Positions 1 through 64,000 of a stretch of 64,000 nt of DNA are shown here, piece after piece. The stretch comes from Emticicia sp. BO119 (GTDB taxonomy: Bacteria > Bacteroidota > Bacteroidia > Cytophagales > Spirosomataceae): the NCBI RefSeq assembly GCF_013912375.1, contig NZ_JACETV010000004.1, positions 434,001-498,000 of the forward strand, given 5' to 3'. The number at the start of each line of letters is the position of its first letter. Positions within the stretch are counted from its first letter, which is position 1. A program made the translations under genes and the position numbers. A model generated the notes under the pieces. That model saw only the letters and a list, made by a program, of their open reading frames with translations, did not search any database and was not told where the DNA came from.

Positions 1-1830
1 GCTACTCATGAATTGTTGTCGGGTAAAGTAGCAATGCAACCAGGACAAACTATGGACGGAAGTGGAGATAATTATAAAGGAAATAACCACCAGACGCATG
101 TTTCGGGTACTATGGTCGGGAAAGATATCCCTAATCAGCCATCTGCGCGTGGAATTGCCTACGGTGCAACTGCCAAAAACTATGACTGGGATAATGATTA
201 TACTGAAATGACAGCATTTGCTGGCCAGGGCTACTTGATTTCTAACCATTCTTATGGTTATACTAATGGCGAAGGCGACCCGATATGGCGATTCGGTGCT
301 TATGATGCCTCATCTGTAGCTTTGGATGTGGTTGTAAAAAATGCACCAAATTATCTGCCGTTTATAGCAGTAGGCAATGAGCAAGATCCTAATGCAACCG
401 ATGACCAGAATAAACATATGAATGGCAATTGGCTTAAAGGTGGTTTTGATATGGTTACAGGAACTTCTGCATCAAAAAATGTGGTAACAGTAGGAGCTGT
501 GAATGGTGATAAAACGATGTCAACCTACAGTAACTGGGGCCCAACTGACGACGGCCGTGTAAAACCTGATGTTGTTGCCAAAGGAACAGGTATTAACTCT
601 TCACTTTTTGCTATTGAAGGCACTAATACCCCCTCTGACAATGCTTATAGTGGTAATGGAGACGAATCGAGCGGAACTTCTTATGCTACACCTGCTGTGG
701 CAGCATCTGGGCTGTTATTACAGCAATATTATAATAAACTCAATAATGCTTATATGAAGGCATCAACCTTAAAAGCATTACTGCTGGGCACAGCAGAAGA
801 CTTAGGACTAACTGGCCCTGATTCTAAGTTTGGCTGGGGATTGGTAAATATTGAAAAAGCGGCTAATGCCATTAAATATAGAAGTAGTTCGGTAAATCCG
901 ACAAGTCAAACACATGCCGATGCTACCAGTAAAGGTGCTTATATTGAAGAAATTACAGTTAACCCTACTAATAACTCAACAGCTGAATTATATCGTACAG
1001 TTAAAGCCAGCGGTTGTGAGCCATTGATTGTCTCTATTGCCTGGACTGATGATGAAGGTGTAGAACAAATGGAAGAAGATGGCGTCGACAATACTGCAAG
1101 CAGAATGATTTATGATTTTGATATGTTAGTGAAAAATATGGGTACTAATGCCGAAACCCGAACCTGGAAGCCAGTGACAATGGCTAATAGAACACAGGCT
1201 GCCACGATTTCTACTACCTGGTTTGATGGCAATGGTAATAATTATAAACAGGTAAAAATAGCCACCCCAACACCAAATCAGGAATATAGAATTGCTATCA
1301 GAAAGAAAACCTCATCGCCTGCTGCTGCAAGACTGATTTCAATGGTTGTAACAGGAACTATGATGGCTGCACCTGCAGGCAATACGAATCAGACCTTAGC
1401 CAACGGTTCCACAATTGCCAATATAGTAGTTACGGGTTCAGACATTAAATGGTATGATGCCGCTGCAGGAGGTAATTTATTGAATAGCTCAGCTGAACTG
1501 ATGGATGGAACCACCTATTATGCTTCACAGATGATTAATGGTTGTGAAAGTGCAAGGTTAGCTATTACTATTACTTTAGAAGGAGAAACCTCCCCATGCC
1601 CACCAACCCTTACCTTAGTGAATCCTGCAAATAACGTGGCTTCAGGGGTAGTTAATCTGAAAGCAAGTAATTCTATCGAAGCCAGCCATATTATTTCGGG
1701 AACAGCAAAAGTAGCCTTAAAAGCCGGAAATAGAATAGAATTGAAGCCAAGCACCAATGGAGGTGGTACTACTTTTGAAGTAGCTAACGGAGCAGTTTTT
1801 CAGGCTACAATCGGAGGTTGTGAGAACTGA
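1..1830 (+). CDS. Secreted subtilisin-like serine protease (S8), 5' end outside window
   Basis: The frame is open from base 1, so the start, signal peptide and catalytic Asp region lie upstream of the window. Visible are the catalytic His segment (HQTHVSGTMVG), an oxyanion-hole Asn candidate (AVGNEQ) and the Ser motif GTSYATPAVAA, in the normal S8 order. After the protease domain come a beta-rich region that could be a P-like domain, an Ig-like segment of the kind found in Bacteroidota surface proteins (WYDAAAGG...TYYAS), and a C-terminal 3-coathanger stack domain (SNSIEAS...AGNRIELKPS...GAVFQATIGGC). No type IX secretion C-terminal domain is seen. The protein probably acts outside the cell on protein substrates. 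The family is certain; substrate and final location are not. It converges on the response regulator gene that follows. Confidence 0.9.
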   Translation, partial: ATHELLSGKVAMQPGQTMDGSGDNYKGNNHQTHVSGTMVGKDIPNQPSARGIAYGATAKNYDWDNDYTEMTAFAGQGYLISNHSYGYTNGEGDPIWRFGAYDASSVALDVVVKNAPNYLPFIAVGNEQDPNATDDQNKHMNGNWLKGGFDMVTGTSASKNVVTVGAVNGDKTMSTYSNWGPTDDGRVKPDVVAKGTGINSSLFAIEGTNTPSDNAYSGNGDESSGTSYATPAVAASGLLLQQYYNKLNNAYMKASTLKALLLGTAEDLGLTGPDSKFGWGLVNIEKAANAIKYRSSSVNPTSQTHADATSKGAYIEEITVNPTNNSTAELYRTVKASGCEPLIVSIAWTDDEGVEQMEEDGVDNTASRMIYDFDMLVKNMGTNAETRTWKPVTMANRTQAATISTTWFDGNGNNYKQVKIATPTPNQEYRIAIRKKTSSPAAARLISMVVTGTMMAAPAGNTNQTLANGSTIANIVVTGSDIKWYDAAAGGNLLNSSAELMDGTTYYASQMINGCESARLAITITLEGETSPCPPTLTLVNPANNVASGVVNLKASNSIEASHIISGTAKVALKAGNRIELKPSTNGGGTTFEVANGAVFQATIGGCEN

Positions 1831-1849
1831 TAGAGTAGATGATTCATTA

Positions 1850-1886
1850 GATTGGTTGAAACGCATTGCCTGTGTTTCAACCAATC
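1850..1886. terminator. Convergent hairpin between protease and response regulator genes
   Basis: A perfect 13-bp inverted repeat (GATTGGTTGAAAC, then GTTTCAACCAATC) with an 11-nt loop lies between the two convergent stop codons. It overlaps the last bases of the regulator gene. There is no strong T-tract on either side, so calling it a terminator rests on its position and stem strength. Confidence 0.6.
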
Positions 1887-2508
1887 ACTTAAAATACCTG
1901 GTAGCCCAGATAAGCAGAATATTTTTTTCTTTGGGTAATTCGAGTTTCTGAATAATACTTGTTCGGTGTCCTTCTACTGTTTTCTCTGAAATAAAAAGCA
2001 TATCGGCAATTTGCTTGGAGGTTTTTTGTTGGGCTATCAGCTCTAACACTTTTTTCTCGGTAAAAGTAAGCCTCTCGATAGGATAGTTTTGACTACCTGA
2101 GTGAGTATCTATCACTAAATCATTTTCAAGATTTTTACTTATATATTGACCTCCTTTTTTTACAATTTCTATACATTTCTGTAACTCCTCCTGCGCATTT
2201 TCTTTGAGAATATAACCTGCTACACCCCATTGATTTGCCTTTCTGAAGATAGTCATTTCTTTGTGCATGGTCAGGAGAATAACTCTTGTAAGTAATTTCA
2301 GGCGATACACTTTTTCTAAAACTTCAAGGCCATCCATTCCCGGCATATTGATGTCTAAAATGGCTACAGCAGGCTGATGCGATGAAATTAAATTGAAGGC
2401 TGTAATCCCGTTCGAGCATACATCTTCTACTTTATAACCTAAAGACTCAACAAAAGCTTTGGTGCCCATTAATGTAAAAGGATGGTCGTCTGCAATGAGT
2501 ATTCTCAT
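1885..2508 (-). CDS. NarL/FixJ-family response regulator
   Basis: A 207-aa protein with an N-terminal receiver domain: acidic pair at D7-D8, phospho-acceptor D52 in AILDINMPG, and a Thr in the LLTMH segment. A LuxR-type helix-turn-helix spans about residues 145-190 (LTFTEKKVLELIAQQKTSKQIADML, ISEKTVEGHR). It should bind DNA when phosphorylated. Its ATG overlaps the stop of the upstream kinase gene by 4 bases (ATGA), so the two are translationally coupled and very likely cognate. Target genes cannot be read from the sequence. Confidence 0.93.
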   Translation of the reverse strand: MRILIADDHPFTLMGTKAFVESLGYKVEDVCSNGITAFNLISSHQPAVAILDINMPGMDGLEVLEKVYRLKLLTRVILLTMHKEMTIFRKANQWGVAGYILKENAQEELQKCIEIVKKGGQYISKNLENDLVIDTHSGSQNYPIERLTFTEKKVLELIAQQKTSKQIADMLFISEKTVEGHRTSIIQKLELPKEKNILLIWATRYFK

Positions 2509-4487
2509 GATTTTTTAGGGATATGAATCGTAATAACAGTACCATCTGCCGAAGAATTAATATGTGCTTCTCCACCAATCACACGGCTTCTTTCAATAAT
2601 ATTATGCAAGCCAAAAGCTTTACCACTATTCAATGTTTCTTTTACATGAAAACCCTTCCCATTATCTTTTATCTCTATCAGAATATATGTTGGTTGCTCA
2701 TTAATAGTGATTTTGGCTGCGTGTGCATTAGCATATTTAATGATATTACTTAAGGTCTCCTGAATAATCCGGTAAATCTGAAGCTCATTAGCCGAACTCA
2801 ATGAGCCTGTATAATTGACATCTGTACTGATAAAGAAATTATGCTGATTCTGAATCCGTTCAACCAATTGTTCAATATTGGGCACTAAACCAATTTTATC
2901 AAACATAACCGGATGCAAGTTCCGGCTGATACCCCTTATATCATTAATAATTGTATCAATTTTACTGCTAACTGCTTTTGTGTCTTTACTTAATGACGAT
3001 TTCAGATTCAATAATTCATGGCTTATACTATCATGTAAATCTCCGGCAATGCGTTTACGTTCTTCCTCTGTATTCTCTAAAAGTTGTCTGGTAAAATTAG
3101 CGCTACTCTCTTTTTCCAGTTTTAATGTTTTTTGTCTTTGCCATAAATAATAAGCTGATGCCGCCGCTATTAAGCCAATAATGGAGGCAATCAGAAGGGC
3201 TATAAAAGTATTTTTCTGAGTCAGTTCTTTATGCTGCAATTCTATTTGCTGTTCCTTCTTTTCAGTCTGATATTTTCTGTCAAATTCTTTTACTTTTATC
3301 CGTAAGGCTTTGTTACTAACACTATCTTGGGCTGTTTGCGCATTTTTTAAATATTTCATGGCAGCTTTATAGTTACCTTTAGTATTGGCGTTCTCCGAAA
3401 GTATCTGATTATATAGTGCAAGACGGGCATAATCTTTATTCTCTTTTAGTTTCGGCAGAGCATTTGAATAAAAACTAATATTACCTGACTTTTCCCCTAC
3501 TTTTTCGTCATAAACAAATTTTGCGTAGTTATAATAATCTAATGAAGATCCGGTGCTTCTTTCCAGACTGAAAGGTTTTATTTCGTCAAGCGTTTTTTTT
3601 GCTTCATCTAATTTATTATCATGTATTAACTTCAAGACATACCAGCTATTAATCGCCAGCTTATCATCTTCGGTTTTATGAGGCCATTGCCTGAATAGAG
3701 TCATCGTAGAATCAATAAGCGGATATAAATCAGGATGTTGCATCTGGTCATAAAGATCCATCCTGTTTAATGAAACCGTCAGAATACCAGAAGTGTCACG
3801 CGCTTCTCTGACAACCCTAAGGCCTTGATTTTCATATTTCATAGCCTCGGGGAAATCGTCCTGAGAACGATAGATACAGGCAATCCCCGAATAACAAGCA
3901 GATATAAATACAGTATCTCTTTGTGTTTCAAACATCTCGAGTGCTTTATAGGCCGATTTGAGTGATTGTTCAAGTTTGCCATTATTGAGATGTCCGAACA
4001 ATAGACCATAATTTATATCAGCAACATTCTGAAATGTATAAAAGTCTTTAGGTTGAATAACCCCTTTGTTAAGATAATAAGAGCAATTATCATACTCTCC
4101 ATTATCGCAGTAAGTGATACCGATATTATGATAGATACCTGAAAAATAGCGGTCTTGTAGCTTTGAACTATATTTATTTACAAAATTGATTGATACCTGA
4201 AGGAAAGCCGTATCATACTTAAAGTTATTAGCAATATTTCTTCCGGCCCAGAACAAAATCTGTGAAGCTGAATCAATCTTATTTTCAGAAACTAATCGAT
4301 TAAACCGCTTATAAAAAAGAGGTAGATAGGTGCTGTCGTGGAGACTACTATCGGCATTCAGATAGCTACAATAAGCATCCAGTTTTTCATCAGATTTTTT
4401 TTGAAAGATTTTTTCACTTGTATCACCCTTTGAACAGGATACAAAGCCTATAGGAGCTATTAGTAGAATGATAAATAATCTCAGCAT
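2505..4487 (-). CDS. TPR sensor histidine kinase (HisKA_3/HPK7 type) with lipobox
   Basis: A 660-aa protein. Residues 1-18 form a hydrophobic leader ending in FVSC, a plausible lipobox with C18. About 370 residues of TPR-like helices follow, then a single membrane segment near 428-449, a short coiled linker, the HisKA_3 phospho-acceptor region (EERKRIAGDLHDSISHEL, H485) and a C-terminal HATPase with N-box (ETLSNIIKYANAH) and glycine-rich boxes (DNGKGF, GLHNI). It should phosphorylate the NarL-type regulator encoded just downstream with a 4-base overlap. The TPR sensor would be periplasmic. The combination of lipobox and internal membrane helix is noted as odd; the leader may instead be an ordinary signal peptide. 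Confidence 0.9.
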   Translation of the reverse strand: MLRLFIILLIAPIGFVSCSKGDTSEKIFQKKSDEKLDAYCSYLNADSSLHDSTYLPLFYKRFNRLVSENKIDSASQILFWAGRNIANNFKYDTAFLQVSINFVNKYSSKLQDRYFSGIYHNIGITYCDNGEYDNCSYYLNKGVIQPKDFYTFQNVADINYGLLFGHLNNGKLEQSLKSAYKALEMFETQRDTVFISACYSGIACIYRSQDDFPEAMKYENQGLRVVREARDTSGILTVSLNRMDLYDQMQHPDLYPLIDSTMTLFRQWPHKTEDDKLAINSWYVLKLIHDNKLDEAKKTLDEIKPFSLERSTGSSLDYYNYAKFVYDEKVGEKSGNISFYSNALPKLKENKDYARLALYNQILSENANTKGNYKAAMKYLKNAQTAQDSVSNKALRIKVKEFDRKYQTEKKEQQIELQHKELTQKNTFIALLIASIIGLIAAASAYYLWQRQKTLKLEKESSANFTRQLLENTEEERKRIAGDLHDSISHELLNLKSSLSKDTKAVSSKIDTIINDIRGISRNLHPVMFDKIGLVPNIEQLVERIQNQHNFFISTDVNYTGSLSSANELQIYRIIQETLSNIIKYANAHAAKITINEQPTYILIEIKDNGKGFHVKETLNSGKAFGLHNIIERSRVIGGEAHINSSADGTVITIHIPKKS

Positions 4488-4735
4488 GGGGCTTGTATGG
4501 TAGGTTAGAGCATATATTAAGAGTAATTAATGGTCTTCGTAAAAGTATTCAATCAAAATTAAACGAAATTTTCTTAAATATTTCTGTTGTATCCTAAAAT
4601 AGGGGTTTCCCCTTATATGTATTGGTTGAGTTTTTTTTGGGAAGTCACGTGAGCCAAAATCAGTGTCACTTTTATCAAAGAAAAAGGGATAATTGCATCA
4701 CAATTACCCCCTTTCTGATTGTCGAAATAGTAAAT

Positions 4736-6007
4736 TTAAATCATTCTTCTCAATTTAAAGCTGGCAAATTTCAACTCTCCTTTTCGTCTGATGAAAAGCT
4801 CTACATCTTTGCCTTCTTTTCTTGATAAGATTTTGTAAATTTCGCTGATAGCCATATCCTTTACATTCTGGTTATTAACAAAAATAATTTCGTCGCCTTC
4901 TTTTAAGCCTGCATCATAGGCAGGAGAATTTTCAATAACCTTATTAATATAATATTGATTAAACTGGTCTCCTCTTGCCCGAACATCCATGCCACTCATA
5001 TCGTGTTCAAAGGTCTCTTTGATGCGATTCTTGATAGGTTTCAGAATCATATAGCCATCTTTATAATTGAGAGTTACCGTGAAACGTCTCAATAGTTCAC
5101 AACCAATACTACCTTGCCTGCCTTGAGTGGTAGGCGGAAATTTCATACTGAAAGAAAGGCTGTCAGGGAATGAAGCTAAAATGTCTTTCATTTCGAGTGA
5201 CCCCATACGTATTTTATCTACTCTCCCAATATGGCCATTTATTTCACCATTCAATCCTCTTCCCAGATTGGCTCTCATTACTTTGCCGGGTAATTGAATA
5301 GGTTCTTTTTCGCTGGCGTTTAATAGGAGTGCATGTCCTGCACCTGTATCAATTACCAGTCGCATCGGAATTTCCTTATTATCGTTGCTCACCATTGCAA
5401 TGGCATCAGTATAAGGTTTCGATTGCGTCAGCACAATCGGATAAATAGTACCCATTGACCGCTTATACTTGAACTTGTTGGGGTCTGTAAGAGAGAGCAT
5501 CTTATGCTCGAAGTCAATAGTAACTACAAAATTGCTAAAAATGTCATGTCCGAAAATACCATGAATAGGTACACCCAAAAATTCCGATAGTTTCAATACA
5601 TCTTCATCTAACACAACAATATTTTGTTGCGTTGCCACTATATCTCCCATTCTAATCGTATGTCCTACCGACACATTCGCCATCAGGTCTCCTCCTTCAC
5701 CAGCACCTGTTATTTTGACACGGCGTACATACTTCACGTCTAATGTCAGTGCTCGTTTGGGGTCGGTTACGATAGTTGAAGTTACCCCCGTATCTAAAAT
5801 AAAACGCAGGGTATCTGAGTCGTCAAGAGTAGCTTTTAAAACGATAAGATTAGCATGTAGGTCAAACGGGAATTTGGCAAATTTCTGTTTTTTCCCTCTA
5901 AAGTGATACCCGTATCTGGTATCTTTTTTCCTGTCTTTTTGAGCAAAAGCCAATTGGCTTGAAATCAACAAGATAGCTATTATACAGAGTCTGTAAAACT
6001 TTTCCAT
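4736..6007 (-). CDS. Exported retropepsin-like aspartic protease with C-terminal PDZ domain
   Basis: A 423-aa protein with a Sec signal peptide (cleavage near LAFAQ). Two aspartic protease half-domains each carry a DTG triad: D72-T73-G74 (FILDTGVTS) and D220-T221-G222 (LVIDTGAGH). Both active-site aspartates are therefore present in one chain. Residues about 355-423 form a PDZ domain (SPAYDAGLKEGDEIIFVNN, then a strand-rich end), likely for substrate or partner binding. This architecture is common in Bacteroidota exported proteins of unknown substrate. The gene stands alone between the two-component pair and the trp operon, about 170 bp beyond the trpA stop. Confidence 0.88.
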   Translation of the reverse strand: MEKFYRLCIIAILLISSQLAFAQKDRKKDTRYGYHFRGKKQKFAKFPFDLHANLIVLKATLDDSDTLRFILDTGVTSTIVTDPKRALTLDVKYVRRVKITGAGEGGDLMANVSVGHTIRMGDIVATQQNIVVLDEDVLKLSEFLGVPIHGIFGHDIFSNFVVTIDFEHKMLSLTDPNKFKYKRSMGTIYPIVLTQSKPYTDAIAMVSNDNKEIPMRLVIDTGAGHALLLNASEKEPIQLPGKVMRANLGRGLNGEINGHIGRVDKIRMGSLEMKDILASFPDSLSFSMKFPPTTQGRQGSIGCELLRRFTVTLNYKDGYMILKPIKNRIKETFEHDMSGMDVRARGDQFNQYYINKVIENSPAYDAGLKEGDEIIFVNNQNVKDMAISEIYKILSRKEGKDVELFIRRKGELKFASFKLRRMI

Positions 6008-6177
6008 AGCTATAGCCTTTTCTGTAAATATAGGTATTAAAATTCTAAGGAAATTTAGAATATTTTATAGAGAAACAAAAGTTTTTTTAAAAGAGTTTTA
6101 GCTTTTTAGCCAATTTTTAATGCTTTTTTGGGAAAAACCGCTAAAAAATGAGACTGCTGTTCTGAATTTCCTTTATC

Positions 6178-6954
6178 TTATCCTATTTTTACAGATTTTA
6201 TATATTCTACCACGTCTGCTCTGATGTCTGAAGCAGACTGTAGCACACGAATAAACTGGCTTCCAATTATAGCTCCTGCCGCATATTCTGATGCTTTTGT
6301 GAAGGTAGCATGGTCTTTTATACCAAAACCGATTAGTCTTGGATTTTTAAGATTCATGGCGTTTACCCGGTTGAAGTAAGCTTCCATTTCATCAGAAATA
6401 CCCGAAGTCTTACCTGTTACGCTGGCACTACTTACCATATAAATAAAACCATCTGAAATCTCGTCGATACGCCTTATACGAGCGGCAGTTGTTTGTGGTG
6501 TTATCAGGAATATATTCAGTAAACCGTATTTGTCAAATACGGGCTTGTATTCTTCATAATATTCGTCCATTGGTAAGTCAGGCAGAATCAAACCGTCAAC
6601 TCCCACTTCCTGACATTTCTGGCAGAAATTTTCAATACCGAATTGTAACACCGGATTAATGTAGCCCATCAGAATAACCGGTATCTGTACTTTTGATCGC
6701 ATTCCTGCCAATTGCTCAAAGAGTACTTTCAAACTCATGCCATTATCCAGAGCAATCTGGTTTGATTGCTGGATGGTCTCACCGTCTGCTACAGGGTCAG
6801 AGTAGGGCATCCCGATTTCGGCAATATCTGCCCCTGCCTCTTGCAAAGCTTCTAATATAGGCATAGTATCGGCCAATTTCGGATAACCTGCCGTAAAATA
6901 GAGATTCAATACATTATGAAGCCTGGTTTGAAAAAGCTTTGTAATACGATTCAT
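6178..6954 (-). CDS. trpA: Tryptophan synthase alpha chain
   Basis: Cleaves indole-3-glycerol phosphate to indole and glyceraldehyde 3-phosphate; indole passes to TrpB. The 258-aa TIM-barrel protein has the catalytic Glu46 and Asp57 in AEIGMPYSDPVADG, and the conserved GYINPVLQFG and IGFGIKDHA segments. The ATG at 6954 was chosen: an open frame continues 15 codons upstream, but that extension is a Phe/Ile-rich artefact with no family counterpart. It is the last gene of the trp operon, separated from trpB by the Dabb-domain gene. No clear intrinsic terminator was seen in the roughly 170 bp after it. Confidence 0.96.
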   Translation of the reverse strand: MNRITKLFQTRLHNVLNLYFTAGYPKLADTMPILEALQEAGADIAEIGMPYSDPVADGETIQQSNQIALDNGMSLKVLFEQLAGMRSKVQIPVILMGYINPVLQFGIENFCQKCQEVGVDGLILPDLPMDEYYEEYKPVFDKYGLLNIFLITPQTTAARIRRIDEISDGFIYMVSSASVTGKTSGISDEMEAYFNRVNAMNLKNPRLIGFGIKDHATFTKASEYAAGAIIGSQFIRVLQSASDIRADVVEYIKSVKIG

Positions 6955-7041
6955 AAAATCAATAAAATAAAAATAGATAAAGATGAAAAGAACAGGCAAG
7001 CCAAACTGATAGATATAGGCTCGCTCGCCTGACAGAAGACA

Positions 7042-7422
7042 TTACTTACTTGCCCAGTAATCGAGCACCAGAACTTTATCTAAATGTGGCCCTAATACCC
7101 CAACAAAAGCTTTATGTGCCGGGTGAGGTAGATAAACCTCGCGGTCTTTTTCTGATTTAAAGCTCACAAAGAATAAATGAGTAAATCCTTGGTTCAGATT
7201 TTCCGGGCTGTTATTGGTTCCCCATTCAAAATCAGCAATTTCTTTGATTTGTGTCGGGAGTGCCTTGAAAGCCTCTTCTACTTTCTTAATATCTTCAGGG
7301 CTACTGGTATCTTTAAACTTGAATAAAACAGCGTGGCGAAGGAGTTTCGCAGGCTCTTTTTTTTGTGCATTTGCCATATAAAAAAAGGGTAATAAAGCGA
7401 TGGTTAATAGAAGAGTTTTCAT
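7042..7422 (-). CDS. Exported Dabb (stress-responsive alpha/beta barrel) domain protein
   Basis: A 126-aa protein with a signal peptide (residues 1-19, ending MANAQ) followed by a single Dabb domain of the dimeric alpha/beta-barrel superfamily: LLRHAVLFKFKD at the start, then FEWGTNNSPE, THLFFVSFKSEKDREVYLPHPAHKAFV and the VLDYWA end. These match the family pattern (His near the first strand, HP.H motif). The enzymatic role of this family is unsettled. It sits between trpB and trpA on the same strand, which is unusual because TrpA and TrpB are normally adjacent. An export signal argues against a direct role in tryptophan synthesis. Confidence 0.88.
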   Translation of the reverse strand: MKTLLLTIALLPFFYMANAQKKEPAKLLRHAVLFKFKDTSSPEDIKKVEEAFKALPTQIKEIADFEWGTNNSPENLNQGFTHLFFVSFKSEKDREVYLPHPAHKAFVGVLGPHLDKVLVLDYWASK

Positions 7423-7460
7423 TATTTATTTTGGATTGTTGTTTGATTAAATTTTCTGCT

Positions 7461-7546
7461 ACAATGTACACAAAGTAGGCACAATATTGCCCTATTTAAT
7501 ATGCCGCAATAAAATTGTGTAACATTGTGTGCTTGGTGTACATTGT
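7461..7546. repeat. Imperfect inverted repeat in the trpB-Dabb gap
   Basis: The arms ACAATGTACAC (7461-7471) and GTGTACATTGT (7536-7546) are perfect complements, and the flanking sequence continues the palindrome imperfectly inward (GCACAATATTG against ACAATGTTACAC). On the minus strand the transcript could fold into a long hairpin between trpB and the Dabb gene. It may be a processing or attenuation element, or a small mobile palindrome. No second copy was found in the window. Confidence 0.55.
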
Positions 7547-7579
7547 GGCAATTACGTTGTGGCAGTTAAAAAAAGTAAC

Positions 7580-8788
7580 TTACAGATACTTCATATAAGT
7601 AGCCAGATCCTTATCTCCACGGCCAGATAAATTCACAACAACCGTTTCGTTTGCACCAGCATTGAGATATTTCAAGACACTAAGCGCATGGGCCGATTCG
7701 ATGGCAGGAATGATACCCTCCAATTTGGTTAATTCAAAGCCTGCTTCGATAGATTCGTCATCAGTAATGGCATAAAACTTTGCCCTACCCGAATCCCATA
7801 AATGCGCGTGTAATGGCCCAATGCCTGGATAATCCAATCCGGCAGAAATACTATGCGGTTCAACTACCTGTCCGTCTTCGGTTTGCATCAGGATGCTTTT
7901 ACTGCCATGTAAAACACCCGGCTTACCTAAAAATGTAGTAGCGGCCGACATACCCGAATGAATACCGTGTCCACCTGCTTCAGCAGCAATGAGTTTAACA
8001 TCGGGTTCGTCCAAAAAATGATAAAATGCTCCGGCGGCATTAGAACCACCCCCAACGCAGGCAATCACATAATCGGGGTTTTCTTTGCCAGTTTTCTCGA
8101 AGAGCTGAGAGCGGATTTCTTCTGAAATAACCGATTGAAAACGTGCCACCATATCAGGATAAGGATGAGGACCAACAACACTGCCGATGATATAGTGTGT
8201 ATCTACCGGATTATTAATCCAGTGTCGCAGGGCTTCATTGGTAGCATCTTTCAGGGTTTTTGAGCCACTTGAAGCGGGTCGAACTTCTGCGCCAAGCATT
8301 TTCATACGAGCCACATTTGGTGCCTGACGCTGAATGTCAATTTCACCCATATAGACAATACATTCCAGACCCATCAAGGCGCAAACAGTAGCTGTGGCAA
8401 CTCCATGCTGTCCTGCACCTGTTTCAGCTACTATTTTGTGTTTACCAAGACGTTTGGCTAAGAGTATCTGCCCGATGGTATTGTTTACCTTATGCGCGCC
8501 TGTATGACACAGGTCTTCACGTTTGAGATAAATATTGGTTTTGTATTTTTCTGACAAGCGATTAGCAAAATAGAGAGGAGTTGGGCGTCCTACATAATTT
8601 TTCAATAAATCCTGAAATTCTTCCTGAAAATCCGGTTGACTGATAATCTGCAAATAGTTCTGCTGTAATTCTTCTACATTCGGATATAACATTTCAGGAA
8701 TATAGGCACCACCAAATTTCCCATAATAGCCTTTTGCGTTTACCCCAAAGGCTGTTTCTTGTCCTTTATGTTGTTCTATGCTTGTCAT
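7580..8788 (-). CDS. trpB: Tryptophan synthase beta chain
   Basis: PLP enzyme joining indole and L-serine to make L-tryptophan. The 402-aa sequence shows the cofactor lysine K100 in [14 protein letters not shown], the [10 protein letters not shown] motif, the phosphate-binding [10 protein letters not shown] loop and the SGRGDKD end, all typical of TrpB1. Length is usual for the family. The downstream neighbour is the Dabb gene (gap about 157 bp with an inverted repeat); the upstream neighbour trpF is 30 bp away. Confidence 0.97.
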
Positions 8789-8818
8789 TTTATTAAGTTT
8801 TCTATCGTAAATTCTTTA

Positions 8819-9457
8819 TCATACCTGTATGCTTTTTCGTTCACGCATTTTTGTAATCAATTCGGCTATTTTTTCAATATCTTTTATGCCGGGTTCAACT
8901 TCAAACTTGCTATTTACATCAAAAGCATAAGGTTTAGGTGTAATAGTAGCTAATTCGTCTAAATTGTCAAGACTGATTCCTCCGGCTAAAAAATACGGCT
9001 TCTGATTATCGTATTTTTTCAGAATGCTCCAATCGAATGTAACACCATTGCCACCATAGCCGTCTCCTTTGGCATCAAATAAAAAGAAATCAACGTGCGG
9101 CTTGTAGTTATTCAATTGGCTGAAAATAAAAGTTTCGTCCAAACGGAATGCTTTAATGATGTTAACCCCTTTTAATCGTAGACTTTTACAAAAATCAGGC
9201 GTTTCGTTGCCATGCAGCTGCACATACTGAAGATTATATTTTTTCACATTCTGTAAAATATAATCGACTGTTGAATTCACAAAAACACCTACTTTTCTGA
9301 CTTCTCTGGTTATGGATTGAATCAATTCAACATCTAACAGATTACCAACGAATCGTGGAGACTTATCGTAAAAAATAAAGCCGATAAAGTCAGGTTTGAG
9401 CTCGATAAGCTCTTTAATGTTTTCGGCATCTCGCATGCCACAGACTTTCAGTTTCAT
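8819..9457 (-). CDS. trpF: Phosphoribosylanthranilate isomerase
   Basis: Isomerises phosphoribosylanthranilate to CdRP, the third pathway-specific step. The 212-aa TIM barrel begins with the signature KVCGMRD (catalytic C6), contains VGVFVN and YVQLHGNE, the catalytic acid D128 in FLFDAKGDGYGG, and LAGGISLDN. It is encoded as a separate protein, not fused to trpC. It lies in the trp operon between trpC and trpB. Confidence 0.95.
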   Translation of the reverse strand: MKLKVCGMRDAENIKELIELKPDFIGFIFYDKSPRFVGNLLDVELIQSITREVRKVGVFVNSTVDYILQNVKKYNLQYVQLHGNETPDFCKSLRLKGVNIIKAFRLDETFIFSQLNNYKPHVDFFLFDAKGDGYGGNGVTFDWSILKKYDNQKPYFLAGGISLDNLDELATITPKPYAFDVNSKFEVEPGIKDIEKIAELITKMRERKSIQV

Positions 9458-9464
9458 AAAAATT

Positions 9465-9487
9465 ATTTCCTTGCCCCCAAAGGAAAT
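9465..9487. repeat. Small hairpin between trpC and trpF
   Basis: An 8-bp perfect inverted repeat (ATTTCCTT and AAGGAAAT) with a C-rich 7-base loop in the 108-bp gap. There is no T-tract, so it is unlikely to stop transcription. It could be an mRNA processing or stability hairpin. Confidence 0.4.
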
Positions 9488-9565
9488 TTAATTTTACTCA
9501 TACTCGGGACCAAAGCATGAATTGTAGAAAAATCTAATAAAAGATGTCAAAATTAACATTTTTTA

Positions 9566-10354
9566 TTAGATTTTAGCAATAAATTCACCGAGTTTTGCAC
9601 CTGGATTGTCATCTTTCATAAAGGTTTCACCAATTAGAAACCCTTTATATCCTACTAATTTTAATTGGTTAATTGTTTCGGGCTGACTAATACAACTTTC
9701 AGAAATCTTCACAATTCTTGCCGGAATTTTATCAGCTAATGCTAAAGATGCATTGACGTTATTTTCCGCAAAGTTTTTCAGATTCCGATTATTTACTCCA
9801 ATAATATCTACATTTTCTAACGGACTCCTTTCCAATTCTTCCTCATCATGTATCTCTAAAAGGACTTCCAGACCCAGGTCATGCGCTTTCAGGCTTAGTT
9901 CTTTTATCTGTGCGGGGCTTAAACAAGCGGCAATTAACAAAATAACATCGGCACCCCACGCTCTGGCTTCATAGAGTTGATAGGTATCAATCATAAAGTC
10001 TTTTCTCAGAATTGGCGTATCAGGGTTAGCTGCTCTGGCTTTGAGCAAATCTTCTTTTGTTCCTCCAAAAAAATCAGTATCAGTCAATACCGATAAACCC
10101 GCAGCCCCTGCCGAGGCATAACCGTTTGTAACAAATTCAACAGTCAGTTGGTCGTTGATAATGCCTTTAGAAGGAGATTTTCGTTTATGTTCGGCTATAA
10201 TTCCCGAAGAACCATCGGCTTTTAATCTTTCACTTAAGGATATGGTTTTTCTCGAAAAAAGCGGCTCTTTTGCTAAATCTTCTATAGTAGTTTTTGCTTT
10301 AGCTTCCGCTACTTCAATGGCTTTACGAGCCACTATTTTATCTAAAATGGTCAT
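9566..10354 (-). CDS. trpC: Indole-3-glycerol phosphate synthase
   Basis: Ring-closing decarboxylase converting CdRP to indole-3-glycerol phosphate. The 262-aa TIM barrel carries the family signatures EHKRKSPSKG, LRKDFMID, EIHDEEE, IGVNNRNLKNF, ISESCIS and GFLIGETFM. Length and spacing are normal. It follows trpD by 30 bp and precedes trpF by 108 bp in the operon. Confidence 0.96.
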   Translation of the reverse strand: MTILDKIVARKAIEVAEAKAKTTIEDLAKEPLFSRKTISLSERLKADGSSGIIAEHKRKSPSKGIINDQLTVEFVTNGYASAGAAGLSVLTDTDFFGGTKEDLLKARAANPDTPILRKDFMIDTYQLYEARAWGADVILLIAACLSPAQIKELSLKAHDLGLEVLLEIHDEEELERSPLENVDIIGVNNRNLKNFAENNVNASLALADKIPARIVKISESCISQPETINQLKLVGYKGFLIGETFMKDDNPGAKLGEFIAKI

Positions 10355-10384
10355 GTTATATGTATCAATAGGTAGTTTTATGGC

Positions 10385-11371
10385 TTATTCTTCAACTAAT
10401 TTTTTTAAGGCATTCAAGGCTTTTTTACTTTCGAGCGATTCCTTGGCTTGTGCAATGCCCTCGGCAATACTAATACCTCTGGCTACGCTTAAGGCTACTC
10501 CGGCGTTGGCCAGCACTACATTAGTTTGTGCATTTGTGCCTTTATTTTCTAATATGTTTATCAGAATACTGGCCGAATCTTCAAGTGTACTCCCTCCGTG
10601 CAAATCAGATTGCGCAGTTAAATCAAAGCTGAAATGCGATGGTGAGTGAACAAATACACCATGACGAGTGCCTATATTAAAGTCGTTAGTAAACGAAATT
10701 TCGTCATAACCCCCTAAATCATGTATAATACCAAACTGTGCTGCCGAACGGTTGAATAATTGCGTGTACAAATCAAATACAGTCATATCATATACGCCCG
10801 TCAGTTGTTTTTGTACTTTTGCCGGATTCAACAACGGCCCCAACATATTAAAAAAGGTCTTTAAGCCTAATTCTTTTCGGATAGGGGCTACATGCTTCAT
10901 CGCCGGGTGAAACAGAGGGGCATGCATATAACAAATACCTGCTGTTTCAATTTTATGTTTCAGAAAATCGACATCATTGGTAAACTTTACGCCTAAATAT
11001 TCAAGAACCGTACTTGAACCCACCGAAGATGAAACCCCATGATTGCCATGTTTGGCAATGGCTTGTCCGGCTCCGGCTACAACAAATGCTGATGTTGTAG
11101 AAATATTAAAAGTATCTTTACCATCACCCCCTGTACCACATACGTCCATCGGGTCGAAATCAGTTAAATCAATAGGTACGGCTAACTCAAGCATGGCTTG
11201 CTGAAAACCCTCTAATTCTTCCACAGTAATGCCTCGCATCTGAATACCCATCAGAAAAGCGGCAATCTGTGAATTGTTACTTTCTCCTCTTCCTATTGTC
11301 AACAAGGCTTCTTTAGCTTCCTTGCTTGATAAGGTTTGACCTTGCAATAAAATCTGCAGATATTGTTTCAT
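10385..11371 (-). CDS. trpD: Anthranilate phosphoribosyltransferase
   Basis: Transfers the phosphoribosyl group of PRPP to anthranilate. The 328-aa protein shows the PRPP loop VCGTGGDGKDTFNIST (GTGGD at 79-83), KHGNHGVSSSVGS, and the NMLGPLLNPA motif. The ATG at 11371 is preferred over an in-frame TTG at 11392, because the family normally begins close to the MKQYLQILLQGQ helix and the TTG lies only 1 base after the trpG stop codon. The gap to trpG is then 22 bp. Confidence 0.95.
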   Translation of the reverse strand: MKQYLQILLQGQTLSSKEAKEALLTIGRGESNNSQIAAFLMGIQMRGITVEELEGFQQAMLELAVPIDLTDFDPMDVCGTGGDGKDTFNISTTSAFVVAGAGQAIAKHGNHGVSSSVGSSTVLEYLGVKFTNDVDFLKHKIETAGICYMHAPLFHPAMKHVAPIRKELGLKTFFNMLGPLLNPAKVQKQLTGVYDMTVFDLYTQLFNRSAAQFGIIHDLGGYDEISFTNDFNIGTRHGVFVHSPSHFSFDLTAQSDLHGGSTLEDSASILINILENKGTNAQTNVVLANAGVALSVARGISIAEGIAQAKESLESKKALNALKKLVEE

Positions 11372-11393
11372 TTTAGGATAATAATTAGGCAAA

Positions 11394-11960
11394 TTAATTT
11401 TTCAACCAGTTTTCAACCATTCTTACGCCATGTTGTGTCAGGTATGCTTCAGGGTGGAACTGAACGCCTCGCACATCATATCTGGTGTGAGCTTCAGCCA
11501 TCACAAAGCCTTTTTCGTCAACAGCCGTTATTTTAAGCTCTTCGGGCATAGTTTCGGGTACAACCGTCCAGGAATGATAACGGCACACCTCTATTTTTTC
11601 GGGTACGCCCTGAAAAAGCTTTTCACCCTTATCTGTAATAATACAAGAGGTTGTAACCCCGTGCAGCACATCGCCCATATTATGCAATTTAGCTCCGAAT
11701 GCTTCTCCGATTGCCTGATGACCCAGGCATACCCCAAAAATACTTTTCTTGGATGCATATTCTTTAATCAGGTCAATCATGATACCTGCTTCTTCAGGAA
11801 TACCCGGCCCCGGTGAAAGCAGGATTTTATCGTATTTTGCTACGTCTTCTAATGCTATTTTATCGTTTCTGAATACATCTACGTTTCCACCTAAGTCTTT
11901 CAGAATATAGACCAGATTATAAACGAATGAGTCATAATTATCAAGAACCAGAATTTTCAT
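11394..11960 (-). CDS. trpG: Anthranilate synthase glutaminase component
   Basis: Class I glutamine amidotransferase that supplies ammonia to TrpE for anthranilate synthesis. The 188-aa protein has LLSPGPG (48-53), the nucleophile C78 in FGVCLGHQAIG, the VCRYHSW segment and the catalytic His-Glu in VQFHPEA. It could also serve p-aminobenzoate synthesis, as the two glutaminases are often shared; operon position points to tryptophan. The gap to trpE is 77 bp and holds a REP-like palindrome. Confidence 0.95.
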   Translation of the reverse strand: MKILVLDNYDSFVYNLVYILKDLGGNVDVFRNDKIALEDVAKYDKILLSPGPGIPEEAGIMIDLIKEYASKKSIFGVCLGHQAIGEAFGAKLHNMGDVLHGVTTSCIITDKGEKLFQGVPEKIEVCRYHSWTVVPETMPEELKITAVDEKGFVMAEAHTRYDVRGVQFHPEAYLTQHGVRMVENWLKN

Positions 11961-12012
11961 TTTTTAATATTTTATTGAAATTGTTATATCAATTTTTTAT
12001 TTTTCCCTTATG

Positions 12013-12039
12013 GCGAACGAGACGTTCGCGCCACAAATT
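12013..12039 (-). repeat. REP-like palindromic repeat overlapping the trpE stop codon
   Basis: A 27-base sequence identical, on the minus strand, to 51114-51140 on the plus strand. The core is the palindrome GCGAACG-TCTCG-TTCGC preceded by TTGTGGC. It lies directly downstream of trpE, sharing bases with its TAA, and in the same orientation relative to the gene as the other complete copy. Short GC-rich dispersed palindromes of this kind resemble REP sequences. Confidence 0.75.
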
Positions 12040-13462
12040 ATATTTCGCTTGCCATTTCAATGGCTTTCCTAAGAGCTGCCAATTTTAAATGTATCTCTTT
12101 CATTTCTAATTCTATATCTGACTTTGCCACAATACCCATACCTGCCTGATAGAAAAGCGTATTGTTTTTACTTAAGAAAGTACGGATAGCAATGGCATGA
12201 TTGAAATTGCCTTTGAAATCCATGAAACCAATAGCACCTCCGTAGATACTCCGGTTGGTTGGCTCGAATCGGTTAATAATGGTCATGGCATTGTGCTTAG
12301 GTGCGCCTGAGAGCGTACCTGCCGGAAAGGTATCTGCAACCAACTGCAAAGGATTAGTACCTTTGTGCATTTTTCCGGTTACTTTTGAAACCAGATGGAT
12401 TACGTGACTATAGAATTGTACCTCTTTAAAAATATCAACTTTTACTGAGTCTGAACTTCTGGATAAGTCATTCCGGGCTAAATCAACCAGCATCACGTGT
12501 TCTGCTGATTCTTTAGGATCGGCGTGTAGCTGGCGGGCTAATTCGGCATCGCTTTCGTCGTCACCGGTACGTCTGAAAGTACCAGCAATCGGATGAATTT
12601 CTGCCTGCCCATCTTTAATATAAATCTGCTTTTCAGGCGAACTGCCAAAAATATGGTAATCACCACCATCAAAATAGAATAAGTAAGGAGAAGGATTGAT
12701 AGAGCGTAAGGCCCGGTAAACATTAAAATCATCGCCCTCGAATTTTCTTGAAAAACGTCTGGAAGGAACTATCTGGAATACATCACCGCGTAAACAATGG
12801 CCAATACATTTTTGGATGATTTCTCGCATATCGTCATCGTTAATATTAGTCAATTCTTCGCTATCAGCCTTGAATCTTGAAGTGGTTACTTTAGGGTTTT
12901 TGACAAAAAGCTCCAGTTTTTCCAGGCCATCTTTGTCTGGTTGAGGTTCTTGGCCTTCAGGCGTATAGGTATGCTCAAAAATGTATAATTCGTCTTTAAA
13001 ATGGTTGATAGCAATTACATATCGGTAAACACGGTAGAGGATTTGCGGAATGGTGGTTTCAGCACTTTTTTCCTGAATCTCTATGTCTTCAAAATATTCT
13101 ACAGAATCATAAGTAATATGCCCGAACAACCCATTCGTAATAAAAGAAAACTCACTTTTAGGCATCTCAAATTTAGCTGCAAAATCCTGTAAAACGCCTA
13201 CTGCCTCTTTACGATTGGCTAAAGCGAACTGGTTCTTGGTGCCGTCCGGGAATTTCTGGGTAACAACATCGTTGTCTAATTGAAAACTGGCTACTTCGTC
13301 GCAGGCAATATAGCTGAAACTATTGTGCATAGCGTGGTAATCGGCACTTTCGAGAATAACCGAATGGGGGTATTGACTACGGATTCTTTGAAAAATTCCG
13401 ACCGGAGTAAGCATATCGGCCAATAAACGTTTATATCGGGTTGTTATACCAAACTTTTGCAT
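12038..13462 (-). CDS. trpE: Anthranilate synthase component I
   Basis: Chorismate-using subunit making anthranilate with TrpG. The 474-aa protein has the N-terminal feedback-site motif VILESAD (L37-E38-S39) that binds tryptophan in this family, so allosteric inhibition is expected. The chorismate-binding domain carries FQIVPSRRF, SPYLFYFDGGDYHIFGSSPE, HPIAGTFRRTG, MLVDLARND, FPAGTLSGAPK, and YGGAIGFMDF followed by AIRTF. It is the first intact gene of the operon. Its ATG lies 5 bases after the stop that the broken upstream gene would use if its frame were restored, showing how tightly these two were packed. Confidence 0.97.
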   Translation of the reverse strand: MQKFGITTRYKRLLADMLTPVGIFQRIRSQYPHSVILESADYHAMHNSFSYIACDEVASFQLDNDVVTQKFPDGTKNQFALANRKEAVGVLQDFAAKFEMPKSEFSFITNGLFGHITYDSVEYFEDIEIQEKSAETTIPQILYRVYRYVIAINHFKDELYIFEHTYTPEGQEPQPDKDGLEKLELFVKNPKVTTSRFKADSEELTNINDDDMREIIQKCIGHCLRGDVFQIVPSRRFSRKFEGDDFNVYRALRSINPSPYLFYFDGGDYHIFGSSPEKQIYIKDGQAEIHPIAGTFRRTGDDESDAELARQLHADPKESAEHVMLVDLARNDLSRSSDSVKVDIFKEVQFYSHVIHLVSKVTGKMHKGTNPLQLVADTFPAGTLSGAPKHNAMTIINRFEPTNRSIYGGAIGFMDFKGNFNHAIAIRTFLSKNNTLFYQAGMGIVAKSDIELEMKEIHLKLAALRKAIEMASEI

Positions 13463-13467
13463 TTCTA

Positions 13468-13879
13468 TCAGAGGTTTGTACTAATATTTTTATTAATCAA
13501 TTTCAGTGTTCGAATAAATTCTGCTTGTCGTTCCGGTGAAATAATCACAGAATCATAATTTATCATAATAAATCTCAATTCTATCTCTTACTGATAAAGC
13601 CGGAGAACTGATTGGATTAGCTGTTTTTTTTATTTTTCTTATCTTTTTTATCTCAATTGTTTCATTAAACACGAATCCGCATACAATTTTCAAAGTATTT
13701 CCCTCAATCTGGTAATAGGTTCTGAATAAGAAACTCAGAATCAAGACTTTCACTACCATAAGCACTCCCACCATTATCCAGATCTTTTCAAGGGCTGTCA
13801 TTACCACCAATACTATAAGAAAACATAGAAGGGGGGCAAAAAGCCAGTAACTTATTTTTGAATGGAATCTTTGATGCAT
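13468..13879 (-). pseudogene. Small PH-like membrane protein gene broken by a one-base frameshift
   Basis: The reading frame from the ATG at 13879 gives two hydrophobic segments (SYWLFAPLLCFLIVLVVM and a second) and a bacterial PH-like beta domain (YYQIEGNTLKIVCG...VRDRIEIYYD), then stops at 13553. Starting at 13560, a shift of one base opens NYDSVIISPERQAEFIRTLK, which continues to a TGA at 13468-13470. The combined sequence reads IEIYY-D-NYDSVIISP, the usual end of this family (IEI.Y..YDSV.ISP...FI..L). One extra A in the A-run at 13559-13561 explains everything. The restored gene (about 136 aa) would end 5 bp before trpE. It may be a true pseudogene or a sequencing error. A GTG at 13900 is a less likely start because it lies inside the attenuator hairpin. 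Confidence 0.82.
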
Positions 13880-13884
13880 AGCAC

Positions 13885-13920
13885 AAAAAAAGCGGCTCAC
13901 AGGATGAACTGTAAGCCGCT
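13885..13920 (-). terminator. Attenuator terminator of the trp operon
   Basis: On the minus strand, AGCGGCTTACAG pairs with CTGTGAGCCGCT (11 of 12 pairs plus a G-U) around a 6-base loop and is followed at once by a run of seven T. This is a textbook intrinsic terminator placed between the promoter and the first structural gene, 5 bases before the ATG at 13879. It is expected to form when tryptophan-charged tRNA is plentiful. Confidence 0.9.
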
Positions 13921-14000
13921 GAATATATTTTGATTACTCAATACATAGCTATGCTGTTCATCCTTTGCCGGAAGAACGCCACCACCAGATGTTAGCTATG
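13901..14000 (-). promoter_or_regulatory. trp leader antiterminator and alternative pairings
   Basis: Two competing helices are visible in the leader RNA. First, 13956-13964 and 13901-13909 are complementary over 9 bp; this pairing would destroy the terminator stem, so it is the antiterminator. Second, 13993-14000 (just upstream of the Trp codons) pairs with 13944-13951 over 8 bp, which would favour the terminator by sequestering the antiterminator strand. The TGA of the leader peptide (13958-13960) lies inside the antiterminator strand, so a ribosome finishing the peptide blocks it, while one stalled at the Trp codons leaves it free. A conserved RNA called Bacteroid-trp has been described upstream of trp genes in this phylum; membership was not tested. 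Confidence 0.82.
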
Positions 14001-14017
14001 ATATTTCGTCGATTCAT
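13958..14017 (-). CDS. trpL: Trp operon leader peptide (19 aa, three tandem Trp)
   Basis: An ATG at 14017 opens a 19-codon frame, MNRRNIIANIWWWRSSGKG, ending in TGA at 13958. Three consecutive UGG codons are very unlikely by chance in AT-rich DNA. With a promoter upstream and an attenuator hairpin downstream, they identify a leader peptide whose translation senses charged tRNA-Trp. There is no clear Shine-Dalgarno, as usual in this phylum. The peptide itself needs no function. Confidence 0.9.
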   Translation of the reverse strand: MNRRNIIANIWWWRSSGKG

Positions 14018-14040
14018 TGTCTGTGTTGAAATTGTTGATA

Positions 14041-14070
14041 CAAAAGTATTGCGTAAATTTTTAAAACAAA
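14041..14070 (-). promoter_or_regulatory. Promoter of the trp operon
   Basis: On the minus strand, TTTG (14070-14067) is followed after 18 bases by TACTTTTG (14048-14041), matching the Bacteroidota consensus TTG / TAnnTTTG. Transcription would begin near 14035, about 18 bases before the leader peptide ATG. Confidence 0.75.
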
Positions 14071-14172
14071 ATTTTTTTAAGAATTTCTGAATATTTTTTT
14101 TATTATCTGGTAATAGCTAAGGTTTTTTACTGTTCTGGTTGTAAAACCAGGTATTTGCTATAGCCAGTATTT

Positions 14173-15321
14173 TCAAGGGGTATAGTCTATGGGTAAATCC
14201 TCTGCTACTAATTCCCAACTCCAATAGCCCTGGTAATGAATGCCCTCGGCATCAAAATATTGTCCGTCACTTTCAACGGTAACATTAGGTTTGAGTAGTT
14301 TTATGGTAGATACTTGCGGTGCAGTCTTATAAACATCATTAGCTTTTTTACGACTTCTGAAATAGGTATAAGGCTCTGCTTCGTTCACATAGGTTATCTC
14401 AAGTAAATCATCAAATTTTAGTAGCGGATGACCTCTTGTCGAAAGCGTACTATCAATAATCTCTTTGTATGTAAGGGTTTGTTGAGGGAGATTGCTCTTA
14501 TTAAAAAATTTTGTGGTAATATAAACGGTAGAATCGCCGGGTAGTGCTACTAATAAAGTGTCCTTACGAGGAACATAGCGTTTAACAATTTTCTTCAATA
14601 AAAAACCTTCTTCAAATAACTGTCTTTGATACAAGGAACGCATAAAGTGCATAATCGAGCCATAATAGGCTTTATGTCTGTTCTCTACCCATCTTTTTTC
14701 TTCCTTCTCATTATTTGGAATCAAGCTCTCATATACTACATGACCACTGTAAAAAATCCGGTGTTTTTCTTTGTTCAAAGAATACTCGTCTAACTGAAAT
14801 TTCAATTTATAGCCTAAGCCTCTGTTTTCAATAATAACTGGCTCCTGCGCCCTTGCAGTGAATTTCTCAGGCGCGTTCTCAAAATACAACACTTCCGGGT
14901 TAACCAATTTACATTGAATAGCATTTTCGCTTTGCCCAATAAAATTCTTAGAAAAAAAATCTACGTTATCCTGCCAATAAAGGTCCTTCTTACGGTGTGC
15001 TTTGATAGTAACAGCATCTAAGGCATTGTTACCAGGGACTAAATTAATGCGATACGATTTAGCAATTTCTGCCTGAATCGATAACACCAGTGTTTCAAAA
15101 CCTATATAAGAAACTACCAGATTGAATTTTCCTGGAGGTACATTTTTAAGCGAAAAAGTACCGTTTGAGTTTGTTTGAGTGCCCTTAGTCGAATTAGCCA
15201 GAAACACATTTGCGCCTGGGAGAGGTGTCTGGTCTTGATTGTTAATAATAATGCCTTTTATTTCAAACTGCCCGTATCCGAAGAAAGGGTAAAATAACAA
15301 TATGATTAAAATCTTTTTCAT
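14173..15321 (-). CDS. Exported protein with carboxypeptidase-like regulatory domain
   Basis: A 382-aa protein with a signal peptide (FFGYGQ at the cleavage zone) and an N-terminal CarboxypepD_reg-like beta sandwich at about residues 20-105 (IKGIIINNQDQTPLPGANVFLANSTKG, GTFSLKNVPPG, VSYIGFETL). The remaining 275 residues do not show a domain I recognise; they contain no TonB-receptor barrel signature, so this is not a SusC. It is last in a three-gene minus-strand operon (oxidoreductase, lipoprotein, this gene), 9 bp after the lipoprotein gene. Function unknown; surface or periplasmic. Confidence 0.8.
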   Translation of the reverse strand: MKKILIILLFYPFFGYGQFEIKGIIINNQDQTPLPGANVFLANSTKGTQTNSNGTFSLKNVPPGKFNLVVSYIGFETLVLSIQAEIAKSYRINLVPGNNALDAVTIKAHRKKDLYWQDNVDFFSKNFIGQSENAIQCKLVNPEVLYFENAPEKFTARAQEPVIIENRGLGYKLKFQLDEYSLNKEKHRIFYSGHVVYESLIPNNEKEEKRWVENRHKAYYGSIMHFMRSLYQRQLFEEGFLLKKIVKRYVPRKDTLLVALPGDSTVYITTKFFNKSNLPQQTLTYKEIIDSTLSTRGHPLLKFDDLLEITYVNEAEPYTYFRSRKKANDVYKTAPQVSTIKLLKPNVTVESDGQYFDAEGIHYQGYWSWELVAEDLPIDYTP

Positions 15322-15330
15322 GAAAATGGG

Positions 15331-15723
15331 CTACTTATATGTATCAATAATCCCTCCTGTCTGAAACGAAACTTCTTTTACTAAACTGGCAGCATTAAAA
15401 TACAATAACATTGAGCGCGAGTTAGTCGGATTCTGAATATGCTCACATTGAGGGCCTTTTTCTAAGAAAAACACAAAGACCTTTTCGTTACGACGGCTCA
15501 GAATCTGGTAGTCATATCGGCCGAAGTTTTCTATAATCAGGTTTTCACTCAGACCAAGTATTTTAGGTCTGAGTGCTTTCAGAGGGTCAATCAGTTTTAC
15601 TCGTTTGTCTTCACAACCACCTCTGTCAGTCTTGAAACTCTGTAAGTCAAAATCTCCTAAATCAGCTTTTTTATTTTTACAGGCACTTAAAACTAAAAGT
15701 GCAATAATTAATAATTTACGCAT
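15331..15723 (-). CDS. Small lipoprotein of unknown function
   Basis: A 130-aa protein starting MRKLLIIALLVLSAC, a clear lipoprotein signal with the lipid-modified Cys in the lipobox LSAC. The ATG at 15723 is preferred to the adjacent in-frame GTG at 15726. The mature part contains two further Cys (GGCEDKR and GPQCEHI) that could form a disulphide. It starts 5 bp after the oxidoreductase stop and ends 9 bp before the next gene, so it is co-transcribed. No family recognised. Confidence 0.75.
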   Translation of the reverse strand: MRKLLIIALLVLSACKNKKADLGDFDLQSFKTDRGGCEDKRVKLIDPLKALRPKILGLSENLIIENFGRYDYQILSRRNEKVFVFFLEKGPQCEHIQNPTNSRSMLLYFNAASLVKEVSFQTGGIIDTYK

Positions 15724-15728
15724 CACTT

Positions 15729-17126
15729 TTAAATTTTTATTTCTACCATTTGTTTGCCTGATCGGCTTTTCTCGGCCATAAAGCCCATCACATGGCTTTC
15801 AATAGACGCATCAATAGTTGATGTTAATAATTCGGGTTTATTCTGGGCTACTGCCTGCACAAAATTGCGGGCTAAACCATAGTCGCCGCCGGCATGGCCT
15901 GATGCCTGACTTTTGTATTCGGGCAATTCGCTGGCTCGCCATTTGGTGTTCTGTTTCGTACGAAAATCATAAGTCTGAATCTCGTCCATATCTCCCCACA
16001 CTTCCCCATGCGAAAACATCAGCCGGGTCTTACGGGCTTCAAAAGACGTAAAGGCTTCCATAGCAAAGTTTACTGTAATACCCCCCTCAAACTCCATTGA
16101 TGTAGTGTAATGGTCAGGCTGGTCGTTATTCATTCTATAAACACAACGACCGTATGGAGAAGTTTTCAGTTTCTCTAAAATTTCATCACCTTGCTTAGCC
16201 GGGTCATCGGTTACATCAAGTACTCTTATGCGCAGGCGTTGTTTATGGTAAATATTAATAGCCGAAAAAGGACATTCAGCTTCTACTTTACAGCCATCTG
16301 TACAACGCTCCGTGCTACCTTCAGGGGCATTTTCTTTTCTGAACCAACTCAATGAGCCATAAGCTGCAATATTTTTACAGGGTTTGCCGATAATCCAGCG
16401 CAGAATATCCAGATCATGGCAGGATTTTGCCAGAATAATCGGATTCGTGTCTTTGGCCACATGCCAGTTGCCCCGCACATACGAGTGTGCCATGTGCTGG
16501 TATTCAATACCCTCCAGATGATTGACACTGATTAATTGTCCGAACTGGCCGCTTTGTGCGATTTCTTTTAGTTTTCTGAAATACGGCGTATAGCGTAATA
16601 CATGGCAAACAGCAATAATTCTTTGGGTTTTCTTAGCCATTGCCAATATATCTAAACATTCTTGATATGATGGTGAAATAGGTTTTTCAAGTAGTACATG
16701 ATAGCCCATTTCCAGTGCTTTCATAGCCGGGCCGTAATGCAGGTCGTCAGGAGTTGAGATGATAATGGCATCGGCAAACTTAGGTACCTTAAAAACATCT
16801 TCCCATGTTTTAAAACGATTTTTCTCTGCTATATTATGATCTTTAGTGTATTTATTGTTTCTGAATGGGATGGGTTCTGCTACCCCTACTATATCCAATT
16901 CATTCGGAAATGCCAGGGCAAAGCGCCCATATACATTGCCTCTGTTACCTGCCCCTAAAACAATAGCTGTTACTGGTTGTTCAAATGCAATGTATCGTTC
17001 GTCATGTGGTAGTTCGATAGGTTCGTTATCAGGGTTTTCTGCAAAAGCATCGGTATTGAAAAATGATAAACCACCAGTAGTTAAGCCAAAGGCTTTAAGA
17101 ATATCTCGTCTTGAAAAACTGTCCAT
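15729..17126 (-). CDS. Tat-exported Gfo/Idh/MocA-family oxidoreductase
   Basis: A 465-aa protein with a twin-arginine signal (FSRRDILKAFGLTTGG) followed by a Rossmann fold with the dinucleotide motif IVLGAGNRG and the family motif EKPIS. The C-terminal half contains a Cys-rich insert (ERCTDGCKVEAECPF) seen in some members of this family. The catalytic His candidate lies in KSCHDLDILRW. The reaction is NAD(P)-dependent oxidation or reduction of a sugar or polyol; the substrate is not readable. Folded export through Tat would carry the cofactor to the periplasm. It is first in its operon and diverges from the small gene at 17192. Confidence 0.9.
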   Translation of the reverse strand: MDSFSRRDILKAFGLTTGGLSFFNTDAFAENPDNEPIELPHDERYIAFEQPVTAIVLGAGNRGNVYGRFALAFPNELDIVGVAEPIPFRNNKYTKDHNIAEKNRFKTWEDVFKVPKFADAIIISTPDDLHYGPAMKALEMGYHVLLEKPISPSYQECLDILAMAKKTQRIIAVCHVLRYTPYFRKLKEIAQSGQFGQLISVNHLEGIEYQHMAHSYVRGNWHVAKDTNPIILAKSCHDLDILRWIIGKPCKNIAAYGSLSWFRKENAPEGSTERCTDGCKVEAECPFSAINIYHKQRLRIRVLDVTDDPAKQGDEILEKLKTSPYGRCVYRMNNDQPDHYTTSMEFEGGITVNFAMEAFTSFEARKTRLMFSHGEVWGDMDEIQTYDFRTKQNTKWRASELPEYKSQASGHAGGDYGLARNFVQAVAQNKPELLTSTIDASIESHVMGFMAEKSRSGKQMVEIKI

Positions 17127-17151
17127 TTAGGGTAGAATCGTTAAAATTGAT

Positions 17152-17159
17152 TACTTTTG
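17152..17159 (+). promoter_or_regulatory. Candidate -7 element for the small membrane protein gene
   Basis: TACTTTTG matches TAnnTTTG and lies 33 bases upstream of the ATG at 17192. No matching -33 TTG was found at the usual distance, so this is only a partial promoter match. Confidence 0.4.
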
Positions 17160-17191
17160 CAAATATACTATAAACACAAACACATCAATTA

Positions 17192-17401
17192 ATGCAAGGA
17201 AAATTAGTAAAGATAGTGCCTGCTTTCATGCTTGTTGTTATGGTTATTATCACAGCGGCAGTATTGGTGGCCTATTATACAGGCCATCAGGCATTAGCAC
17301 TTACAATCCAGAAAATTCAGTTTTATACAGTTGGAATAGGTGCTGTTGTAAGCCTGTTTCTGCTGTTTAAGCAACGCCAGCAAAAGAAAAAAGCTGAATA
17401 A
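17192..17401 (+). CDS. Small two-helix membrane protein
   Basis: A 69-aa protein with two hydrophobic segments (about residues 8-28 and 42-60) and a basic tail (KQRQQKKKAE). No family recognised. It has its own candidate promoter element and an intrinsic terminator overlapping its stop codon, so it is a single-gene unit. This supports it as a real gene despite its size. The topology with a positive C-terminus suggests both ends are cytoplasmic. Confidence 0.7.
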   Translation: MQGKLVKIVPAFMLVVMVIITAAVLVAYYTGHQALALTIQKIQFYTVGIGAVVSLFLLFKQRQQKKKAE

Positions 17402-17430
17402 ACTAACAGGTTTATTCAGCTTCTGTTTTC
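17393..17430 (+). terminator. Intrinsic terminator of the small membrane protein gene
   Basis: A perfect 11-bp stem (GCTGAATAAAC and GTTTATTCAGC) with a 6-base loop is followed by TTCTGTTTT. The stem includes the TAA stop codon (17399-17401). The opposite gene ends at 17438, so it may serve both directions. Confidence 0.75.
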
Positions 17431-17437
17431 AGGTAGA

Positions 17438-18940
17438 TCAATCCTTCTGCCACTCCCATACTTTCAGTTTTGTAACCTTTGCTCTGCCATCCCGGCTGAA
17501 TAATTGCCAGTTACCATTATCTCCCTCCGGAAAAATAAGACTGGTTATAACTGCTTCGCCGTCATTGCCAAATACTTCAATAGACGACTGGTCAACAAAA
17601 ATCAATAATCTTACCGTTCCTCTTGCTATTTTCATAGGGCTGGCATCCATTGAAGAAAAATTAGGAGCAATGACTTTACCCGAATTAATACGATTAATAT
17701 AGAGTTGTTCGCTATCTTTCTGATAGCCAATCAGCGTTTCCTGATTATTCGCTGCATTTTTCATTACTTTTACCCCTACTTCTCTGGCTCCGGCCAACTC
17801 AAACTCAACATCGATCATATAAGATCCAGCCTGATTCCGCCACATCATGCCGTTATCTTCCTCTATACTCATCTCTTCCATCTGCACAACCCCATGCCAG
17901 TTTTTTGCCTTTAAAACTTCTTCAGCAGGCTTTTGCAAAAGTCTTAATCCCTCCCGGGTTCTTTTTAAAGAAATTTCTCTCGGAATACTCATTTGCCCTT
18001 TCCACGGAAACGTCGGAAGAGCATCGGTATAGTTCCAGCTCGCCATCCAGCCCAACATACTTTTCTTAGGTGCGTTACTGAAAGGAATAGCCGCATAAAA
18101 ATCTTTACCATAGTCAACATACAACTTTGTATCTGCTGGATTTTCATTAGTAAAGGTTTTCCCGTCAAAATTGCCGACAAAGTACTGCATACCTATAAAA
18201 TCCTGATGAGGGCCGTTAGAAGAAAGCATCAATACCCATCTGGTGCCTTGTTCGCCCTCTATTGGCAGTTCTATCAGTGAGGGACATTCCCACATTTTTC
18301 TTAAATCCCCCTGTTTGCCGAATTCGCTTAATAGTGTCCAGTCTTTCAGGTTTTTAGAGCCGTAAAATTGTGCCTTATATTCGAGAGGTAATACAACTAC
18401 CATCACCCATTGTTTAGTGGGTTCATGCCAGAACATATTCGGGTCACGAAAATCTTTCATGGCCTTTCCGCTTGGTTGAGGGGCCGGAATCACAGGGTTG
18501 CCTTCAAACTTTGTCCATGTTCTGCCTTTATCGGTCGAATAGGCCAAATGCTGATTTTCTTTTTTGCCATGATAATCGGCCGTATAAATTGCTACAAAAC
18601 TATTAGCACCAAAACCACTCGTATTATTTTTGTCAACTACCACACCACCTGAAAAAATCCATACTGAATCTTCTGGAATAGCTACTGGCAGGTGTTCCCA
18701 GTTCACTAAATCCTTGCTTACGGCATGCCCCCAGCTCATATGCCCCCATTTATTTTCAAAAGGATTGTGCTGATAAAAGAGATGCCATTCGCCATCATGA
18801 TACAAAAGCCCGTTAGGGTCGTTTGTCCAGTTTTTTGCAGGCGAAAAATGAAAATTAGGTCTCCACTGTTCGGTAGATGCTTGTTGGGCATAAACTACAG
18901 AACTGATAAACAGAAACAAAGCAAGGATAAGTTTTTTCAT
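17438..18940 (-). CDS. Glycoside hydrolase family 32 (levanase/fructan hydrolase type)
   Basis: A 500-aa protein starting MKKLILALFLF with a Sec signal (cleavage near VVYAQ). The ATG at 18940 is chosen over a longer in-frame start that would place ten non-signal residues first. All three GH32 acidic motifs are present: WTNDPNG (nucleophile D41), FRDP (stabiliser D166) and WECP (acid/base E218). A C-terminal beta-sandwich contains the typical LLIFVDQSSIEVFGNDG segment. It should hydrolyse beta-fructosides (levan, inulin or sucrose) in the periplasm. No SusC/SusD, fructokinase or sensor is adjacent. Levan versus inulin cannot be told. Confidence 0.93.
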   Translation of the reverse strand: MKKLILALFLFISSVVYAQQASTEQWRPNFHFSPAKNWTNDPNGLLYHDGEWHLFYQHNPFENKWGHMSWGHAVSKDLVNWEHLPVAIPEDSVWIFSGGVVVDKNNTSGFGANSFVAIYTADYHGKKENQHLAYSTDKGRTWTKFEGNPVIPAPQPSGKAMKDFRDPNMFWHEPTKQWVMVVVLPLEYKAQFYGSKNLKDWTLLSEFGKQGDLRKMWECPSLIELPIEGEQGTRWVLMLSSNGPHQDFIGMQYFVGNFDGKTFTNENPADTKLYVDYGKDFYAAIPFSNAPKKSMLGWMASWNYTDALPTFPWKGQMSIPREISLKRTREGLRLLQKPAEEVLKAKNWHGVVQMEEMSIEEDNGMMWRNQAGSYMIDVEFELAGAREVGVKVMKNAANNQETLIGYQKDSEQLYINRINSGKVIAPNFSSMDASPMKIARGTVRLLIFVDQSSIEVFGNDGEAVITSLIFPEGDNGNWQLFSRDGRAKVTKLKVWEWQKD

Positions 18941-19027
18941 AGGATAAAGATTAGGGAAATCTATATACAAACATAAAAGAAATTATCAATTCAAGTCGCT
19001 AATCTTGATTAATTATATTACTTTCAT

Positions 19028-19051
19028 AATATTCTGAATTTTCAGAATATT
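19028..19051. promoter_or_regulatory. Perfect palindrome upstream of the GH32 gene
   Basis: AATATTCTGA and TCAGAATATT form perfect 10-bp arms around ATTT, in the gap between the divergent GH32 and nrnA genes. A third partial copy (CAGAATAT) follows at about 19061. It may be an operator for a dimeric regulator. A hairpin terminator is unlikely because neither gene ends here. Confidence 0.5.
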
Positions 19052-19131
19052 CTAATTATACAGAATATATAAACACATTTAAAATTCTATAAGAATTATA
19101 TTATCAAGGGTTTAGCATTAGTTTTCTCATG

Positions 19132-19162
19132 TTTGTTTTCCCGTCATTACTTTGTACCTTTG
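19132..19162 (+). promoter_or_regulatory. Promoter of nrnA
   Basis: TTTG (19132-19135), 19 bases, then TACCTTTG (19155-19162): a full match to the Bacteroidota consensus. The expected start of transcription is within a few bases of the ATG at 19170, so the mRNA may be nearly leaderless. This also rules out the in-frame TTG at 19152 as the start. Confidence 0.75.
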
Positions 19163-19169
19163 CGCCGCT

Positions 19170-20210
19170 ATGCAAGAGTTTTTCACGGATTCGGTACAAA
19201 AAATACAAGAATTTAACGATTTATTGGCGTCACCCCGAAAAATTGTTATTACTACTCATCAAAACCCAGATGCCGACGCACTTGGTTCGTCGTTGGGTTT
19301 AGCTTCCTATTTAAAGAAAAAGAATCATGTTGTAACGGTTATTACACCTACCGACTACCCTGAGTTTTTACAATGGATGGCAGGCGAGAAGGAAGTAATT
19401 AACTTTGAGAGTGACAAACAGGATATGGCCAGACAGTTGGTAGCTGATGCAGAAATAATTTTCTGCCTTGATTTCTCAGCGCTGGGGCGTATCAAAAGCA
19501 TGGAGGAATATGTTAGGAAAGCTTCAGCAAAAAAAGTGCTCATAGACCACCACCAACAACCGGAACATTTTGCTGATTTTGTTTTCTGGAATGAAAAGGC
19601 CGCAGCTACCTGTGAATTGATTTATCAACTGATAGAAATTCTGGGCGATAAAGCACTAATTGATATTCCTGCTGCTGAGTGTCTCTATGCAGGTTTAGTA
19701 ACAGATACAGGGTCATTCCGGTTTGATAGCACTACCAAAGATTTACATAGAGTAGCAGGTGAATTAATAGAAATAGGTGTAGAGACAAATAGCATACACC
19801 GGAAAATTTTTGATAATAACTCTTTAGAGCGTATTCAGTTTTTAGGATTTGCTATAAGCCAGAAATTAGTCTATTTGCCTGAGTACAGAGTGTCGTACAT
19901 GACAATCTCCAAAGAAGAGTTAGCTAAGTTTGGTTCTAAAAACGGCGATACTGAAGGAATAGTAAACTATGGGCTTTCGATTAAGGGCGTCGAAATGACA
20001 GCCATGTTTGTCGAGAGAGAAGATATGGTACGCATTTCGTTCCGCTCTGTAAAAGATTTTTCTGTAAGCGAATTTGCCAGAAATCATTTTGATGGTGGTG
20101 GGCACAAAAATGCCGCAGGTGGGCGTTCTTATGTGAGTCTGGCAAAAACACTTGAGAAGTTTCTCGGTCTTTTGCCTCAATATAAAGCAAAGCTGTTAGA
20201 AAGCGAATAA
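19170..20210 (+). CDS. nrnA: DHH-family phosphoesterase (NrnA-like nanoRNase / pAp phosphatase)
   Basis: A 346-aa cytoplasmic protein. DHH domain motifs: THQNPDADALGSS (H30, D34, D36), CLDFS (D101), the eponymous DHH at 126-128 (LIDHHQQPE) and GLVTDTGSF. The C-terminal DHHA1 domain has the RNA-binding GGGHKNAAGG (about 309-318). Members degrade very short RNAs (2-5 nt) and dephosphorylate pAp; Bacteroidota lack Orn, which fits this role. It heads a three-gene run with two FKBP isomerase lipoproteins, 38 bp upstream of the first. Confidence 0.9.
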   Translation: MQEFFTDSVQKIQEFNDLLASPRKIVITTHQNPDADALGSSLGLASYLKKKNHVVTVITPTDYPEFLQWMAGEKEVINFESDKQDMARQLVADAEIIFCLDFSALGRIKSMEEYVRKASAKKVLIDHHQQPEHFADFVFWNEKAAATCELIYQLIEILGDKALIDIPAAECLYAGLVTDTGSFRFDSTTKDLHRVAGELIEIGVETNSIHRKIFDNNSLERIQFLGFAISQKLVYLPEYRVSYMTISKEELAKFGSKNGDTEGIVNYGLSIKGVEMTAMFVEREDMVRISFRSVKDFSVSEFARNHFDGGGHKNAAGGRSYVSLAKTLEKFLGLLPQYKAKLLESE

Positions 20211-20248
20211 ATATCTGATTAAGTAATATATCATAATTAATAAATTTC

Positions 20249-21091
20249 ATGACAAAATTTTTGAAACCTACATTGGGTCTTGCGGTAGCAACAGGTTTGC
20301 TCTTTTCTTGCGACAACTTTAAAGTAACCCAGGAGTCCGATGGCTCAAAATACCAGATTCACGAAAAAGGAAATGGTAAAACAACGGCAAAAGAAGGAGA
20401 TATCGTAACTTTTGATTTAGTAATAAAAGCTCCTAACGATACAGTTTTTACCGATACTTATAAAAGAAAAGAACCAATTGTAATGCCTTTACCTAAAGGC
20501 CAGTTTAAAGGCTCTTTTGAAAACAGCCTTATGCACTTATCAGAGGGCGATAGCGCAACTGTTTTTGTAAGTGCAGACTCATTGTTTATGCGTGTGCAAC
20601 AACCTTTACCTCAAGGGGTAGCCAAGGGTTCTGATATGAAATTTATTGTGAAAATAAAAGCAATTCAAAACCAGGCACAATATCAGAAAGCACAGGAAGA
20701 AAAGAAAAATAATGAGTTGAAACTCATGGATAATTTTGCCAGGAAAAACTTCCCTAATGCCACAAAAACACAATATGGTATGTATCGGGTCGTTCTGAAA
20801 GAAGGTGCTGGTGCAACCATTGTGGCAGGAAATACCGTCAAAGTAGATTATACGGGAAAACTGATGAACGGAAACGTCTTTGATAGTTCAGTAGGTAAAC
20901 AACCAATTGAATTTCCGGTTGGGCAAGGTGCAGTAATTCCGGGTTGGGAACAGGCATTAATGATGATGAAAAAAGGAGAAAAGAGTATTTTCTTTATTCC
21001 ATCAAACTTGGCTTATGGAGAGCAGGGTAGTGGTCCTATTCCGCCTTTCAGCCCATTGGTTTTTGAAATGGAAATTATCGATGTGAAATAA
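20249..21091 (+). CDS. FKBP-type peptidyl-prolyl isomerase lipoprotein
   Basis: A 280-aa lipoprotein (LLFSC lipobox near residue 24). The C-terminal FKBP domain (about 178-280) is complete: VKVDYTGKLMNGNVFDSS, VIPGWEQALMMMKKGEKSIFFIPSNLAYG, PPFSPLVFEMEIIDVK. The N-terminal half (EGDIVTFDLVIKAPN...LMHLSEGDSATVFV) looks like a second, degenerate FKBP domain that lacks the usual aromatic pocket. Likely a periplasm-facing, membrane-anchored folding catalyst. It follows nrnA by 38 bp and precedes a second FKBP gene by 14 bp. Confidence 0.92.
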   Translation: MTKFLKPTLGLAVATGLLFSCDNFKVTQESDGSKYQIHEKGNGKTTAKEGDIVTFDLVIKAPNDTVFTDTYKRKEPIVMPLPKGQFKGSFENSLMHLSEGDSATVFVSADSLFMRVQQPLPQGVAKGSDMKFIVKIKAIQNQAQYQKAQEEKKNNELKLMDNFARKNFPNATKTQYGMYRVVLKEGAGATIVAGNTVKVDYTGKLMNGNVFDSSVGKQPIEFPVGQGAVIPGWEQALMMMKKGEKSIFFIPSNLAYGEQGSGPIPPFSPLVFEMEIIDVK

Positions 21092-21105
21092 ATAATTTAA
21101 TTGTA

Positions 21106-21996
21106 ATGAAAAAGATAGTACTCGGATTAGTTGTAGTAGCTTGCTCTGTTTTATTGAATGCCTGTAATGGTTTTCTGACCAATGACCTGGAAGAGACCAT
21201 GAAACTGAATGAACAACAGATGTTGAATTATATCAACACCAAAAATCTGCAGATGACCAAAGCAGACAACGGTATGTATTACCAGATTACCCAAACCAAT
21301 GCTTCAGGGAAGAAAGTAAATTTAGGAGATGAGGTAAAATTGCATTTTGTTTTGTCTTTATTGGATGGTACAAGAATTGATAGTACAGAAAGACTGAAAA
21401 ATGCTCCATTCTCAGGTATTTTTGGTGGTACAATAGGTTTACAAGGATTATTAGATGCGATCAATACTTTAAGAGAAGGCGAAAGAGGCCTTTTCTTGAT
21501 TCCGTCTTATTTAGCTTTTGGTTCTCAAACGCAAAATAAAATTCCAGCTAATTCGGTTGTGGTTTTTGATCTGGAAGCGGTCAGATACCGTTCAGAAGAT
21601 CAACAGATCGAAGAGTATATTGCTACAGGTACTAATACAACCTTTGTATCAACAGATACGACGGCGTCTGGTGTAAAAGTTCTTAAAATAACTGAAACAA
21701 CCGGTACACAATTGGCAGCAGGCCAGACAGCCACTGTAAAATATACAGGGTATCTGGCAAGTACTATCAAACAGTTTGATACCGGGCAGATAGATGTATA
21801 TTTAGGAGGCGGAGGTGTAGTAAAAGGCTTTGACGAGGGTTTGCAAAAATTAAGAGTAGGAGAGAAAGCGGTGCTGGTTTTCAAGTCAGCACTTGGTTAC
21901 GGAACACAAGGAATAGCAGATCAGACAACTAATACTTATAAAATTCCGCCTTATTCACCTTTAATCTTTGTTGTAGAGGTTAAGAGCACAAAATAA
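21106..21996 (+). CDS. Double-FKBP peptidyl-prolyl isomerase lipoprotein
   Basis: A 296-aa lipoprotein (VLLNAC lipobox). It carries two FKBP-like domains: about 60-160 (LGDEVKLHFVLSLLDGTRIDS, LREGERGLFLIPSYLAFG) and about 200-296 (AGQTATVKYTGYLAST, VKGFDEGLQKLRVGEKAVLVFKSALGYG, PPYSPLIFVVEV). It is a tandem paralogue of the gene before it, but only partly similar in its N-terminal half. The gene ends in front of an intrinsic terminator, which closes the nrnA unit. Confidence 0.9.
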   Translation: MKKIVLGLVVVACSVLLNACNGFLTNDLEETMKLNEQQMLNYINTKNLQMTKADNGMYYQITQTNASGKKVNLGDEVKLHFVLSLLDGTRIDSTERLKNAPFSGIFGGTIGLQGLLDAINTLREGERGLFLIPSYLAFGSQTQNKIPANSVVVFDLEAVRYRSEDQQIEEYIATGTNTTFVSTDTTASGVKVLKITETTGTQLAAGQTATVKYTGYLASTIKQFDTGQIDVYLGGGGVVKGFDEGLQKLRVGEKAVLVFKSALGYGTQGIADQTTNTYKIPPYSPLIFVVEVKSTK

Positions 21997-22018
21997 AATC
22001 ATTATTTTCTGTAATTTT

Positions 22019-22052
22019 AAAGCCCCTGAATTTTTCAGGGGCTTTATCGTTT
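22019..22052 (+). terminator. Intrinsic terminator of the nrnA-FKBP unit
   Basis: A perfect 11-bp stem (AAAGCCCCTGA and TCAGGGGCTTT) with a 5-base loop, then ATCGTTTC. It lies 23 bp after the second FKBP stop. Confidence 0.8.
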
Positions 22053-22070
22053 CAATAGATTTTTACAAAT

Positions 22071-22625
22071 ATGTCGAAAATACCTAAAGAACTTGAAAAA
22101 GCAATTGTCGAACTTCCTGCCAAAGAGAAAGATAAAATGCTTTTACGACTAATAGGCAAGAATGAATTATTAGTACAACAATTACAATATCAGTTACTTG
22201 AAAATGAATCTTTTTTAGGTGACAGGCGCGATGAAATCAAGAAAAGTATTCTGAGGGTTTCAAAAATGTATCATGATACGCCCGGCTGGATGATGATGGA
22301 TATGAGGGATTTGAATAGTCGGATTACGAACCATGTAAAAATAACTAAAGATAAATATGGCGAAATAGAACTGACTTTATACCTGCTCAATAGTTTTTTC
22401 GATAACCAGTTGAAACTATTAGAGAAATATAGTAGTAAATCTGATACAATCGCCTTATATATTGCCAAACGAACAGAGTTTATACTAAAAAAATTGCCCA
22501 AACTCCATGAAGACTATTACATAGAGTTTGAGCAAGAGGTTAATAAATTGTTAGAGCGGGTTAATAACTATGCTCCTGCGTATTATGTGCGGCAAATGGG
22601 TTTACCCAAAAGCTGGGAGTATTAG
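22071..22625 (+). CDS. Conserved-looking helical protein of unknown function
   Basis: A 184-aa soluble protein with no signal peptide or membrane segment, rich in Lys, Glu and Leu and predicted by eye to be almost all helix (KELEKAIVELPAKEKDKMLLRL, RLIGKNELLVQQLQYQLLEN). It carries short motifs GWMMMDMRDLNSR and YYVRQMGLPKSW near the end. No family recognised. It has its own position after the terminator and converges on rocD (gap 19 bp). Confidence 0.75.
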   Translation: MSKIPKELEKAIVELPAKEKDKMLLRLIGKNELLVQQLQYQLLENESFLGDRRDEIKKSILRVSKMYHDTPGWMMMDMRDLNSRITNHVKITKDKYGEIELTLYLLNSFFDNQLKLLEKYSSKSDTIALYIAKRTEFILKKLPKLHEDYYIEFEQEVNKLLERVNNYAPAYYVRQMGLPKSWEY

Positions 22626-22644
22626 AACTAAGCTGACAATTCGC

Positions 22645-23883
22645 CTATTCAAAACTTCTGATAGTGTCAGAAATAATATCTACACAATCCCACAATTGCG
22701 ACTCCGTCATTACTAAGGGGGGAGCCAGGCGTATTTTATTGCCATGTGTAGGCTTTGCCAGCAGGCCATTCTCTTTAAGTTGATTGCATATATCCCAGGC
22801 CAGGTCAGAATCTTCTGTAGTATCAATCAAAACGGCATTCAGCAAACCTTTTCCGCGTACTTGTGTAATAATACTGGTCTCATCTACCAACTTCAGCATT
22901 TCACGGCGGAAAACATCGCCTAAACAATCAGCATTCTCAGCCAGATTCTCATCTTTTACTACCTGCAATGCCTCCATAGCCACTGCACAGGCCAATGGAT
23001 TCCCGCCATAAGTAGAACCATGCTCACCAGGTTTCAGCGTCAGCATAATTTCATCATCTGCCAGTACTGCTGAAACAGGCAAAACTCCACCAGAAAGGGC
23101 TTTACCTAAAATAATCATATCAGGGCGTATATCATAATGGTCAGTAGCTAATAATTTACCTGTTCGGCCAATGCCTGTCTGAATTTCGTCAGCTATAAAC
23201 AGTACATTGCTTGCTTTACATAATCTATAGACCTCTGGTAAATACGGGTCATCAGGCACAACTACCCCTGCTTCTCCCTGAATTGGCTCTACAATAAAAC
23301 CAGCAACGTAGGGATCGTTGATTAACGCTTCTTCTAACGCTTCTATATTGTTATAAGGCACTACTTCTATGCCTGTCATATAAGGGCCAAAATCTTTACG
23401 GGCTGTTGGGTCGGTTGAGGCAGAAATAACCGATAAGGTTCGTCCATGAAAATTCCCTCCGGCAAAAATTATTTTTGCCTTGTTTTCAGGAATACCTTTT
23501 ACCTGATATCCCCATTTACGGCATAGTTTCATCGCTGTTTCTACAGCTTCAACACCTGTATTCATGGGTAATACTCTGTCATAGCCAAAGTATTGGGTAA
23601 TATATTCTTCAAATCGACCAAGCACCGAATTGTAAAATGCCCGTGAAGTGAGTGTCAGCTTTTGAGATTGCTCAATTAATGCGTTGATAATGCGTGGGTG
23701 GCAATGCCCCTGATTAACCGCAGAATATGCCGATAGAAAATCGTAGTAACGTTTCCCTTCAACGTCCCATACATACACACCTTTGCCTTTGTCTAAAACC
23801 ACCGAAAGTGGGTGATAATTATGGGCTCCGTAGCGTTCTTCCAATTCAATTAGTTGTTCGCTTAAATGAGTATCTACTAACAT
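22645..23883 (-). CDS. rocD: Ornithine--oxo-acid aminotransferase
   Basis: Class III PLP aminotransferase moving the delta-amino group of ornithine to 2-oxoglutarate, giving glutamate semialdehyde for proline or glutamate. The 412-aa sequence has [11 protein letters not shown], the Schiff-base lysine K261 in [24 protein letters not shown] and [13 protein letters not shown], matching OAT rather than acetylornithine enzymes (long N-terminal YGAHNYHPL segment). The ATG at 23883 is used; an upstream in-frame extension of 22 codons runs into the intergenic operator region. It diverges from an Lrp-type regulator gene, its probable regulator. Confidence 0.92.
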
Positions 23884-23932
23884 AGTATTGGTATTTAATT
23901 TTTCTCTGGTATATACGACAAAAATGTTAAAA

Positions 23933-24040
23933 TGACTTATAATAATCAATAAATAAGTTATATTTACTTAATTGATAAAAAAAATAGGAAATAATAGTAA
24001 TTATATTCCCAATAAAATTCATTTTGACTTATGATTAATC
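23933..24040. promoter_or_regulatory. Direct repeats in the rocD-Lrp divergent region
   Basis: TGACTTATAATAATCA at 23933 and TGACTTATGATTAATCA at 24025 are near-identical, 92 bp apart, in the same direction; the second overlaps the regulator start codon. An AAGT/ACTT inverted motif lies at 23954-23968. AT-rich repeated sites fit Lrp-type binding, suggesting autoregulation plus control of rocD. Confidence 0.5.
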
Positions 24041-24498
24041 AGGAATTTTTAGATGATTTCGATAAACAGATATTAATACAGTTAGAGAAAGATGGGAGAA
24101 AACCCTACTCAGAAATTGCCAAAAATCTGAACATTTCCAATACAATGGTGCATCAACGCATAGCACGTATGAAGAAAGTCGGGATTCTGAAAGGGGCAGG
24201 AATTATTCTGGACGAACGCAAGTTAGGGTATGAGTGGAGTGCATTTACAGGCATTATTCTGAAAGAAGACTCAGACTCCATACTGATTATTGAAGAGCTT
24301 AGAAAAATACCTGAAGTAACCGAGTGTTATTATATTACAGGCCAATACACGCTATATGCCCGCATAGTGGCGAAATCAAGCGAACATATGCGAAGGGTAT
24401 TGTACGATAAAATTGATAATATCGACGGAGTACTCAAAACAGAATCGATGATTGACTTTGGCGCAGCTTTCAAGAGAAACGTAAGCGTAGAACTATAA
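24031..24498 (+). CDS. Lrp/AsnC-family transcriptional regulator
   Basis: A 155-aa protein with an AsnC-type N-terminal helix-turn-helix (FDKQILIQLEKDGRKPYSEIAKNLNIS, VHQRIARMKKVGILKG) and a C-terminal RAM ligand-binding domain (about 70-150, with VTECYYITGQYTLYARIVAK). Such proteins form octamers that respond to amino acids. The divergent neighbour rocD makes ornithine or another arginine/proline intermediate the likely signal; this is inference from position. Confidence 0.93.
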   Translation: MINQEFLDDFDKQILIQLEKDGRKPYSEIAKNLNISNTMVHQRIARMKKVGILKGAGIILDERKLGYEWSAFTGIILKEDSDSILIIEELRKIPEVTECYYITGQYTLYARIVAKSSEHMRRVLYDKIDNIDGVLKTESMIDFGAAFKRNVSVEL

Positions 24499-24554
24499 AT
24501 CCGACAAGCCCAATTTTGCCAAATAAAATTTGCTTAGTCTATTGATTTTGTGGG

Positions 24555-24585
24555 TTGTACAATACAAAAACAAATATTAATTTTG
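24555..24585 (+). promoter_or_regulatory. Promoter of the cysteine desulfurase gene
   Basis: TTG (24555-24557), 20 bases, then TAATTTTG (24578-24585), 16 bases before the ATG: a full consensus match with a very short leader. Confidence 0.7.
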
Positions 24586-24601
24586 CAGAAACCAAATAAA
24601 A

Positions 24602-25750
24602 ATGCCTCGTATATATCTTGATAATGCCGCAACCACCCGTCTTGACGACGAAGTTTTGCAGGCCATGCTTCCCCTGATGACAGAAAATTTCGGGAATCCC
24701 TCTTCTATCCATGCCCATGGGCGTCAGGTACGTTCGGCTATAGAAAGAGCCCGTAAAAGTATAGCTACTTTATTGGGTGCATCACCTTCAGAAATATTCT
24801 TTACATCGGGCGGAACAGAGGCAGATAATACCGCTATTACCTGCAGTATTGATACTTACCAGCTAAAACACGCCATTACTTCTCCAACTGAGCATCATGC
24901 AGTATTACATACTTTGGAGCATCTGGCAAAGCAAGGAATTATTGAGTTGAGCTATGTAAAACTGGACGAAAAAGGCCGTATAGACGTAACTCATCTGGAC
25001 GAATTATTGAGCACTAAACCCCGTACGCTCGTTTCATTAATGCACGGGAATAATGAAATAGGTAATCTTATAGATTTAAAACAGATAAGCGAAATCTGTA
25101 AAAAATATAATGCGGTGTTCCACTCTGATACTGTTCAGACAATGGGACACTACACCCACAATCTGCAAGAGTTAAACATAGACTTCATCGTAGGAGCAGC
25201 ACATAAATTTCATGGGCCAAAAGGCGTAGGTTTTTTATATATCAATGCCAGCAATAAAATACACCCGTTTATTCATGGAGGTTCGCAGGAGCGCAATATG
25301 CGTGGCGGAACAGAAAATGTATATGGTATTGTAGGGATGGCAAAAGCCCTTGAAATTGCCTATCGTGATATGGAAGCACACCAAAATCATATTAAAGGAT
25401 TAAAGAACCGGATGATTGAAAAACTGATGGCTAATATTCCGGGTATTACTTTTAATGGAGATTCAGCAGATATAGAAAACAGCCTTTATACCGTCTTGAG
25501 TGTGAGCTTCCCGCCCAGTGCAGATAATGATATGCTTCTGTTTAATTTAGATATAGCGCAGATTTCCTGCTCGGGAGGAAGTGCCTGTTCAAGCGGTACA
25601 GATGTGGGTTCTCATGTATTAGGAGCTTTAAAAGTACACCCTGACAGAGGTAATGTTCGCTTCTCTTTCGGAAAATATAATACCGAAGAAGAAATAGATA
25701 AAGTAGTAGAAGTGCTCACAGAAATTTACGCCAGAAAGGTATTGGTTTAG
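24602..25750 (+). CDS. Cysteine desulfurase (NifS/IscS class)
   Basis: PLP enzyme releasing sulfur from cysteine as a persulfide for Fe-S clusters or tRNA thiolation. The 382-aa sequence begins YLDNAATTRLDDEV, contains FTSGGTEADN, the PLP lysine K202 in AAHKFHGPKG, RGGTEN and the catalytic loop SCSGGSACSSG with C329. It is of the class I (IscS/NifS) type with the longer Cys loop. No iscU, iscA or fdx gene is adjacent, so the scaffold partner is elsewhere. Confidence 0.93.
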   Translation: MPRIYLDNAATTRLDDEVLQAMLPLMTENFGNPSSIHAHGRQVRSAIERARKSIATLLGASPSEIFFTSGGTEADNTAITCSIDTYQLKHAITSPTEHHAVLHTLEHLAKQGIIELSYVKLDEKGRIDVTHLDELLSTKPRTLVSLMHGNNEIGNLIDLKQISEICKKYNAVFHSDTVQTMGHYTHNLQELNIDFIVGAAHKFHGPKGVGFLYINASNKIHPFIHGGSQERNMRGGTENVYGIVGMAKALEIAYRDMEAHQNHIKGLKNRMIEKLMANIPGITFNGDSADIENSLYTVLSVSFPPSADNDMLLFNLDIAQISCSGGSACSSGTDVGSHVLGALKVHPDRGNVRFSFGKYNTEEEIDKVVEVLTEIYARKVLV

Positions 25751-25759
25751 GCTTTTTTA

Positions 25760-25801
25760 CTCACCGCAGCTCCTCTTCCAAAAGAAAGGAGTTGCGGTGA
25801 G
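25760..25801. terminator. Convergent hairpin after the cysteine desulfurase gene
   Basis: The 15-bp arms CTCACCGCAGCTCCT and AGGAGTTGCGGTGAG (one G-U pair) have a 12-base loop, between two convergent genes. There is no T-tract after it on either strand, though T6 precedes it on the plus strand. Confidence 0.6.
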
Positions 25802-25809
25802 ATGAAAAC

Positions 25810-26463
25810 TTATAGCGTATTATAATATTCTACCAATGCAGCAACAGAGGCATCTTCTTTAAAATTTGTCTTCTTATCTTTGATATACTGCTCTAATTCC
25901 GCCGATTTATCGTTTAACACACCCAAAAGTGCTTTTTTATCCTTCTTGATTTTGGCATAATTACCATCTGCTTTTAGTAGGTAATAAGCGGTATTCTCTG
26001 AAAACGTCTTGGTTGTAGTAGCTGAGCCATAGGCTTTACCTTCTCTGATTACCTTCATTGTCTTTTTTAGAAATTTCACTTTCTTGCCATCGTTCAGCAG
26101 TTCAAAATACGGGTCTTTATCCACCTCTTTTATCCACGGAACCTCAATAAAACTCATAGCTATATTATTAGGGTAGAGTATGAATGATTTTACAGGAGAG
26201 GTAAATCCTAAATCAGCACCGTTTTTGCCTTTAAAGAACACAATACCTTCTATCTGATCATATTTCAGGTCAAGGTCTTTATAATTCTTTCCATCGCTCA
26301 ATGTTACTTCACCTTTTGTCCAGTTTTCAAAAAGATAGGGTGTCCCTACTACATCCACATATTTACCCGCCATCAGAGGTTTTCCGTTTACATCCTGCAT
26401 ATATTGAGCCCGGGCTGTGAAAGCAATCAAAAAAAGCACGACATATAAAATAGTTTTTTTCAT
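25810..26463 (-). CDS. Exported protein of unknown function
   Basis: A 217-aa protein starting MKKTILYVVLFLIAFTARAQ, a clear Sec signal. The ATG at 26463 replaces an in-frame TTG seven codons upstream. The mature protein has a beta-rich part (MAGKYVDVVGTPYLFENW, GVVF-like strands) and a Lys-rich helical end (KKDKKALLGVLNDKSAELEQYIK). No family recognised. It is monocistronic, between hairpins on both sides. Confidence 0.75.
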   Translation of the reverse strand: MKKTILYVVLFLIAFTARAQYMQDVNGKPLMAGKYVDVVGTPYLFENWTKGEVTLSDGKNYKDLDLKYDQIEGIVFFKGKNGADLGFTSPVKSFILYPNNIAMSFIEVPWIKEVDKDPYFELLNDGKKVKFLKKTMKVIREGKAYGSATTTKTFSENTAYYLLKADGNYAKIKKDKKALLGVLNDKSAELEQYIKDKKTNFKEDASVAALVEYYNTL

Positions 26464-26524
26464 AATCAGAATAGTTTTTAGCAAATATAATGATGATACA
26501 ACGATAGGCTAAGTACTAATGGTA

Positions 26525-26558
26525 TAAAAAAGCCCGACTTAAAGATAAGCCGGGCTTT
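26525..26558 (-). terminator. Terminator of the first SusC/SusD pair
   Basis: On the minus strand AAGCCCGGCTT and AAGTCGGGCTT form a stem with one mismatch around a short loop, followed by TTTTTTAT. The plus side has only four T. Confidence 0.8.
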
Positions 26559-26574
26559 TCTGGAAAAAACAGAA

Positions 26575-27972
26575 TTAATATCCAGGATTTTGTGAAATAT
26601 TCGGATTCGCATTTCTTTCAGTTTGCGGAATTGGCCCGATTCTGAAATTGCTTGTATATGGAATACTTCTTACAGCGTATCGTCCACCTACACGAACGAT
26701 ATCTCTTTTCAGACGAGTCAGATCATAATATCTGTCTCCTTCAAAAGCTAATTCTTTTCTGCGTTCTGTGATGATGTCTTCAATCAAAGTAGAACCTGTA
26801 GAAGCATAAACTAATGAAGGGTCTCTTTGTGCAACCAAAGCGTTAAGATATTTCAATGCGTCGGCCTCTTTGTTAGTGCGAGCGGCAGATTCAGCTGCAA
26901 TCAGATAAACTTCAGATAAACGAAGTACTTTCTTATCATCTCTGTCGCCTGCTACGTTTTGGTATTTATTAACAATATATGCAGGATTTTCAGCTTGCGC
27001 TCTTGAACCAATCACGATTAGTTTTTTTCTGACATCAGTATCAGAATACAATTTATATAACTCATCATTAGCTAATAAATCACCATAACCAGCCTGATTG
27101 TAGATATATCCTAACTCATCAGTACCTGCATTCAGGGTAGCGTCAGCCGATACTTCAAATAAAGTTTCGTTTTTAACCGATGCAGCATTAGAAGTCGGAT
27201 TCGCCCAGTAAGCTAATACTTTATCAGAAGTTAATAAAGTAAAACCACTACTATTGATTACTTCGGTTGCAGTAGTATAAGCTTTCTCGTAATCACCTTG
27301 ATAAAAGCTCACTTTAGCAGCCAAAGCGCGTGCTGCAAATTTCGAGAATCTTGCAGAGCCGGTATATTCAGTCATAGAGGCATAAGCCTTATCTAAGTCA
27401 GACTGAATTTGTGCATAAACTTCCTGAACAGTATTACGTTTTGGTTTCAATGTAGGGTCATAATGTAATACAATAGGCACTCCTTCAGAAGCTGCGTCGC
27501 CTGATTTTGAAAAACTACGAAGCAAGTTGAAATATAATAAAGCTCTGATTGCGTATGCTTCACCTTTCAATTGGTTTACGTTCGCATTCTCAGTCAATTT
27601 TGCATCAATGATATTATTTGCTCTTAGTATAGCTGAATAAGCATTATTCCAGTAACCTTCATAATCAGCACTTGCAGTAGTGATTACATATTGGTCAAAT
27701 GCAAAATATCGGCCTGAGTTTCTTGAAGAAAGAAAGGCATTGTCTGCACCTAAATCTCCGATAACCGGAATCGTACGGCCAAAAAGGTTAGCACTTCTCA
27801 ACTGTGCATAATTTCCTCTTAAAGCCACCAATAAGTCAGCTTCTGTGGCAACTGCCGCTTCGTTCGGAACTTGAGTATAAGGAGATAGCTCTAAGAAGGA
27901 TTCTTTACAAGAAGAAAGAAAACCTGTCATAAGAACTCCCAAGACTACTATTTTATAATTGAATCTTTTCAT
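26575..27972 (-). CDS. SusD/RagB-family outer-membrane lipoprotein (pair 1)
   Basis: A 465-aa surface lipoprotein (lipobox LSSC near residue 22). The N-terminal TPR-like SusD fold is seen in YWNNAYSAILRANNIID and LKGEAYAIRALLYFNLLRSF, and the C-terminal RagB/SusD region in LRLSEVYLIAAESAARTN, TERRKELAFEGDRYYDLTRLKRD and PIPQTERNANPNISQNPGY. It forms the lid of the SusC barrel encoded 23 bp upstream and binds the transported nutrient. This one belongs to the classic RagB/SusD group, unlike the two SusD-like proteins upstream. Substrate unknown. Confidence 0.95.
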   Translation of the reverse strand: MKRFNYKIVVLGVLMTGFLSSCKESFLELSPYTQVPNEAAVATEADLLVALRGNYAQLRSANLFGRTIPVIGDLGADNAFLSSRNSGRYFAFDQYVITTASADYEGYWNNAYSAILRANNIIDAKLTENANVNQLKGEAYAIRALLYFNLLRSFSKSGDAASEGVPIVLHYDPTLKPKRNTVQEVYAQIQSDLDKAYASMTEYTGSARFSKFAARALAAKVSFYQGDYEKAYTTATEVINSSGFTLLTSDKVLAYWANPTSNAASVKNETLFEVSADATLNAGTDELGYIYNQAGYGDLLANDELYKLYSDTDVRKKLIVIGSRAQAENPAYIVNKYQNVAGDRDDKKVLRLSEVYLIAAESAARTNKEADALKYLNALVAQRDPSLVYASTGSTLIEDIITERRKELAFEGDRYYDLTRLKRDIVRVGGRYAVRSIPYTSNFRIGPIPQTERNANPNISQNPGY

Positions 27973-27995
27973 GATAATTCTTTAGAAATTTTGTG

Positions 27996-30900
27996 TTAAA
28001 ACGCGACTTGTAAACCACCTGTAAACGTTTTTGGAAGATAAATATCTAAGTTGGTAGAACTGTTGATATAAGTCTCTGGGTCATAAGGTAAGTTTTTGTC
28101 TTTTACCCAGGTCCAGAGGTTGCTTCCTCTTACATATAGCTTCACATTGCTCAATTTCGCTTTTGAAACAATATTTGAAGGTAATGTATAACCAAATGAG
28201 ATGTCTCTTAAACGGATATAGTCACCACCATATAAATATCTGCTTGATAAAGAGTTTGAGGCGCTTGAACCACCGTAAACATATTTTGGAACGTTAGTAA
28301 CATCACCAGGTTTCTGCCATCTTGTCAACTGAATAGCTACTCTGTTAAATGTTGCATTATAACCATCACTTTGTGTATAGTTAGCCCAGCTGTCACGTAC
28401 CATGTTTCCGAAGTTGTAGTAGAACAAGAAATCAAGGCTTAATCCTTTATAGGCAAAAGTAGAACCTAAGCTACCAAATGCTTTTGGTGTTGCTGAACCT
28501 ACAATAAATTGTTTGGCACTGTTGTAGGTACTGGTTTTTTCAGTGCGGGTCTGGTCAATCCACCATTGTGGCGCACCAGTAGCCGGATCAACACCTGCCC
28601 AGTCTCTAACATAGAATGATTGGTAATCTTCGCCCACTCTTCTGATAAACGCACCTGCTACCTGATCAGCATTGTTTACAAGTGTCAGGATTTTGTTTTT
28701 GTTCATTGAAATATTGAAACTGGCATCCCATGTAAAATCACCTAAAATCAATGGTGTTCCTGAAAGAGCAATCTCAACACCCTGGTTTTGTAATGAACCA
28801 ACATTGTTTTTAAAGCTGGTAAATCCGGTTGTTCTTGATAATGGTTCATCTAACAACAGGTTGGTTGTTTTTCTGGTGTACCACTCAACCGTAACATTCA
28901 AACGTTTTTTCAATAAAGTCGCATCAAAACCTATATCCAGCGGACGGTTTTCTTCCCACGTAAGGTTTACATTACCTACGGCATTAGGGCCACTACCAGT
29001 TGCACCTAAATAGTTGAAACCTGCACCATAAGCATAAGTAGGTTGCCAGTCATAATCACCAATTGCTGCGTTACCGTTTACACCATAAGACGCTCTTAAC
29101 TTCAATTGGTCAATCCAGGTAAGATCAGTCATAAATGCTTCTTTATGAATATTCCATGCACCACCTACAGACCAGAAATTACCATATCTTGTATTGCTAC
29201 CGAATCTTGACGAACCATCTCTACGGAAACTACCTGATAAAACGTATTTGTTTTGCACCGAGAAGTTTGCCATTGCCAAAGCCGATGCGAAAGAGTAATC
29301 ACTATTCGAACCAACAGCTGAGTTATATACCGAACCTGCTGATGGAACTATGATGTTTAAGTTTGCTGGCAGACCATAAGCAACTGCATTTGAGAAATAT
29401 TGTTGCGATTTTTGAGCTTCATATCCGGCAATTACATTCAATACATAATCATCGTTTTTAGTAATATCCCATGTATAATCAGCTAAGTTTGTCCATACCC
29501 AGTTGAAATAACGGGTATATAACCTTGATGCACGCCCACCATCATTTCTACCATCACCTGCAAATGGGTTGTTATAAACGTCTTCTTCGTAGTTATTATA
29601 ATCTAAACCAATTTTAGAAGAAAGTTTCAAATCTCTTAATACCTGATATTCTAACGCCACAGTTGAGATTCCCTTCATACCAGATGTTTTTCTTTTGTCC
29701 ATTTCGGCAATAGAAACCGGGTTGAAAAGAGCACCTGCAGGGAAGTCCGGGCCGGTAATGTTTGGTGTGCCATCAGCATTTCTTGGAGAGTATGATGGCA
29801 ATAAGAAATAAGCTGTTAAGACAGGATTGGCAAACAAACCACCTGTACCAGGGCCTTTCTGACCAGTAGAAGAAAGCATCAGGTTTGCTTTCAGGGTCAA
29901 TTTATCAGTTATTTTGTTAGTCAGGTTCAAGTTACCTGTATAACGATTGAAAAGTGACTGGATAACCGTACCTTCTTGTTTGAAATAACCACCTGAGAAG
30001 TAGAACTGTGTTTTTTCGTTACCACCACTTGCAGACAGGTTATATTGTTGCTGAGTACCTGTACGGGTAACTTCATCTAACCAGTTGGTATTTACACCAT
30101 TGTTAGTTCTGAAGTTCTGATCTACTAAAGCTCCTGCTGCGGTAATATCAGAGGCAATACCTGCATTTACAATACCTTCGGCAGTTAATTCACGCCATTC
30201 TGAGCTCGTTAACGGACGGTTAGCATCACTTAAATAAGCAATATTTGCTACCCCGACTTCAGTATCAAAACGAATTTTGGTTTTACCGGCTTTCCCTTTC
30301 TTGGTAGTAATCAGAATAACGCCATTGGCAGCACGAGAACCATAGATAGAGGCCGAAGCAGCGTCTTTTAATACCGAAACACTCTCAATATCGTTAGGGT
30401 TAATACCTGCTAAAGCATTTGCAGTTGTGGTATTTCTTGTCAAATCACCCGAGTTAATAGGTACACCATCAACTACATAGAGTGGGTCTGCACCAGCAGT
30501 CATTGAACCAATACCACGGATACGGATATTCTGGATTGAACCAGGCTGACCAGAACCACCAGCAGATTGTAAACCTGCCACACGACCTTGAATAGCTTTG
30601 TCAACAGAGGTAAATGGAGTATTCTCGATTTTCTCAGAGTTTACAACACCCACAGCACCTGTTTTCTTGATGTTAGAAGTTGTACCATAACCTACTACAA
30701 TAGCTTCAGCCAACTCCTGAGCGTCAGAAACCAATTGTAAATCAATAACAGTACGGTTATTTACCTGAACTTGTTGTGTCACAAAGCCAATAAAACTGAA
30801 TGTAAGCGTGGCATTGCTTGGTACTGTAATGCTGTAGACACCTTCTGCATTTGTTGTTGTACCTTTGGTAGAGCCTTTTACTGTAACACTCACACCCGGA

Positions 30901-31016
30901 AGAACAGAACCATCGTCAGATGATGTAACCTTGCCGGATACGGTTTTGTCTTGTGCAAAAACCTGCACGCTCCAAAACAACACCAAGAAAAGGCTTGGTA
31001 GAAGAGATTTCCTCAT
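27996..31016 (-). CDS. SusC/RagA-family TonB-dependent transporter (pair 1)
   Basis: A 1006-aa outer-membrane protein: signal peptide (SVQVFAQ), a CarboxypepD_reg-like domain (VSGKVTSSDDGSVLPGVSV, about 25-105), a plug domain starting AIVVGYGT with PLYVVDGVPIN, DIESVSVLKDAASASIYGSRAANGVI and a C-terminal barrel ending in ...GGLQVAF. No N-terminal STN domain, so no direct sigma/anti-sigma signalling is expected. It drives TonB-dependent uptake with the SusD partner. It is distinct in sequence from the two SusC proteins encoded further upstream. Confidence 0.95.
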   Translation of the reverse strand: MRKSLLPSLFLVLFWSVQVFAQDKTVSGKVTSSDDGSVLPGVSVTVKGSTKGTTTNAEGVYSITVPSNATLTFSFIGFVTQQVQVNNRTVIDLQLVSDAQELAEAIVVGYGTTSNIKKTGAVGVVNSEKIENTPFTSVDKAIQGRVAGLQSAGGSGQPGSIQNIRIRGIGSMTAGADPLYVVDGVPINSGDLTRNTTTANALAGINPNDIESVSVLKDAASASIYGSRAANGVILITTKKGKAGKTKIRFDTEVGVANIAYLSDANRPLTSSEWRELTAEGIVNAGIASDITAAGALVDQNFRTNNGVNTNWLDEVTRTGTQQQYNLSASGGNEKTQFYFSGGYFKQEGTVIQSLFNRYTGNLNLTNKITDKLTLKANLMLSSTGQKGPGTGGLFANPVLTAYFLLPSYSPRNADGTPNITGPDFPAGALFNPVSIAEMDKRKTSGMKGISTVALEYQVLRDLKLSSKIGLDYNNYEEDVYNNPFAGDGRNDGGRASRLYTRYFNWVWTNLADYTWDITKNDDYVLNVIAGYEAQKSQQYFSNAVAYGLPANLNIIVPSAGSVYNSAVGSNSDYSFASALAMANFSVQNKYVLSGSFRRDGSSRFGSNTRYGNFWSVGGAWNIHKEAFMTDLTWIDQLKLRASYGVNGNAAIGDYDWQPTYAYGAGFNYLGATGSGPNAVGNVNLTWEENRPLDIGFDATLLKKRLNVTVEWYTRKTTNLLLDEPLSRTTGFTSFKNNVGSLQNQGVEIALSGTPLILGDFTWDASFNISMNKNKILTLVNNADQVAGAFIRRVGEDYQSFYVRDWAGVDPATGAPQWWIDQTRTEKTSTYNSAKQFIVGSATPKAFGSLGSTFAYKGLSLDFLFYYNFGNMVRDSWANYTQSDGYNATFNRVAIQLTRWQKPGDVTNVPKYVYGGSSASNSLSSRYLYGGDYIRLRDISFGYTLPSNIVSKAKLSNVKLYVRGSNLWTWVKDKNLPYDPETYINSSTNLDIYLPKTFTGGLQVAF

Positions 31017-31346
31017 AATCGTTTGTTTGGTTTTTAGTTTGTTTTTACTGGAAAAATACCCTTGTTAGAGTAATCATTTTACAAAAATAATGTAGAGAAA
31101 ATTCAAAAAACAACAGTTTTTTTTAAAAAAAGTAAAGAACAAGTTTGAATATTTTCAATAAAATACTAAAAAATGTTTTTGTATCTAATTGACTATAAGC
31201 TTTTTATAAAATTCAAATTAGGTATTTTTTTTAGCTCTAATAGAGAGCTGTTATAAGCATTAATTTTTTCTAAATTATATTCCTGAAAACAAAAAAGGCA
31301 GCCTATTGACTGCCTCTTTGCGATATATGTGTTTCGGTAATTATGC
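31017..31346. other. Intergenic region upstream of susC 1
   Basis: 330 bp, very AT-rich, without a gene. It holds the terminator of the preceding SusD gene (31288-31318) and a possible susC promoter on the minus strand: TATTTTTG (31089-31082) with TTG at 31113-31111, 21 bases apart. Nothing else was recognised. Confidence 0.5.
31288..31318 (-). terminator. Terminator of the second SusC/SusD pair
   Basis: On the minus strand AGGCAG and CTGCCT form a stem with an 8-base loop, followed by TTTTTTGTTTT. It lies about 30 bp beyond the SusD 2 stop. Confidence 0.8.
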
Positions 31347-32792
31347 TTATTTTTTATCCCACCATACCCTTGTATCCTGAGTATCAGGTCCTTGAGCAGC
31401 TACGGCCTTATCATAGTTGGCTTTGTTAAGTGTTTGTTCTGTAACAGGGTACGCCAGACGATGAGGAATTTGTCCGCTCGGATTCAGTGGGTTAGCTGCC
31501 GGGGTTAACATGGGGTAACCTGTACGACGCCACTCAGCCCATGCTTCATTGCCTTGATAAAATAACGATACCCATTTTTGTGTAGCAATTTGTTCCAACG
31601 CTTTGGCATCATCATATTTTACTTCAGGTTGTTGCAAGAAAGCATCTACAACAGCATCAGTAGCCGCTGCACCAATCCATTGTTGGATAGAGGCTTTGAT
31701 TGCACTTTCATATAGTGCTTTAGGATCACCTGAAATCCAGCCCAATTTAGCAGCTTCTGCTTCAGAGAACAATACCTGAGCATAAGTTACTACATTAGCA
31801 GGTGAATTTTGCTGACGTATTGAACTCGCCGCCAACGACACATCTTGTGCTTTCCATGTTGGTGGGAATACACCATAAGGCACACCTACATATTTTTGTA
31901 GAATGTTCTGGTCTGCCATGCCCGGAATCCGAGGATCATTGGTTTTAGTCAGATAGTTCATAAAAGTACTACTTACAGCAAAATCCTTACGGTTAGCTGT
32001 AATATAGTTATTATACAAAGGGTGCTCATTGTTAGCTTCCGCCAGATACCCATATTTCACGTTATCAGCATTTGATGCCAACGGGCCATCTGCCATTGCA
32101 GCAGCAAATTCAGCTTTACCTTTAGCCGGGTCAACTTTCGATAAACGAAGTGCCATAATCATACGTAATGTATTGGCAAATTTCTTCCAGCGGGTAGCGT
32201 TACCACCTAACAGAATATCACCTTTTACGGCTGTTCCACCATCAAACTGTGCTTGTGCTTCTTTCAGTTCTTTAAACAGATCTGTATAGATTGCCTGCTG
32301 GGTATCATAAGCCGGGCTGAAATTTTCTTTACCCTTCAAAGCCTGAGAGTAAGGAATATCCCCCCAACGATCGGTCATCCACATATAGGTGTATGCCTTA
32401 GCGATACGGGCAATAGCAATCTGGTTGTTATTTGAGCCATTTGCCGCTGCTGTAGTTTTTGTATCAGGATTGGTATTCAGGTCGATAATGGCCTGGTATG
32501 TATTTAATGGGCCGGTATAAAAACCATTGAAATTAAAATTGATGGTTTTATAACGAGAATCCTCAATGTAAGTTACATCACCAAATTGCTGCGTATAAAG
32601 TGCCGGAACCATCTCCGTGGTCATAGGCCCGATATTACGCAAAGCACCTGTCAGAAACCCTGCTGTGTTAGGGGTTGATGGGTTGTTTGGGCTGATGTTC
32701 ATATTGCCAAAATCACCCGGATCGCACGAAGTAGTGGCAATTGCTAAGCTCAGAGCCACTGCTAATGATTTGTATGCTGTTATTTTTTTCAT
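31347..32792 (-). CDS. SusD-like outer-membrane lipoprotein (pair 2, SusD-like_2 group)
   Basis: A 481-aa lipoprotein starting MKKITAYKSLAVALSLAIATTSC; the ATG at 32792 replaces an in-frame TTG 8 codons upstream. It carries features of the SusD-like_2 group: NISPNNPSTPNTAGFLTGALRNIG near the mature end, AYTYMWMTDRWGDIPYSQAL, WKKFANTLRMIMALRLSK and a C-terminal AEWRRTGYPMLTP. It caps the SusC barrel encoded 71 bp upstream. This group is often found without glycan enzymes, so its ligand need not be a sugar. Confidence 0.93.
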   Translation of the reverse strand: MKKITAYKSLAVALSLAIATTSCDPGDFGNMNISPNNPSTPNTAGFLTGALRNIGPMTTEMVPALYTQQFGDVTYIEDSRYKTINFNFNGFYTGPLNTYQAIIDLNTNPDTKTTAAANGSNNNQIAIARIAKAYTYMWMTDRWGDIPYSQALKGKENFSPAYDTQQAIYTDLFKELKEAQAQFDGGTAVKGDILLGGNATRWKKFANTLRMIMALRLSKVDPAKGKAEFAAAMADGPLASNADNVKYGYLAEANNEHPLYNNYITANRKDFAVSSTFMNYLTKTNDPRIPGMADQNILQKYVGVPYGVFPPTWKAQDVSLAASSIRQQNSPANVVTYAQVLFSEAEAAKLGWISGDPKALYESAIKASIQQWIGAAATDAVVDAFLQQPEVKYDDAKALEQIATQKWVSLFYQGNEAWAEWRRTGYPMLTPAANPLNPSGQIPHRLAYPVTEQTLNKANYDKAVAAQGPDTQDTRVWWDKK

Positions 32793-32863
32793 TTTTTTAA
32801 TAGTATTTAGCGACAATAACTTTAAACGGTAAAAAGAAAGAATTATTGCCGAATCTCTAATAA

Positions 32864-35800
32864 TTAGAATCCTAAATTAAGATTGATACCATATGAGCGA
32901 ACCGGAGGCAACTGGCCACCTTCTGTCCAGTAAACTTCTGCTTCTGAAATATCAATACCACCACCCGCAGCACTATAAATCAATACAGGATTACGTACAA
33001 TTAAACCGATTTTAGCCGATTTGAATACTTTTCCATGGAATAAAGATTTAGGAACATTATAACCTAAAGCAACCTCTCTTAATTTTACATAAGTCTGGTC
33101 ATAAATCCAGGCTTCATTGAAAGCAAACATTTTATCTTCGTAGAATGATTGTGTTTCTACACGAACCGTATTTGGTTTACCATCAGCAGTTACACCCGGT
33201 AATAAGATACCACCACCATCTGCAACAGGGTCACGTTTTGGATTACCCAATTCATTCAAACCAGCTGTTTCAGCTGCCAGACCTGCATACGCATTAAACA
33301 TACGGGTAGTCGAGAAGAATTTACCACCAACAATGAAATCGATATTAGCACGCAAAGAGAAGTTTTTGTATGTAAACACGTTCAGGAATCCACCTTTGAA
33401 TTTAGGAAGTACCGAGCCTAAAGGTTTGGTATCTTTCACTAAATAGTGTCCGTCAGGTCCAACTACTCTTTCACCTTTATCGTTAGTTACATAACCTTTT
33501 CCTTCTAAAAGACCCCACTGCTCACCTACACGTGCATTTACTGTCAGCGTTCTCCAGGTTGGTCCGCCTAACTGGTAGTTGGTCAAACCATCAGCCAATT
33601 CAACAATTTTTGAAGTACTGTGGTCAAAGTTGATGTCAGTATCCCAGGTAAATCCTGATGAGGTTTTCACAGGAGTAGCACCAATATGTAATTCAAATCC
33701 TTGTGTTTGAATTAAACCTGCGTTGATAAGCGTAGAAGAGTACCCACTGGCAGCAGGAACTGTCAGAGGAAGAATCTGGTTTTTGTTATTGTTTTTATAA
33801 GCAGTAAACTCTAAGCTAACACGGTTATTGAGAAATTTCAGGTCGATACCACCTTCATAAGCTGACGAAAGACCCGGTTTCAAATCGGCATTTGGCAATT
33901 GGGTTGGCAAATATTGTGTTGGGTTAGAGCCAAACGGATTACCGGTAGTATAAACCTGATAAATATTATACGGGCCTACATCAGTACCCACTTGAGCGTA
34001 GCTACCTCTGATTTTAGCAAATGATAATACACTGTTTTTAGGTATCCACTCAGAAACCACGATACTTGCGCCAATAGACGGATAAATATAGGAGTTATGA
34101 GCTACAGGAAGCGTTGACGACCAGTCGTTACGGATAGTACCTTCTATAAAATAAGTATTATCATATCCTAAACTTAAACTACCATACAAACTGTTTACAC
34201 GTCTTTCAAACAAGCTGTTTGAAACAGCCGGACGATCTTTTGATGCCGCTATATTATAGAATCCAGGAGTTGTAAGTCCCCCCACAGTTGCCTGCGACAC
34301 CACAGTAGTTTTAGAATATCTGATGTTACCACCGGCATTAGCCACTACCGAGATTTTGCCGAAAGATTTATCTAATGCTAACAAAGCCTCATGATTGTTT
34401 TCATAACCTGTAGTAGCATAGTTTGCATACGCACCTAATCCACCAGCATTTAATGTACCCGAAGCAATTCGTCCTTCACCATAGTAGTTTCTCCAGTCTC
34501 TACGAGTAGTAACTGACGCTGTAAGGAAATCAAAGATTTTATAGCTTAAGCCAAAACTACCATAAATACGGTCATTATTATTCAGGTTTGTACTTTCATA
34601 CATTTGGGTGTATGGGCTGTCCCAGTATTTTGGTTTAGGATCAAGCGGGCCACCGATATTCCAGCTTCTGAATGTACCATCAGGATTTTTGTAGTTTCTC
34701 AGGTCTTCTATTTTTAACTGGCGTTGGAACCATTGGTTGAAAGAACCGATAGTCTGATTATATCCAACTGTTGCCACAGGAACACCAGTCGGTAAACCTA
34801 AACTTCCCGTAGTACTACCTGATGAACCATAGTTGTCGGCAGGTACATTTCTGGCACGTGTAGCCGAATAGGTAATATCAAGTGTTGCAGCAAATTTTTT
34901 GGTGATATTAAAAGTGTTTTTAGCACTGATATAATCTTTCATCTGCTTACTATTCGGAATAATACCTTTATTGTCTAAGTGCGTATAAGAAACGCGGCTC
35001 TGGAAGTTTTCACCACCTTTGGCAAAAGACAAGTTAGTATTATGGCTGAATGGTTTGTCAAAGAAATCTCTTACGTTGTTTGGCGAAGCCACATATGGAG
35101 TCAGTTGCCCGAACTCAGGGCCTTGCTGCCACGAGAAAGCCGAACGGTGCGGTGAGCCGTCTAAACGTGGTCCCCAGCTTTCATCAGCTGAATAATCCAG
35201 TATTTTTTGTCCGTCAAAAGAAGACCAGGCAGCAGGGTGAATAGCAGGATTAAACTGGAATGTATCCCAATCCTGTGAATAACCACCACCATATTCATTC
35301 TGATATTTTGGTAAAAGACCTACTCTGTCCATAGTAGTACTATGGTTGATTGTAAACGTGGTTTCACCTGCTTTAGCACGTTTGGTAGTGATAACAATTA
35401 CCCCACCCGAAGCACGGTTACCATAAAGAGCCGTTGCAGATGGTCCTTTTAACACAGTAAGGTTTTCAACGTCGTCCATGTTTACGTCTGCAATACTACC
35501 TACAGGTGTACCATCTACTACATATAATGGATCACCACCTGTCAGAGAGTTTACCCCACGGATACGGATATTAGGCGAGCCAAATTTAGCACCAGATTGG
35601 CCCAATACCTGTACCCCTGCAATTTTTCCCGCTAAGGCATTACCTACGTTTGCATCGCGTGATACAGTTAACTTTTCTGAACCGATACTTTGGGCTGTGT
35701 AAGTCAATGATTTTTTCTCACGAGAAATACCCAAAGCCGTTACCACAACTTCATTCAACTGAGCGGCGTCGCTCTTCAATGTTACATTAATTACCGACAT

Positions 35801-36052
35801 ATTGCCTACGGGAATAGTCTGCGTCTCAAAGCCGATAAAGCTGAATAAAAGAGAAGATCCTTTAGTTGCAGCAATTTTGTAATTACCATCAGCATCAGTT
35901 TGTGTACCTTTGTTGGTGCCTTGTAGCACAACACTTACACCAGGTAGAGCAGATCCGTCATCAGCAGTAACCTTTCCGGTTACATTCACGTCTTGGGCAA
36001 AAGCGCAGCTCGCCCACGCCAGCATAATGCAGGCCAGTAGAAGTTTCCTCAT
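32864..36052 (-). CDS. SusC/RagA-family TonB-dependent transporter (pair 2)
   Basis: A 1062-aa protein: signal peptide (SCAFAQ), CarboxypepD_reg-like domain (VTGKVTADDGSALPGVSVV), a plug with EVVVTALGI, GDPLYVVDGTPVG, LKGPSATALYGNRASGGVIVITTKR, and a long beta barrel ending GINLNLGF. The first about 110 residues are nearly the same as in SusC 3, whereas plug and barrel differ. No STN domain. It works with the SusD-like protein encoded immediately downstream. Substrate unknown. Confidence 0.95.
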   Translation of the reverse strand: MRKLLLACIMLAWASCAFAQDVNVTGKVTADDGSALPGVSVVLQGTNKGTQTDADGNYKIAATKGSSLLFSFIGFETQTIPVGNMSVINVTLKSDAAQLNEVVVTALGISREKKSLTYTAQSIGSEKLTVSRDANVGNALAGKIAGVQVLGQSGAKFGSPNIRIRGVNSLTGGDPLYVVDGTPVGSIADVNMDDVENLTVLKGPSATALYGNRASGGVIVITTKRAKAGETTFTINHSTTMDRVGLLPKYQNEYGGGYSQDWDTFQFNPAIHPAAWSSFDGQKILDYSADESWGPRLDGSPHRSAFSWQQGPEFGQLTPYVASPNNVRDFFDKPFSHNTNLSFAKGGENFQSRVSYTHLDNKGIIPNSKQMKDYISAKNTFNITKKFAATLDITYSATRARNVPADNYGSSGSTTGSLGLPTGVPVATVGYNQTIGSFNQWFQRQLKIEDLRNYKNPDGTFRSWNIGGPLDPKPKYWDSPYTQMYESTNLNNNDRIYGSFGLSYKIFDFLTASVTTRRDWRNYYGEGRIASGTLNAGGLGAYANYATTGYENNHEALLALDKSFGKISVVANAGGNIRYSKTTVVSQATVGGLTTPGFYNIAASKDRPAVSNSLFERRVNSLYGSLSLGYDNTYFIEGTIRNDWSSTLPVAHNSYIYPSIGASIVVSEWIPKNSVLSFAKIRGSYAQVGTDVGPYNIYQVYTTGNPFGSNPTQYLPTQLPNADLKPGLSSAYEGGIDLKFLNNRVSLEFTAYKNNNKNQILPLTVPAASGYSSTLINAGLIQTQGFELHIGATPVKTSSGFTWDTDINFDHSTSKIVELADGLTNYQLGGPTWRTLTVNARVGEQWGLLEGKGYVTNDKGERVVGPDGHYLVKDTKPLGSVLPKFKGGFLNVFTYKNFSLRANIDFIVGGKFFSTTRMFNAYAGLAAETAGLNELGNPKRDPVADGGGILLPGVTADGKPNTVRVETQSFYEDKMFAFNEAWIYDQTYVKLREVALGYNVPKSLFHGKVFKSAKIGLIVRNPVLIYSAAGGGIDISEAEVYWTEGGQLPPVRSYGINLNLGF

Positions 36053-36366
36053 ACAGTTCGTTAGTTTGTTTTAATTAATTTTTTATACAATATTAATTGT
36101 ACTTTAATGCTAAGTTAGAGTCTTTTTCTGATAAAACGGAAACTTTTTAAAAAAAATTAAATATCTGGTGCGATGAACATCGCAAATTAAGCGACTGTCT
36201 TCTTACAATTTTCGACAAGATTAGCATAAATAATTTTGATCGTGTTTTTTAAATAAAATGTCTGAATAATCCATTTTATCGATAAAAAATGAGACTTATC
36301 AAGTAGTAAACAATAAAAAAGGACCTCGAAGGAGGTCCTTTTTTAAAAACTATATCTGAATATTGA
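36053..36366. other. Intergenic region upstream of susC 2
   Basis: 314 bp without a gene. It contains the strong terminator at 36315-36344 and, next to the susC start, a leader (36053-36073) closely matching that of susC 3 (41099-41120). I found no convincing TAnnTTTG promoter. Confidence 0.45.
36315..36344. terminator. Terminator after the third SusD gene
   Basis: GGACCTC and GAGGTCC form a perfect stem flanked by AAAAAA and TTTTTT, so it can end transcription in either direction. It lies about 23 bp past the SusD 3 stop on the minus strand. Confidence 0.88.
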
Positions 36367-37896
36367 TTAATCAACATCCCAGAAAATTCTTGTTGAAAAT
36401 ACATCGACAGTTCCCTGGGCTTTCACATTAGCTGTGTTTGAGCCACCTTCTGTATTAGGATAGAAGAAACGAAGCGGACGTTTGGTTTCGCCAATAATCT
36501 GAATACTTTGAGGAGTAACCGGAAGGTTAGTTCTTCTGTATTCTGTCCATGCCTCAAAACCACTGAAGTTATTCAGGGCAATCCATTTCTGAATAGCAAT
36601 AGCAGTTAACTTATCAGGAGAAGCATTCCAGTCATAATTTACAACACCACTTCCTTTATAAACTGCTGCATTTGCTGCTCCGGCACCTAATACACGGAAC
36701 GATTGAGCTATACCTTCTTCAAAATACTCTTGTGCAGTTTTAGGTAGAGCTAAATCAGAGAATCTTTGTTTCGCTTCAGCCAATGAGAATTGAACTTCAG
36801 CTGCCGTCATGATAATATAAGGACGGTTATACTCACCTTTTACTAATAAACTTGGCCCAAGAGGTACAGTATTAGCAGGTAAATAACCAGAACTTACACC
36901 AAACGGAGTGCCTCTGTAGTTGGTAGAAACTTCTTTCAGGAGACTTGTGCCAGGTACATTACCATTTTCACCGCTATTAGCATAGGCAATTCTTTTCATA
37001 CGTAAAGTATCGCCAGATGCTTTCAGACTATTAATAAAAAACTCTGTAATACGAGGATAGTTATTCAATGCTCTTTTAGCACCATTGGCGTCATAACCCC
37101 AACGGTCATACACCGGATTCAATTTACCTGCAGTAGCTAAATAGAAGAATGAGCCACCAACACCAACTTCTTCGCCAGTGATAAACCCAGAGCCTTCACT
37201 TAAAATTTTAGCAATTTCACTTTTGATAAAAGCTTCTTTTCCGGCAACTTTTGATTGACGAATCAGTATTCTCAATTTTAAAGAGTTAGCAAATTGAGTC
37301 CATTTGGTAAGATTACCTCTGAACACAATATCTGAACCTGAAAATGCACTCGCAAACGGATTTGCTTTCATGTCAGCAATTGCCTCATCTAATAATTTAA
37401 TTAAATTATCATAGATAGTCTTCTGATCATCAAATTTAGGAGCTAAAGAAGCAGTTCCTTTTAAAGCATCTGAATAAGGCACATTACCATACATATCAAC
37501 TAAGTGCTGATAGGTCATGGCTTTCATTACTTTTGCTGGGCCTTTGAAGTATTTTTGATTATTGGCATCGGCATTCTGAATTACGTATTCATAATCAGAA
37601 AGGTTATCATAAATACCATCCCAGTAATTGAAATCACCATCCGTGAAGTTATAAGCAAATTGCGCTGTATTAATAATATACCCGTTTCCTTGTGTCCATT
37701 GACCCGACCAGTAAGAGCCGATTTCATTGTAAGCAAGCATGTTAGTCGACGTTACATTTACTGCATTTGTAAATATAAAGCTTGGCGATGCAGTTGGGAG
37801 GGAGTTTGGGTTAGTGTTGATGTCAAAGTATGATTCTTTACAGCTACTACCAACCAAAACAACCAATGCTGATATAAATAATGATTTTAATTTCAT
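36367..37896 (-). CDS. SusD-like outer-membrane lipoprotein (pair 3, SusD-like_2 group)
   Basis: A 509-aa lipoprotein (lipobox GSSC near residue 19; mature part begins CKESYFDINTNPNS). SusD-like_2 features: NTNPNSLPTASPSFIFTNAV, MKAMTYQHLVDMYGNVPYSDAL, WTQFANSLKLRILIRQSK, GFEAWTEYRRTNLP. It is encoded 22 bp after its SusC partner. It resembles the SusD of pair 2 more than that of pair 1. Ligand unknown. Confidence 0.93.
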   Translation of the reverse strand: MKLKSLFISALVVLVGSSCKESYFDINTNPNSLPTASPSFIFTNAVNVTSTNMLAYNEIGSYWSGQWTQGNGYIINTAQFAYNFTDGDFNYWDGIYDNLSDYEYVIQNADANNQKYFKGPAKVMKAMTYQHLVDMYGNVPYSDALKGTASLAPKFDDQKTIYDNLIKLLDEAIADMKANPFASAFSGSDIVFRGNLTKWTQFANSLKLRILIRQSKVAGKEAFIKSEIAKILSEGSGFITGEEVGVGGSFFYLATAGKLNPVYDRWGYDANGAKRALNNYPRITEFFINSLKASGDTLRMKRIAYANSGENGNVPGTSLLKEVSTNYRGTPFGVSSGYLPANTVPLGPSLLVKGEYNRPYIIMTAAEVQFSLAEAKQRFSDLALPKTAQEYFEEGIAQSFRVLGAGAANAAVYKGSGVVNYDWNASPDKLTAIAIQKWIALNNFSGFEAWTEYRRTNLPVTPQSIQIIGETKRPLRFFYPNTEGGSNTANVKAQGTVDVFSTRIFWDVD

Positions 37897-37918
37897 GTTT
37901 AGTCAATTGTATTGTTGA

Positions 37919-40900
37919 TTAAAATGTAAGGTTAAGGTTCACACCATACTGACGTACCGGAGGTGTTTGGCCAGTGTTATTGATACCCAAACCGTTTCCT
38001 GTTGTAAAGCTATACTCAGGGTCAGTATAGAAGTTCATTTTGTCTACGATTGTAAGCAGGTTACGACCATACAAAGCAATACTTGCACCTGAGAAAATCT
38101 TTGTTTTTGAAAGAATACTTTGCGGAACACTATATGAAAGGTTTACATCACGTAATTTGATAAACCACGCCTTGTTTACAAAGTTTTCAGAAATTAAACG
38201 ATAGTTATCAACCCATAGTGCGTATTCAGGCTCACGAACATACACAGTTGTGTTAGGTACAACTTTTCCGTCAGAGCTTAAGTAAGCTGAGTTAGGGAAG
38301 ATTTGGTTCTCTCTGTTATCTGTCCATTTACCAGAACCTGTAAAGGTCATTTGGCGTCCTAAGTCACTATACATATAGTTACCACCACGATACTCGAAAT
38401 TAAATGTAAAGGCAAAATCACCATAGCTCATTCTTGAACCTAAACCAACAATATGGCGTGGTAATGTACCACCTCTTGGTGTCAAGGCTGTCTGACGCAA
38501 CGGATACCCTGTCGTAGCATTTACTAAACGATAGCCAGAGCCATCTGGAGCATACTGATAACCATCTGTTTTCAACATCGGAAAGCGTGAACCCTTGATA
38601 ACGTTTGTATTAGCATAAGAGTAACCACTCACTAAGAACTCGTTGATACCAGGATATAACTCAAGTACTTTATTATCGTTGTATGAGTATCTCACACTTG
38701 CATCCCAGGAGAACTTGCTTCCTCTTGAAATCAAATATTTAAACTCAGCTTCATATCCCCAGTTTTTAGTTTCACCAACGTTGATCAACAAGTTAGGGAA
38801 ACCGGTTGAGTTAGGAACTTTTACTGTGATTACCTGTCCTTTTGAATTTTGCGTATAAGCCGATACGTCAATGTTTACTCTGTTATCAAACAACTGGAAC
38901 TCACCACCAACTTCAGCAGAGGTAACGGTTTCTGGTTTCAGGTTAGCATCAGGCAAAGTATTACCTACTGTTAAGCCTACTGTATTGCCATAAGGGAAGT
39001 TCGCACCATTAGGATACGTTAAGTCCAAACCATAGAACGGAATGTTGTCGTTGGCGTTTTTGTTGTAGTTTACACGCAATTTCGCATAGTTCAATATATT
39101 GCTTTTCAAAGACGGGAACGCATCTGTTGGGATGAACGACAAGGCAACACCATAGTAAGGATATGACCAGAGATTTTTCGGACGGGTCGGTTTGTAGAAC
39201 AAAGAAGTCTGGTCATAACGGAAAGTACCGTTCAGAATCAACCAGTTTTTGAAATTACTTGTTAAGTCAGCATAGTAACCAACACGGCGTTGTAAATAGT
39301 TTCCTTCACCACCACCTAACTCACCCTGGCGGTTCGAAACGTTATACACTTCCGGTACTACAATTGAGCTTGAACCTACCGTTATTTCTTTAATATAACG
39401 TTGGTATAAGCTATTCCCAAGAATTAATTTATTGGCAAACGGACCAAAGTCTTTTTCTAATAATATCTGGAACTCGTTGTTTAATACGTTTTCAGTTTTT
39501 GTATAATCAGTTACCGAACCTAAGATATCGGTAATTGCACGATAGATACCGGTACCGTCACCATCACGGAAGAATGGGTCTGCAATAAATGCTTTTGTTT
39601 TAGCGTAGTCAGAATATAAGAATTTGCCAGTACGGTTTTTCTGAGTACGTGAGTTATTCATGATACCCAAACGGTTACTGATAGTAGCCCAAGGCGTGAT
39701 TTTATAAGTAGCATTCAGGTTTCCGCTTATGTTAGCATCTTTGTAAACCTGACGGTTATTATCCGCATTGAAATATGGGTTATTATAATAATCGTTAAAG
39801 AAACCGTTCGGATTCGCAAATTTATTGGTCTGCCAGTCGCGATAATCCATTAGTGGAAGGTTGGCTGGCTGGTTAATTACGTCATTATAGAAGTCAGAAG
39901 AAGTTCTGTCATATTGTGCTTGCGTATAACTTGCAGTAAAACCAACAGATAATTTATTGAATTCTCTGGTTGAAGAAATACGTGCACCTGTTCTTTCACT
40001 TTTGTCATGCGGAACAATACCTTGAATCTTCTGATTTTCTAATGACATATAGAAACTACTGTTCTCATCGCCACCCTGGAAGTTGATCTGGTTATTCATA
40101 GAAACACCGGTATCAAATGCTTTCAGGCGCATTTTATCAACAGGAGAATATTTTACCATATTAGTAGTACCATCTTCAGCACTACGGCCCAACTGGCGCA
40201 TTGTGCCATCAAAAGGGTCACCGTATTGTTGGTTTTCATAAGCACGCCAGTTGCCTTTCATACGTACCAGTGGGTCGTTGCTATAACCCGCTGAACCAAA
40301 CGAAGGATAATAGTGAGAGCCTGAACCGTATTTTTCCTGGAATTCAGGTAAAAAACTGATTTGCTCAAAGTTTGTACTGTTTGAGTATCCTACTTTGATT
40401 TTACCTTTAGAACCTCTTTTGGTTGTAATAACCAAGGCACCGTTAATACCTGCCGAACCATACAATGTAGCGGCCTGTCCACCTTTCAGGATAGAGATAT
40501 TATCAATATCATTAGGGTTAATCATCGCTAATACAGTAGAGGTAGTCTGCATACCATCTACAACGATTAAGGCTTCGTTATTTCCTGTTAATGAACGGAA
40601 ACCACGTAATACGATTTTTACCGATGGGTCAACACTATTGTTAACGTTGTAAACTGCCAAGCCTGTTACTTTTCCTGAAAGGGCCTGAGCTAATTGAGGA
40701 GAACGACCTACTGTTACATCTTCAGTAGTTACTTTAGAATACGCATAACCAACCTCTCTAAGGTTTTTACGGATACCCTGGGCGGTTACAACCACTTCAT
40801 TTAATTGAGCAGCATCACTTTTTAATGTGATGTCAATAGTAGTAGAATTACCGACAGTTGCATTTTGAGATTCAAAACCAATAAAGCTGAATAAAAGGGA

Positions 40901-41098
40901 AGATCCTTTTTTTGCAGAGATTTTGTAAATACCATTTGCGTCTGTTTGTACACCTTGATTTGTGCCTTTTACCACGACACTCACACCAGGAAGAACTGAG
41001 CCGTCATCAGCCGTAACTTTTCCAGTTACATTGACATTTTGGGCATAAGCATAGCTACCCCATACCAGCATCATGCAGGCAAGTAGAAGTTTCCTCAT
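37919..41098 (-). CDS. SusC/RagA-family TonB-dependent transporter (pair 3)
   Basis: A 1059-aa protein: signal peptide (SYAYAQ), CarboxypepD_reg-like domain (VTGKVTADDGSVLPGVSVV), a plug with EVVVTAQGI, ALIVVDGMQTTS, DIDNISILKGGQAATLYGSAGINGALVITTKRG, and a barrel ending GVNLNLTF. Residues 1-110 and the bases just upstream of the start are close copies of those of SusC 2. No STN domain, no linked regulator. Forms a transporter with the SusD-like protein downstream. Substrate unknown. Confidence 0.95.
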   Translation of the reverse strand: MRKLLLACMMLVWGSYAYAQNVNVTGKVTADDGSVLPGVSVVVKGTNQGVQTDANGIYKISAKKGSSLLFSFIGFESQNATVGNSTTIDITLKSDAAQLNEVVVTAQGIRKNLREVGYAYSKVTTEDVTVGRSPQLAQALSGKVTGLAVYNVNNSVDPSVKIVLRGFRSLTGNNEALIVVDGMQTTSTVLAMINPNDIDNISILKGGQAATLYGSAGINGALVITTKRGSKGKIKVGYSNSTNFEQISFLPEFQEKYGSGSHYYPSFGSAGYSNDPLVRMKGNWRAYENQQYGDPFDGTMRQLGRSAEDGTTNMVKYSPVDKMRLKAFDTGVSMNNQINFQGGDENSSFYMSLENQKIQGIVPHDKSERTGARISSTREFNKLSVGFTASYTQAQYDRTSSDFYNDVINQPANLPLMDYRDWQTNKFANPNGFFNDYYNNPYFNADNNRQVYKDANISGNLNATYKITPWATISNRLGIMNNSRTQKNRTGKFLYSDYAKTKAFIADPFFRDGDGTGIYRAITDILGSVTDYTKTENVLNNEFQILLEKDFGPFANKLILGNSLYQRYIKEITVGSSSIVVPEVYNVSNRQGELGGGEGNYLQRRVGYYADLTSNFKNWLILNGTFRYDQTSLFYKPTRPKNLWSYPYYGVALSFIPTDAFPSLKSNILNYAKLRVNYNKNANDNIPFYGLDLTYPNGANFPYGNTVGLTVGNTLPDANLKPETVTSAEVGGEFQLFDNRVNIDVSAYTQNSKGQVITVKVPNSTGFPNLLINVGETKNWGYEAEFKYLISRGSKFSWDASVRYSYNDNKVLELYPGINEFLVSGYSYANTNVIKGSRFPMLKTDGYQYAPDGSGYRLVNATTGYPLRQTALTPRGGTLPRHIVGLGSRMSYGDFAFTFNFEYRGGNYMYSDLGRQMTFTGSGKWTDNRENQIFPNSAYLSSDGKVVPNTTVYVREPEYALWVDNYRLISENFVNKAWFIKLRDVNLSYSVPQSILSKTKIFSGASIALYGRNLLTIVDKMNFYTDPEYSFTTGNGLGINNTGQTPPVRQYGVNLNLTF

Positions 41099-41348
41099 AC
41101 AGTTTGTTTAGTTTGTTTTTAAGTTTAATTTAGTTTGGATATGTGTGTTAGGCCACATATTGAAACGTTAAATTAATAACTTTTTTAATTCCAAACATAA
41201 TTTCAATCAAAAAAAAGTTTTTTTTTGATTTTTTTTACAAAGAAATATACTAATAGCCTAAGAACATAGGATTATTCTTAGAAAAATGAAGTATCGGAAA
41301 AGCTCCTGTGTTTACAAAGATTTTACAGAAATTGATTATGACAGAATA

Positions 41349-42146
41349 TTATTTGGGCATTTGGTTTCTCATAATCTTAGAAAGTATGCGTGGGAAAAAC
41401 CGTTTTAAATAAACACCTAATACTTCTTTGCGCCCGATATATACTTCTTCCTTACCCTTTGCTATGGCGTTAACAATATTTTCGGCACAATCTTCCGGCG
41501 ATATGCCAGTAGCCTGATTTTGATCCATTCTCCCATGTTTGCTACCATCGCCCGAAATGGCATTGATAGAAATGCTGGTACGTATATAGCCTGGGCATAT
41601 GATAGTGATATTGATATTTTCTTTCCATACTTCAGCCCTTAATGAATCAAAAAAACCATGTAGAGCATGTTTGGTAGCGCAGTAACCCGATCGCATAGGC
41701 GTGCCTAATTTGCCAGATACGCTACTGGTAACGGCAATGCTCCCACTTTTTTGTTTGAGCATAATGGGCAATACAGCTTTTGTGAGAGCTACTACTCCAA
41801 AGAAATTAATCTCCATAATTTTATGATAGACCTCCATATCACTTTCTAAAACCGAACTTCTCTGAGAAATACCAGCATTATTAAATAAGACATCAATAGT
41901 GCCAAAGTGCTTTACTACCTGATTTACTTTGGCCGGAAATTCCCCTTGTTTTTCTACATCAATAGGCAATACCAATATATCAGCCTCTGGCAGGTTCGTG
42001 TTTTTCTTTACTCGTAGCAATTCCTCCTCTCTTCTGGCAGAAATAACCAGTTTGGCACCTTCTTTCGCAAATTCATAAACGGTGGCTTCTCCGATACCCG
42101 ATGAAGCACCTGTAATCCAGACAACCTTATTTAAAAATCTTTTCAT
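41349..42146 (-). CDS. Short-chain dehydrogenase/reductase
   Basis: A 265-aa classical SDR: cofactor loop TGASSGIG (12-19), NNAG (89-92), the catalytic Ser in the SSVSGK segment (about 142) and Y155-K159 in SGYCATKHAL. The ATG at 42146 replaces a TTG seven codons upstream. Residues after the cofactor loop (SARR) suggest NADPH preference. The C-terminal tail (KRFFPRILSKIMRNQ) is basic and may touch the membrane. Resembles the DHRS7-like subgroup. Substrate unknown. Confidence 0.9.
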   Translation of the reverse strand: MKRFLNKVVWITGASSGIGEATVYEFAKEGAKLVISARREEELLRVKKNTNLPEADILVLPIDVEKQGEFPAKVNQVVKHFGTIDVLFNNAGISQRSSVLESDMEVYHKIMEINFFGVVALTKAVLPIMLKQKSGSIAVTSSVSGKLGTPMRSGYCATKHALHGFFDSLRAEVWKENINITIICPGYIRTSISINAISGDGSKHGRMDQNQATGISPEDCAENIVNAIAKGKEEVYIGRKEVLGVYLKRFFPRILSKIMRNQMPK

Positions 42147-42236
42147 GGGTTTGTTAATTCTTTTCAAGCGACAAAACTTCTAATCTTTAATTATTGTTTA
42201 AATAAACCGGGGTTCTAACATGATAATTCCATAGAT

Positions 42237-42269
42237 TTTGGTAAAAACCATGAATATTTCAGAACTTTG
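42237..42269 (+). promoter_or_regulatory. Candidate promoter of rlmN
   Basis: TTTG (42237-42240), 21 bases, then GAACTTTG (42262-42269), a one-base departure from TAnnTTTG. If used, transcription starts after the ATG at 42250, which supports the start at 42289. Confidence 0.45.
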
Positions 42270-42288
42270 CAAAATACTTGAAGAAAAT

Positions 42289-43338
42289 ATGGAAAAACAA
42301 GATATACGAAAGCTTTCTGTTGACCAACTGAAAACATGGCTTTCAGAAAATGGCGAACAGGGTTTTCGTGCAAAACAGATTTCAGAGTGGTTGTGGAAGA
42401 AGTCGGCGAGGAGTATTGATGAAATGACCAACCTTTCATTAAAGACAAGAGACCTGTTAAAAGAGAAATTTGAAATCAGACCCGTGTCGGTGCTGAGAAA
42501 ACAGGTATCGAACGATAAAACCATTAAGTCGGGCTTCCGTTTATTTGATGGTAACCTTGTTGAAGGGGTGTTGATTCCGGCAGATGACCGAATGACCGCC
42601 TGTGTATCATCACAGGTAGGTTGCTCGCTTACCTGTAAGTTCTGCGCAACAGGCTATATGCCCCGCAAGAGAAATTTAGATGCTGCTGAGATTTATGACC
42701 AGGTTGTATTAATCAAAGAACAGGCCGAACAGCACTATCAGGCCCCACTGACCAATATAGTATATATGGGCATGGGAGAACCCCTCCTTAATTACACTAA
42801 TACTTTAGAGTCTATAAATCGGATTACCTCGCCTGATGGTCTCGGATGGTCGCCCAAGCGTATCACAGTAAGTACGGCAGGTATAGCCAAAATGATTCAG
42901 AAATTAGGCGATGATGAAGTAAAGTTTAATCTGGCTCTATCTCTCCATGCCGCCAATGATGTGAAGCGTAATGAAATTATGCCAATCAATGAAACAAACT
43001 CATTGAAAAATCTGGCGACGGCATTGAATTACTTTTACAAAAAGACAGGTAACCGTATTACTTTTGAATACATCGTTTTCAACGATTTCAACGACTCTTT
43101 ACAAGATGCTAAGGAACTTTGGGAATTTACTAAGAAAGTACCCGCTAAGGTAAATATAATAGAATATAACCCTATTTCTGAAGCTGACTTTGTGAATACC
43201 ACAGAAGATAAGCTGGGTAAATTCGCCAGATTTCTCGAAGATAAAGGAGTGGTGGTAAATGTGCGGAGAAGTAGAGGGAAAGATATTGATGCAGCTTGTG
43301 GGCAATTGGCTATTAAAGAACCAAACGTTGCTGCTTAA
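42289..43338 (+). CDS. rlmN: Dual-specificity 23S rRNA/tRNA (adenine-C2) methyltransferase
   Basis: Radical SAM enzyme methylating A2503 of 23S rRNA and A37 of some tRNAs. The sequence has the N-terminal accessory domain (FRAKQISEWLWKKS), the 4Fe-4S motif CSLTCKFC, GMGEPLLN, the SLHA segment and the C-terminal KDIDAACGQL with the methyl-carrying Cys; its partner Cys is in ACVSSQVGC. The ATG at 42289 (349 aa, MEKQDIRKLS) is preferred to the one at 42250, which adds 13 residues not usual in the family and lies upstream of the predicted transcription start. Confidence 0.94.
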   Translation: MEKQDIRKLSVDQLKTWLSENGEQGFRAKQISEWLWKKSARSIDEMTNLSLKTRDLLKEKFEIRPVSVLRKQVSNDKTIKSGFRLFDGNLVEGVLIPADDRMTACVSSQVGCSLTCKFCATGYMPRKRNLDAAEIYDQVVLIKEQAEQHYQAPLTNIVYMGMGEPLLNYTNTLESINRITSPDGLGWSPKRITVSTAGIAKMIQKLGDDEVKFNLALSLHAANDVKRNEIMPINETNSLKNLATALNYFYKKTGNRITFEYIVFNDFNDSLQDAKELWEFTKKVPAKVNIIEYNPISEADFVNTTEDKLGKFARFLEDKGVVVNVRRSRGKDIDAACGQLAIKEPNVAA

Positions 43339-43348
43339 GATTTTTCAG

Positions 43349-43380
43349 AGAGGTGTCCAAACGGACACCTCTTCTGTTTA
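43349..43380 (+). terminator. Intrinsic terminator of rlmN
   Basis: AGAGGTGTCC and GGACACCTCT form a perfect 10-bp stem with an AAAC loop, followed by TCTGTTTA, starting about 10 bp after the stop codon. Confidence 0.8.
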
Positions 43381-43467
43381 TAGAGTAGGTATAGCTTTTT
43401 AAAAAGATGTATAGAAAAGGTAGCGGTGTGTGTGGATTAATTTTAATAGTTGCGTGGATTAATTGTT

Positions 43468-43830
43468 TTATTTGATAGTAGTACTTAGCCAGACATTCAA
43501 GGCCAGAATAAGCGTCAGATGTGCCAACACAGTCAGCACAGTAAATAATTCCTTTTTGGGTTCACGATGCAAGATATTAGTAAAAACAGCTCCGGTTAAT
43601 ATAACTGTCCAGATGGCAATGCCAGCCAGGCGGAGTTCGGGGAAAAGAATAGATACAGCTCCGATGATCTCTACTACACCTATCACCTGCATTATTTTTA
43701 TCGGATAGCCCCACGCTGAAAACTTTTTGATTTTAGCAGGTTCTGCAATCATTTTTACATAACCGTAATAAAAAGTAGGCCCTACAAAAAGCGCTACTAA
43801 AATCCATTGAAGAGTTGTTAATAGTTCCAT
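43468..43830 (-). CDS. DoxX-family membrane protein
   Basis: A 120-aa protein with four hydrophobic helices (about 5-23, 46-64, 69-85, 98-115), typical of DoxX-like proteins. Conserved-looking features are FVGPTFYYGYVKM, the Pro-rich EPAKIKKFSAWGYP loop and VIGVVEIIGAVSILFPELRLAG. Family members are linked to quinone or thiol redox chemistry, but the role here is unknown. Monocistronic, convergent with rlmN. Confidence 0.85.
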   Translation of the reverse strand: MELLTTLQWILVALFVGPTFYYGYVKMIAEPAKIKKFSAWGYPIKIMQVIGVVEIIGAVSILFPELRLAGIAIWTVILTGAVFTNILHREPKKELFTVLTVLAHLTLILALNVWLSTTIK

Positions 43831-44299
43831 AATTAAGGTCTTTTATTATTTCCATAACAAAGGTACTACCACCCATTGACAACAGTATGTCAGTAATGTT
43901 TCAGTTTTTTTTAGCCTTCCCGAATTTTATTCTGTATCTTTTTTTTAGTACATACTTTACTGTTTTTTCTGCTTTTGTATAAGCAATTTATAATTTCTTC
44001 AAAGTCTTATGCCATTATCAGTCCGGGATAAACGGGTCTGCCTCGAAACTCTTCCTGTAATCTTTAAAATAGGACAACTAAAATAAAAGACTCCATCTAT
44101 AGCCTCTATAAGGTTATTATAGCCTTTTATACACTTTTAATGAGTGAATGCTTCAATCTATCCCTGAAATCGGGTTTCTATCCCGGAAATTTTACTGGTC
44201 TGTATCTAATAAGTAGGTTAGCTGTATCAATAAAGCAGGAAGCCGAAAATGCTGTTTTAGAGTAGGCAAAAATCACGTACCCTTATAAAAAATAAAAAA
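43831..44299. other. Long gene-free region before the crystallin-like gene
   Basis: 469 bp with no credible open frame. It contains only weak inverted repeats (for example around 44108-44130, TATAAGG...CCTTTTATA, and 44160-44200, CCCTGAAATCGGG with CCCGGAAAT). No promoter of the phylum type was identified with confidence. Confidence 0.4.
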
Positions 44300-44866
44300 A
44301 TGAAAACAAAAGTAGCATTATCTTTCATGGCCTTAGTATTTGTTGGTATAACAAATCTGAAGGCTCAGATAACCGTTTATAAATCAGCCAATTTTGGAGG
44401 AGAGAGCCTGAATGTTTCAGGTAATTGGTCGGCAGTTGGCACACCCTGGAATGATAGAACGATGTCTATCAAAATACCTGCCGGGTATAAAGTAACTATT
44501 TATGAACATGTTAATGGAGGAAAACCAGCCGGTAACAGCAAAGTATTATACTCAGATTGGAAGGGAGATGCCACGTTTGGGGGTAGAATAAGTTATATCT
44601 CGGTTGAGCCAAATATGATTGGTCTCTATAAATCAACTAATTTTACAGGCGAAAAACTTGATATAGCCGGTAATTGGTCTGCTGCAAGCAATATGGCGTG
44701 GAACGATAAAATTAACTCTATCAAAGTACCCGCCGGTTATAAAATTGTTATCTACGAAAATGGCCCTAATAATGGCAAAAGCCTTGAATTAACTTCAGAC
44801 TGGGTTGCAGATTCTAACTGGAAGAATAAAATAAGCAACATCAATATATTATCTAAACCCCAATAA
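44300..44866 (+). CDS. Secreted beta/gamma-crystallin-like protein
   Basis: A 188-aa protein with a signal peptide (ITNLKAQ) and two internal repeats of about 80 residues. Each repeat contains Y-K-S-x-N-F-x-G-E, a GNWSA turn, WND(R/K)xxSI, P-A-G-Y-K and IYE, the pattern of bacterial beta/gamma-crystallin domains. The calcium motif (N/D-N/D-x-x-S/T-S) appears as NDRTMS and NDKINS, each off by one residue, so calcium binding may be weak. Such proteins are found as extracellular structural or inhibitor domains. The gene is isolated between long gene-free regions. Confidence 0.8.
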   Translation: MKTKVALSFMALVFVGITNLKAQITVYKSANFGGESLNVSGNWSAVGTPWNDRTMSIKIPAGYKVTIYEHVNGGKPAGNSKVLYSDWKGDATFGGRISYISVEPNMIGLYKSTNFTGEKLDIAGNWSAASNMAWNDKINSIKVPAGYKIVIYENGPNNGKSLELTSDWVADSNWKNKISNINILSKPQ

Positions 44867-44870
44867 CCAA

Positions 44871-44922
44871 TTCAATTCTGGTATTCTCAGGCATAAAATA
44901 GCTCGAGAATACCAGAATTGAA
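44871..44922. terminator. Long perfect inverted repeat after the crystallin-like gene
   Basis: The arms at 44871-44888 and 44905-44922 are perfectly complementary over 18 bp (TTCAATTCTGGTATTCTC on the left), with a 16-base loop. It begins 5 bp after the stop codon, so it probably ends or stabilises the transcript. There is no T-tract. Confidence 0.65.
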
Positions 44923-45273
44923 AACAGAGAAACAAAGTTATTTTGTATATTCACACTTCGTTATCTTAGGTTATCTTATGCTTGGCAGATATGATTTCTA
45001 TTAATTGATACCTTTGATCAGTTATTCTGTGTTAGGGCAGGATATTTATGGTATAAATAAGGAAATTCAGCAAATAGATAGCTTTAATATCTATAATCAA
45101 TTTATACTTGTCGTAATAAAATGACAATTTGTTTTCGTTGATAGATAGTTCAAAAGCTTATAAAATTTTTGCCTTTTTTTGATATTTTAGCGTAGCGGTC
45201 TGTTTATATGACCCCGGCAACGGCGAAAATCTGTGGAAGGTGACGTAAAGGCGTTATTATAAATCAACGGTTC
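44923..45273. other. Leader region of the kinase operon with GC-rich, possibly structured segment
   Basis: About 350 bp without a gene. Most is AT-rich, but 45190-45262 is clearly richer in G+C and has three small potential hairpins: GGTC/GACC (45197-45213), CCG-GCAA-CGG with a GNRA-type loop (45214-45223), and ACG/CGT (about 45242-45253). It ends 11 bp before the kinase ATG. It matches no riboswitch that I recognise. Confidence 0.35.
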
Positions 45274-47082
45274 ATGAAATTGATTATTAAATTAATAGGT
45301 TCAATTTTAATCTTCACAACTATACCCGGGTTTGGGCAACCGCTTAATTTAAGTACAAAAGAGGTGGTTGGGTTAAAGCAGGAATTGGCTGTATTTGTAG
45401 AAGACACCAATGCAGTTATCAATTCATGGCGGTTGGCAAGGTATTATACAATGACAGCGCCTAACCAGGCGGTTCAATATGCAAACCAGGCAATTACTCT
45501 TGCCAGGAAACTTAATTATACTTATGGTGAACTTATCTCTTTACAGGCTTTAAGTTTTGTATTAACCATAACCGGCGACTGGCAAAACGGTATGCAGGCA
45601 GCTTATGAAGGCTTGCAGTTAAGCCAGACAAAATACCCCTCATTAGAATTGGTATTTTACAATCTGATAGCACTTGTTTACGAAAAACAGCAGGATAGCA
45701 AACATCGGTTAGAATGGCTGCTGAAAGCCTATCATCATCCTCAGATTAATTCTCTTCCGAATAATGGAAAATGGCTGATATACCATAATATTGGTGAGGT
45801 TTACGAAAACCTGAATGTTTTAGACTCTGCCATGTACTATGCCAGGATAGTAGATATTAACTGCAGAAAACTGAATGTACCGCTCGAAGTATCGTATGCA
45901 AATGCGATTATGGGAAGAGTAGAAAAAAAACGAAAAAACTATAATCCGGCACTGCAATACTTAAAAACTGCTATTAATTTTTCGAATAAAGTAGGTAATT
46001 CTTTTTTAGAATCAGAACAGTCGGCTGATTTAGCAGGGGTTTTTTATGCAATAAATGAACCTGACTCAGCTATTTTTTATGCTGAAAGAGCCTTAAATGG
46101 CGGCAGAAAATTCAAAAACCTGGTTCTCACGGCCAGCGCAGCAAAACTTTTAGCTCAGATTTATGAACGTACAAATCCGTCAAAAGCTATTACGTATCTG
46201 AAAATTTTTAATACAGCCAATGACAGCCTTTACACAACCACAAGAATTATTCAGACGCAGAACATTGTAAGCGCCATACAACAACATGAGCTTGATTTAA
46301 AAGCAGCAAAAAAAGATTACGATAACTCAATCAGACAGAACGCACTCATAGGATTCCTTGTTTTTTTAGGATTTCTGACATTAGTCCTCTTACGAAATAA
46401 TCGTCAGAAACAAAAAGGCAATGCTATTCTGCAAGATAAAAACAGAGAAATAAGTCTTCAGAAAGAAGAAATTGAAAAAACGATTGAGCAAAAACAGATT
46501 CTTCTTTCTGAATTGCAGCACCGGGTAAAAAACAACCTGCAATACGTTATCAGTATTCTGGAAATTCAGAAAGAGTCGGTTAATCATAGTAATATTGATG
46601 ACCTGATTAAGAGTAACCAGAACCGGATTCATTCAATTGCGCTGCTTCATAAAAAACTGGATTTGAATGACAGTGTCAATGATGTTGATTTGAAAAGATA
46701 TATAACAGACCTTTCAGAGCTTGTCAAAAACTCCTATGATAACAAACTGAAAAATGTAAGTTTGTTTGTTACCTGTAAAATCAAAACGTTGCCTATATCA
46801 AAGGCTCTGCCTTTGGGTTTAATTATTGTAGAATTAATAAGCAATAGCATGAAACATGCCTTCAAAAACCAGAATAATGGCATTATGAATATCGAGATTA
46901 TTGAGGACGAAGCTTCAAGAAAGAAATGTTTACATTATATTGATAATGGTAAAGGTTTTGATTTTATAAATGTAGAAACAAAAGGGCTTGGCGTAGAAAT
47001 CATGAAAGGATTGATAGACCAACTGAATGGCAATATTGAAACAAATTCCAAAAAAGGTTTTGAACTGAAAATTTATTTTTAA
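45274..47082 (+). CDS. TPR sensor histidine kinase, HisKA_2 type
   Basis: A 602-aa protein: signal peptide (FTTIPGFGQ), a periplasmic TPR region (about 40-320), one membrane helix (358-374), a coiled segment, then the HisKA_2 box LLSELQHRVKNNLQYVISIL with H416 and a C-terminal HATPase (ELISNSMKHAF, YIDNGKGF, GLGVEIMKGL). HisKA_2 kinases often signal to unusual regulators. The LytTR regulator follows after 1 bp, so the two form a pair. Signal unknown. Confidence 0.9.
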   Translation: MKLIIKLIGSILIFTTIPGFGQPLNLSTKEVVGLKQELAVFVEDTNAVINSWRLARYYTMTAPNQAVQYANQAITLARKLNYTYGELISLQALSFVLTITGDWQNGMQAAYEGLQLSQTKYPSLELVFYNLIALVYEKQQDSKHRLEWLLKAYHHPQINSLPNNGKWLIYHNIGEVYENLNVLDSAMYYARIVDINCRKLNVPLEVSYANAIMGRVEKKRKNYNPALQYLKTAINFSNKVGNSFLESEQSADLAGVFYAINEPDSAIFYAERALNGGRKFKNLVLTASAAKLLAQIYERTNPSKAITYLKIFNTANDSLYTTTRIIQTQNIVSAIQQHELDLKAAKKDYDNSIRQNALIGFLVFLGFLTLVLLRNNRQKQKGNAILQDKNREISLQKEEIEKTIEQKQILLSELQHRVKNNLQYVISILEIQKESVNHSNIDDLIKSNQNRIHSIALLHKKLDLNDSVNDVDLKRYITDLSELVKNSYDNKLKNVSLFVTCKIKTLPISKALPLGLIIVELISNSMKHAFKNQNNGIMNIEIIEDEASRKKCLHYIDNGKGFDFINVETKGLGVEIMKGLIDQLNGNIETNSKKGFELKIYF

Positions 47083-47083
47083 A

Positions 47084-47758
47084 ATGAATTCAACAGTAAT
47101 TTTGATTGTAGAAGATGATTTTCTGAACAGAAGATTGACTAAAAAAATTTTACTGGAAAATGGATATCAGGTTGTAGAAGCAAAAAATGCCAGCGAGGCA
47201 ATGACAATTCTCAATAAAGAATCCGTTGACCTTGCCATTCTCGACATCAATCTCGGTGATGGTGAAATAGATGGTATTAGTTTAGGACAACTTATTCAAA
47301 ATAAACAAAAAGTCCCGTTTATCTATCTTACCGCCTACGAAAACGCCAGAATTATCAGTGAAGCGGTGGCCACTTCGCCCTATTCTTATCTGACAAAACC
47401 TTTCAAAAATAGTGATTTAATCGCCTCTGTCGAATTAGCAATCATCAAATCGGCAAAGGAAGACCGACCTAAGCCCGCCATTCTGGTAAAAGATGGAGAA
47501 TATAAGGTCGAATTGCCATTAGAAGAAATCAATTATATCGAATCAGAGGGAAACTATTTACTCTTTCATACTGATGAGAAAACGTATAAATCCCGTTCGA
47601 CCATCTCACAAATTATAGAGACGCTGCCAGCTACAAAATTCATTCAAACCCACCGGGCTTTTATAGTAAATAAAGATAAAATTGACAAATATAACTCTAA
47701 AAGTGTGATATTAGGTAATCAGGAAATTCCGTTATCGAAGAAAGAACTATTTAAGTAA
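47084..47758 (+). CDS. LytTR-family response regulator
   Basis: A 224-aa protein with a receiver domain (D10-D11, phospho-acceptor D54 in AILDINLGDG, T83, K105) and a C-terminal LytTR DNA-binding domain (about 130-224: EEINYIESEGNYLLFHT, FIQTHRAFIVNKDKIDKY, IPLSKK). It starts 1 bp after the kinase stop. LytTR proteins usually bind paired direct repeats; no such repeat was confirmed upstream of either neighbouring gene. Confidence 0.93.
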   Translation: MNSTVILIVEDDFLNRRLTKKILLENGYQVVEAKNASEAMTILNKESVDLAILDINLGDGEIDGISLGQLIQNKQKVPFIYLTAYENARIISEAVATSPYSYLTKPFKNSDLIASVELAIIKSAKEDRPKPAILVKDGEYKVELPLEEINYIESEGNYLLFHTDEKTYKSRSTISQIIETLPATKFIQTHRAFIVNKDKIDKYNSKSVILGNQEIPLSKKELFK

Positions 47759-48011
47759 GAGATTATTTTTAAAAGCCATACTACCCTAAAAACACGTAAA
47801 ATTAAAATTGCGTTTGTACTTTCTGCCTTGCTAAACGATAAGTATATTTGTTGAAGGTATCTCTACCTCAATACAGTTACACACAAACCGATGAGCCTCT
47901 CTTTTCTGACTTACGCTAATGATACGGCTTAGGTAAAAGCCGATAGAAAATCTATTGTTTGTCAACAATCATTAATAGTCTTAAACTTCCAATTATTAAA
48001 TAGAATAGGCG

Positions 48012-48608
48012 ATGGCAGGCAACGATTATACAAATGCATTAACTTTTGAGAATCGGCAGGCCTGGAGAGAATGGCTGATGGAGAATCATGATAAAGAAAA
48101 GAATGTCTGGATTAAAATCTATAAAAAGCAAAGCCAGATACCCAGTGTTTCGTATGATGAAGCAGTAGACGAAGCACTTTGCTTTGCGTGGGTTGATAGC
48201 TCAATTAAAAGCGGTAATGAAGAATATTATTATCAGTTTTTTGCGAGGCGTAACCCTAAAAGCAATTGGAGCAGAGTGAATAAAGCTAAAGTTGAAAAAC
48301 TGATAGAGACAGGCTTAATGACAGAGGCAGGGCTAAAAATAATTGATTTTGCCAAAGAGAATGGTTACTGGACAGCCCTTGACGATGTTGAAAACCTGAT
48401 AAATCCAGCAGATTTACAAACAGCATTAGATAATAACCGGACAGCAAAGACTTATTTTGATGCCTTTCCCAGGTCGGTAAAAAGAAGTATTTTAGAATGG
48501 CTGCTCAATGCCAGACAAGAAGAAACCCGCAAGAAAAGAATTATAGAAATTGTAACTCTTGCAGAAAAAAACATACGTGCAAACCAATATACACCTAAAG
48601 AAAAGTAA
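48012..48608 (+). CDS. YdeI/OmpD-associated family protein
   Basis: A 198-aa soluble protein of the YdeI (bacteriocin-protection) family: FENRQAWREWLMENHDKEKNVW at the start, SYDEAVDEALCFAWVDS, YYYQFFARRNPKSNWSRVNKAKVEKL and WLLNARQEETRKKRIIEIV near the end. The family name comes from a mild protective phenotype in enterobacteria; the molecular activity is not established. It is followed after 4 bp by a Tat-exported cupin gene. Confidence 0.9.
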   Translation: MAGNDYTNALTFENRQAWREWLMENHDKEKNVWIKIYKKQSQIPSVSYDEAVDEALCFAWVDSSIKSGNEEYYYQFFARRNPKSNWSRVNKAKVEKLIETGLMTEAGLKIIDFAKENGYWTALDDVENLINPADLQTALDNNRTAKTYFDAFPRSVKRSILEWLLNARQEETRKKRIIEIVTLAEKNIRANQYTPKEK

Positions 48609-48612
48609 ATCA

Positions 48613-49374
48613 ATGGAAACACAAAACAGACGGGATTTTGGTAAACAAATGCTGGGTACAGCCCTCAACTATTTTCTTCTGCAAAGCCTTTTTAGCTCAC
48701 AGGCTTTTGCAAGGCCGGTAGCTCCTATTGCCAACCATTGGGCAAAGCAATTGAGTGAAATCTGTAATGATTTAAAACTGGAAAAGATTTCTCCGGTACT
48801 CTGGCAAAGTCAGGTTGAGAAACTTTTCAATCATATACCATTAGATGAAATGCTGAAATTCATAGATTTTGAAACGCTAACCAGAAACTTTGAGTATCCC
48901 GATTTAGGTGTCAATACCAAAATGATTATGTTCCCAAAACTGGATGGCTTACCTGAAAAGACGGTATTCATCAAGAAAATATTTGGGATGAAAAAAGACC
49001 GCGCCATTATTCCTCATGGGCATTCTAATATGTCGTCGGCTCATCTGGTTTTAAAAGGAGAATTTGCATTGAAACATTATGATAAAGTGCACGAAGACGA
49101 TAAAAACCTGTTTATAAAACCCACCATTGAGAAAACGGCTAAAGTAGGCAGTAGTTCATCAATTTCAGATGAAAAAAATAATATCCATTGGTTTATAGCT
49201 AATACCGAAACTGCTTTTACTTTTGATGTAATCATGCTTGATTTAGGCGGAAAAGAATACGATATTCATAATATTGATATAAAAGCCGGAGAAAAAACAG
49301 GCAACGGCCTTATTCGCGCCCCGAAAATGGATGTACAGACTGCTTTGAAAAAGTATGGCAAGCAACACCATTAA
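48613..49374 (+). CDS. Tat-exported cupin-like protein
   Basis: A 253-aa protein with a twin-arginine signal (NRRDFGKQML at 5-14, followed by a hydrophobic stretch). The ATG at 48613 gives this signal; an upstream in-frame ATG at 48559 lies inside the YdeI gene and would bury it. The middle of the protein looks like a cupin barrel: IIPHGHSNMSSAHLVLKGEFALKHYD offers H135, H137 and H144 as metal ligands. Tat export suits a protein that binds its metal in the cytoplasm. Enzymatic role unknown. It starts 4 bp after the YdeI stop and ends 30 bp before an esterase-like gene. Confidence 0.7.
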   Translation: METQNRRDFGKQMLGTALNYFLLQSLFSSQAFARPVAPIANHWAKQLSEICNDLKLEKISPVLWQSQVEKLFNHIPLDEMLKFIDFETLTRNFEYPDLGVNTKMIMFPKLDGLPEKTVFIKKIFGMKKDRAIIPHGHSNMSSAHLVLKGEFALKHYDKVHEDDKNLFIKPTIEKTAKVGSSSSISDEKNNIHWFIANTETAFTFDVIMLDLGGKEYDIHNIDIKAGEKTGNGLIRAPKMDVQTALKKYGKQHH

Positions 49375-49404
49375 CAGACAAATACATTACTAAACTAAAC
49401 TCTC

Positions 49405-51114
49405 ATGAAGAAAAATCTCATTTGGGCTTTTCTGCTTTTATCGGCAGGTGCCTTTGCACAGACACAGTTTTCTATTACAGCACCCAATCAGCAAGGTTTA
49501 TTAGATGGCAGGCTATTGGTAATGCTCTCAACTAATGCTACCAGAGAGCCACGCTTTGATGTAACCGACGCCCTGAACACCCAACTGGTATTTGGCATAG
49601 ATGCTGAAAACTGGAATGGTGCTCAGGCCAAGATAGTGAATAATGCCAATGGATTTGGCTACCCCAAGAGATCTATGAAAGAAATACCTGCCGGAGAATA
49701 CTATGTACAGGTGCTATTACATAAATATGAAACCTTTCATCGTAAAGACGGGCATACTGTAAAAATGCCAATGGATAGAGGAGAAGGGCAACAATGGAAC
49801 AGAGCACCGGGCAATCTTTACTCAAAACCTGTCAAAATAAAATTTGACCCTAAAAGTGCTTCGGTAGTAAAATTAAGTTTAGATCAGATAATACCTCCGA
49901 TTGAAGAGCCGAAGGATACCAAGTATATTAAACATATTAAGATTCAAAGTAAACTGCTGACTGAGTTCTGGGGCAGGCCTATGTATTTAGGGGCACATAT
50001 TCTGCTACCTGAGGGGTTTGACGAACATCCAGATGTAAAGTATCCTTTAGCTATCTTTCATGGCCATTTTCCAGATGATTTTGATGGCTTCCGGACTGTT
50101 CCACCAGATGAAAATCTAAAAACTGATGATTATAATGCGCGTTTTAAACTCTATGGCTATAACAAAATAGTACAGCAGGAAGCCTATGATTTTTATAAAA
50201 TGTGGACAGGTAAAGATTTTCCACGTGTACTTGCCATTGAGATTCAGCATGCTTGCCAGTTCTATGACGATTCTTATGCCGTAAACTCAGAGAATATCGG
50301 GCCATACGGCGATGCCATTACCTACGAACTGATTCCTGAGATAGAAAAAAGATTCAGAGGTATTGGCGAAGGTTGGGCAAGATTTACCTACGGCGGCTCG
50401 ACAGGTGGCTGGGAGGCATTGGCTGTGCAGGTAAAATATCCTGACCAATATAATGGTTGTTACGCGGCTTGCCCTGACCCGATTGATTTCAGAGCCTTTA
50501 CAACCGTAAACATCTACGAAGATAAAAATGCCTACTGGTATGATAGCCAGTTCAAAAAATTAGCCAAGCCCGGACACAGAGATTATCTTGGGCAGGTATC
50601 AGCCACAGTACAGGAAATGAATATGCGGGAATTGGCATTAGGTACAAAGACACGTAGTGGCCAGCAATTCGACATCTGGGAAGCAGTTTATTCGCCTGTA
50701 GGTAAAGACGGGTATCCTAAGCGAATCTGGGATAAAGAAACAGGTGTGATAGATAAAGAAGTAGCAAACTACTGGAAAGAAAATTATGATTTAGCCTACA
50801 TCCTGAAAAGAGACTGGGCTAAAAACGGTGAAAAGTGGAAGGGTAGAATACATATTTATTGTGGAGATATGGATAACTACTACCTGAATAATGCTGTGTA
50901 TCTGGCAGAAGATATGCTCAAGGGTTTATCAAACCCTTCATACGATGGAGAAGTAGATTATGGCGACAGAGCCGAACATTGCTGGAACGGAGACCACACC
51001 CAACCGAATGCTATTTCAAGATTACGCTATCATCGTATGTTTGTGCCAAAATGGGCAGAAGAAGTAAAGAAAACTGCGCCTAAAGGAGCTGATCTGAAAA
51101 GCTGGAGGTACTAA
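49405..51114 (+). CDS. Exported esterase-like alpha/beta hydrolase
   Basis: A 569-aa protein with a signal peptide (LLLSAGAFAQ). An N-terminal beta-rich region (20-175) precedes an alpha/beta hydrolase domain with the nucleophile elbow TYGGSTGGWEAL (S332), the acid candidate in YCGDMDNYY and the His candidate in NGDHTQP. It looks like an esterase D-type fold with an added N-terminal domain. It would act in the periplasm or outside. A REP-like palindrome starts on its stop codon. Substrate unknown. Confidence 0.8.
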   Translation: MKKNLIWAFLLLSAGAFAQTQFSITAPNQQGLLDGRLLVMLSTNATREPRFDVTDALNTQLVFGIDAENWNGAQAKIVNNANGFGYPKRSMKEIPAGEYYVQVLLHKYETFHRKDGHTVKMPMDRGEGQQWNRAPGNLYSKPVKIKFDPKSASVVKLSLDQIIPPIEEPKDTKYIKHIKIQSKLLTEFWGRPMYLGAHILLPEGFDEHPDVKYPLAIFHGHFPDDFDGFRTVPPDENLKTDDYNARFKLYGYNKIVQQEAYDFYKMWTGKDFPRVLAIEIQHACQFYDDSYAVNSENIGPYGDAITYELIPEIEKRFRGIGEGWARFTYGGSTGGWEALAVQVKYPDQYNGCYAACPDPIDFRAFTTVNIYEDKNAYWYDSQFKKLAKPGHRDYLGQVSATVQEMNMRELALGTKTRSGQQFDIWEAVYSPVGKDGYPKRIWDKETGVIDKEVANYWKENYDLAYILKRDWAKNGEKWKGRIHIYCGDMDNYYLNNAVYLAEDMLKGLSNPSYDGEVDYGDRAEHCWNGDHTQPNAISRLRYHRMFVPKWAEEVKKTAPKGADLKSWRY

Positions 51115-51140
51115 ATTTGTGGCGCGAACGTCTCGTTCGC
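51114..51140 (+). repeat. REP-like palindromic repeat, second copy
   Basis: 27 bases identical to 12013-12039 (minus strand). It begins on the last base of the TAA of the esterase gene, exactly as the first copy abuts the trpE stop. The core palindrome is GCGAACG-TCTCG-TTCGC. Confidence 0.8.
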
Positions 51141-51192
51141 AGTAATACTCAGATAGAAAGATTTTATTAAAGCTTTTTCGATTTTAGTAATT

Positions 51193-51213
51193 GCAAACGA
51201 GACGTTCGCCCGC
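51193..51213 (-). repeat. REP-like palindromic repeat, inverted partner
   Basis: GCAAACGAGACGTTCGC is the reverse complement of the preceding copy with one change (A for G). With 51114-51140 it makes a head-to-head pair 52 bp apart, the arrangement seen in REP doublets (REPIN-like). Confidence 0.7.
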
Positions 51214-51261
51214 ATGTAAGCAGTTAACAATATTTAATATACCCACCTCATAAATTTTTCT

Positions 51262-51269
51262 TACTTTTG
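51262..51269 (+). promoter_or_regulatory. Candidate -7 element of the GtrA-like gene
   Basis: TACTTTTG fits TAnnTTTG and lies 49 bases before the start. No TTG was found at the expected -33 distance. Confidence 0.45.
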
Positions 51270-51318
51270 TCGTTCTATTGCTAATAGAGTGAACTAATCA
51301 AAAAGTAAAGAAACAAAA

Positions 51319-51816
51319 GTGATAAAATTAGAAGGCAAGCTTGCCAGATATAAAGAACTGATTTCGTATTTCTTAATCGCCTGCTCGGGTGTAATCATTC
51401 AGTTAATTGTAAGCTCTCTTACCCAGGATTTCTTCGGTTTCTCTTTTGAGTTATCAATAGCTACGGGCTATATCATTGCTTTTATTATTGGCTTCTTCCT
51501 CACTAAAATCTTTGCCTTTAATCAACGCCATTCTAAAAACTCATTCAGAGAAGGCATAAAATTCTTATTGGTTTCTTTTGTATCAGGATTTATTACAGTA
51601 AAAGGAGCATTCTATTGTAAGTACTTCTTAGATGAATGGGGTATTTTTGGCAAAGAGCAACTTATCCTGAATAAAAGTATTGATATTGCTGGATTGATTT
51701 CTCACTTCTTTGGTATGGGAATGAGCTTTGTAGTTAATTTTATTTCGCACAAGCATTTTACTTTTAAGAATACAGGTATCTACCATAATTTCAAATTGCT
51801 TTTTCAGAGAGGGTAG
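51319..51816 (+). CDS. GtrA-like membrane protein
   Basis: A 165-aa protein with four hydrophobic helices and the usual GtrA pattern: YFLIACSGVIIQLIVSSL, TGYIIAFIIGFFLTKIFAF, and the end GMGMSFVVNFISHKHFTF. GtrA proteins are thought to help move lipid-linked sugars across the membrane. The start is GTG, as no ATG is available before the first helix. No glycosyltransferase gene is adjacent, so the partner is not evident. Confidence 0.83.
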   Translation: MIKLEGKLARYKELISYFLIACSGVIIQLIVSSLTQDFFGFSFELSIATGYIIAFIIGFFLTKIFAFNQRHSKNSFREGIKFLLVSFVSGFITVKGAFYCKYFLDEWGIFGKEQLILNKSIDIAGLISHFFGMGMSFVVNFISHKHFTFKNTGIYHNFKLLFQRG

Positions 51817-51889
51817 TTATATCATAACTTTTAGAATCGTCATAGAAAACAGCAAGATTCAAACGACCATCGCCCGGCTCACAACACAA

Positions 51890-53335
51890 TCAGAATTCAT
51901 CTTTCAGCTTTTCATAAAGCCTTTCAAATTTATGATGCAACTGGTTGTATCTTTCAGCAACGGTCTTGTTGGGTAAAAATACTTTTCCTTCAGCCACACT
52001 ATTAGCGGCCTCTTTCATATTGAGTGCCCGCATGGCTAATAAGGCCGCTCCCCAGGCTGAACCCTCAACGGTTTCACAGATAGCCACTTTTTTCTGAAAA
52101 ACATCAGCTACCAATTGTAACCAGAAATCACTTTTGGCAAAACCACCGCTGGCATAAATAGTATGAATATCCTGTTGTTCCATTAGTATTTTACCAATAG
52201 AATACATATTCAGTATTAAACCCTCCATTACAGCCCTTACAATATGTGCCTGTGTATGCGTAATGCTTAATCCGAAAAATACACCTCTGGCCTCTGCATT
52301 CCAGACAGGGGCTCGTTCACCTAAAATGTATGGGAGAAACAAAAGATTTTCGCTGCCTATTTCTAACTTCTGCGCTTCTTCTATCAGTTTGGCAATCGGA
52401 TTTTTGGAAGCCAGTATTTGTTCTTCAAGCCATTGTAGCACTATTCCACCATTATTAGTGGCTCCACCAATGATATACTGGTTTTCAAAAAGACAAAAAT
52501 TAAATGTCCGCATTTTGGGGTCCGTATAAGGCTGGCTCATACACATTCTTACTGCCCCGCTCGTACCCATTGTAAAAGCCATTTGTCCGGGATTCATAGC
52601 GCCAGAGCCAAGATTAGCTAAAGGACCATCACCTGCACCAATCACGTAGTTGACTAAAGGCAGATTCGGATTCTTATCGTTTTTTTGAATATATGTAGTC
52701 GGAACTAACTCAGGTAATTGCTTTGCTGAAATTCCCAACGTTTCTAATGCCAGCGTATCCCAGTTTGATTCTCTGAAATTAAACAGGCCGCTACCCGAGG
52801 CCAATGAGTAATCGATGGTATAATCACCAAATAATCTGAACCATAGATATTCTTTTATGCCAATAAACTGATGAGTTTTGCTGAAAATCTCAGGTTCATT
52901 TTCTTTCAGCCATAATATTTTGCTGAAAACCGAAAAGGGGTGTATTGGAATACCTGTGCGATGATATAATTCCTGCCCGGTATCTGTTGATTTCAATCGG
53001 TTAGCCAACTCTGTGGCCCGATTATCAGCCCATAATATCAGGTTAGTTAGTGGTTTGCCATTACTATCAACTGCTATCAGCCCGTGCATGGCCGATGAGA
53101 AAGACACAATACTTTTCGCTGCTGTAGATGAGCTGACAATCACACTCAGTGACTTCTGAAAAGCCTCATAGATTTCTTCAGGATTTTGTTCGCTCCAGTT
53201 CGGATGTGGGTGGGTCATGCCATAGCCACTACTGAATTGGTTCAGCACATTCCCGTTTTTATCGAAAGCAACAGCTTTGGTGGCGGTAGTGCCAATATCA
53301 ATACCCACAAAATATTCATACAATAGTTCTTCCAT
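51890..53335 (-). CDS. FGGY-family sugar kinase, probably gluconokinase
   Basis: A 481-aa FGGY kinase: N-terminal phosphate loop VGIDIGTTATKAVAFD, DNRATELANRL, the C-terminal ATPase loop MAFTMGTSGAVRM, and the FGGY signature region (EGLILNMYSIGKIL, IYASGGFAKSDFWLQLVADV). The GntK-like (not xylulose) assignment comes from its partner: 9 bp upstream ends a gene for 6-phosphogluconate dehydrogenase, the next enzyme for gluconate 6-phosphate. Together they would convert gluconate to ribulose 5-phosphate. Xylulokinase activity cannot be excluded. Confidence 0.8.
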   Translation of the reverse strand: MEELLYEYFVGIDIGTTATKAVAFDKNGNVLNQFSSGYGMTHPHPNWSEQNPEEIYEAFQKSLSVIVSSSTAAKSIVSFSSAMHGLIAVDSNGKPLTNLILWADNRATELANRLKSTDTGQELYHRTGIPIHPFSVFSKILWLKENEPEIFSKTHQFIGIKEYLWFRLFGDYTIDYSLASGSGLFNFRESNWDTLALETLGISAKQLPELVPTTYIQKNDKNPNLPLVNYVIGAGDGPLANLGSGAMNPGQMAFTMGTSGAVRMCMSQPYTDPKMRTFNFCLFENQYIIGGATNNGGIVLQWLEEQILASKNPIAKLIEEAQKLEIGSENLLFLPYILGERAPVWNAEARGVFFGLSITHTQAHIVRAVMEGLILNMYSIGKILMEQQDIHTIYASGGFAKSDFWLQLVADVFQKKVAICETVEGSAWGAALLAMRALNMKEAANSVAEGKVFLPNKTVAERYNQLHHKFERLYEKLKDEF

Positions 53336-53344
53336 GCAAAAATC

Positions 53345-54247
53345 TTAATTCGCTTTTTCTACGGCGTGTCCACCAAATTCGTTTCTCAATGCGGCTACTA
53401 CTTTTCCTGAAAAAGTATTTTCCTGTTGCGAACGATAACGCATCAACAAAGACAAAGCAATTACGGGTGTTGGCACACCTAAATCAAGGGCTGTTTCGAG
53501 TGTCCATTTACCTTCGCCCGATGAGTGCATAATACCTTTGATAGCATCCAGATGCGGGTCTTTTCTGAAAGCATTCTCAGTCAGTTCCATTAACCAGCTT
53601 CTTACTACTGAGCCATGATTGAAAAGTTTAGCCACCGCTTCAAAGTTAATATCATATTCCGAGCGTTCAAAAACCTCAAAACCCTCGGCAATGGCTTGCA
53701 TCATTCCATATTCAATGCCATTATGCACCATTTTTACAAAGTGCCCGCTTCCGGATGCTCCGGTGTAGAGGTACCCGTTTTCTAAGGATATATCTTTAAA
53801 TACACGTTCAACATATTCAAATGTTTCTTTATCTCCGCCAATCATGGTACATGCGCCATGCAAAGCGCCACTGGTACCACCACTGGTACCACAGTCTAAA
53901 TAATCAATTCCTTTGCTTTTCAGATATGTATAACGTTTCACAGACTCTTTATAATGAGAGTTGCCACCATCAATCACGATGTCGTTGGGCGAAAGGTAAT
54001 TCAGTAGTTCTTCTATTACACTATCAACAATGCTTCCTGCTGGCACCATCAACCAGACAACTCTTCTGCCTGTCAGTTTTTCGCATACCTCTTTTAATGT
54101 ATTGGCTGGAATAATACCGCCCTCTTCGCCTATTTTGCTCACCGACTCGGCATTCACATCCTGTGCTATTACTTCGTAATCATGATTACGTAAATTGAGG
54201 GCTAAATTATAACCCATTTTACCAAGACCAACAATTCCAATTTGCAT
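53345..54247 (-). CDS. gnd: 6-phosphogluconate dehydrogenase (decarboxylating), short form
   Basis: Oxidises and decarboxylates 6-phosphogluconate to ribulose 5-phosphate. The 300-aa protein is the short, often NAD-dependent type (GntZ/YqeC-like), not the 470-residue form. Seen: dinucleotide loop GIVGLGKMGYNLA, VWLMVPAG, DGGNSHYKES, LDCGTSGGTSGA and the catalytic Lys-containing GHFVKMVHNGIEYG. Residues after the first strand (AQDVN) fit NAD. It lies 9 bp upstream of the sugar kinase gene in one operon. Confidence 0.92.
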   Translation of the reverse strand: MQIGIVGLGKMGYNLALNLRNHDYEVIAQDVNAESVSKIGEEGGIIPANTLKEVCEKLTGRRVVWLMVPAGSIVDSVIEELLNYLSPNDIVIDGGNSHYKESVKRYTYLKSKGIDYLDCGTSGGTSGALHGACTMIGGDKETFEYVERVFKDISLENGYLYTGASGSGHFVKMVHNGIEYGMMQAIAEGFEVFERSEYDINFEAVAKLFNHGSVVRSWLMELTENAFRKDPHLDAIKGIMHSSGEGKWTLETALDLGVPTPVIALSLLMRYRSQQENTFSGKVVAALRNEFGGHAVEKAN

Positions 54248-54495
54248 ATTAAAGGCCCCCTTGAGGGTAGTTTTGAATGATAGAATAATTATTTAAAGAG
54301 CAACTTAATAGTATCAGAAGTCAGAAATTAACATTCTCTGATACTCGGCAGCGAAACTTTTCAATTTTACTACTGACGTTTCAAAACTACAAAAATTTCT
54401 TTGCTTGCTGTCGTCAGAATGGATAAAAGACCCGAATTGCAACAAAATCAATCAGATAATTAGTAAATTGCCATCAAAATAAACCTAACCAGAAA

Positions 54496-55764
54496 ATGAG
54501 ACAACGCCTGACGTCATTAGACGTTCTCAGAGGTATGACCATCATGCTTATGACAATTGTCAACAATCCAGGTGATTGGGGCAATATTTATCCACCACTT
54601 GAACATGCCGAATGGCATGGTTGTACACCTACCGATTTGGTATTTCCATTTTTCCTTTTCATTGTTGGTATCTCTACAGTTTTATCAATGCCTATAAAAA
54701 GGTTTGATGTTTCTACTTTTGAGCGGATAATCACGCGCACACTACGGATTTTTCTTTTAGGTCTGTTTCTCAATTTTTTCTCCAAAATACATATAGGTTC
54801 ACTGGCTGGCATACCATTGATGCTGATTCGCTTAAGCTTTACTGCTCTGATTACTATGGCCTTGTTAGGCGAGTATGATAAACGGAGACAGTTTTTCATA
54901 GCTGCAGGACTATTTATATTGATGATGCTTTTAGCATTTGTGGCCGAAGACTTCAAAGAAGTACGTATTCCGGGGGTATTGCAACGCATTGCCGTGGTTT
55001 ATATGATTGTATCTTTTTTGTATGCCACTACCAACACTACTACTCAAATCATTATAGGGCTGGTATGTTTGTTAGGCTATTGGGCTTTGATGACACTGGT
55101 ACCTGTACCCGGTGTGGGTGCGGCCAATGTCGAAAAAGGCACTAATCTGGCTGCTTGGTTAGATAATTTTCTGTTGCCGGGGCATCTATGGGCAACCTCA
55201 AAAACATGGGACCCTGAGGGAATTTTAAGTACTATACCTGCTATCGGAACGGGAATAGCCGGTGTACTGACGGGTACTTTGCTCACTAATAATTTTGAAA
55301 AAAACAAGAAAACCATTTATCTGGTTGTAGCCGGAGCCGTATGCCTCTTGGTTGGATTCTTATGGGGTATGATTTTCCCTATCAATAAGGCACTCTGGAC
55401 AAGTTCATTTGTATTATTCACTGCCGGATGGGCATTATTGGTATTGGGTATTCTGTATTTTCTGATAGACGTGATACGCTTCGACTTCTGGACTAAACCT
55501 TTTGTGTTTTTTGGTGTGAATCCGATGGTAGTATTTTTCTTTTCAGGGATCATTCCACGTGTCTTGAATATGATAAAAATTCCGGTGGCAGACAAATCCG
55601 CTGAAGAAAGCCCCGGTTTAATCTCATGGATGTATAATTACGGCATTGCTCCACATTTCAGCGAACCTAAGAATGCTTCTTTAGCAGGAGCTTTGGTCTA
55701 TGTACTTATATGGTTTATTATTCTGTGGGTTTTTTATAGAAGAAAATTAATTTTTAAAGTGTAA
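54496..55764 (+). CDS. NagX-like membrane acyltransferase (DUF5009/COG4299)
   Basis: A 422-aa polytopic membrane protein (about ten hydrophobic helices) beginning RLTSLDVLRGMTIMLM, then NNPGDWGNIYPPLEHAEWHGCTPTDLVFPFFLFIVG, the hallmark of the family related to eukaryotic heparan-alpha-glucosaminide acetyltransferase. His in AEWHG is the candidate acetyl carrier. Such proteins sit in the inner membrane and probably acetylate amino sugars. A DUF1080 protein gene follows after 51 bp. Confidence 0.88.
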   Translation: MRQRLTSLDVLRGMTIMLMTIVNNPGDWGNIYPPLEHAEWHGCTPTDLVFPFFLFIVGISTVLSMPIKRFDVSTFERIITRTLRIFLLGLFLNFFSKIHIGSLAGIPLMLIRLSFTALITMALLGEYDKRRQFFIAAGLFILMMLLAFVAEDFKEVRIPGVLQRIAVVYMIVSFLYATTNTTTQIIIGLVCLLGYWALMTLVPVPGVGAANVEKGTNLAAWLDNFLLPGHLWATSKTWDPEGILSTIPAIGTGIAGVLTGTLLTNNFEKNKKTIYLVVAGAVCLLVGFLWGMIFPINKALWTSSFVLFTAGWALLVLGILYFLIDVIRFDFWTKPFVFFGVNPMVVFFFSGIIPRVLNMIKIPVADKSAEESPGLISWMYNYGIAPHFSEPKNASLAGALVYVLIWFIILWVFYRRKLIFKV

Positions 55765-55815
55765 ATTTCGTTTCTTAGTACAAATTTTCACTATATATCA
55801 ACCTAATATCTGACA

Positions 55816-56478
55816 ATGAAAAAAATATTGATTTCTGCTTTAACTATTTGTGCGCTCAACGCCTCAGCGCAAACAGGAAAATGGGTTAAATTATTTGATG
55901 GAAAAACTACTAACGGCTGGCATACATGGAAAGCAAAAGAAGTGAAAGGCTGGCATGTAATGAACGGCGTGCTGATGACTCACGGCGGTAGTGGCGACCT
56001 CGTATCAGACAAAGAATATGAAAACTACGAACTGGAGTTTGACTTTAAAGCAGCACCAAAAGGTAATAGTGGAGTGATTTATAAAGTAATTGAAACGCTC
56101 GATCAGGAATCAAGCTATATGTCGGGTCCTGAATATCAGATTATTGACGATGCCAATTATCCGGCTAAATTGAAAGATACACAGAAAACAGCTTCTAACT
56201 ACGACCTGCAACCGCCAAAAGATTTCAGCATCGTAAAACCTGCCGGACAATGGAACAAGGGGAAAATCATTATCAAAGACGGTCATATTGAGCATTGGCT
56301 GAATGGCGAGAAAGTAGTAGAATATGAATATGGTAGTACCGACTGGCACTCAATGGTAGCCAAAAGTAAATTTCCAACCTGGGAGTACGCCAAACCACAC
56401 GCCAAAGGCAAAATCGCCTTACAAGATCATGGCGATATGGTGTCATTCAGAAATATCAGAATAAGAGAATTACAATAA
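55816..56478 (+). CDS. Secreted DUF1080 (3-keto-disaccharide hydrolase-type) protein
   Basis: A 220-aa protein with a signal peptide (ALNASAQ) and one DUF1080 concanavalin-like domain: WVKLFDGKTTNGWHTWK at the start, NYELEFDFKAAPKGNSGVIYKV, GPEYQIIDD, GQWNKGKIIIKDGHIEHWLNG and GKIALQDHGDMVSFRNIRI. Members of this fold hydrolyse 3-keto-glycosides, often with Gfo/Idh-type dehydrogenases. A Tat-exported Gfo/Idh protein is in this window (15729-17126), but 39 kb away. It ends in front of a convergent terminator. Confidence 0.9.
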   Translation: MKKILISALTICALNASAQTGKWVKLFDGKTTNGWHTWKAKEVKGWHVMNGVLMTHGGSGDLVSDKEYENYELEFDFKAAPKGNSGVIYKVIETLDQESSYMSGPEYQIIDDANYPAKLKDTQKTASNYDLQPPKDFSIVKPAGQWNKGKIIIKDGHIEHWLNGEKVVEYEYGSTDWHSMVAKSKFPTWEYAKPHAKGKIALQDHGDMVSFRNIRIRELQ

Positions 56479-56490
56479 TTGTAAAACAAA

Positions 56491-56523
56491 AGAGGAGGGT
56501 TGAGCTGAAGTGCACCCTCCTCT
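56491..56523. terminator. Convergent terminator between DUF1080 and barrel genes
   Basis: AGAGGAGGGT and ACCCTCCTCT form a perfect 10-bp stem with a 13-base loop. The minus-strand side is followed by TTTTGTTTT, the plus side by TCAATTAA, so it works best for the minus-strand gene. Confidence 0.78.
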
Positions 56524-56543
56524 TCAATTAATAGCAATACATA

Positions 56544-57065
56544 TCAGAACTTCAGTGTAATACCTAAAGAAGTATAAGGGAAGCCAGCCTCGGCATATAC
56601 ACCTAATTTATCCTTGAAGTAATAACGAGCCCCTGCATACCCCCCGAAAAATATACCGGCACTTGTGCCACCATAGTAAGTAGAATAAGCATCGTTATAC
56701 TTTACCATTCTGAACCCTCCTGATAAACCAATATAAGGGTCAAACTTATCATCATCAATGCTTAGTGCTTCATTCACAAACTTGCCTATATGCACAGCTC
56801 CTCTGGCACCAATAGCGATATAAGTTACACGGAAATTATCTGCAAGATAATAACTGTAATTTCTTGAAGAGAAAGCCCCGATAGCACCTACGCTTATTAA
56901 TTCATGTATCCCTACATCAACAGAAGCGTTTAAGCCTACTCCGTATCCTAATCCAAGACCCACATTCAGATTTTTTGTTCCTTTTTGAAATGCCTGAGCT
57001 TGTGTGTTTTCTGCAAAAATGCAACAAAGCATTGCAACAGCAGTAATGGTAAGTAATTTTTTCAT
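56544..57065 (-). CDS. Small outer-membrane beta-barrel protein
   Basis: A 173-aa protein with a signal peptide (CIFAENTQAQA) and alternating-residue strands ending in an aromatic-rich GVYAEAGFPYTSLGITLKF. Gly/Tyr-rich hairpins (AGARYYFKDK, GLGLGYGVGLNAS) fit an eight-strand barrel of the outer-membrane type. Single gene. Exact role unknown. Confidence 0.8.
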   Translation of the reverse strand: MKKLLTITAVAMLCCIFAENTQAQAFQKGTKNLNVGLGLGYGVGLNASVDVGIHELISVGAIGAFSSRNYSYYLADNFRVTYIAIGARGAVHIGKFVNEALSIDDDKFDPYIGLSGGFRMVKYNDAYSTYYGGTSAGIFFGGYAGARYYFKDKLGVYAEAGFPYTSLGITLKF

Positions 57066-57204
57066 AACAACGATTTTTAATTTGAAAGCCGAAAATTAGA
57101 TAATGTAAAATATTCTGACACTATTTTTTGACATGAATTGAATGAAAAATATATTAAACGGTCGAAAATGAGGGTTTAATTGTAAATGCCAACTGTAACA
57201 ACCC

Positions 57205-58044
57205 TTATTGCGAAACCTCATCTAAAATCTGGTTATAAACCTTCGACCTCCGTTTCTTTTTCTGGTTTTCGGCAATAACTTCAGCTTTCTTATATCCACC
57301 CATATAATATCGCTGAAACCACGGCACCATTGTTATAAAAATATCAAGCGGTGCTGGGCTACCAATCGCAGCTAAAATCCCCCATGTAACTACCCCACCA
57401 GTTAATAACAATGAATTAAACCCGTTCTTTACATCTCCTGCATAAAATTGCCCTAAACCCGGAAGAATAATACTTAAAACTTTTGCCTTTTTGGGGCTTA
57501 AACGACTGATTTTATCATTCTTTACAAATAATTGTTCAATTTTTTGTCTGGCTTCTGAATTATTGGGCTCAATCAGGGTTAAAAACTCTTTTTTTGATTC
57601 ATCGTACTTTTCAGTTGAAAAGTGCAGAATAGCCGAGTAAAAAGTTTTTCGCCTTTGTTGTTCATCTGTCAGCTTATCAGGAATATTTACCAGCTCAATT
57701 TCTGCATACTCAAAATTACCTAAAATCAAAAAACAGGATAATTTTCTGAATAATACCTCTGCTTTTGTACTATCAGTTCTTTGCTGATAAAATGCCAGTT
57801 CATAGTAATCTGCTGCTTCTTCATAGTTTTGGGTAGCATACAGGCAATCAGCAATGTTTTTATAGCACCGTTTTCGGAACTCCTCTTGTTTGTCAAAAAA
57901 AATCACTCTTCGATAGGTGTTGGCTGCACCTGAATAATCTTTCTTATCGTAAAGTTCGTTCGCAAAATCAAATGTTTCTTTCAGGTCTTGCGAATGAACC
58001 AGCAAAGGGATAAACAAAATAAGTATGCTTAAATATCTTATCAT
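57205..58044 (-). CDS. TPR membrane protein with PGLGQFYAGD motif
   Basis: A 279-aa protein with signal peptide (LVHSQ), TPR-like repeats (DKKDYSGAANTYRRV, CYKNIADCLYATQNYEEAADYYELA), then KAKVLSIILPGLGQFYAGDVKNG, two short hydrophobic stretches and a basic tail (KKKRRSKVYNQIL). Its layout (signal, TPR, P-G-x-G-x-F-Y motif, hydrophobic pair) is the same as that of the next gene, although they differ widely in sequence. It is last in the YidD cluster, 47 bp after its paralogue. Function unknown. Confidence 0.75.
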   Translation of the reverse strand: MIRYLSILILFIPLLVHSQDLKETFDFANELYDKKDYSGAANTYRRVIFFDKQEEFRKRCYKNIADCLYATQNYEEAADYYELAFYQQRTDSTKAEVLFRKLSCFLILGNFEYAEIELVNIPDKLTDEQQRRKTFYSAILHFSTEKYDESKKEFLTLIEPNNSEARQKIEQLFVKNDKISRLSPKKAKVLSIILPGLGQFYAGDVKNGFNSLLLTGGVVTWGILAAIGSPAPLDIFITMVPWFQRYYMGGYKKAEVIAENQKKKRRSKVYNQILDEVSQ

Positions 58045-58091
58045 AAATTCCTGTAAAATATACGTAAGGAGAAAAGTTTTGGATTAGAGAG

Positions 58092-58919
58092 TCAGAAATA
58101 GCTGTTAAACAGATTATCTATTCGGTTTCTGATACTCTGATGGCTTTTTTTATTATATCCCTTTGCAGAAACTACGGAGCCATGAATATTACCTAAGTAA
58201 AATCCAAAACCAACAGCTCCGAATATCCAGCCACGCGTACTATTTACTCCGCTTTTGTTGAATCCTCTGATAGACTGAAATGCCATAGTGCCCACAAAAA
58301 ACATCGAAACGATACCGTCTTTCCAGTCTTTAGTATAAAAACGCCCAGTACCCGGTACAATAGTTGACATGATACCAGCTAAGGCAGGGCTCTTCCTTTT
58401 AATTTTAACTGCCTGACTGGCCAAAGCTTTGTAATCTGCTGCTAACTTATGGTCTTCGTCTTTTAAGACCGATAGAATTTCGTTCGCGGCCGTATAATCA
58501 TCCTGTAGAATTTCAGAAGTAGCAGATAAAATTATTTTATCTGGCTGAGATAATTTTGTGTTAGAGGACCAGAATTCTCTCGCAGTTTTATAATCGGTTT
58601 TTAGTAATAAACTCCGGCTATACTCAACAGCAGAAGGGGAGGTCATTACAGTAATATCAGGATATAATTGCCTGCCTCTTAATAATGCCTCATCTAATTT
58701 GCCCGAACGACGATACATAGATAAAAGAGAGGTTTTAAGGCTATCGTTTTGAGGGAGCATGAAAATCAAACGCTCATACTCACGCGTAGCTAATTCATAC
58801 TGACCAGATTTAGAGAGATATTCGGCAAATTTTTTAGAATTATCGTAGTTGTAAAGGTCTTGTGCTGTAGAATTTAAGAATTTCAGTATAATAAAAAGTA
58901 GTAATAAGGTTTTTTTCAT
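58092..58919 (-). CDS. TPR membrane protein with PGTGRFYTKD motif
   Basis: A 275-aa protein with signal peptide (LNSTAQ), TPR-like repeats (SGQYELATREYERLIFMLP, SGKLDEALLRGRQLY), the motif LAGIMSTIVPGTGRFYTKDWKDG, two hydrophobic segments (IVSMFFVGTMAFQSI, WIFGAVGFGFYLGNI) and a basic tail. It is separated from the upstream yidD-like gene only by the palindromic element at 58930-59103. No precise family recognised; a paralogue of the gene after it by architecture. Confidence 0.75.
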   Translation of the reverse strand: MKKTLLLLFIILKFLNSTAQDLYNYDNSKKFAEYLSKSGQYELATREYERLIFMLPQNDSLKTSLLSMYRRSGKLDEALLRGRQLYPDITVMTSPSAVEYSRSLLLKTDYKTAREFWSSNTKLSQPDKIILSATSEILQDDYTAANEILSVLKDEDHKLAADYKALASQAVKIKRKSPALAGIMSTIVPGTGRFYTKDWKDGIVSMFFVGTMAFQSIRGFNKSGVNSTRGWIFGAVGFGFYLGNIHGSVVSAKGYNKKSHQSIRNRIDNLFNSYF

Positions 58920-58929
58920 CAGGGTTAAT

Positions 58930-59103
58930 AAACTGTTTGAGTTAAATTTTGAAAATAAAAAGAGCGGTCCGCCGACGCGGCGATTTTTGATTCAAGACAA
59001 GATTTAAAAACCGGAGTTTAGCAGCGCTAAATGAGGATTTTTAAAGCGCAGTATTGAACAAAAATCGACTTTTTTCATTCAATAAGATTAACTCAAACAG
59101 TTT
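58930..59103. mobile_element. 174-bp palindromic (MITE-like) element
   Basis: The termini AAACTGTTTGAGTTAA (58930-58945) and TTAACTCAAACAGTTT (59088-59103) are perfect 16-bp inverted repeats. Inside, further matched blocks make almost the whole element an imperfect palindrome: CGATTTTTGATTCAA against TTGAACAAAAATCG, then TTTAAAAACC against GGATTTTTAAA, with TTTAGC-AGC-GCTAAA at the centre. The left arm has an extra GC-rich hairpin CGCCG-ACG-CGGCG. It fills the gap between the yidD-like gene (stop directly adjacent at 59104) and the TPR gene. No target-site duplication or transposase was seen. Confidence 0.75.
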
Positions 59104-59502
59104 CTAAGGTTTATCAATCAACAACTTGGCCTTTATATCAATCTCATACTTCATAGGGCTTAAACCATTGCATCGGGTCAGCCTGTCCATCGTTCGGATT
59201 CCCCCCATTACAACTCCATATTTTTTCACAGATAATATACCATATTCAGAACAGGAAGGTGTAAAGGTACAGACTGTTAAATCCTGCGATGAGAAGAATG
59301 TTTTATAAAACAGGAAAAGACCTGAAAAGACATACTCAACTTCATTCTTATTGCCCTTTGCCTCTTTATACACTCTTTTAGGTGCTTGTTGTATTACGTT
59401 TCTATGAAGGCTTATTTCGTCTTTACTTTGGGCTATTGCCTGATTTAGGCAGAGCAGCAACAGGGATAGAGTGATTGTAGATAGTATCTTCGCCATTTTC
59501 AT
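59104..59502 (-). CDS. yidD: YidD-family protein with N-terminal signal peptide
   Basis: A 132-aa protein. Residues about 60-112 match YidD, the membrane insertion efficiency factor: FYKTFFSSQDLTVCTFTPSCSEYGI, VKKYGVVMGGIRTMDRLTRCN, with the usual three Cys (78, 84, 111). Unlike typical YidD (about 70-85 aa, cytoplasmic face), it has an N-terminal signal peptide (ITLSLLLLCLNQAIAQ) and about 35 further residues, so it may act in the periplasm. The ATG at 59502 is used (another at 59496); the longer open frame to 59595 adds basic non-signal residues. The start lies 80 bp inside the end of the upstream gene. Confidence 0.85.
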   Translation of the reverse strand: MKMAKILSTITLSLLLLCLNQAIAQSKDEISLHRNVIQQAPKRVYKEAKGNKNEVEYVFSGLFLFYKTFFSSQDLTVCTFTPSCSEYGILSVKKYGVVMGGIRTMDRLTRCNGLSPMKYEIDIKAKLLIDKP

Positions 59503-60151
59503 CGATAACAATATTTTTATAGGTTGTCTGCTGGATATTTTGTGTGCCATCAGAATTATAAGAAATCTGCGTAACCTGTTGTGGAAAAACGACACCTTTC
59601 ACATTTACATAATCCTTGAAAAATTGCTGGCTCAGCAGTTTATCCGATACATCATAAAACGCAATGGCATCCAATTTTTTGTCAATATTAGCCATTTTTA
59701 TTTTACCAAGAATCTTCAGCAACCGTTTTTCTACCACTTTCCAGGTTGTAATTACCCGTCCGTTAGCATCTTTCTCTACTTTTTCTATCTTGTACACGCC
59801 GGTTACTTTGCCTGAATTAATACCATAATCGGCCAGTTTACCAGATAACGATAAGTGAAATATAGAAAACTCATTCATGATGGTAACCGTCTGTGAAGCC
59901 AGCAATGAGTCTTTTTTATTTAGTCTGTATAAAGTAGTATCTTTAATGATAATAGTTTCTTCTTGTGGGAAATGCAGCTTATAAACAAGACCCATTGTGG
60001 GTTTATCATAATAAACTTTTCCCACAGTGAGGCGATAGGCACCAGTAGACAATTTATCTTTGATAGAAACATCGGCTTTCAGACGAAAAAACTCTTGTCC
60101 GAAAGAGTATTGAAAACTAAAGAGAAAGATTAAAAAAGCTAATTTTTTCAT
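59423..60151 (-). CDS. Exported protein, possibly LolA-like fold
   Basis: A 242-aa protein starting MKKLAFLIFLFSFQYSFGQ; the ATG at 60151 replaces an in-frame start 12 codons upstream. The mature protein is beta-rich (KVYYDKPTMGLVYKLHFPQEE, KLDAIAFYDVSDKLLSQQFFKDYVNVKGVVFPQQV), which recalls LolA-type lipoprotein carriers or related periplasmic proteins; this is a weak resemblance. Its 3' end overlaps the yidD-like gene by 80 bp, so the two are translationally coupled. Confidence 0.65.
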   Translation of the reverse strand: MKKLAFLIFLFSFQYSFGQEFFRLKADVSIKDKLSTGAYRLTVGKVYYDKPTMGLVYKLHFPQEETIIIKDTTLYRLNKKDSLLASQTVTIMNEFSIFHLSLSGKLADYGINSGKVTGVYKIEKVEKDANGRVITTWKVVEKRLLKILGKIKMANIDKKLDAIAFYDVSDKLLSQQFFKDYVNVKGVVFPQQVTQISYNSDGTQNIQQTTYKNIVIDENGEDTIYNHSIPVAALPKSGNSPK

Positions 60152-60169
60152 TATTCCGTACGTACTTAA

Positions 60170-60201
60170 ACAAAGAAAGCCCAACAAGCGGTTGGGCTTT
60201 C
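60170..60201 (-). terminator. Intrinsic terminator of the QKKQYA lipoprotein gene
   Basis: GAAAGCCCAAC (60175-60185) and GTTGGGCTTTC (60191-60201) form a perfect 11-bp stem with a 5-base loop. On the minus strand it is followed by TTTGTTT. It separates the lipoprotein gene from the LolA-like/yidD operon. Confidence 0.85.
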
Positions 60202-60221
60202 CAATATCGATTTTATATTAA

Positions 60222-60854
60222 TTAAAAGAAGAATCTTCCGCCACCGATTAATACAACGAAAATCCACCACAATAACCATACACCAACCCAAACTAAACAG
60301 CCATACAATGCTCTTTTAGTTTGATCTTTGTCTTGGTCTGTTACGATATACACAACTAATACACCTACTAAGCCCAATACACAACCCCACCAGAATGCAG
60401 GAATGTTTAATGGAAGATCACCTGCGGCAACTGTTGAAGTTACGTTAGTATCCAGTTTCAAATCTTTAGTAAGTTCAGAATCCTGTACATCGGCCAATGT
60501 AGTACCTTCGTTGGTATTTACATATTCTTCCAGTTTGTTTAATTTTTCAAACTCAGCATTGATGCTTTTTTCATCATATTTCAATGCTTCAACTTGAGGA
60601 GTAGTAACATCGTTAGATGCTGTCAGTGATTCTGTAGGGTTTACGATAGCTGCTGTAGCAATTTCTTCTGAAGCAACAACTGGGGCATTTTCAACCGCAG
60701 TTGGAGTCGCTTCTACCACCTTTGCTTTTGGCGCTTGAGTATAGGCATAAGTGTCAACTTTCCCTTGTTGAACATACGCATATTGTTTCTTTTGGCAAGC
60801 TACAAAGAAGAAAGAAATGGCTGTTGCGAAGATAATAGATAATTTTCCTTTCAT
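60222..60854 (-). CDS. Lipoprotein beginning C-QKKQYA with C-terminal membrane segments
   Basis: A 210-aa lipoprotein (lipobox FVAC at about 20), mature start CQKKQYAYVQQG. A Thr/Ala/Val-rich low-complexity linker (35-140) leads to two hydrophobic segments (WWGCVLGLVGVLVVYIVT, ALYGCLVWVGVWLLWWIFVVLIGGG) and a Phe-rich end. The same N-terminal motif occurs in the divergent gene at 61251, indicating relatedness. No family recognised. Single gene with its own terminator. Confidence 0.75.
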   Translation of the reverse strand: MKGKLSIIFATAISFFFVACQKKQYAYVQQGKVDTYAYTQAPKAKVVEATPTAVENAPVVASEEIATAAIVNPTESLTASNDVTTPQVEALKYDEKSINAEFEKLNKLEEYVNTNEGTTLADVQDSELTKDLKLDTNVTSTVAAGDLPLNIPAFWWGCVLGLVGVLVVYIVTDQDKDQTKRALYGCLVWVGVWLLWWIFVVLIGGGRFFF

Positions 60855-61250
60855 TTACTTAAATGGTTTTAAAATGGTCAAAAGAATAGTTTTTTATTAT
60901 GTTCGCAATATACTATGCTATTTTAAAAAAACGAGTTTTTTCAGAAATATTTTTTAATAAAATTTACTTAGCGGATTTTGGCTGTCGTCGACAAAAAATA
61001 GGTTTTTGTAGATGAATAAAGCTTTTTTCAGGCTTAAACAAGTTGGTTTACGAATAAAACAATCTGATAATAATAGACAGATAAAAGATACACTCAAGAA
61101 AACCAATAAAGCCCGTTACGGATAGCGGCGTTAGTTTATGACTTGGTAAGCTAACGAACACAATTACAGCAGATAATCTAACATTTTGTTGCGAATATTG
61201 TTTTTAGTAAAATCCGGTATAATCTTTCAATTTAAAACCTATTACCAATC
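60855..61250. other. Divergent intergenic region between the two QKKQYA lipoprotein genes
   Basis: 396 bp, AT-rich, with no credible gene. It must hold two divergent promoters, but I found no full TTG/TAnnTTTG pair; TATAATCTTTC near 61220 is the nearest match on the plus strand. No strong inverted repeats were seen. Confidence 0.4.
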
Positions 61251-61931
61251 ATGAAGCAAACTCTCCTTTTCCTTTTTAGCTTTTTTTTACTTTCGTTGAT
61301 GTCATGCCAGAAAAAACAATACGCTTCTTTTCAGAATGGTTTTCAAGCCGATTATTCACACAATCTTAAAAAAGCCAGAATAACAACAACAAATTCAGAA
61401 GTAAAGCCTACTGATGCTACAGTAACAAATGATGAAATTGAATTACCTGCTCCGCCTACAGAAAATGTTTCTGCTAATAACGAGGCGCTTATAATAGTAG
61501 AAACTGAAGTAACCCCCAAGACAGAAAAACCAGCTTTAGATGCAACAAAACCACTTAATCTGGATTTAACTGGTAAGAAAAAACTAACATTGATCCAGAA
61601 AGTAAAGACTTTCCGGCAACTCAATAAATTGTCTAAATATGTCTCTGAAAAATCAGCTACTTCTACAGATATTAGCAAAACTAAATCAAATTCGGATGAT
61701 ACCTTAGCCATAGTCTCTCTGATTCTTGGATTAGTAGGCATAGTAGCATTGCTCTTTGGCGGTTGGATAGGTATTGTTCTCGGTTTGGCAGCTATGATTA
61801 CAGGTATTATCAGCTTAAGAAGTACATCCAAAAGGATTTTAGCTGTGATTGGTATTGTTTTAGGGGCCGCACTACTATTATTAGGTATAATTGTCGTTGT
61901 GTTTTTAGCCGCTCTTTTCTCGAATTTGTGA
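61251..61931 (+). CDS. Lipoprotein beginning C-QKKQYA with DUF4190-like membrane domain
   Basis: A 226-aa lipoprotein (lipobox LMSC at about 19), mature start CQKKQYASFQNG, then a Thr/Glu/Pro-rich linker, a basic stretch (KKKLTLIQKVKTFRQLNKLSKYV) and a C-terminal membrane part (TLAIVSLILGLVGIVALLFGGWIGIVLGLAAMITGIISL... and a further helix) that resembles DUF4190. It shares the N-terminal motif and layout with the divergent gene at 60222-60854. Function unknown. Confidence 0.78.
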   Translation: MKQTLLFLFSFFLLSLMSCQKKQYASFQNGFQADYSHNLKKARITTTNSEVKPTDATVTNDEIELPAPPTENVSANNEALIIVETEVTPKTEKPALDATKPLNLDLTGKKKLTLIQKVKTFRQLNKLSKYVSEKSATSTDISKTKSNSDDTLAIVSLILGLVGIVALLFGGWIGIVLGLAAMITGIISLRSTSKRILAVIGIVLGAALLLLGIIVVVFLAALFSNL

Positions 61932-62045
61932 TTGAAATCAATACATATTACCTCACGTTTCATTCGCTGTAATGGTAGCAGAGAAATTTCCACAATAGCA
62001 TCCCATATTAGCAATATATAAATTCTTTTTCTAAAAAGATTACGC

Positions 62046-62076
62046 TTTGGTTTTAACAAAAAAACTTGTAATTTTG
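62046..62076 (+). promoter_or_regulatory. Promoter of tsf
   Basis: TTTG (62046-62049), 19 bases, then TAATTTTG (62069-62076): a full consensus match. The transcript would have a leader of about 87 nt containing ATCAAAA/TTTTGAT pairing (62108-62128). Its presence shows that tsf is transcribed on its own here. Confidence 0.78.
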
Positions 62077-62169
62077 CACCCCGAATAGAAGCCCTTAGCG
62101 GTTTTTTATCAAAAATCAATGTTTTGATTGATTAAATCTTTTTAGAAACTCTTTATATTTTATAAAAAC

Positions 62170-63000
62170 ATGAATATTACAGCAGCAGATGTAAATAAAC
62201 TCCGTCAGATGACCGGAGCAGGTATGATGGACTGCAAAAAAGCTTTAACAGAAGCTGAAGGCGATTTCGAAAAAGCCGTAGAGATTCTTCGTAAAGCAGG
62301 TCAGAAAGTAGCAGCTAAACGTGCTGACAACGAGACCAAAGAAGGTATTGTATTAACAAATGTAAGCGAAGACGGCAAAACCGCTACTATATTAGCACTT
62401 GCTTGTGAAACTGAACCAGTTTCTAAAGTAGAGGCTTTCCGTACATTAGCCGATGATATTCTTGCGGCTGGTGTGGCTAACAACATAAAAGATAAAGAAA
62501 CTTTATTGGCTTTTGCTTTAGCAGACGGCCGTACAGTTGCCGAAAGCATTACTGAACTGGTAGGTAAAATCGGTGAGAAATTAGTAATTACTGATTATGC
62601 GCAAGTAGAAGCAGACCAGGTTGTTTCTTATAACCACTCAACTGGTAAATTGGGTGTATTAGTAGCATTTGGCAATACTCAAGGTAACGATGTAACAGAA
62701 GTTGGTAAAGATATTGCCATGCAAATTGCTGCTATGAAACCAGTAGGTCTGGATAAGGATGATGTAGACCCTGCGATTGTTCAAAAAGAAATTGAAATCG
62801 GTATGGATATCGCTCGTCAGGAAGGTAAACCAGAAGCAATGTTAGAGAAAATTGCGATGGGTAAATTGGGTAAATTCTACAAAGAAAATACTTTGTTGAA
62901 CCAGGAGTTTGTAAAAGATAACTCTATCAATATTGCTCAATTACTTGAAAATACACAAAAAGGTTTGAAAGTTACATCATTCAAACGTGTACAAATCTAA
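62170..63000 (+). CDS. tsf: Translation elongation factor Ts
   Basis: Nucleotide-exchange factor for EF-Tu. The 276-aa protein has the family signatures VNKLRQMTGAGMMDCKKAL at the N-terminus and KIGEKLVITDYAQV further on, plus the coiled core with DVDPAIVQKEIEI and GKLGKFYKENTLLNQEFVKD. Length fits the Bacteroidota form. It is not preceded by rpsB, the usual partner gene; it has its own promoter and terminator. Confidence 0.97.
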   Translation: MNITAADVNKLRQMTGAGMMDCKKALTEAEGDFEKAVEILRKAGQKVAAKRADNETKEGIVLTNVSEDGKTATILALACETEPVSKVEAFRTLADDILAAGVANNIKDKETLLAFALADGRTVAESITELVGKIGEKLVITDYAQVEADQVVSYNHSTGKLGVLVAFGNTQGNDVTEVGKDIAMQIAAMKPVGLDKDDVDPAIVQKEIEIGMDIARQEGKPEAMLEKIAMGKLGKFYKENTLLNQEFVKDNSINIAQLLENTQKGLKVTSFKRVQI

Positions 63001-63038
63001 TTTGTCGCACGATTTTGATTCGGTGTTTAAGTAAAATT

Positions 63039-63070
63039 AGCCCCTCTCTCATGAGGGGCTTTCTTTTTAT
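63039..63070 (+). terminator. Intrinsic terminator of tsf
   Basis: AGCCCCTC and GAGGGGCT form a perfect 8-bp stem with a 6-base loop, then TTCTTTTTAT. The convergent barrel gene ends at 63067, inside the T-rich tail. Confidence 0.88.
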
Positions 63071-63756
63071 TCGCGATACCCGATTGGGAATGAAAAACCT
63101 GCCGAAACACCTACCGTCCGATTACGAACAGGCAATTCTAATAAAGAAATATCTAATACTCTTGAAAACCCATGTTGGTAGCGGCCTTCAATGAATATAT
63201 TCCCATTACCAACTGGAACTTCAAAACCCAAAGCTCCAACGCCACTTAGTTCAAAACGATGGAAGTAATCTGTGCCGATAGATGGTTTTAGTGGAAAAAG
63301 ACCAAGTACCCGAATGATTGCTTTAGCATCGGTCATATACCCGACAGACGGACCAATAATTAAATACCCATGCGGTAGCGAAGGGTCGCCTAATTTAAGT
63401 TTAGCTAAAACAGGTAGTTCGATATAATTGGTTTTAAAGGCTAAGGTTCCGCCGATAGGAATATCTACTCCCAGAAATTCTGTCCCACTCATATTTAGCG
63501 ATTCTTTCACCAGAAAACCTTTCTGGGTATAGGCAAATTCAGGTCTGATAGAAAACTGTTCAGTAATCGGAAATTCAGCAAAAAACGCGGCTCCGCCTGA
63601 AGGCATGAGCCTGAAAGTAGGCGTAATGTTTTCGATTAAGTCGAATTTAGTCATGGTCGACCAGTTAGCTCCGCCTCGTGCACCTATCTGTATAGTTTGG
63701 CCGAATGATAAGTGAGCAATTAGCAACAATGCAAGTGTTTTGAAAATGGTTCTCAT
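63067..63756 (-). CDS. PorT-like outer-membrane beta-barrel protein
   Basis: A 229-aa protein with a signal peptide (LIAHLSFGQ) and the usual start of Bacteroidota outer-membrane barrels: IQIGARGGANWSTM, then FAEFPITEQFSIRPEFAYTQKGF, YIELPVLAKLKLG, GYLIIGPSVGYM, and IFIEGRYQHGFSR before a final strand. It fits the outer_membrane beta-barrel (PorT-like) group. Monocistronic. Function unknown. Confidence 0.85.
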   Translation of the reverse strand: MRTIFKTLALLLIAHLSFGQTIQIGARGGANWSTMTKFDLIENITPTFRLMPSGGAAFFAEFPITEQFSIRPEFAYTQKGFLVKESLNMSGTEFLGVDIPIGGTLAFKTNYIELPVLAKLKLGDPSLPHGYLIIGPSVGYMTDAKAIIRVLGLFPLKPSIGTDYFHRFELSGVGALGFEVPVGNGNIFIEGRYQHGFSRVLDISLLELPVRNRTVGVSAGFSFPIGYRE

Positions 63757-63900
63757 TTTTAATTCAGGTTTTATAAATTTGTGTAAAAAATGAGTATTGG
63801 TCTTGCAATAGGCAGATATTTTTAAATGAAAATAATGATTGTGTAAGCAAGATGTCGTTTAGACTGGCAGCGTTGCAGAATTGTTGTTAACGAAAAGTTA

Positions 63901-64000
63901 ATGAAATTACCGGAAGCATTTTCGCTGCAAATGCAGCACATTTTAGGAGAAGAATACCGGGCTTTTGTAGAAAGTCTGGCCGAACCGACACCTGTTACTA
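63901..64000 (+). CDS. N-terminus of a NOL1/NOP2/Sun-type rRNA m5C methyltransferase (3' end outside window)
   Basis: An ATG at 63901 opens a frame to the window edge (33 codons), beginning MKLPEAFSLQMQHILGEEYR then AFVESLAEPTPVT. This matches the N-terminal start of RsmF-like cytosine-C5 rRNA methyltransferases (LP..F...M...LGEEY..F..SL..P). It follows the PorT-like gene divergently after 145 bp. The catalytic domain is outside the window, so the call rests on the N-terminus alone. Confidence 0.65.
   Translation, partial: MKLPEAFSLQMQHILGEEYRAFVESLAEPTPVT

Follow-up and report, generated by a model that had tools for sequence, protein, structure and literature searches.

The leader preceding the tryptophan biosynthesis genes of Emticicia sp. 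BO119 very probably controls the trp operon by ribosome-mediated transcription attenuation. The switch is real and strongly conserved and belongs to a known kind, and it most likely allows the bacterium to turn on its tryptophan-making genes only when tryptophan is scarce. The leader resides on the minus strand of the window, by which we mean the whole 64,000-nucleotide stretch of DNA that was analysed. All of the elements named in the first-pass annotation of this DNA (promoter, leader peptide, three Trp codons, helices, and a terminator with seven T nucleotides) were located there, as follows:

14071-14067, minus strand: TTTTG, candidate −33 promoter element, separated from the −7 element by 18 nt (direct reading and script)
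14048-14041, minus strand: TACTTTTG, −7 element of the Bacteroidetes type, TAnnTTTG (script)
14048-13885, minus strand: whole attenuator, ahead of the trpEGDCFB-Dabb-trpA cluster
14017-13958, minus strand: leader peptide MNRRNIIANIWWWRSSGKG, 19 amino acids, ATG at 14017, stop TGA at 13960-13958 (direct reading)
14000-13993, minus strand: 5ˊ strand of the 1:2 helix (8 bp), CATAGCTA
13987-13979, minus strand: three tandem Trp codons, TGGTGGTGG (direct reading)
13964-13956, minus strand: 5ˊ strand of the antiterminator (9 bp), AGGATGAAC, which includes the UGA stop
13951-13944, minus strand: 3ˊ strand of the 1:2 helix, TAGCTATG
13920-13885, minus strand: intrinsic terminator, with a 12-bp stem at 13920-13891, a loop of 6 nt, and a run of seven T nucleotides at 13891-13885
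13909-13901, minus strand: 3ˊ strand of the antiterminator, GTTCATCCT, in the terminator loop and stem

Structurally, the 8-bp 1:2 helix and the 9-bp antiterminator are both fully complementary in the window. Because the 3ˊ strand of the antiterminator overlaps the stem and loop of the terminator, these two helices are mutually exclusive, sharing the bases at 13909-13901. The predicted fold of the leader as a whole has a z-score of −4.5, and none of 200 shuffled sequences folds equally well. The −7 element conforms to the Bacteroidetes-type consensus, TAnnTTTG. Of 81 sequences (the window and 80 relatives), 73 carry this motif somewhere in the 110 nt that precede the leader ATG, compared to 6.0 expected from mononucleotide shuffles, and TTTG at the position of the −33 element is found in all 11 sequences from the genus. 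These elements constitute a putative promoter for the window leader.

The genes downstream of the leader, identified by Pfam, establish that the operon is indeed trp, as had been proposed from the sequence:

13879-13553, minus strand: bPH_4 (PF06713) gene, 108 amino acids, frame broken near the 3ˊ end
13462-12038, minus strand: trpE
11960-11394, minus strand: trpG (Pfam GATase)
11392-10385, minus strand: trpD
10354-9566, minus strand: trpC
9457-8819, minus strand: trpF
8788-7580, minus strand: trpB (Pfam PALP; trpB assigned from its position in the cluster)
7422-7042, minus strand: Dabb-domain gene, between trpB and trpA within the trp cluster
6999-6178, minus strand: trpA

The intergenic gaps along this series, from bPH_4 to trpA, range from 1 to 157 nt. 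The earlier statement that only 5 bases separate the T-run from the first structural gene holds for the bPH_4 gene (ATG at 13879), but not for trpE, whose start is at 13462. A bPH_4 gene is located between the terminator and trpE in four of the 11 genomes of the genus (the window and loci L010-L012). In the latter three it forms an unbroken ORF of 136 amino acids, whereas in the window only 108 amino acids are open and the tail lies in another frame, which is an apparent break. Only a short distance separates the bPH_4 ATG from the terminator in the window, L010, and L011, compared to 38 nt in L012. The remaining seven genomes have no bPH_4 gene between leader and trpE, although one of them (G102) carries a homologue that is 45% identical on a separate contig.

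To evaluate conservation, regions upstream of trpE were collected from 80 relatives, picked by hand from the 147 other genomes of the family with a trpE match. These represent 32 of the 35 genera with such a match, the three left out being g10, g18, and g26. The conserved Trp leader peptides that the first-pass annotation proposed to look for are present throughout: a short ORF with an ATG, GTG, or TTG start and containing WW or WWW lies ahead of trpE in all 80 relatives. When the window is included, the longest Trp run is three residues in 63 of the 81 sequences and two in the other 18. When the search is confined to ATG-initiated ORFs no more than 600 nt upstream of trpE, WW peptides are found in 80 of 81 sequences, compared to a mean of 1.2 over ten rounds of shuffling. 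Such peptides were almost absent from the control regions: none occurred in 76 sequences when the interval 890-1490 nt upstream was examined, and the opposite strand had them in 2 of 81. The Trp codons are retained in the relatives whereas the remaining peptide sequence varies.

The position of the stop codon within the antiterminator strand had been regarded as a distinguishing layout of this leader. Instead, it is the most common arrangement in the family: of the 81 sequences, 44 have the stop codon within the core strand of the antiterminator, 15 have it ahead of this strand, and 22 have it beyond. Within the genus, it is inside the strand in only four of 11 sequences and just before it in the other seven. 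In addition, the distance from the end of the −7-like element to the leader ATG is 4 nt in 22 of the 81 sequences (L020-L032, L034, L043, L044, L046-L049, L057, and L064), including all 10 loci of g23 and all six of g31. Transcripts from these loci may thus begin at or near the leader start codon, an arrangement of sequence elements that suggests leaderless translation of the peptide.

Transfer RNA genes are located close to the leader in some relatives. In eight of the 80 (L078, L079, L081, L083, and L086-L089), the leader peptide is immediately preceded by a tRNA-Pro (CGG) gene, which is possibly co-transcribed with it. In genome G065, a tRNA-Trp (CCA) gene is found between the attenuator terminator and trpE (L061:273-346), such that a tRNA-Trp gene may itself be located downstream of a switch responsive to tRNA-Trp charging. 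No sequence similar to this gene was detected at E ≤ 1e-6 elsewhere in G065 or in nine other genomes searched.

Compensatory changes, whose presence in relatives had been suggested as a check, are evident in the terminator and in the core of the antiterminator. The family alignment comprises 81 sequences, 79 of them distinct. A strict terminator scan missed six of these (L036-L039, L057, and L089), whose hairpins were chosen by eye and are included in the alignment and pair tables. In the terminator, 96.4% of alignment cells are paired and 10 of the 12 pairs have changed on both sides, and pairing drops to 22.3-55.6% if the partners are slid by 1-3 columns. For the antiterminator as drawn, 74.6% of cells are paired. 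This value rises to 90.9% for a core of eight pairs, six of which have changed on both sides, and is only 31.2% family-wide for the three outer pairs. Sliding the antiterminator partners by 1-3 columns reduces pairing to 29.9-46.7%. Both the covariation score and the number of both-side changes for the antiterminator exceed those of all 500 shuffles, whereas the number of further pair types that it shows does not surpass that of the shuffles (20 versus 19.0; 184 of 500). Pairing of UGA with UCA (columns 67-69 with 140-142) is retained across most of the alignment.

Within the genus, no compensatory change was observed in the antiterminator, and one of its A-U pairs is lost in the clade of four that includes the window. 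In a shuffle test of 75 of the 81 sequences, the antiterminator has a z-score of −2.8 in the window and weak values in several others (e.g. +0.6 in L019 and −0.3 in L017). For this reason, the case for the antiterminator rests on covariation. The 1:2 helix has 97.7% of cells paired and two compensated pairs in the genus alignment, but only 54.7% of cells paired family-wide as aligned. A small hairpin after the Trp codons is partly supported, with 66.1% of cells paired across the family as aligned.

The leader peptide carries tandem codons for the amino acid that the operon produces, and conservation of this peptide together with mutually exclusive, compensated helices supports the original proposal of a trp attenuator. 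Presumably, control by tryptophan would operate as follows. When charged tRNA-Trp is ample, the WWW codons would be translated quickly and the ribosome would reach the UGA in the antiterminator strand. By covering this strand, the ribosome would permit formation of the terminator, and transcription would end before bPH_4-trpE. When tryptophan is short, a ribosome stalled on the WWW codons would prevent the 1:2 helix from forming, and likewise the small hairpin located after these codons, thereby freeing AGGAUGAAC for pairing with GUUCAUCCU, such that the terminator does not form and the operon is transcribed. If the leader is not translated, the 1:2 helix and the terminator would be expected to form together, a state equivalent to superattenuation.

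Constrained folding with a ribosome-sized block gave outcomes that agree with classical attenuation, although they are only suggestive. All 12 pairs of the terminator formed when the RNA was free or the block was placed at the stop codon, and all nine pairs of the antiterminator formed when the first Trp codon was in the P site. Shifting the block one Trp codon further restored the terminator, and thus the simulated switch depends on the footprint that is assumed.

We weighed three other explanations for these features. Given that an intrinsic terminator is present, it might merely end transcription arriving from upstream, with the WW-containing ORF and the helices being coincidental. This is exceedingly unlikely, because the terminator is preceded by a leader with a promoter motif, WW peptides far exceed shuffled expectation (80 of 81 versus 1.2), and the core pairs of the antiterminator covary. 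The strong structure of the leader RNA might also be expected of an element sensed by RNA or protein, such as a riboswitch, a TRAP-like element, or a T-box, that controls the operon while the peptide is incidental. However, none of the six Rfam matches up to E 10 in the region (13300-14300) is a riboswitch or T-box, the sole match above its cut-off in the window (DUF805b) lies elsewhere, and it is the Trp codons that are retained while the remaining peptide varies. We consider such an element very unlikely.

Finally, the window, L010, and L011 have the bPH_4 ATG very close to the terminator (in the window, 5 nt beyond the T-run), as might be anticipated if the leader governs translation of bPH_4 rather than transcription of trp. 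However, the leader is retained without an intervening bPH_4 gene in seven of 11 genomes of the genus and in other genera, the hairpin carries a T-run, and the bPH_4 gene of the window is frameshifted. The proposal is therefore scarcely credible, and attenuation of trp transcription remains the favoured explanation.

To determine how far this architecture extends, we used a covariance model (R1) built from 56 of the 70 loci outside the genus of the window. Loci L036-L039, L041, L042, L064, L068, and L073-L078 were left out as odd or gappy, and the training set includes some loci that match the Rfam family RF01692 (e.g. L063). With R1, the site in the window scores 90 bits (E 1.8e-17, R1 E-values being rough), whereas no other match anywhere in the genome exceeds 26.9 bits. 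At E ≤ 0.01, R1 matches 62 of 98 genomes of the order, seven of which belong to the family of the window, such that 55 of 91 lie outside this family. At the same threshold it matches 60 of 148 genomes across the phylum, including that of the window, compared to 15 of 148 for RF01692. R1 also recovers all ten of the RF01692 loci above cut-off that were fetched (46.8-66 bits). These ten loci (L102-L111) derive from another family of the class, and all are positioned before trpE with WWW leaders.

Among the best-scoring R1 matches, a WWW leader followed by trpE was present at every one of the 30 loci checked (L102-L111 and L122-L141, representing 21 distinct sites), while some of the weaker matches will be due to chance. 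The checked loci include a WWW leader before trpE in at least six genomes that have no RF01692 match (G156, G198, G210, G213, G225, and G260), which indicates that RF01692 probably catches only part of the class. R1 matches in several families suggest that these leaders may constitute one old class across the phylum. In two flavobacterial-type alignments inspected by eye, CGUGA is likewise able to pair with UCACG.

These results bring us to a broader proposal whose chances we regard as evenly balanced. The trp leaders of Bacteroidota would form one old, phylum-wide class of attenuators, much of it missed by the current Rfam model, and the switch in this class would turn on a UGA-UCA pairing core that frequently coincides with the stop codon of the leader itself. 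In the genus of the window, an unrelated gene, bPH_4, would have been inserted between the switch and trpE and thereby placed under tryptophan control. What is new here is how far the class reaches past the Rfam model, together with the presence of an inserted gene downstream of the switch. The bPH_4 insertion provides a small natural experiment in the capture of a gene behind an amino-acid sensor.

The closest known family is RF01692 (Bacteroid-trp, 'Bacteroidete tryptophan peptide leader RNA'), which likewise has a Trp-codon leader upstream of trpE. In Table 1 of one published survey, Bacteroid-trp is entered as an RNA that is cis-regulatory, is not a switch, and occurs in Bacteroidetes (PMC2864571). 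The window leader is found upstream of trpE in a member of the Bacteroidota and has a tandem-Trp leader ORF, as do members of this family. However, the scan with the Bacteroid-trp model that the first-pass annotation had recommended gave no match in the window, either at the gathering score (49 bits) or up to E 10 in 13300-14300, and so the window leader is not a member by Rfam's own test. Matches are nevertheless obtained for leaders that occupy the equivalent position in relatives from its family. Comparing RF01692 and trpE positions by hand, we found a match on the trpE leader at E ≤ 10 in 19 of 41 genomes of the family (19 of the 40 matches listed), a threshold that is loose because four of 14 control genomes also match; only one of the 41 genomes exceeds the cut-off. 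Of the 11 matches with E < 0.1, ten are on the trpE leader and the eleventh (G009) is in a genome with a split trpE. The RF01692 model begins ahead of the leader ATG and extends as far as the 5ˊ arm of the terminator, and its printed structure contains neither the terminator hairpin nor the antiterminator pairing, unlike the window leader.

The trpB ncRNA motif (RF04312) gives a weak alignment over the whole leader at 23.1 bits, compared to a cut-off of 59. Elsewhere in the window, the only Rfam match above its cut-off is a DUF805b RNA at 44233-44268 (42.2 bits; cut-off 35.6), which is located upstream of an ORF at 44300-44866.

No experimental work on a leader of this type in Bacteroidota came up in a literature search of limited coverage. 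The comparative data, with both competing helices covarying, provide strong support for trp leader-peptide attenuation outside Proteobacteria. Relative to the proteobacterial Trp_leader (RF00513), which scores only 16.8 bits in the window against a cut-off of 41, the window leader appears to differ in having its stop codon within the antiterminator strand, a position unlike that in E. coli. The two nevertheless share the same logic, which consists of tandem Trp codons, alternative helices, and a terminator.
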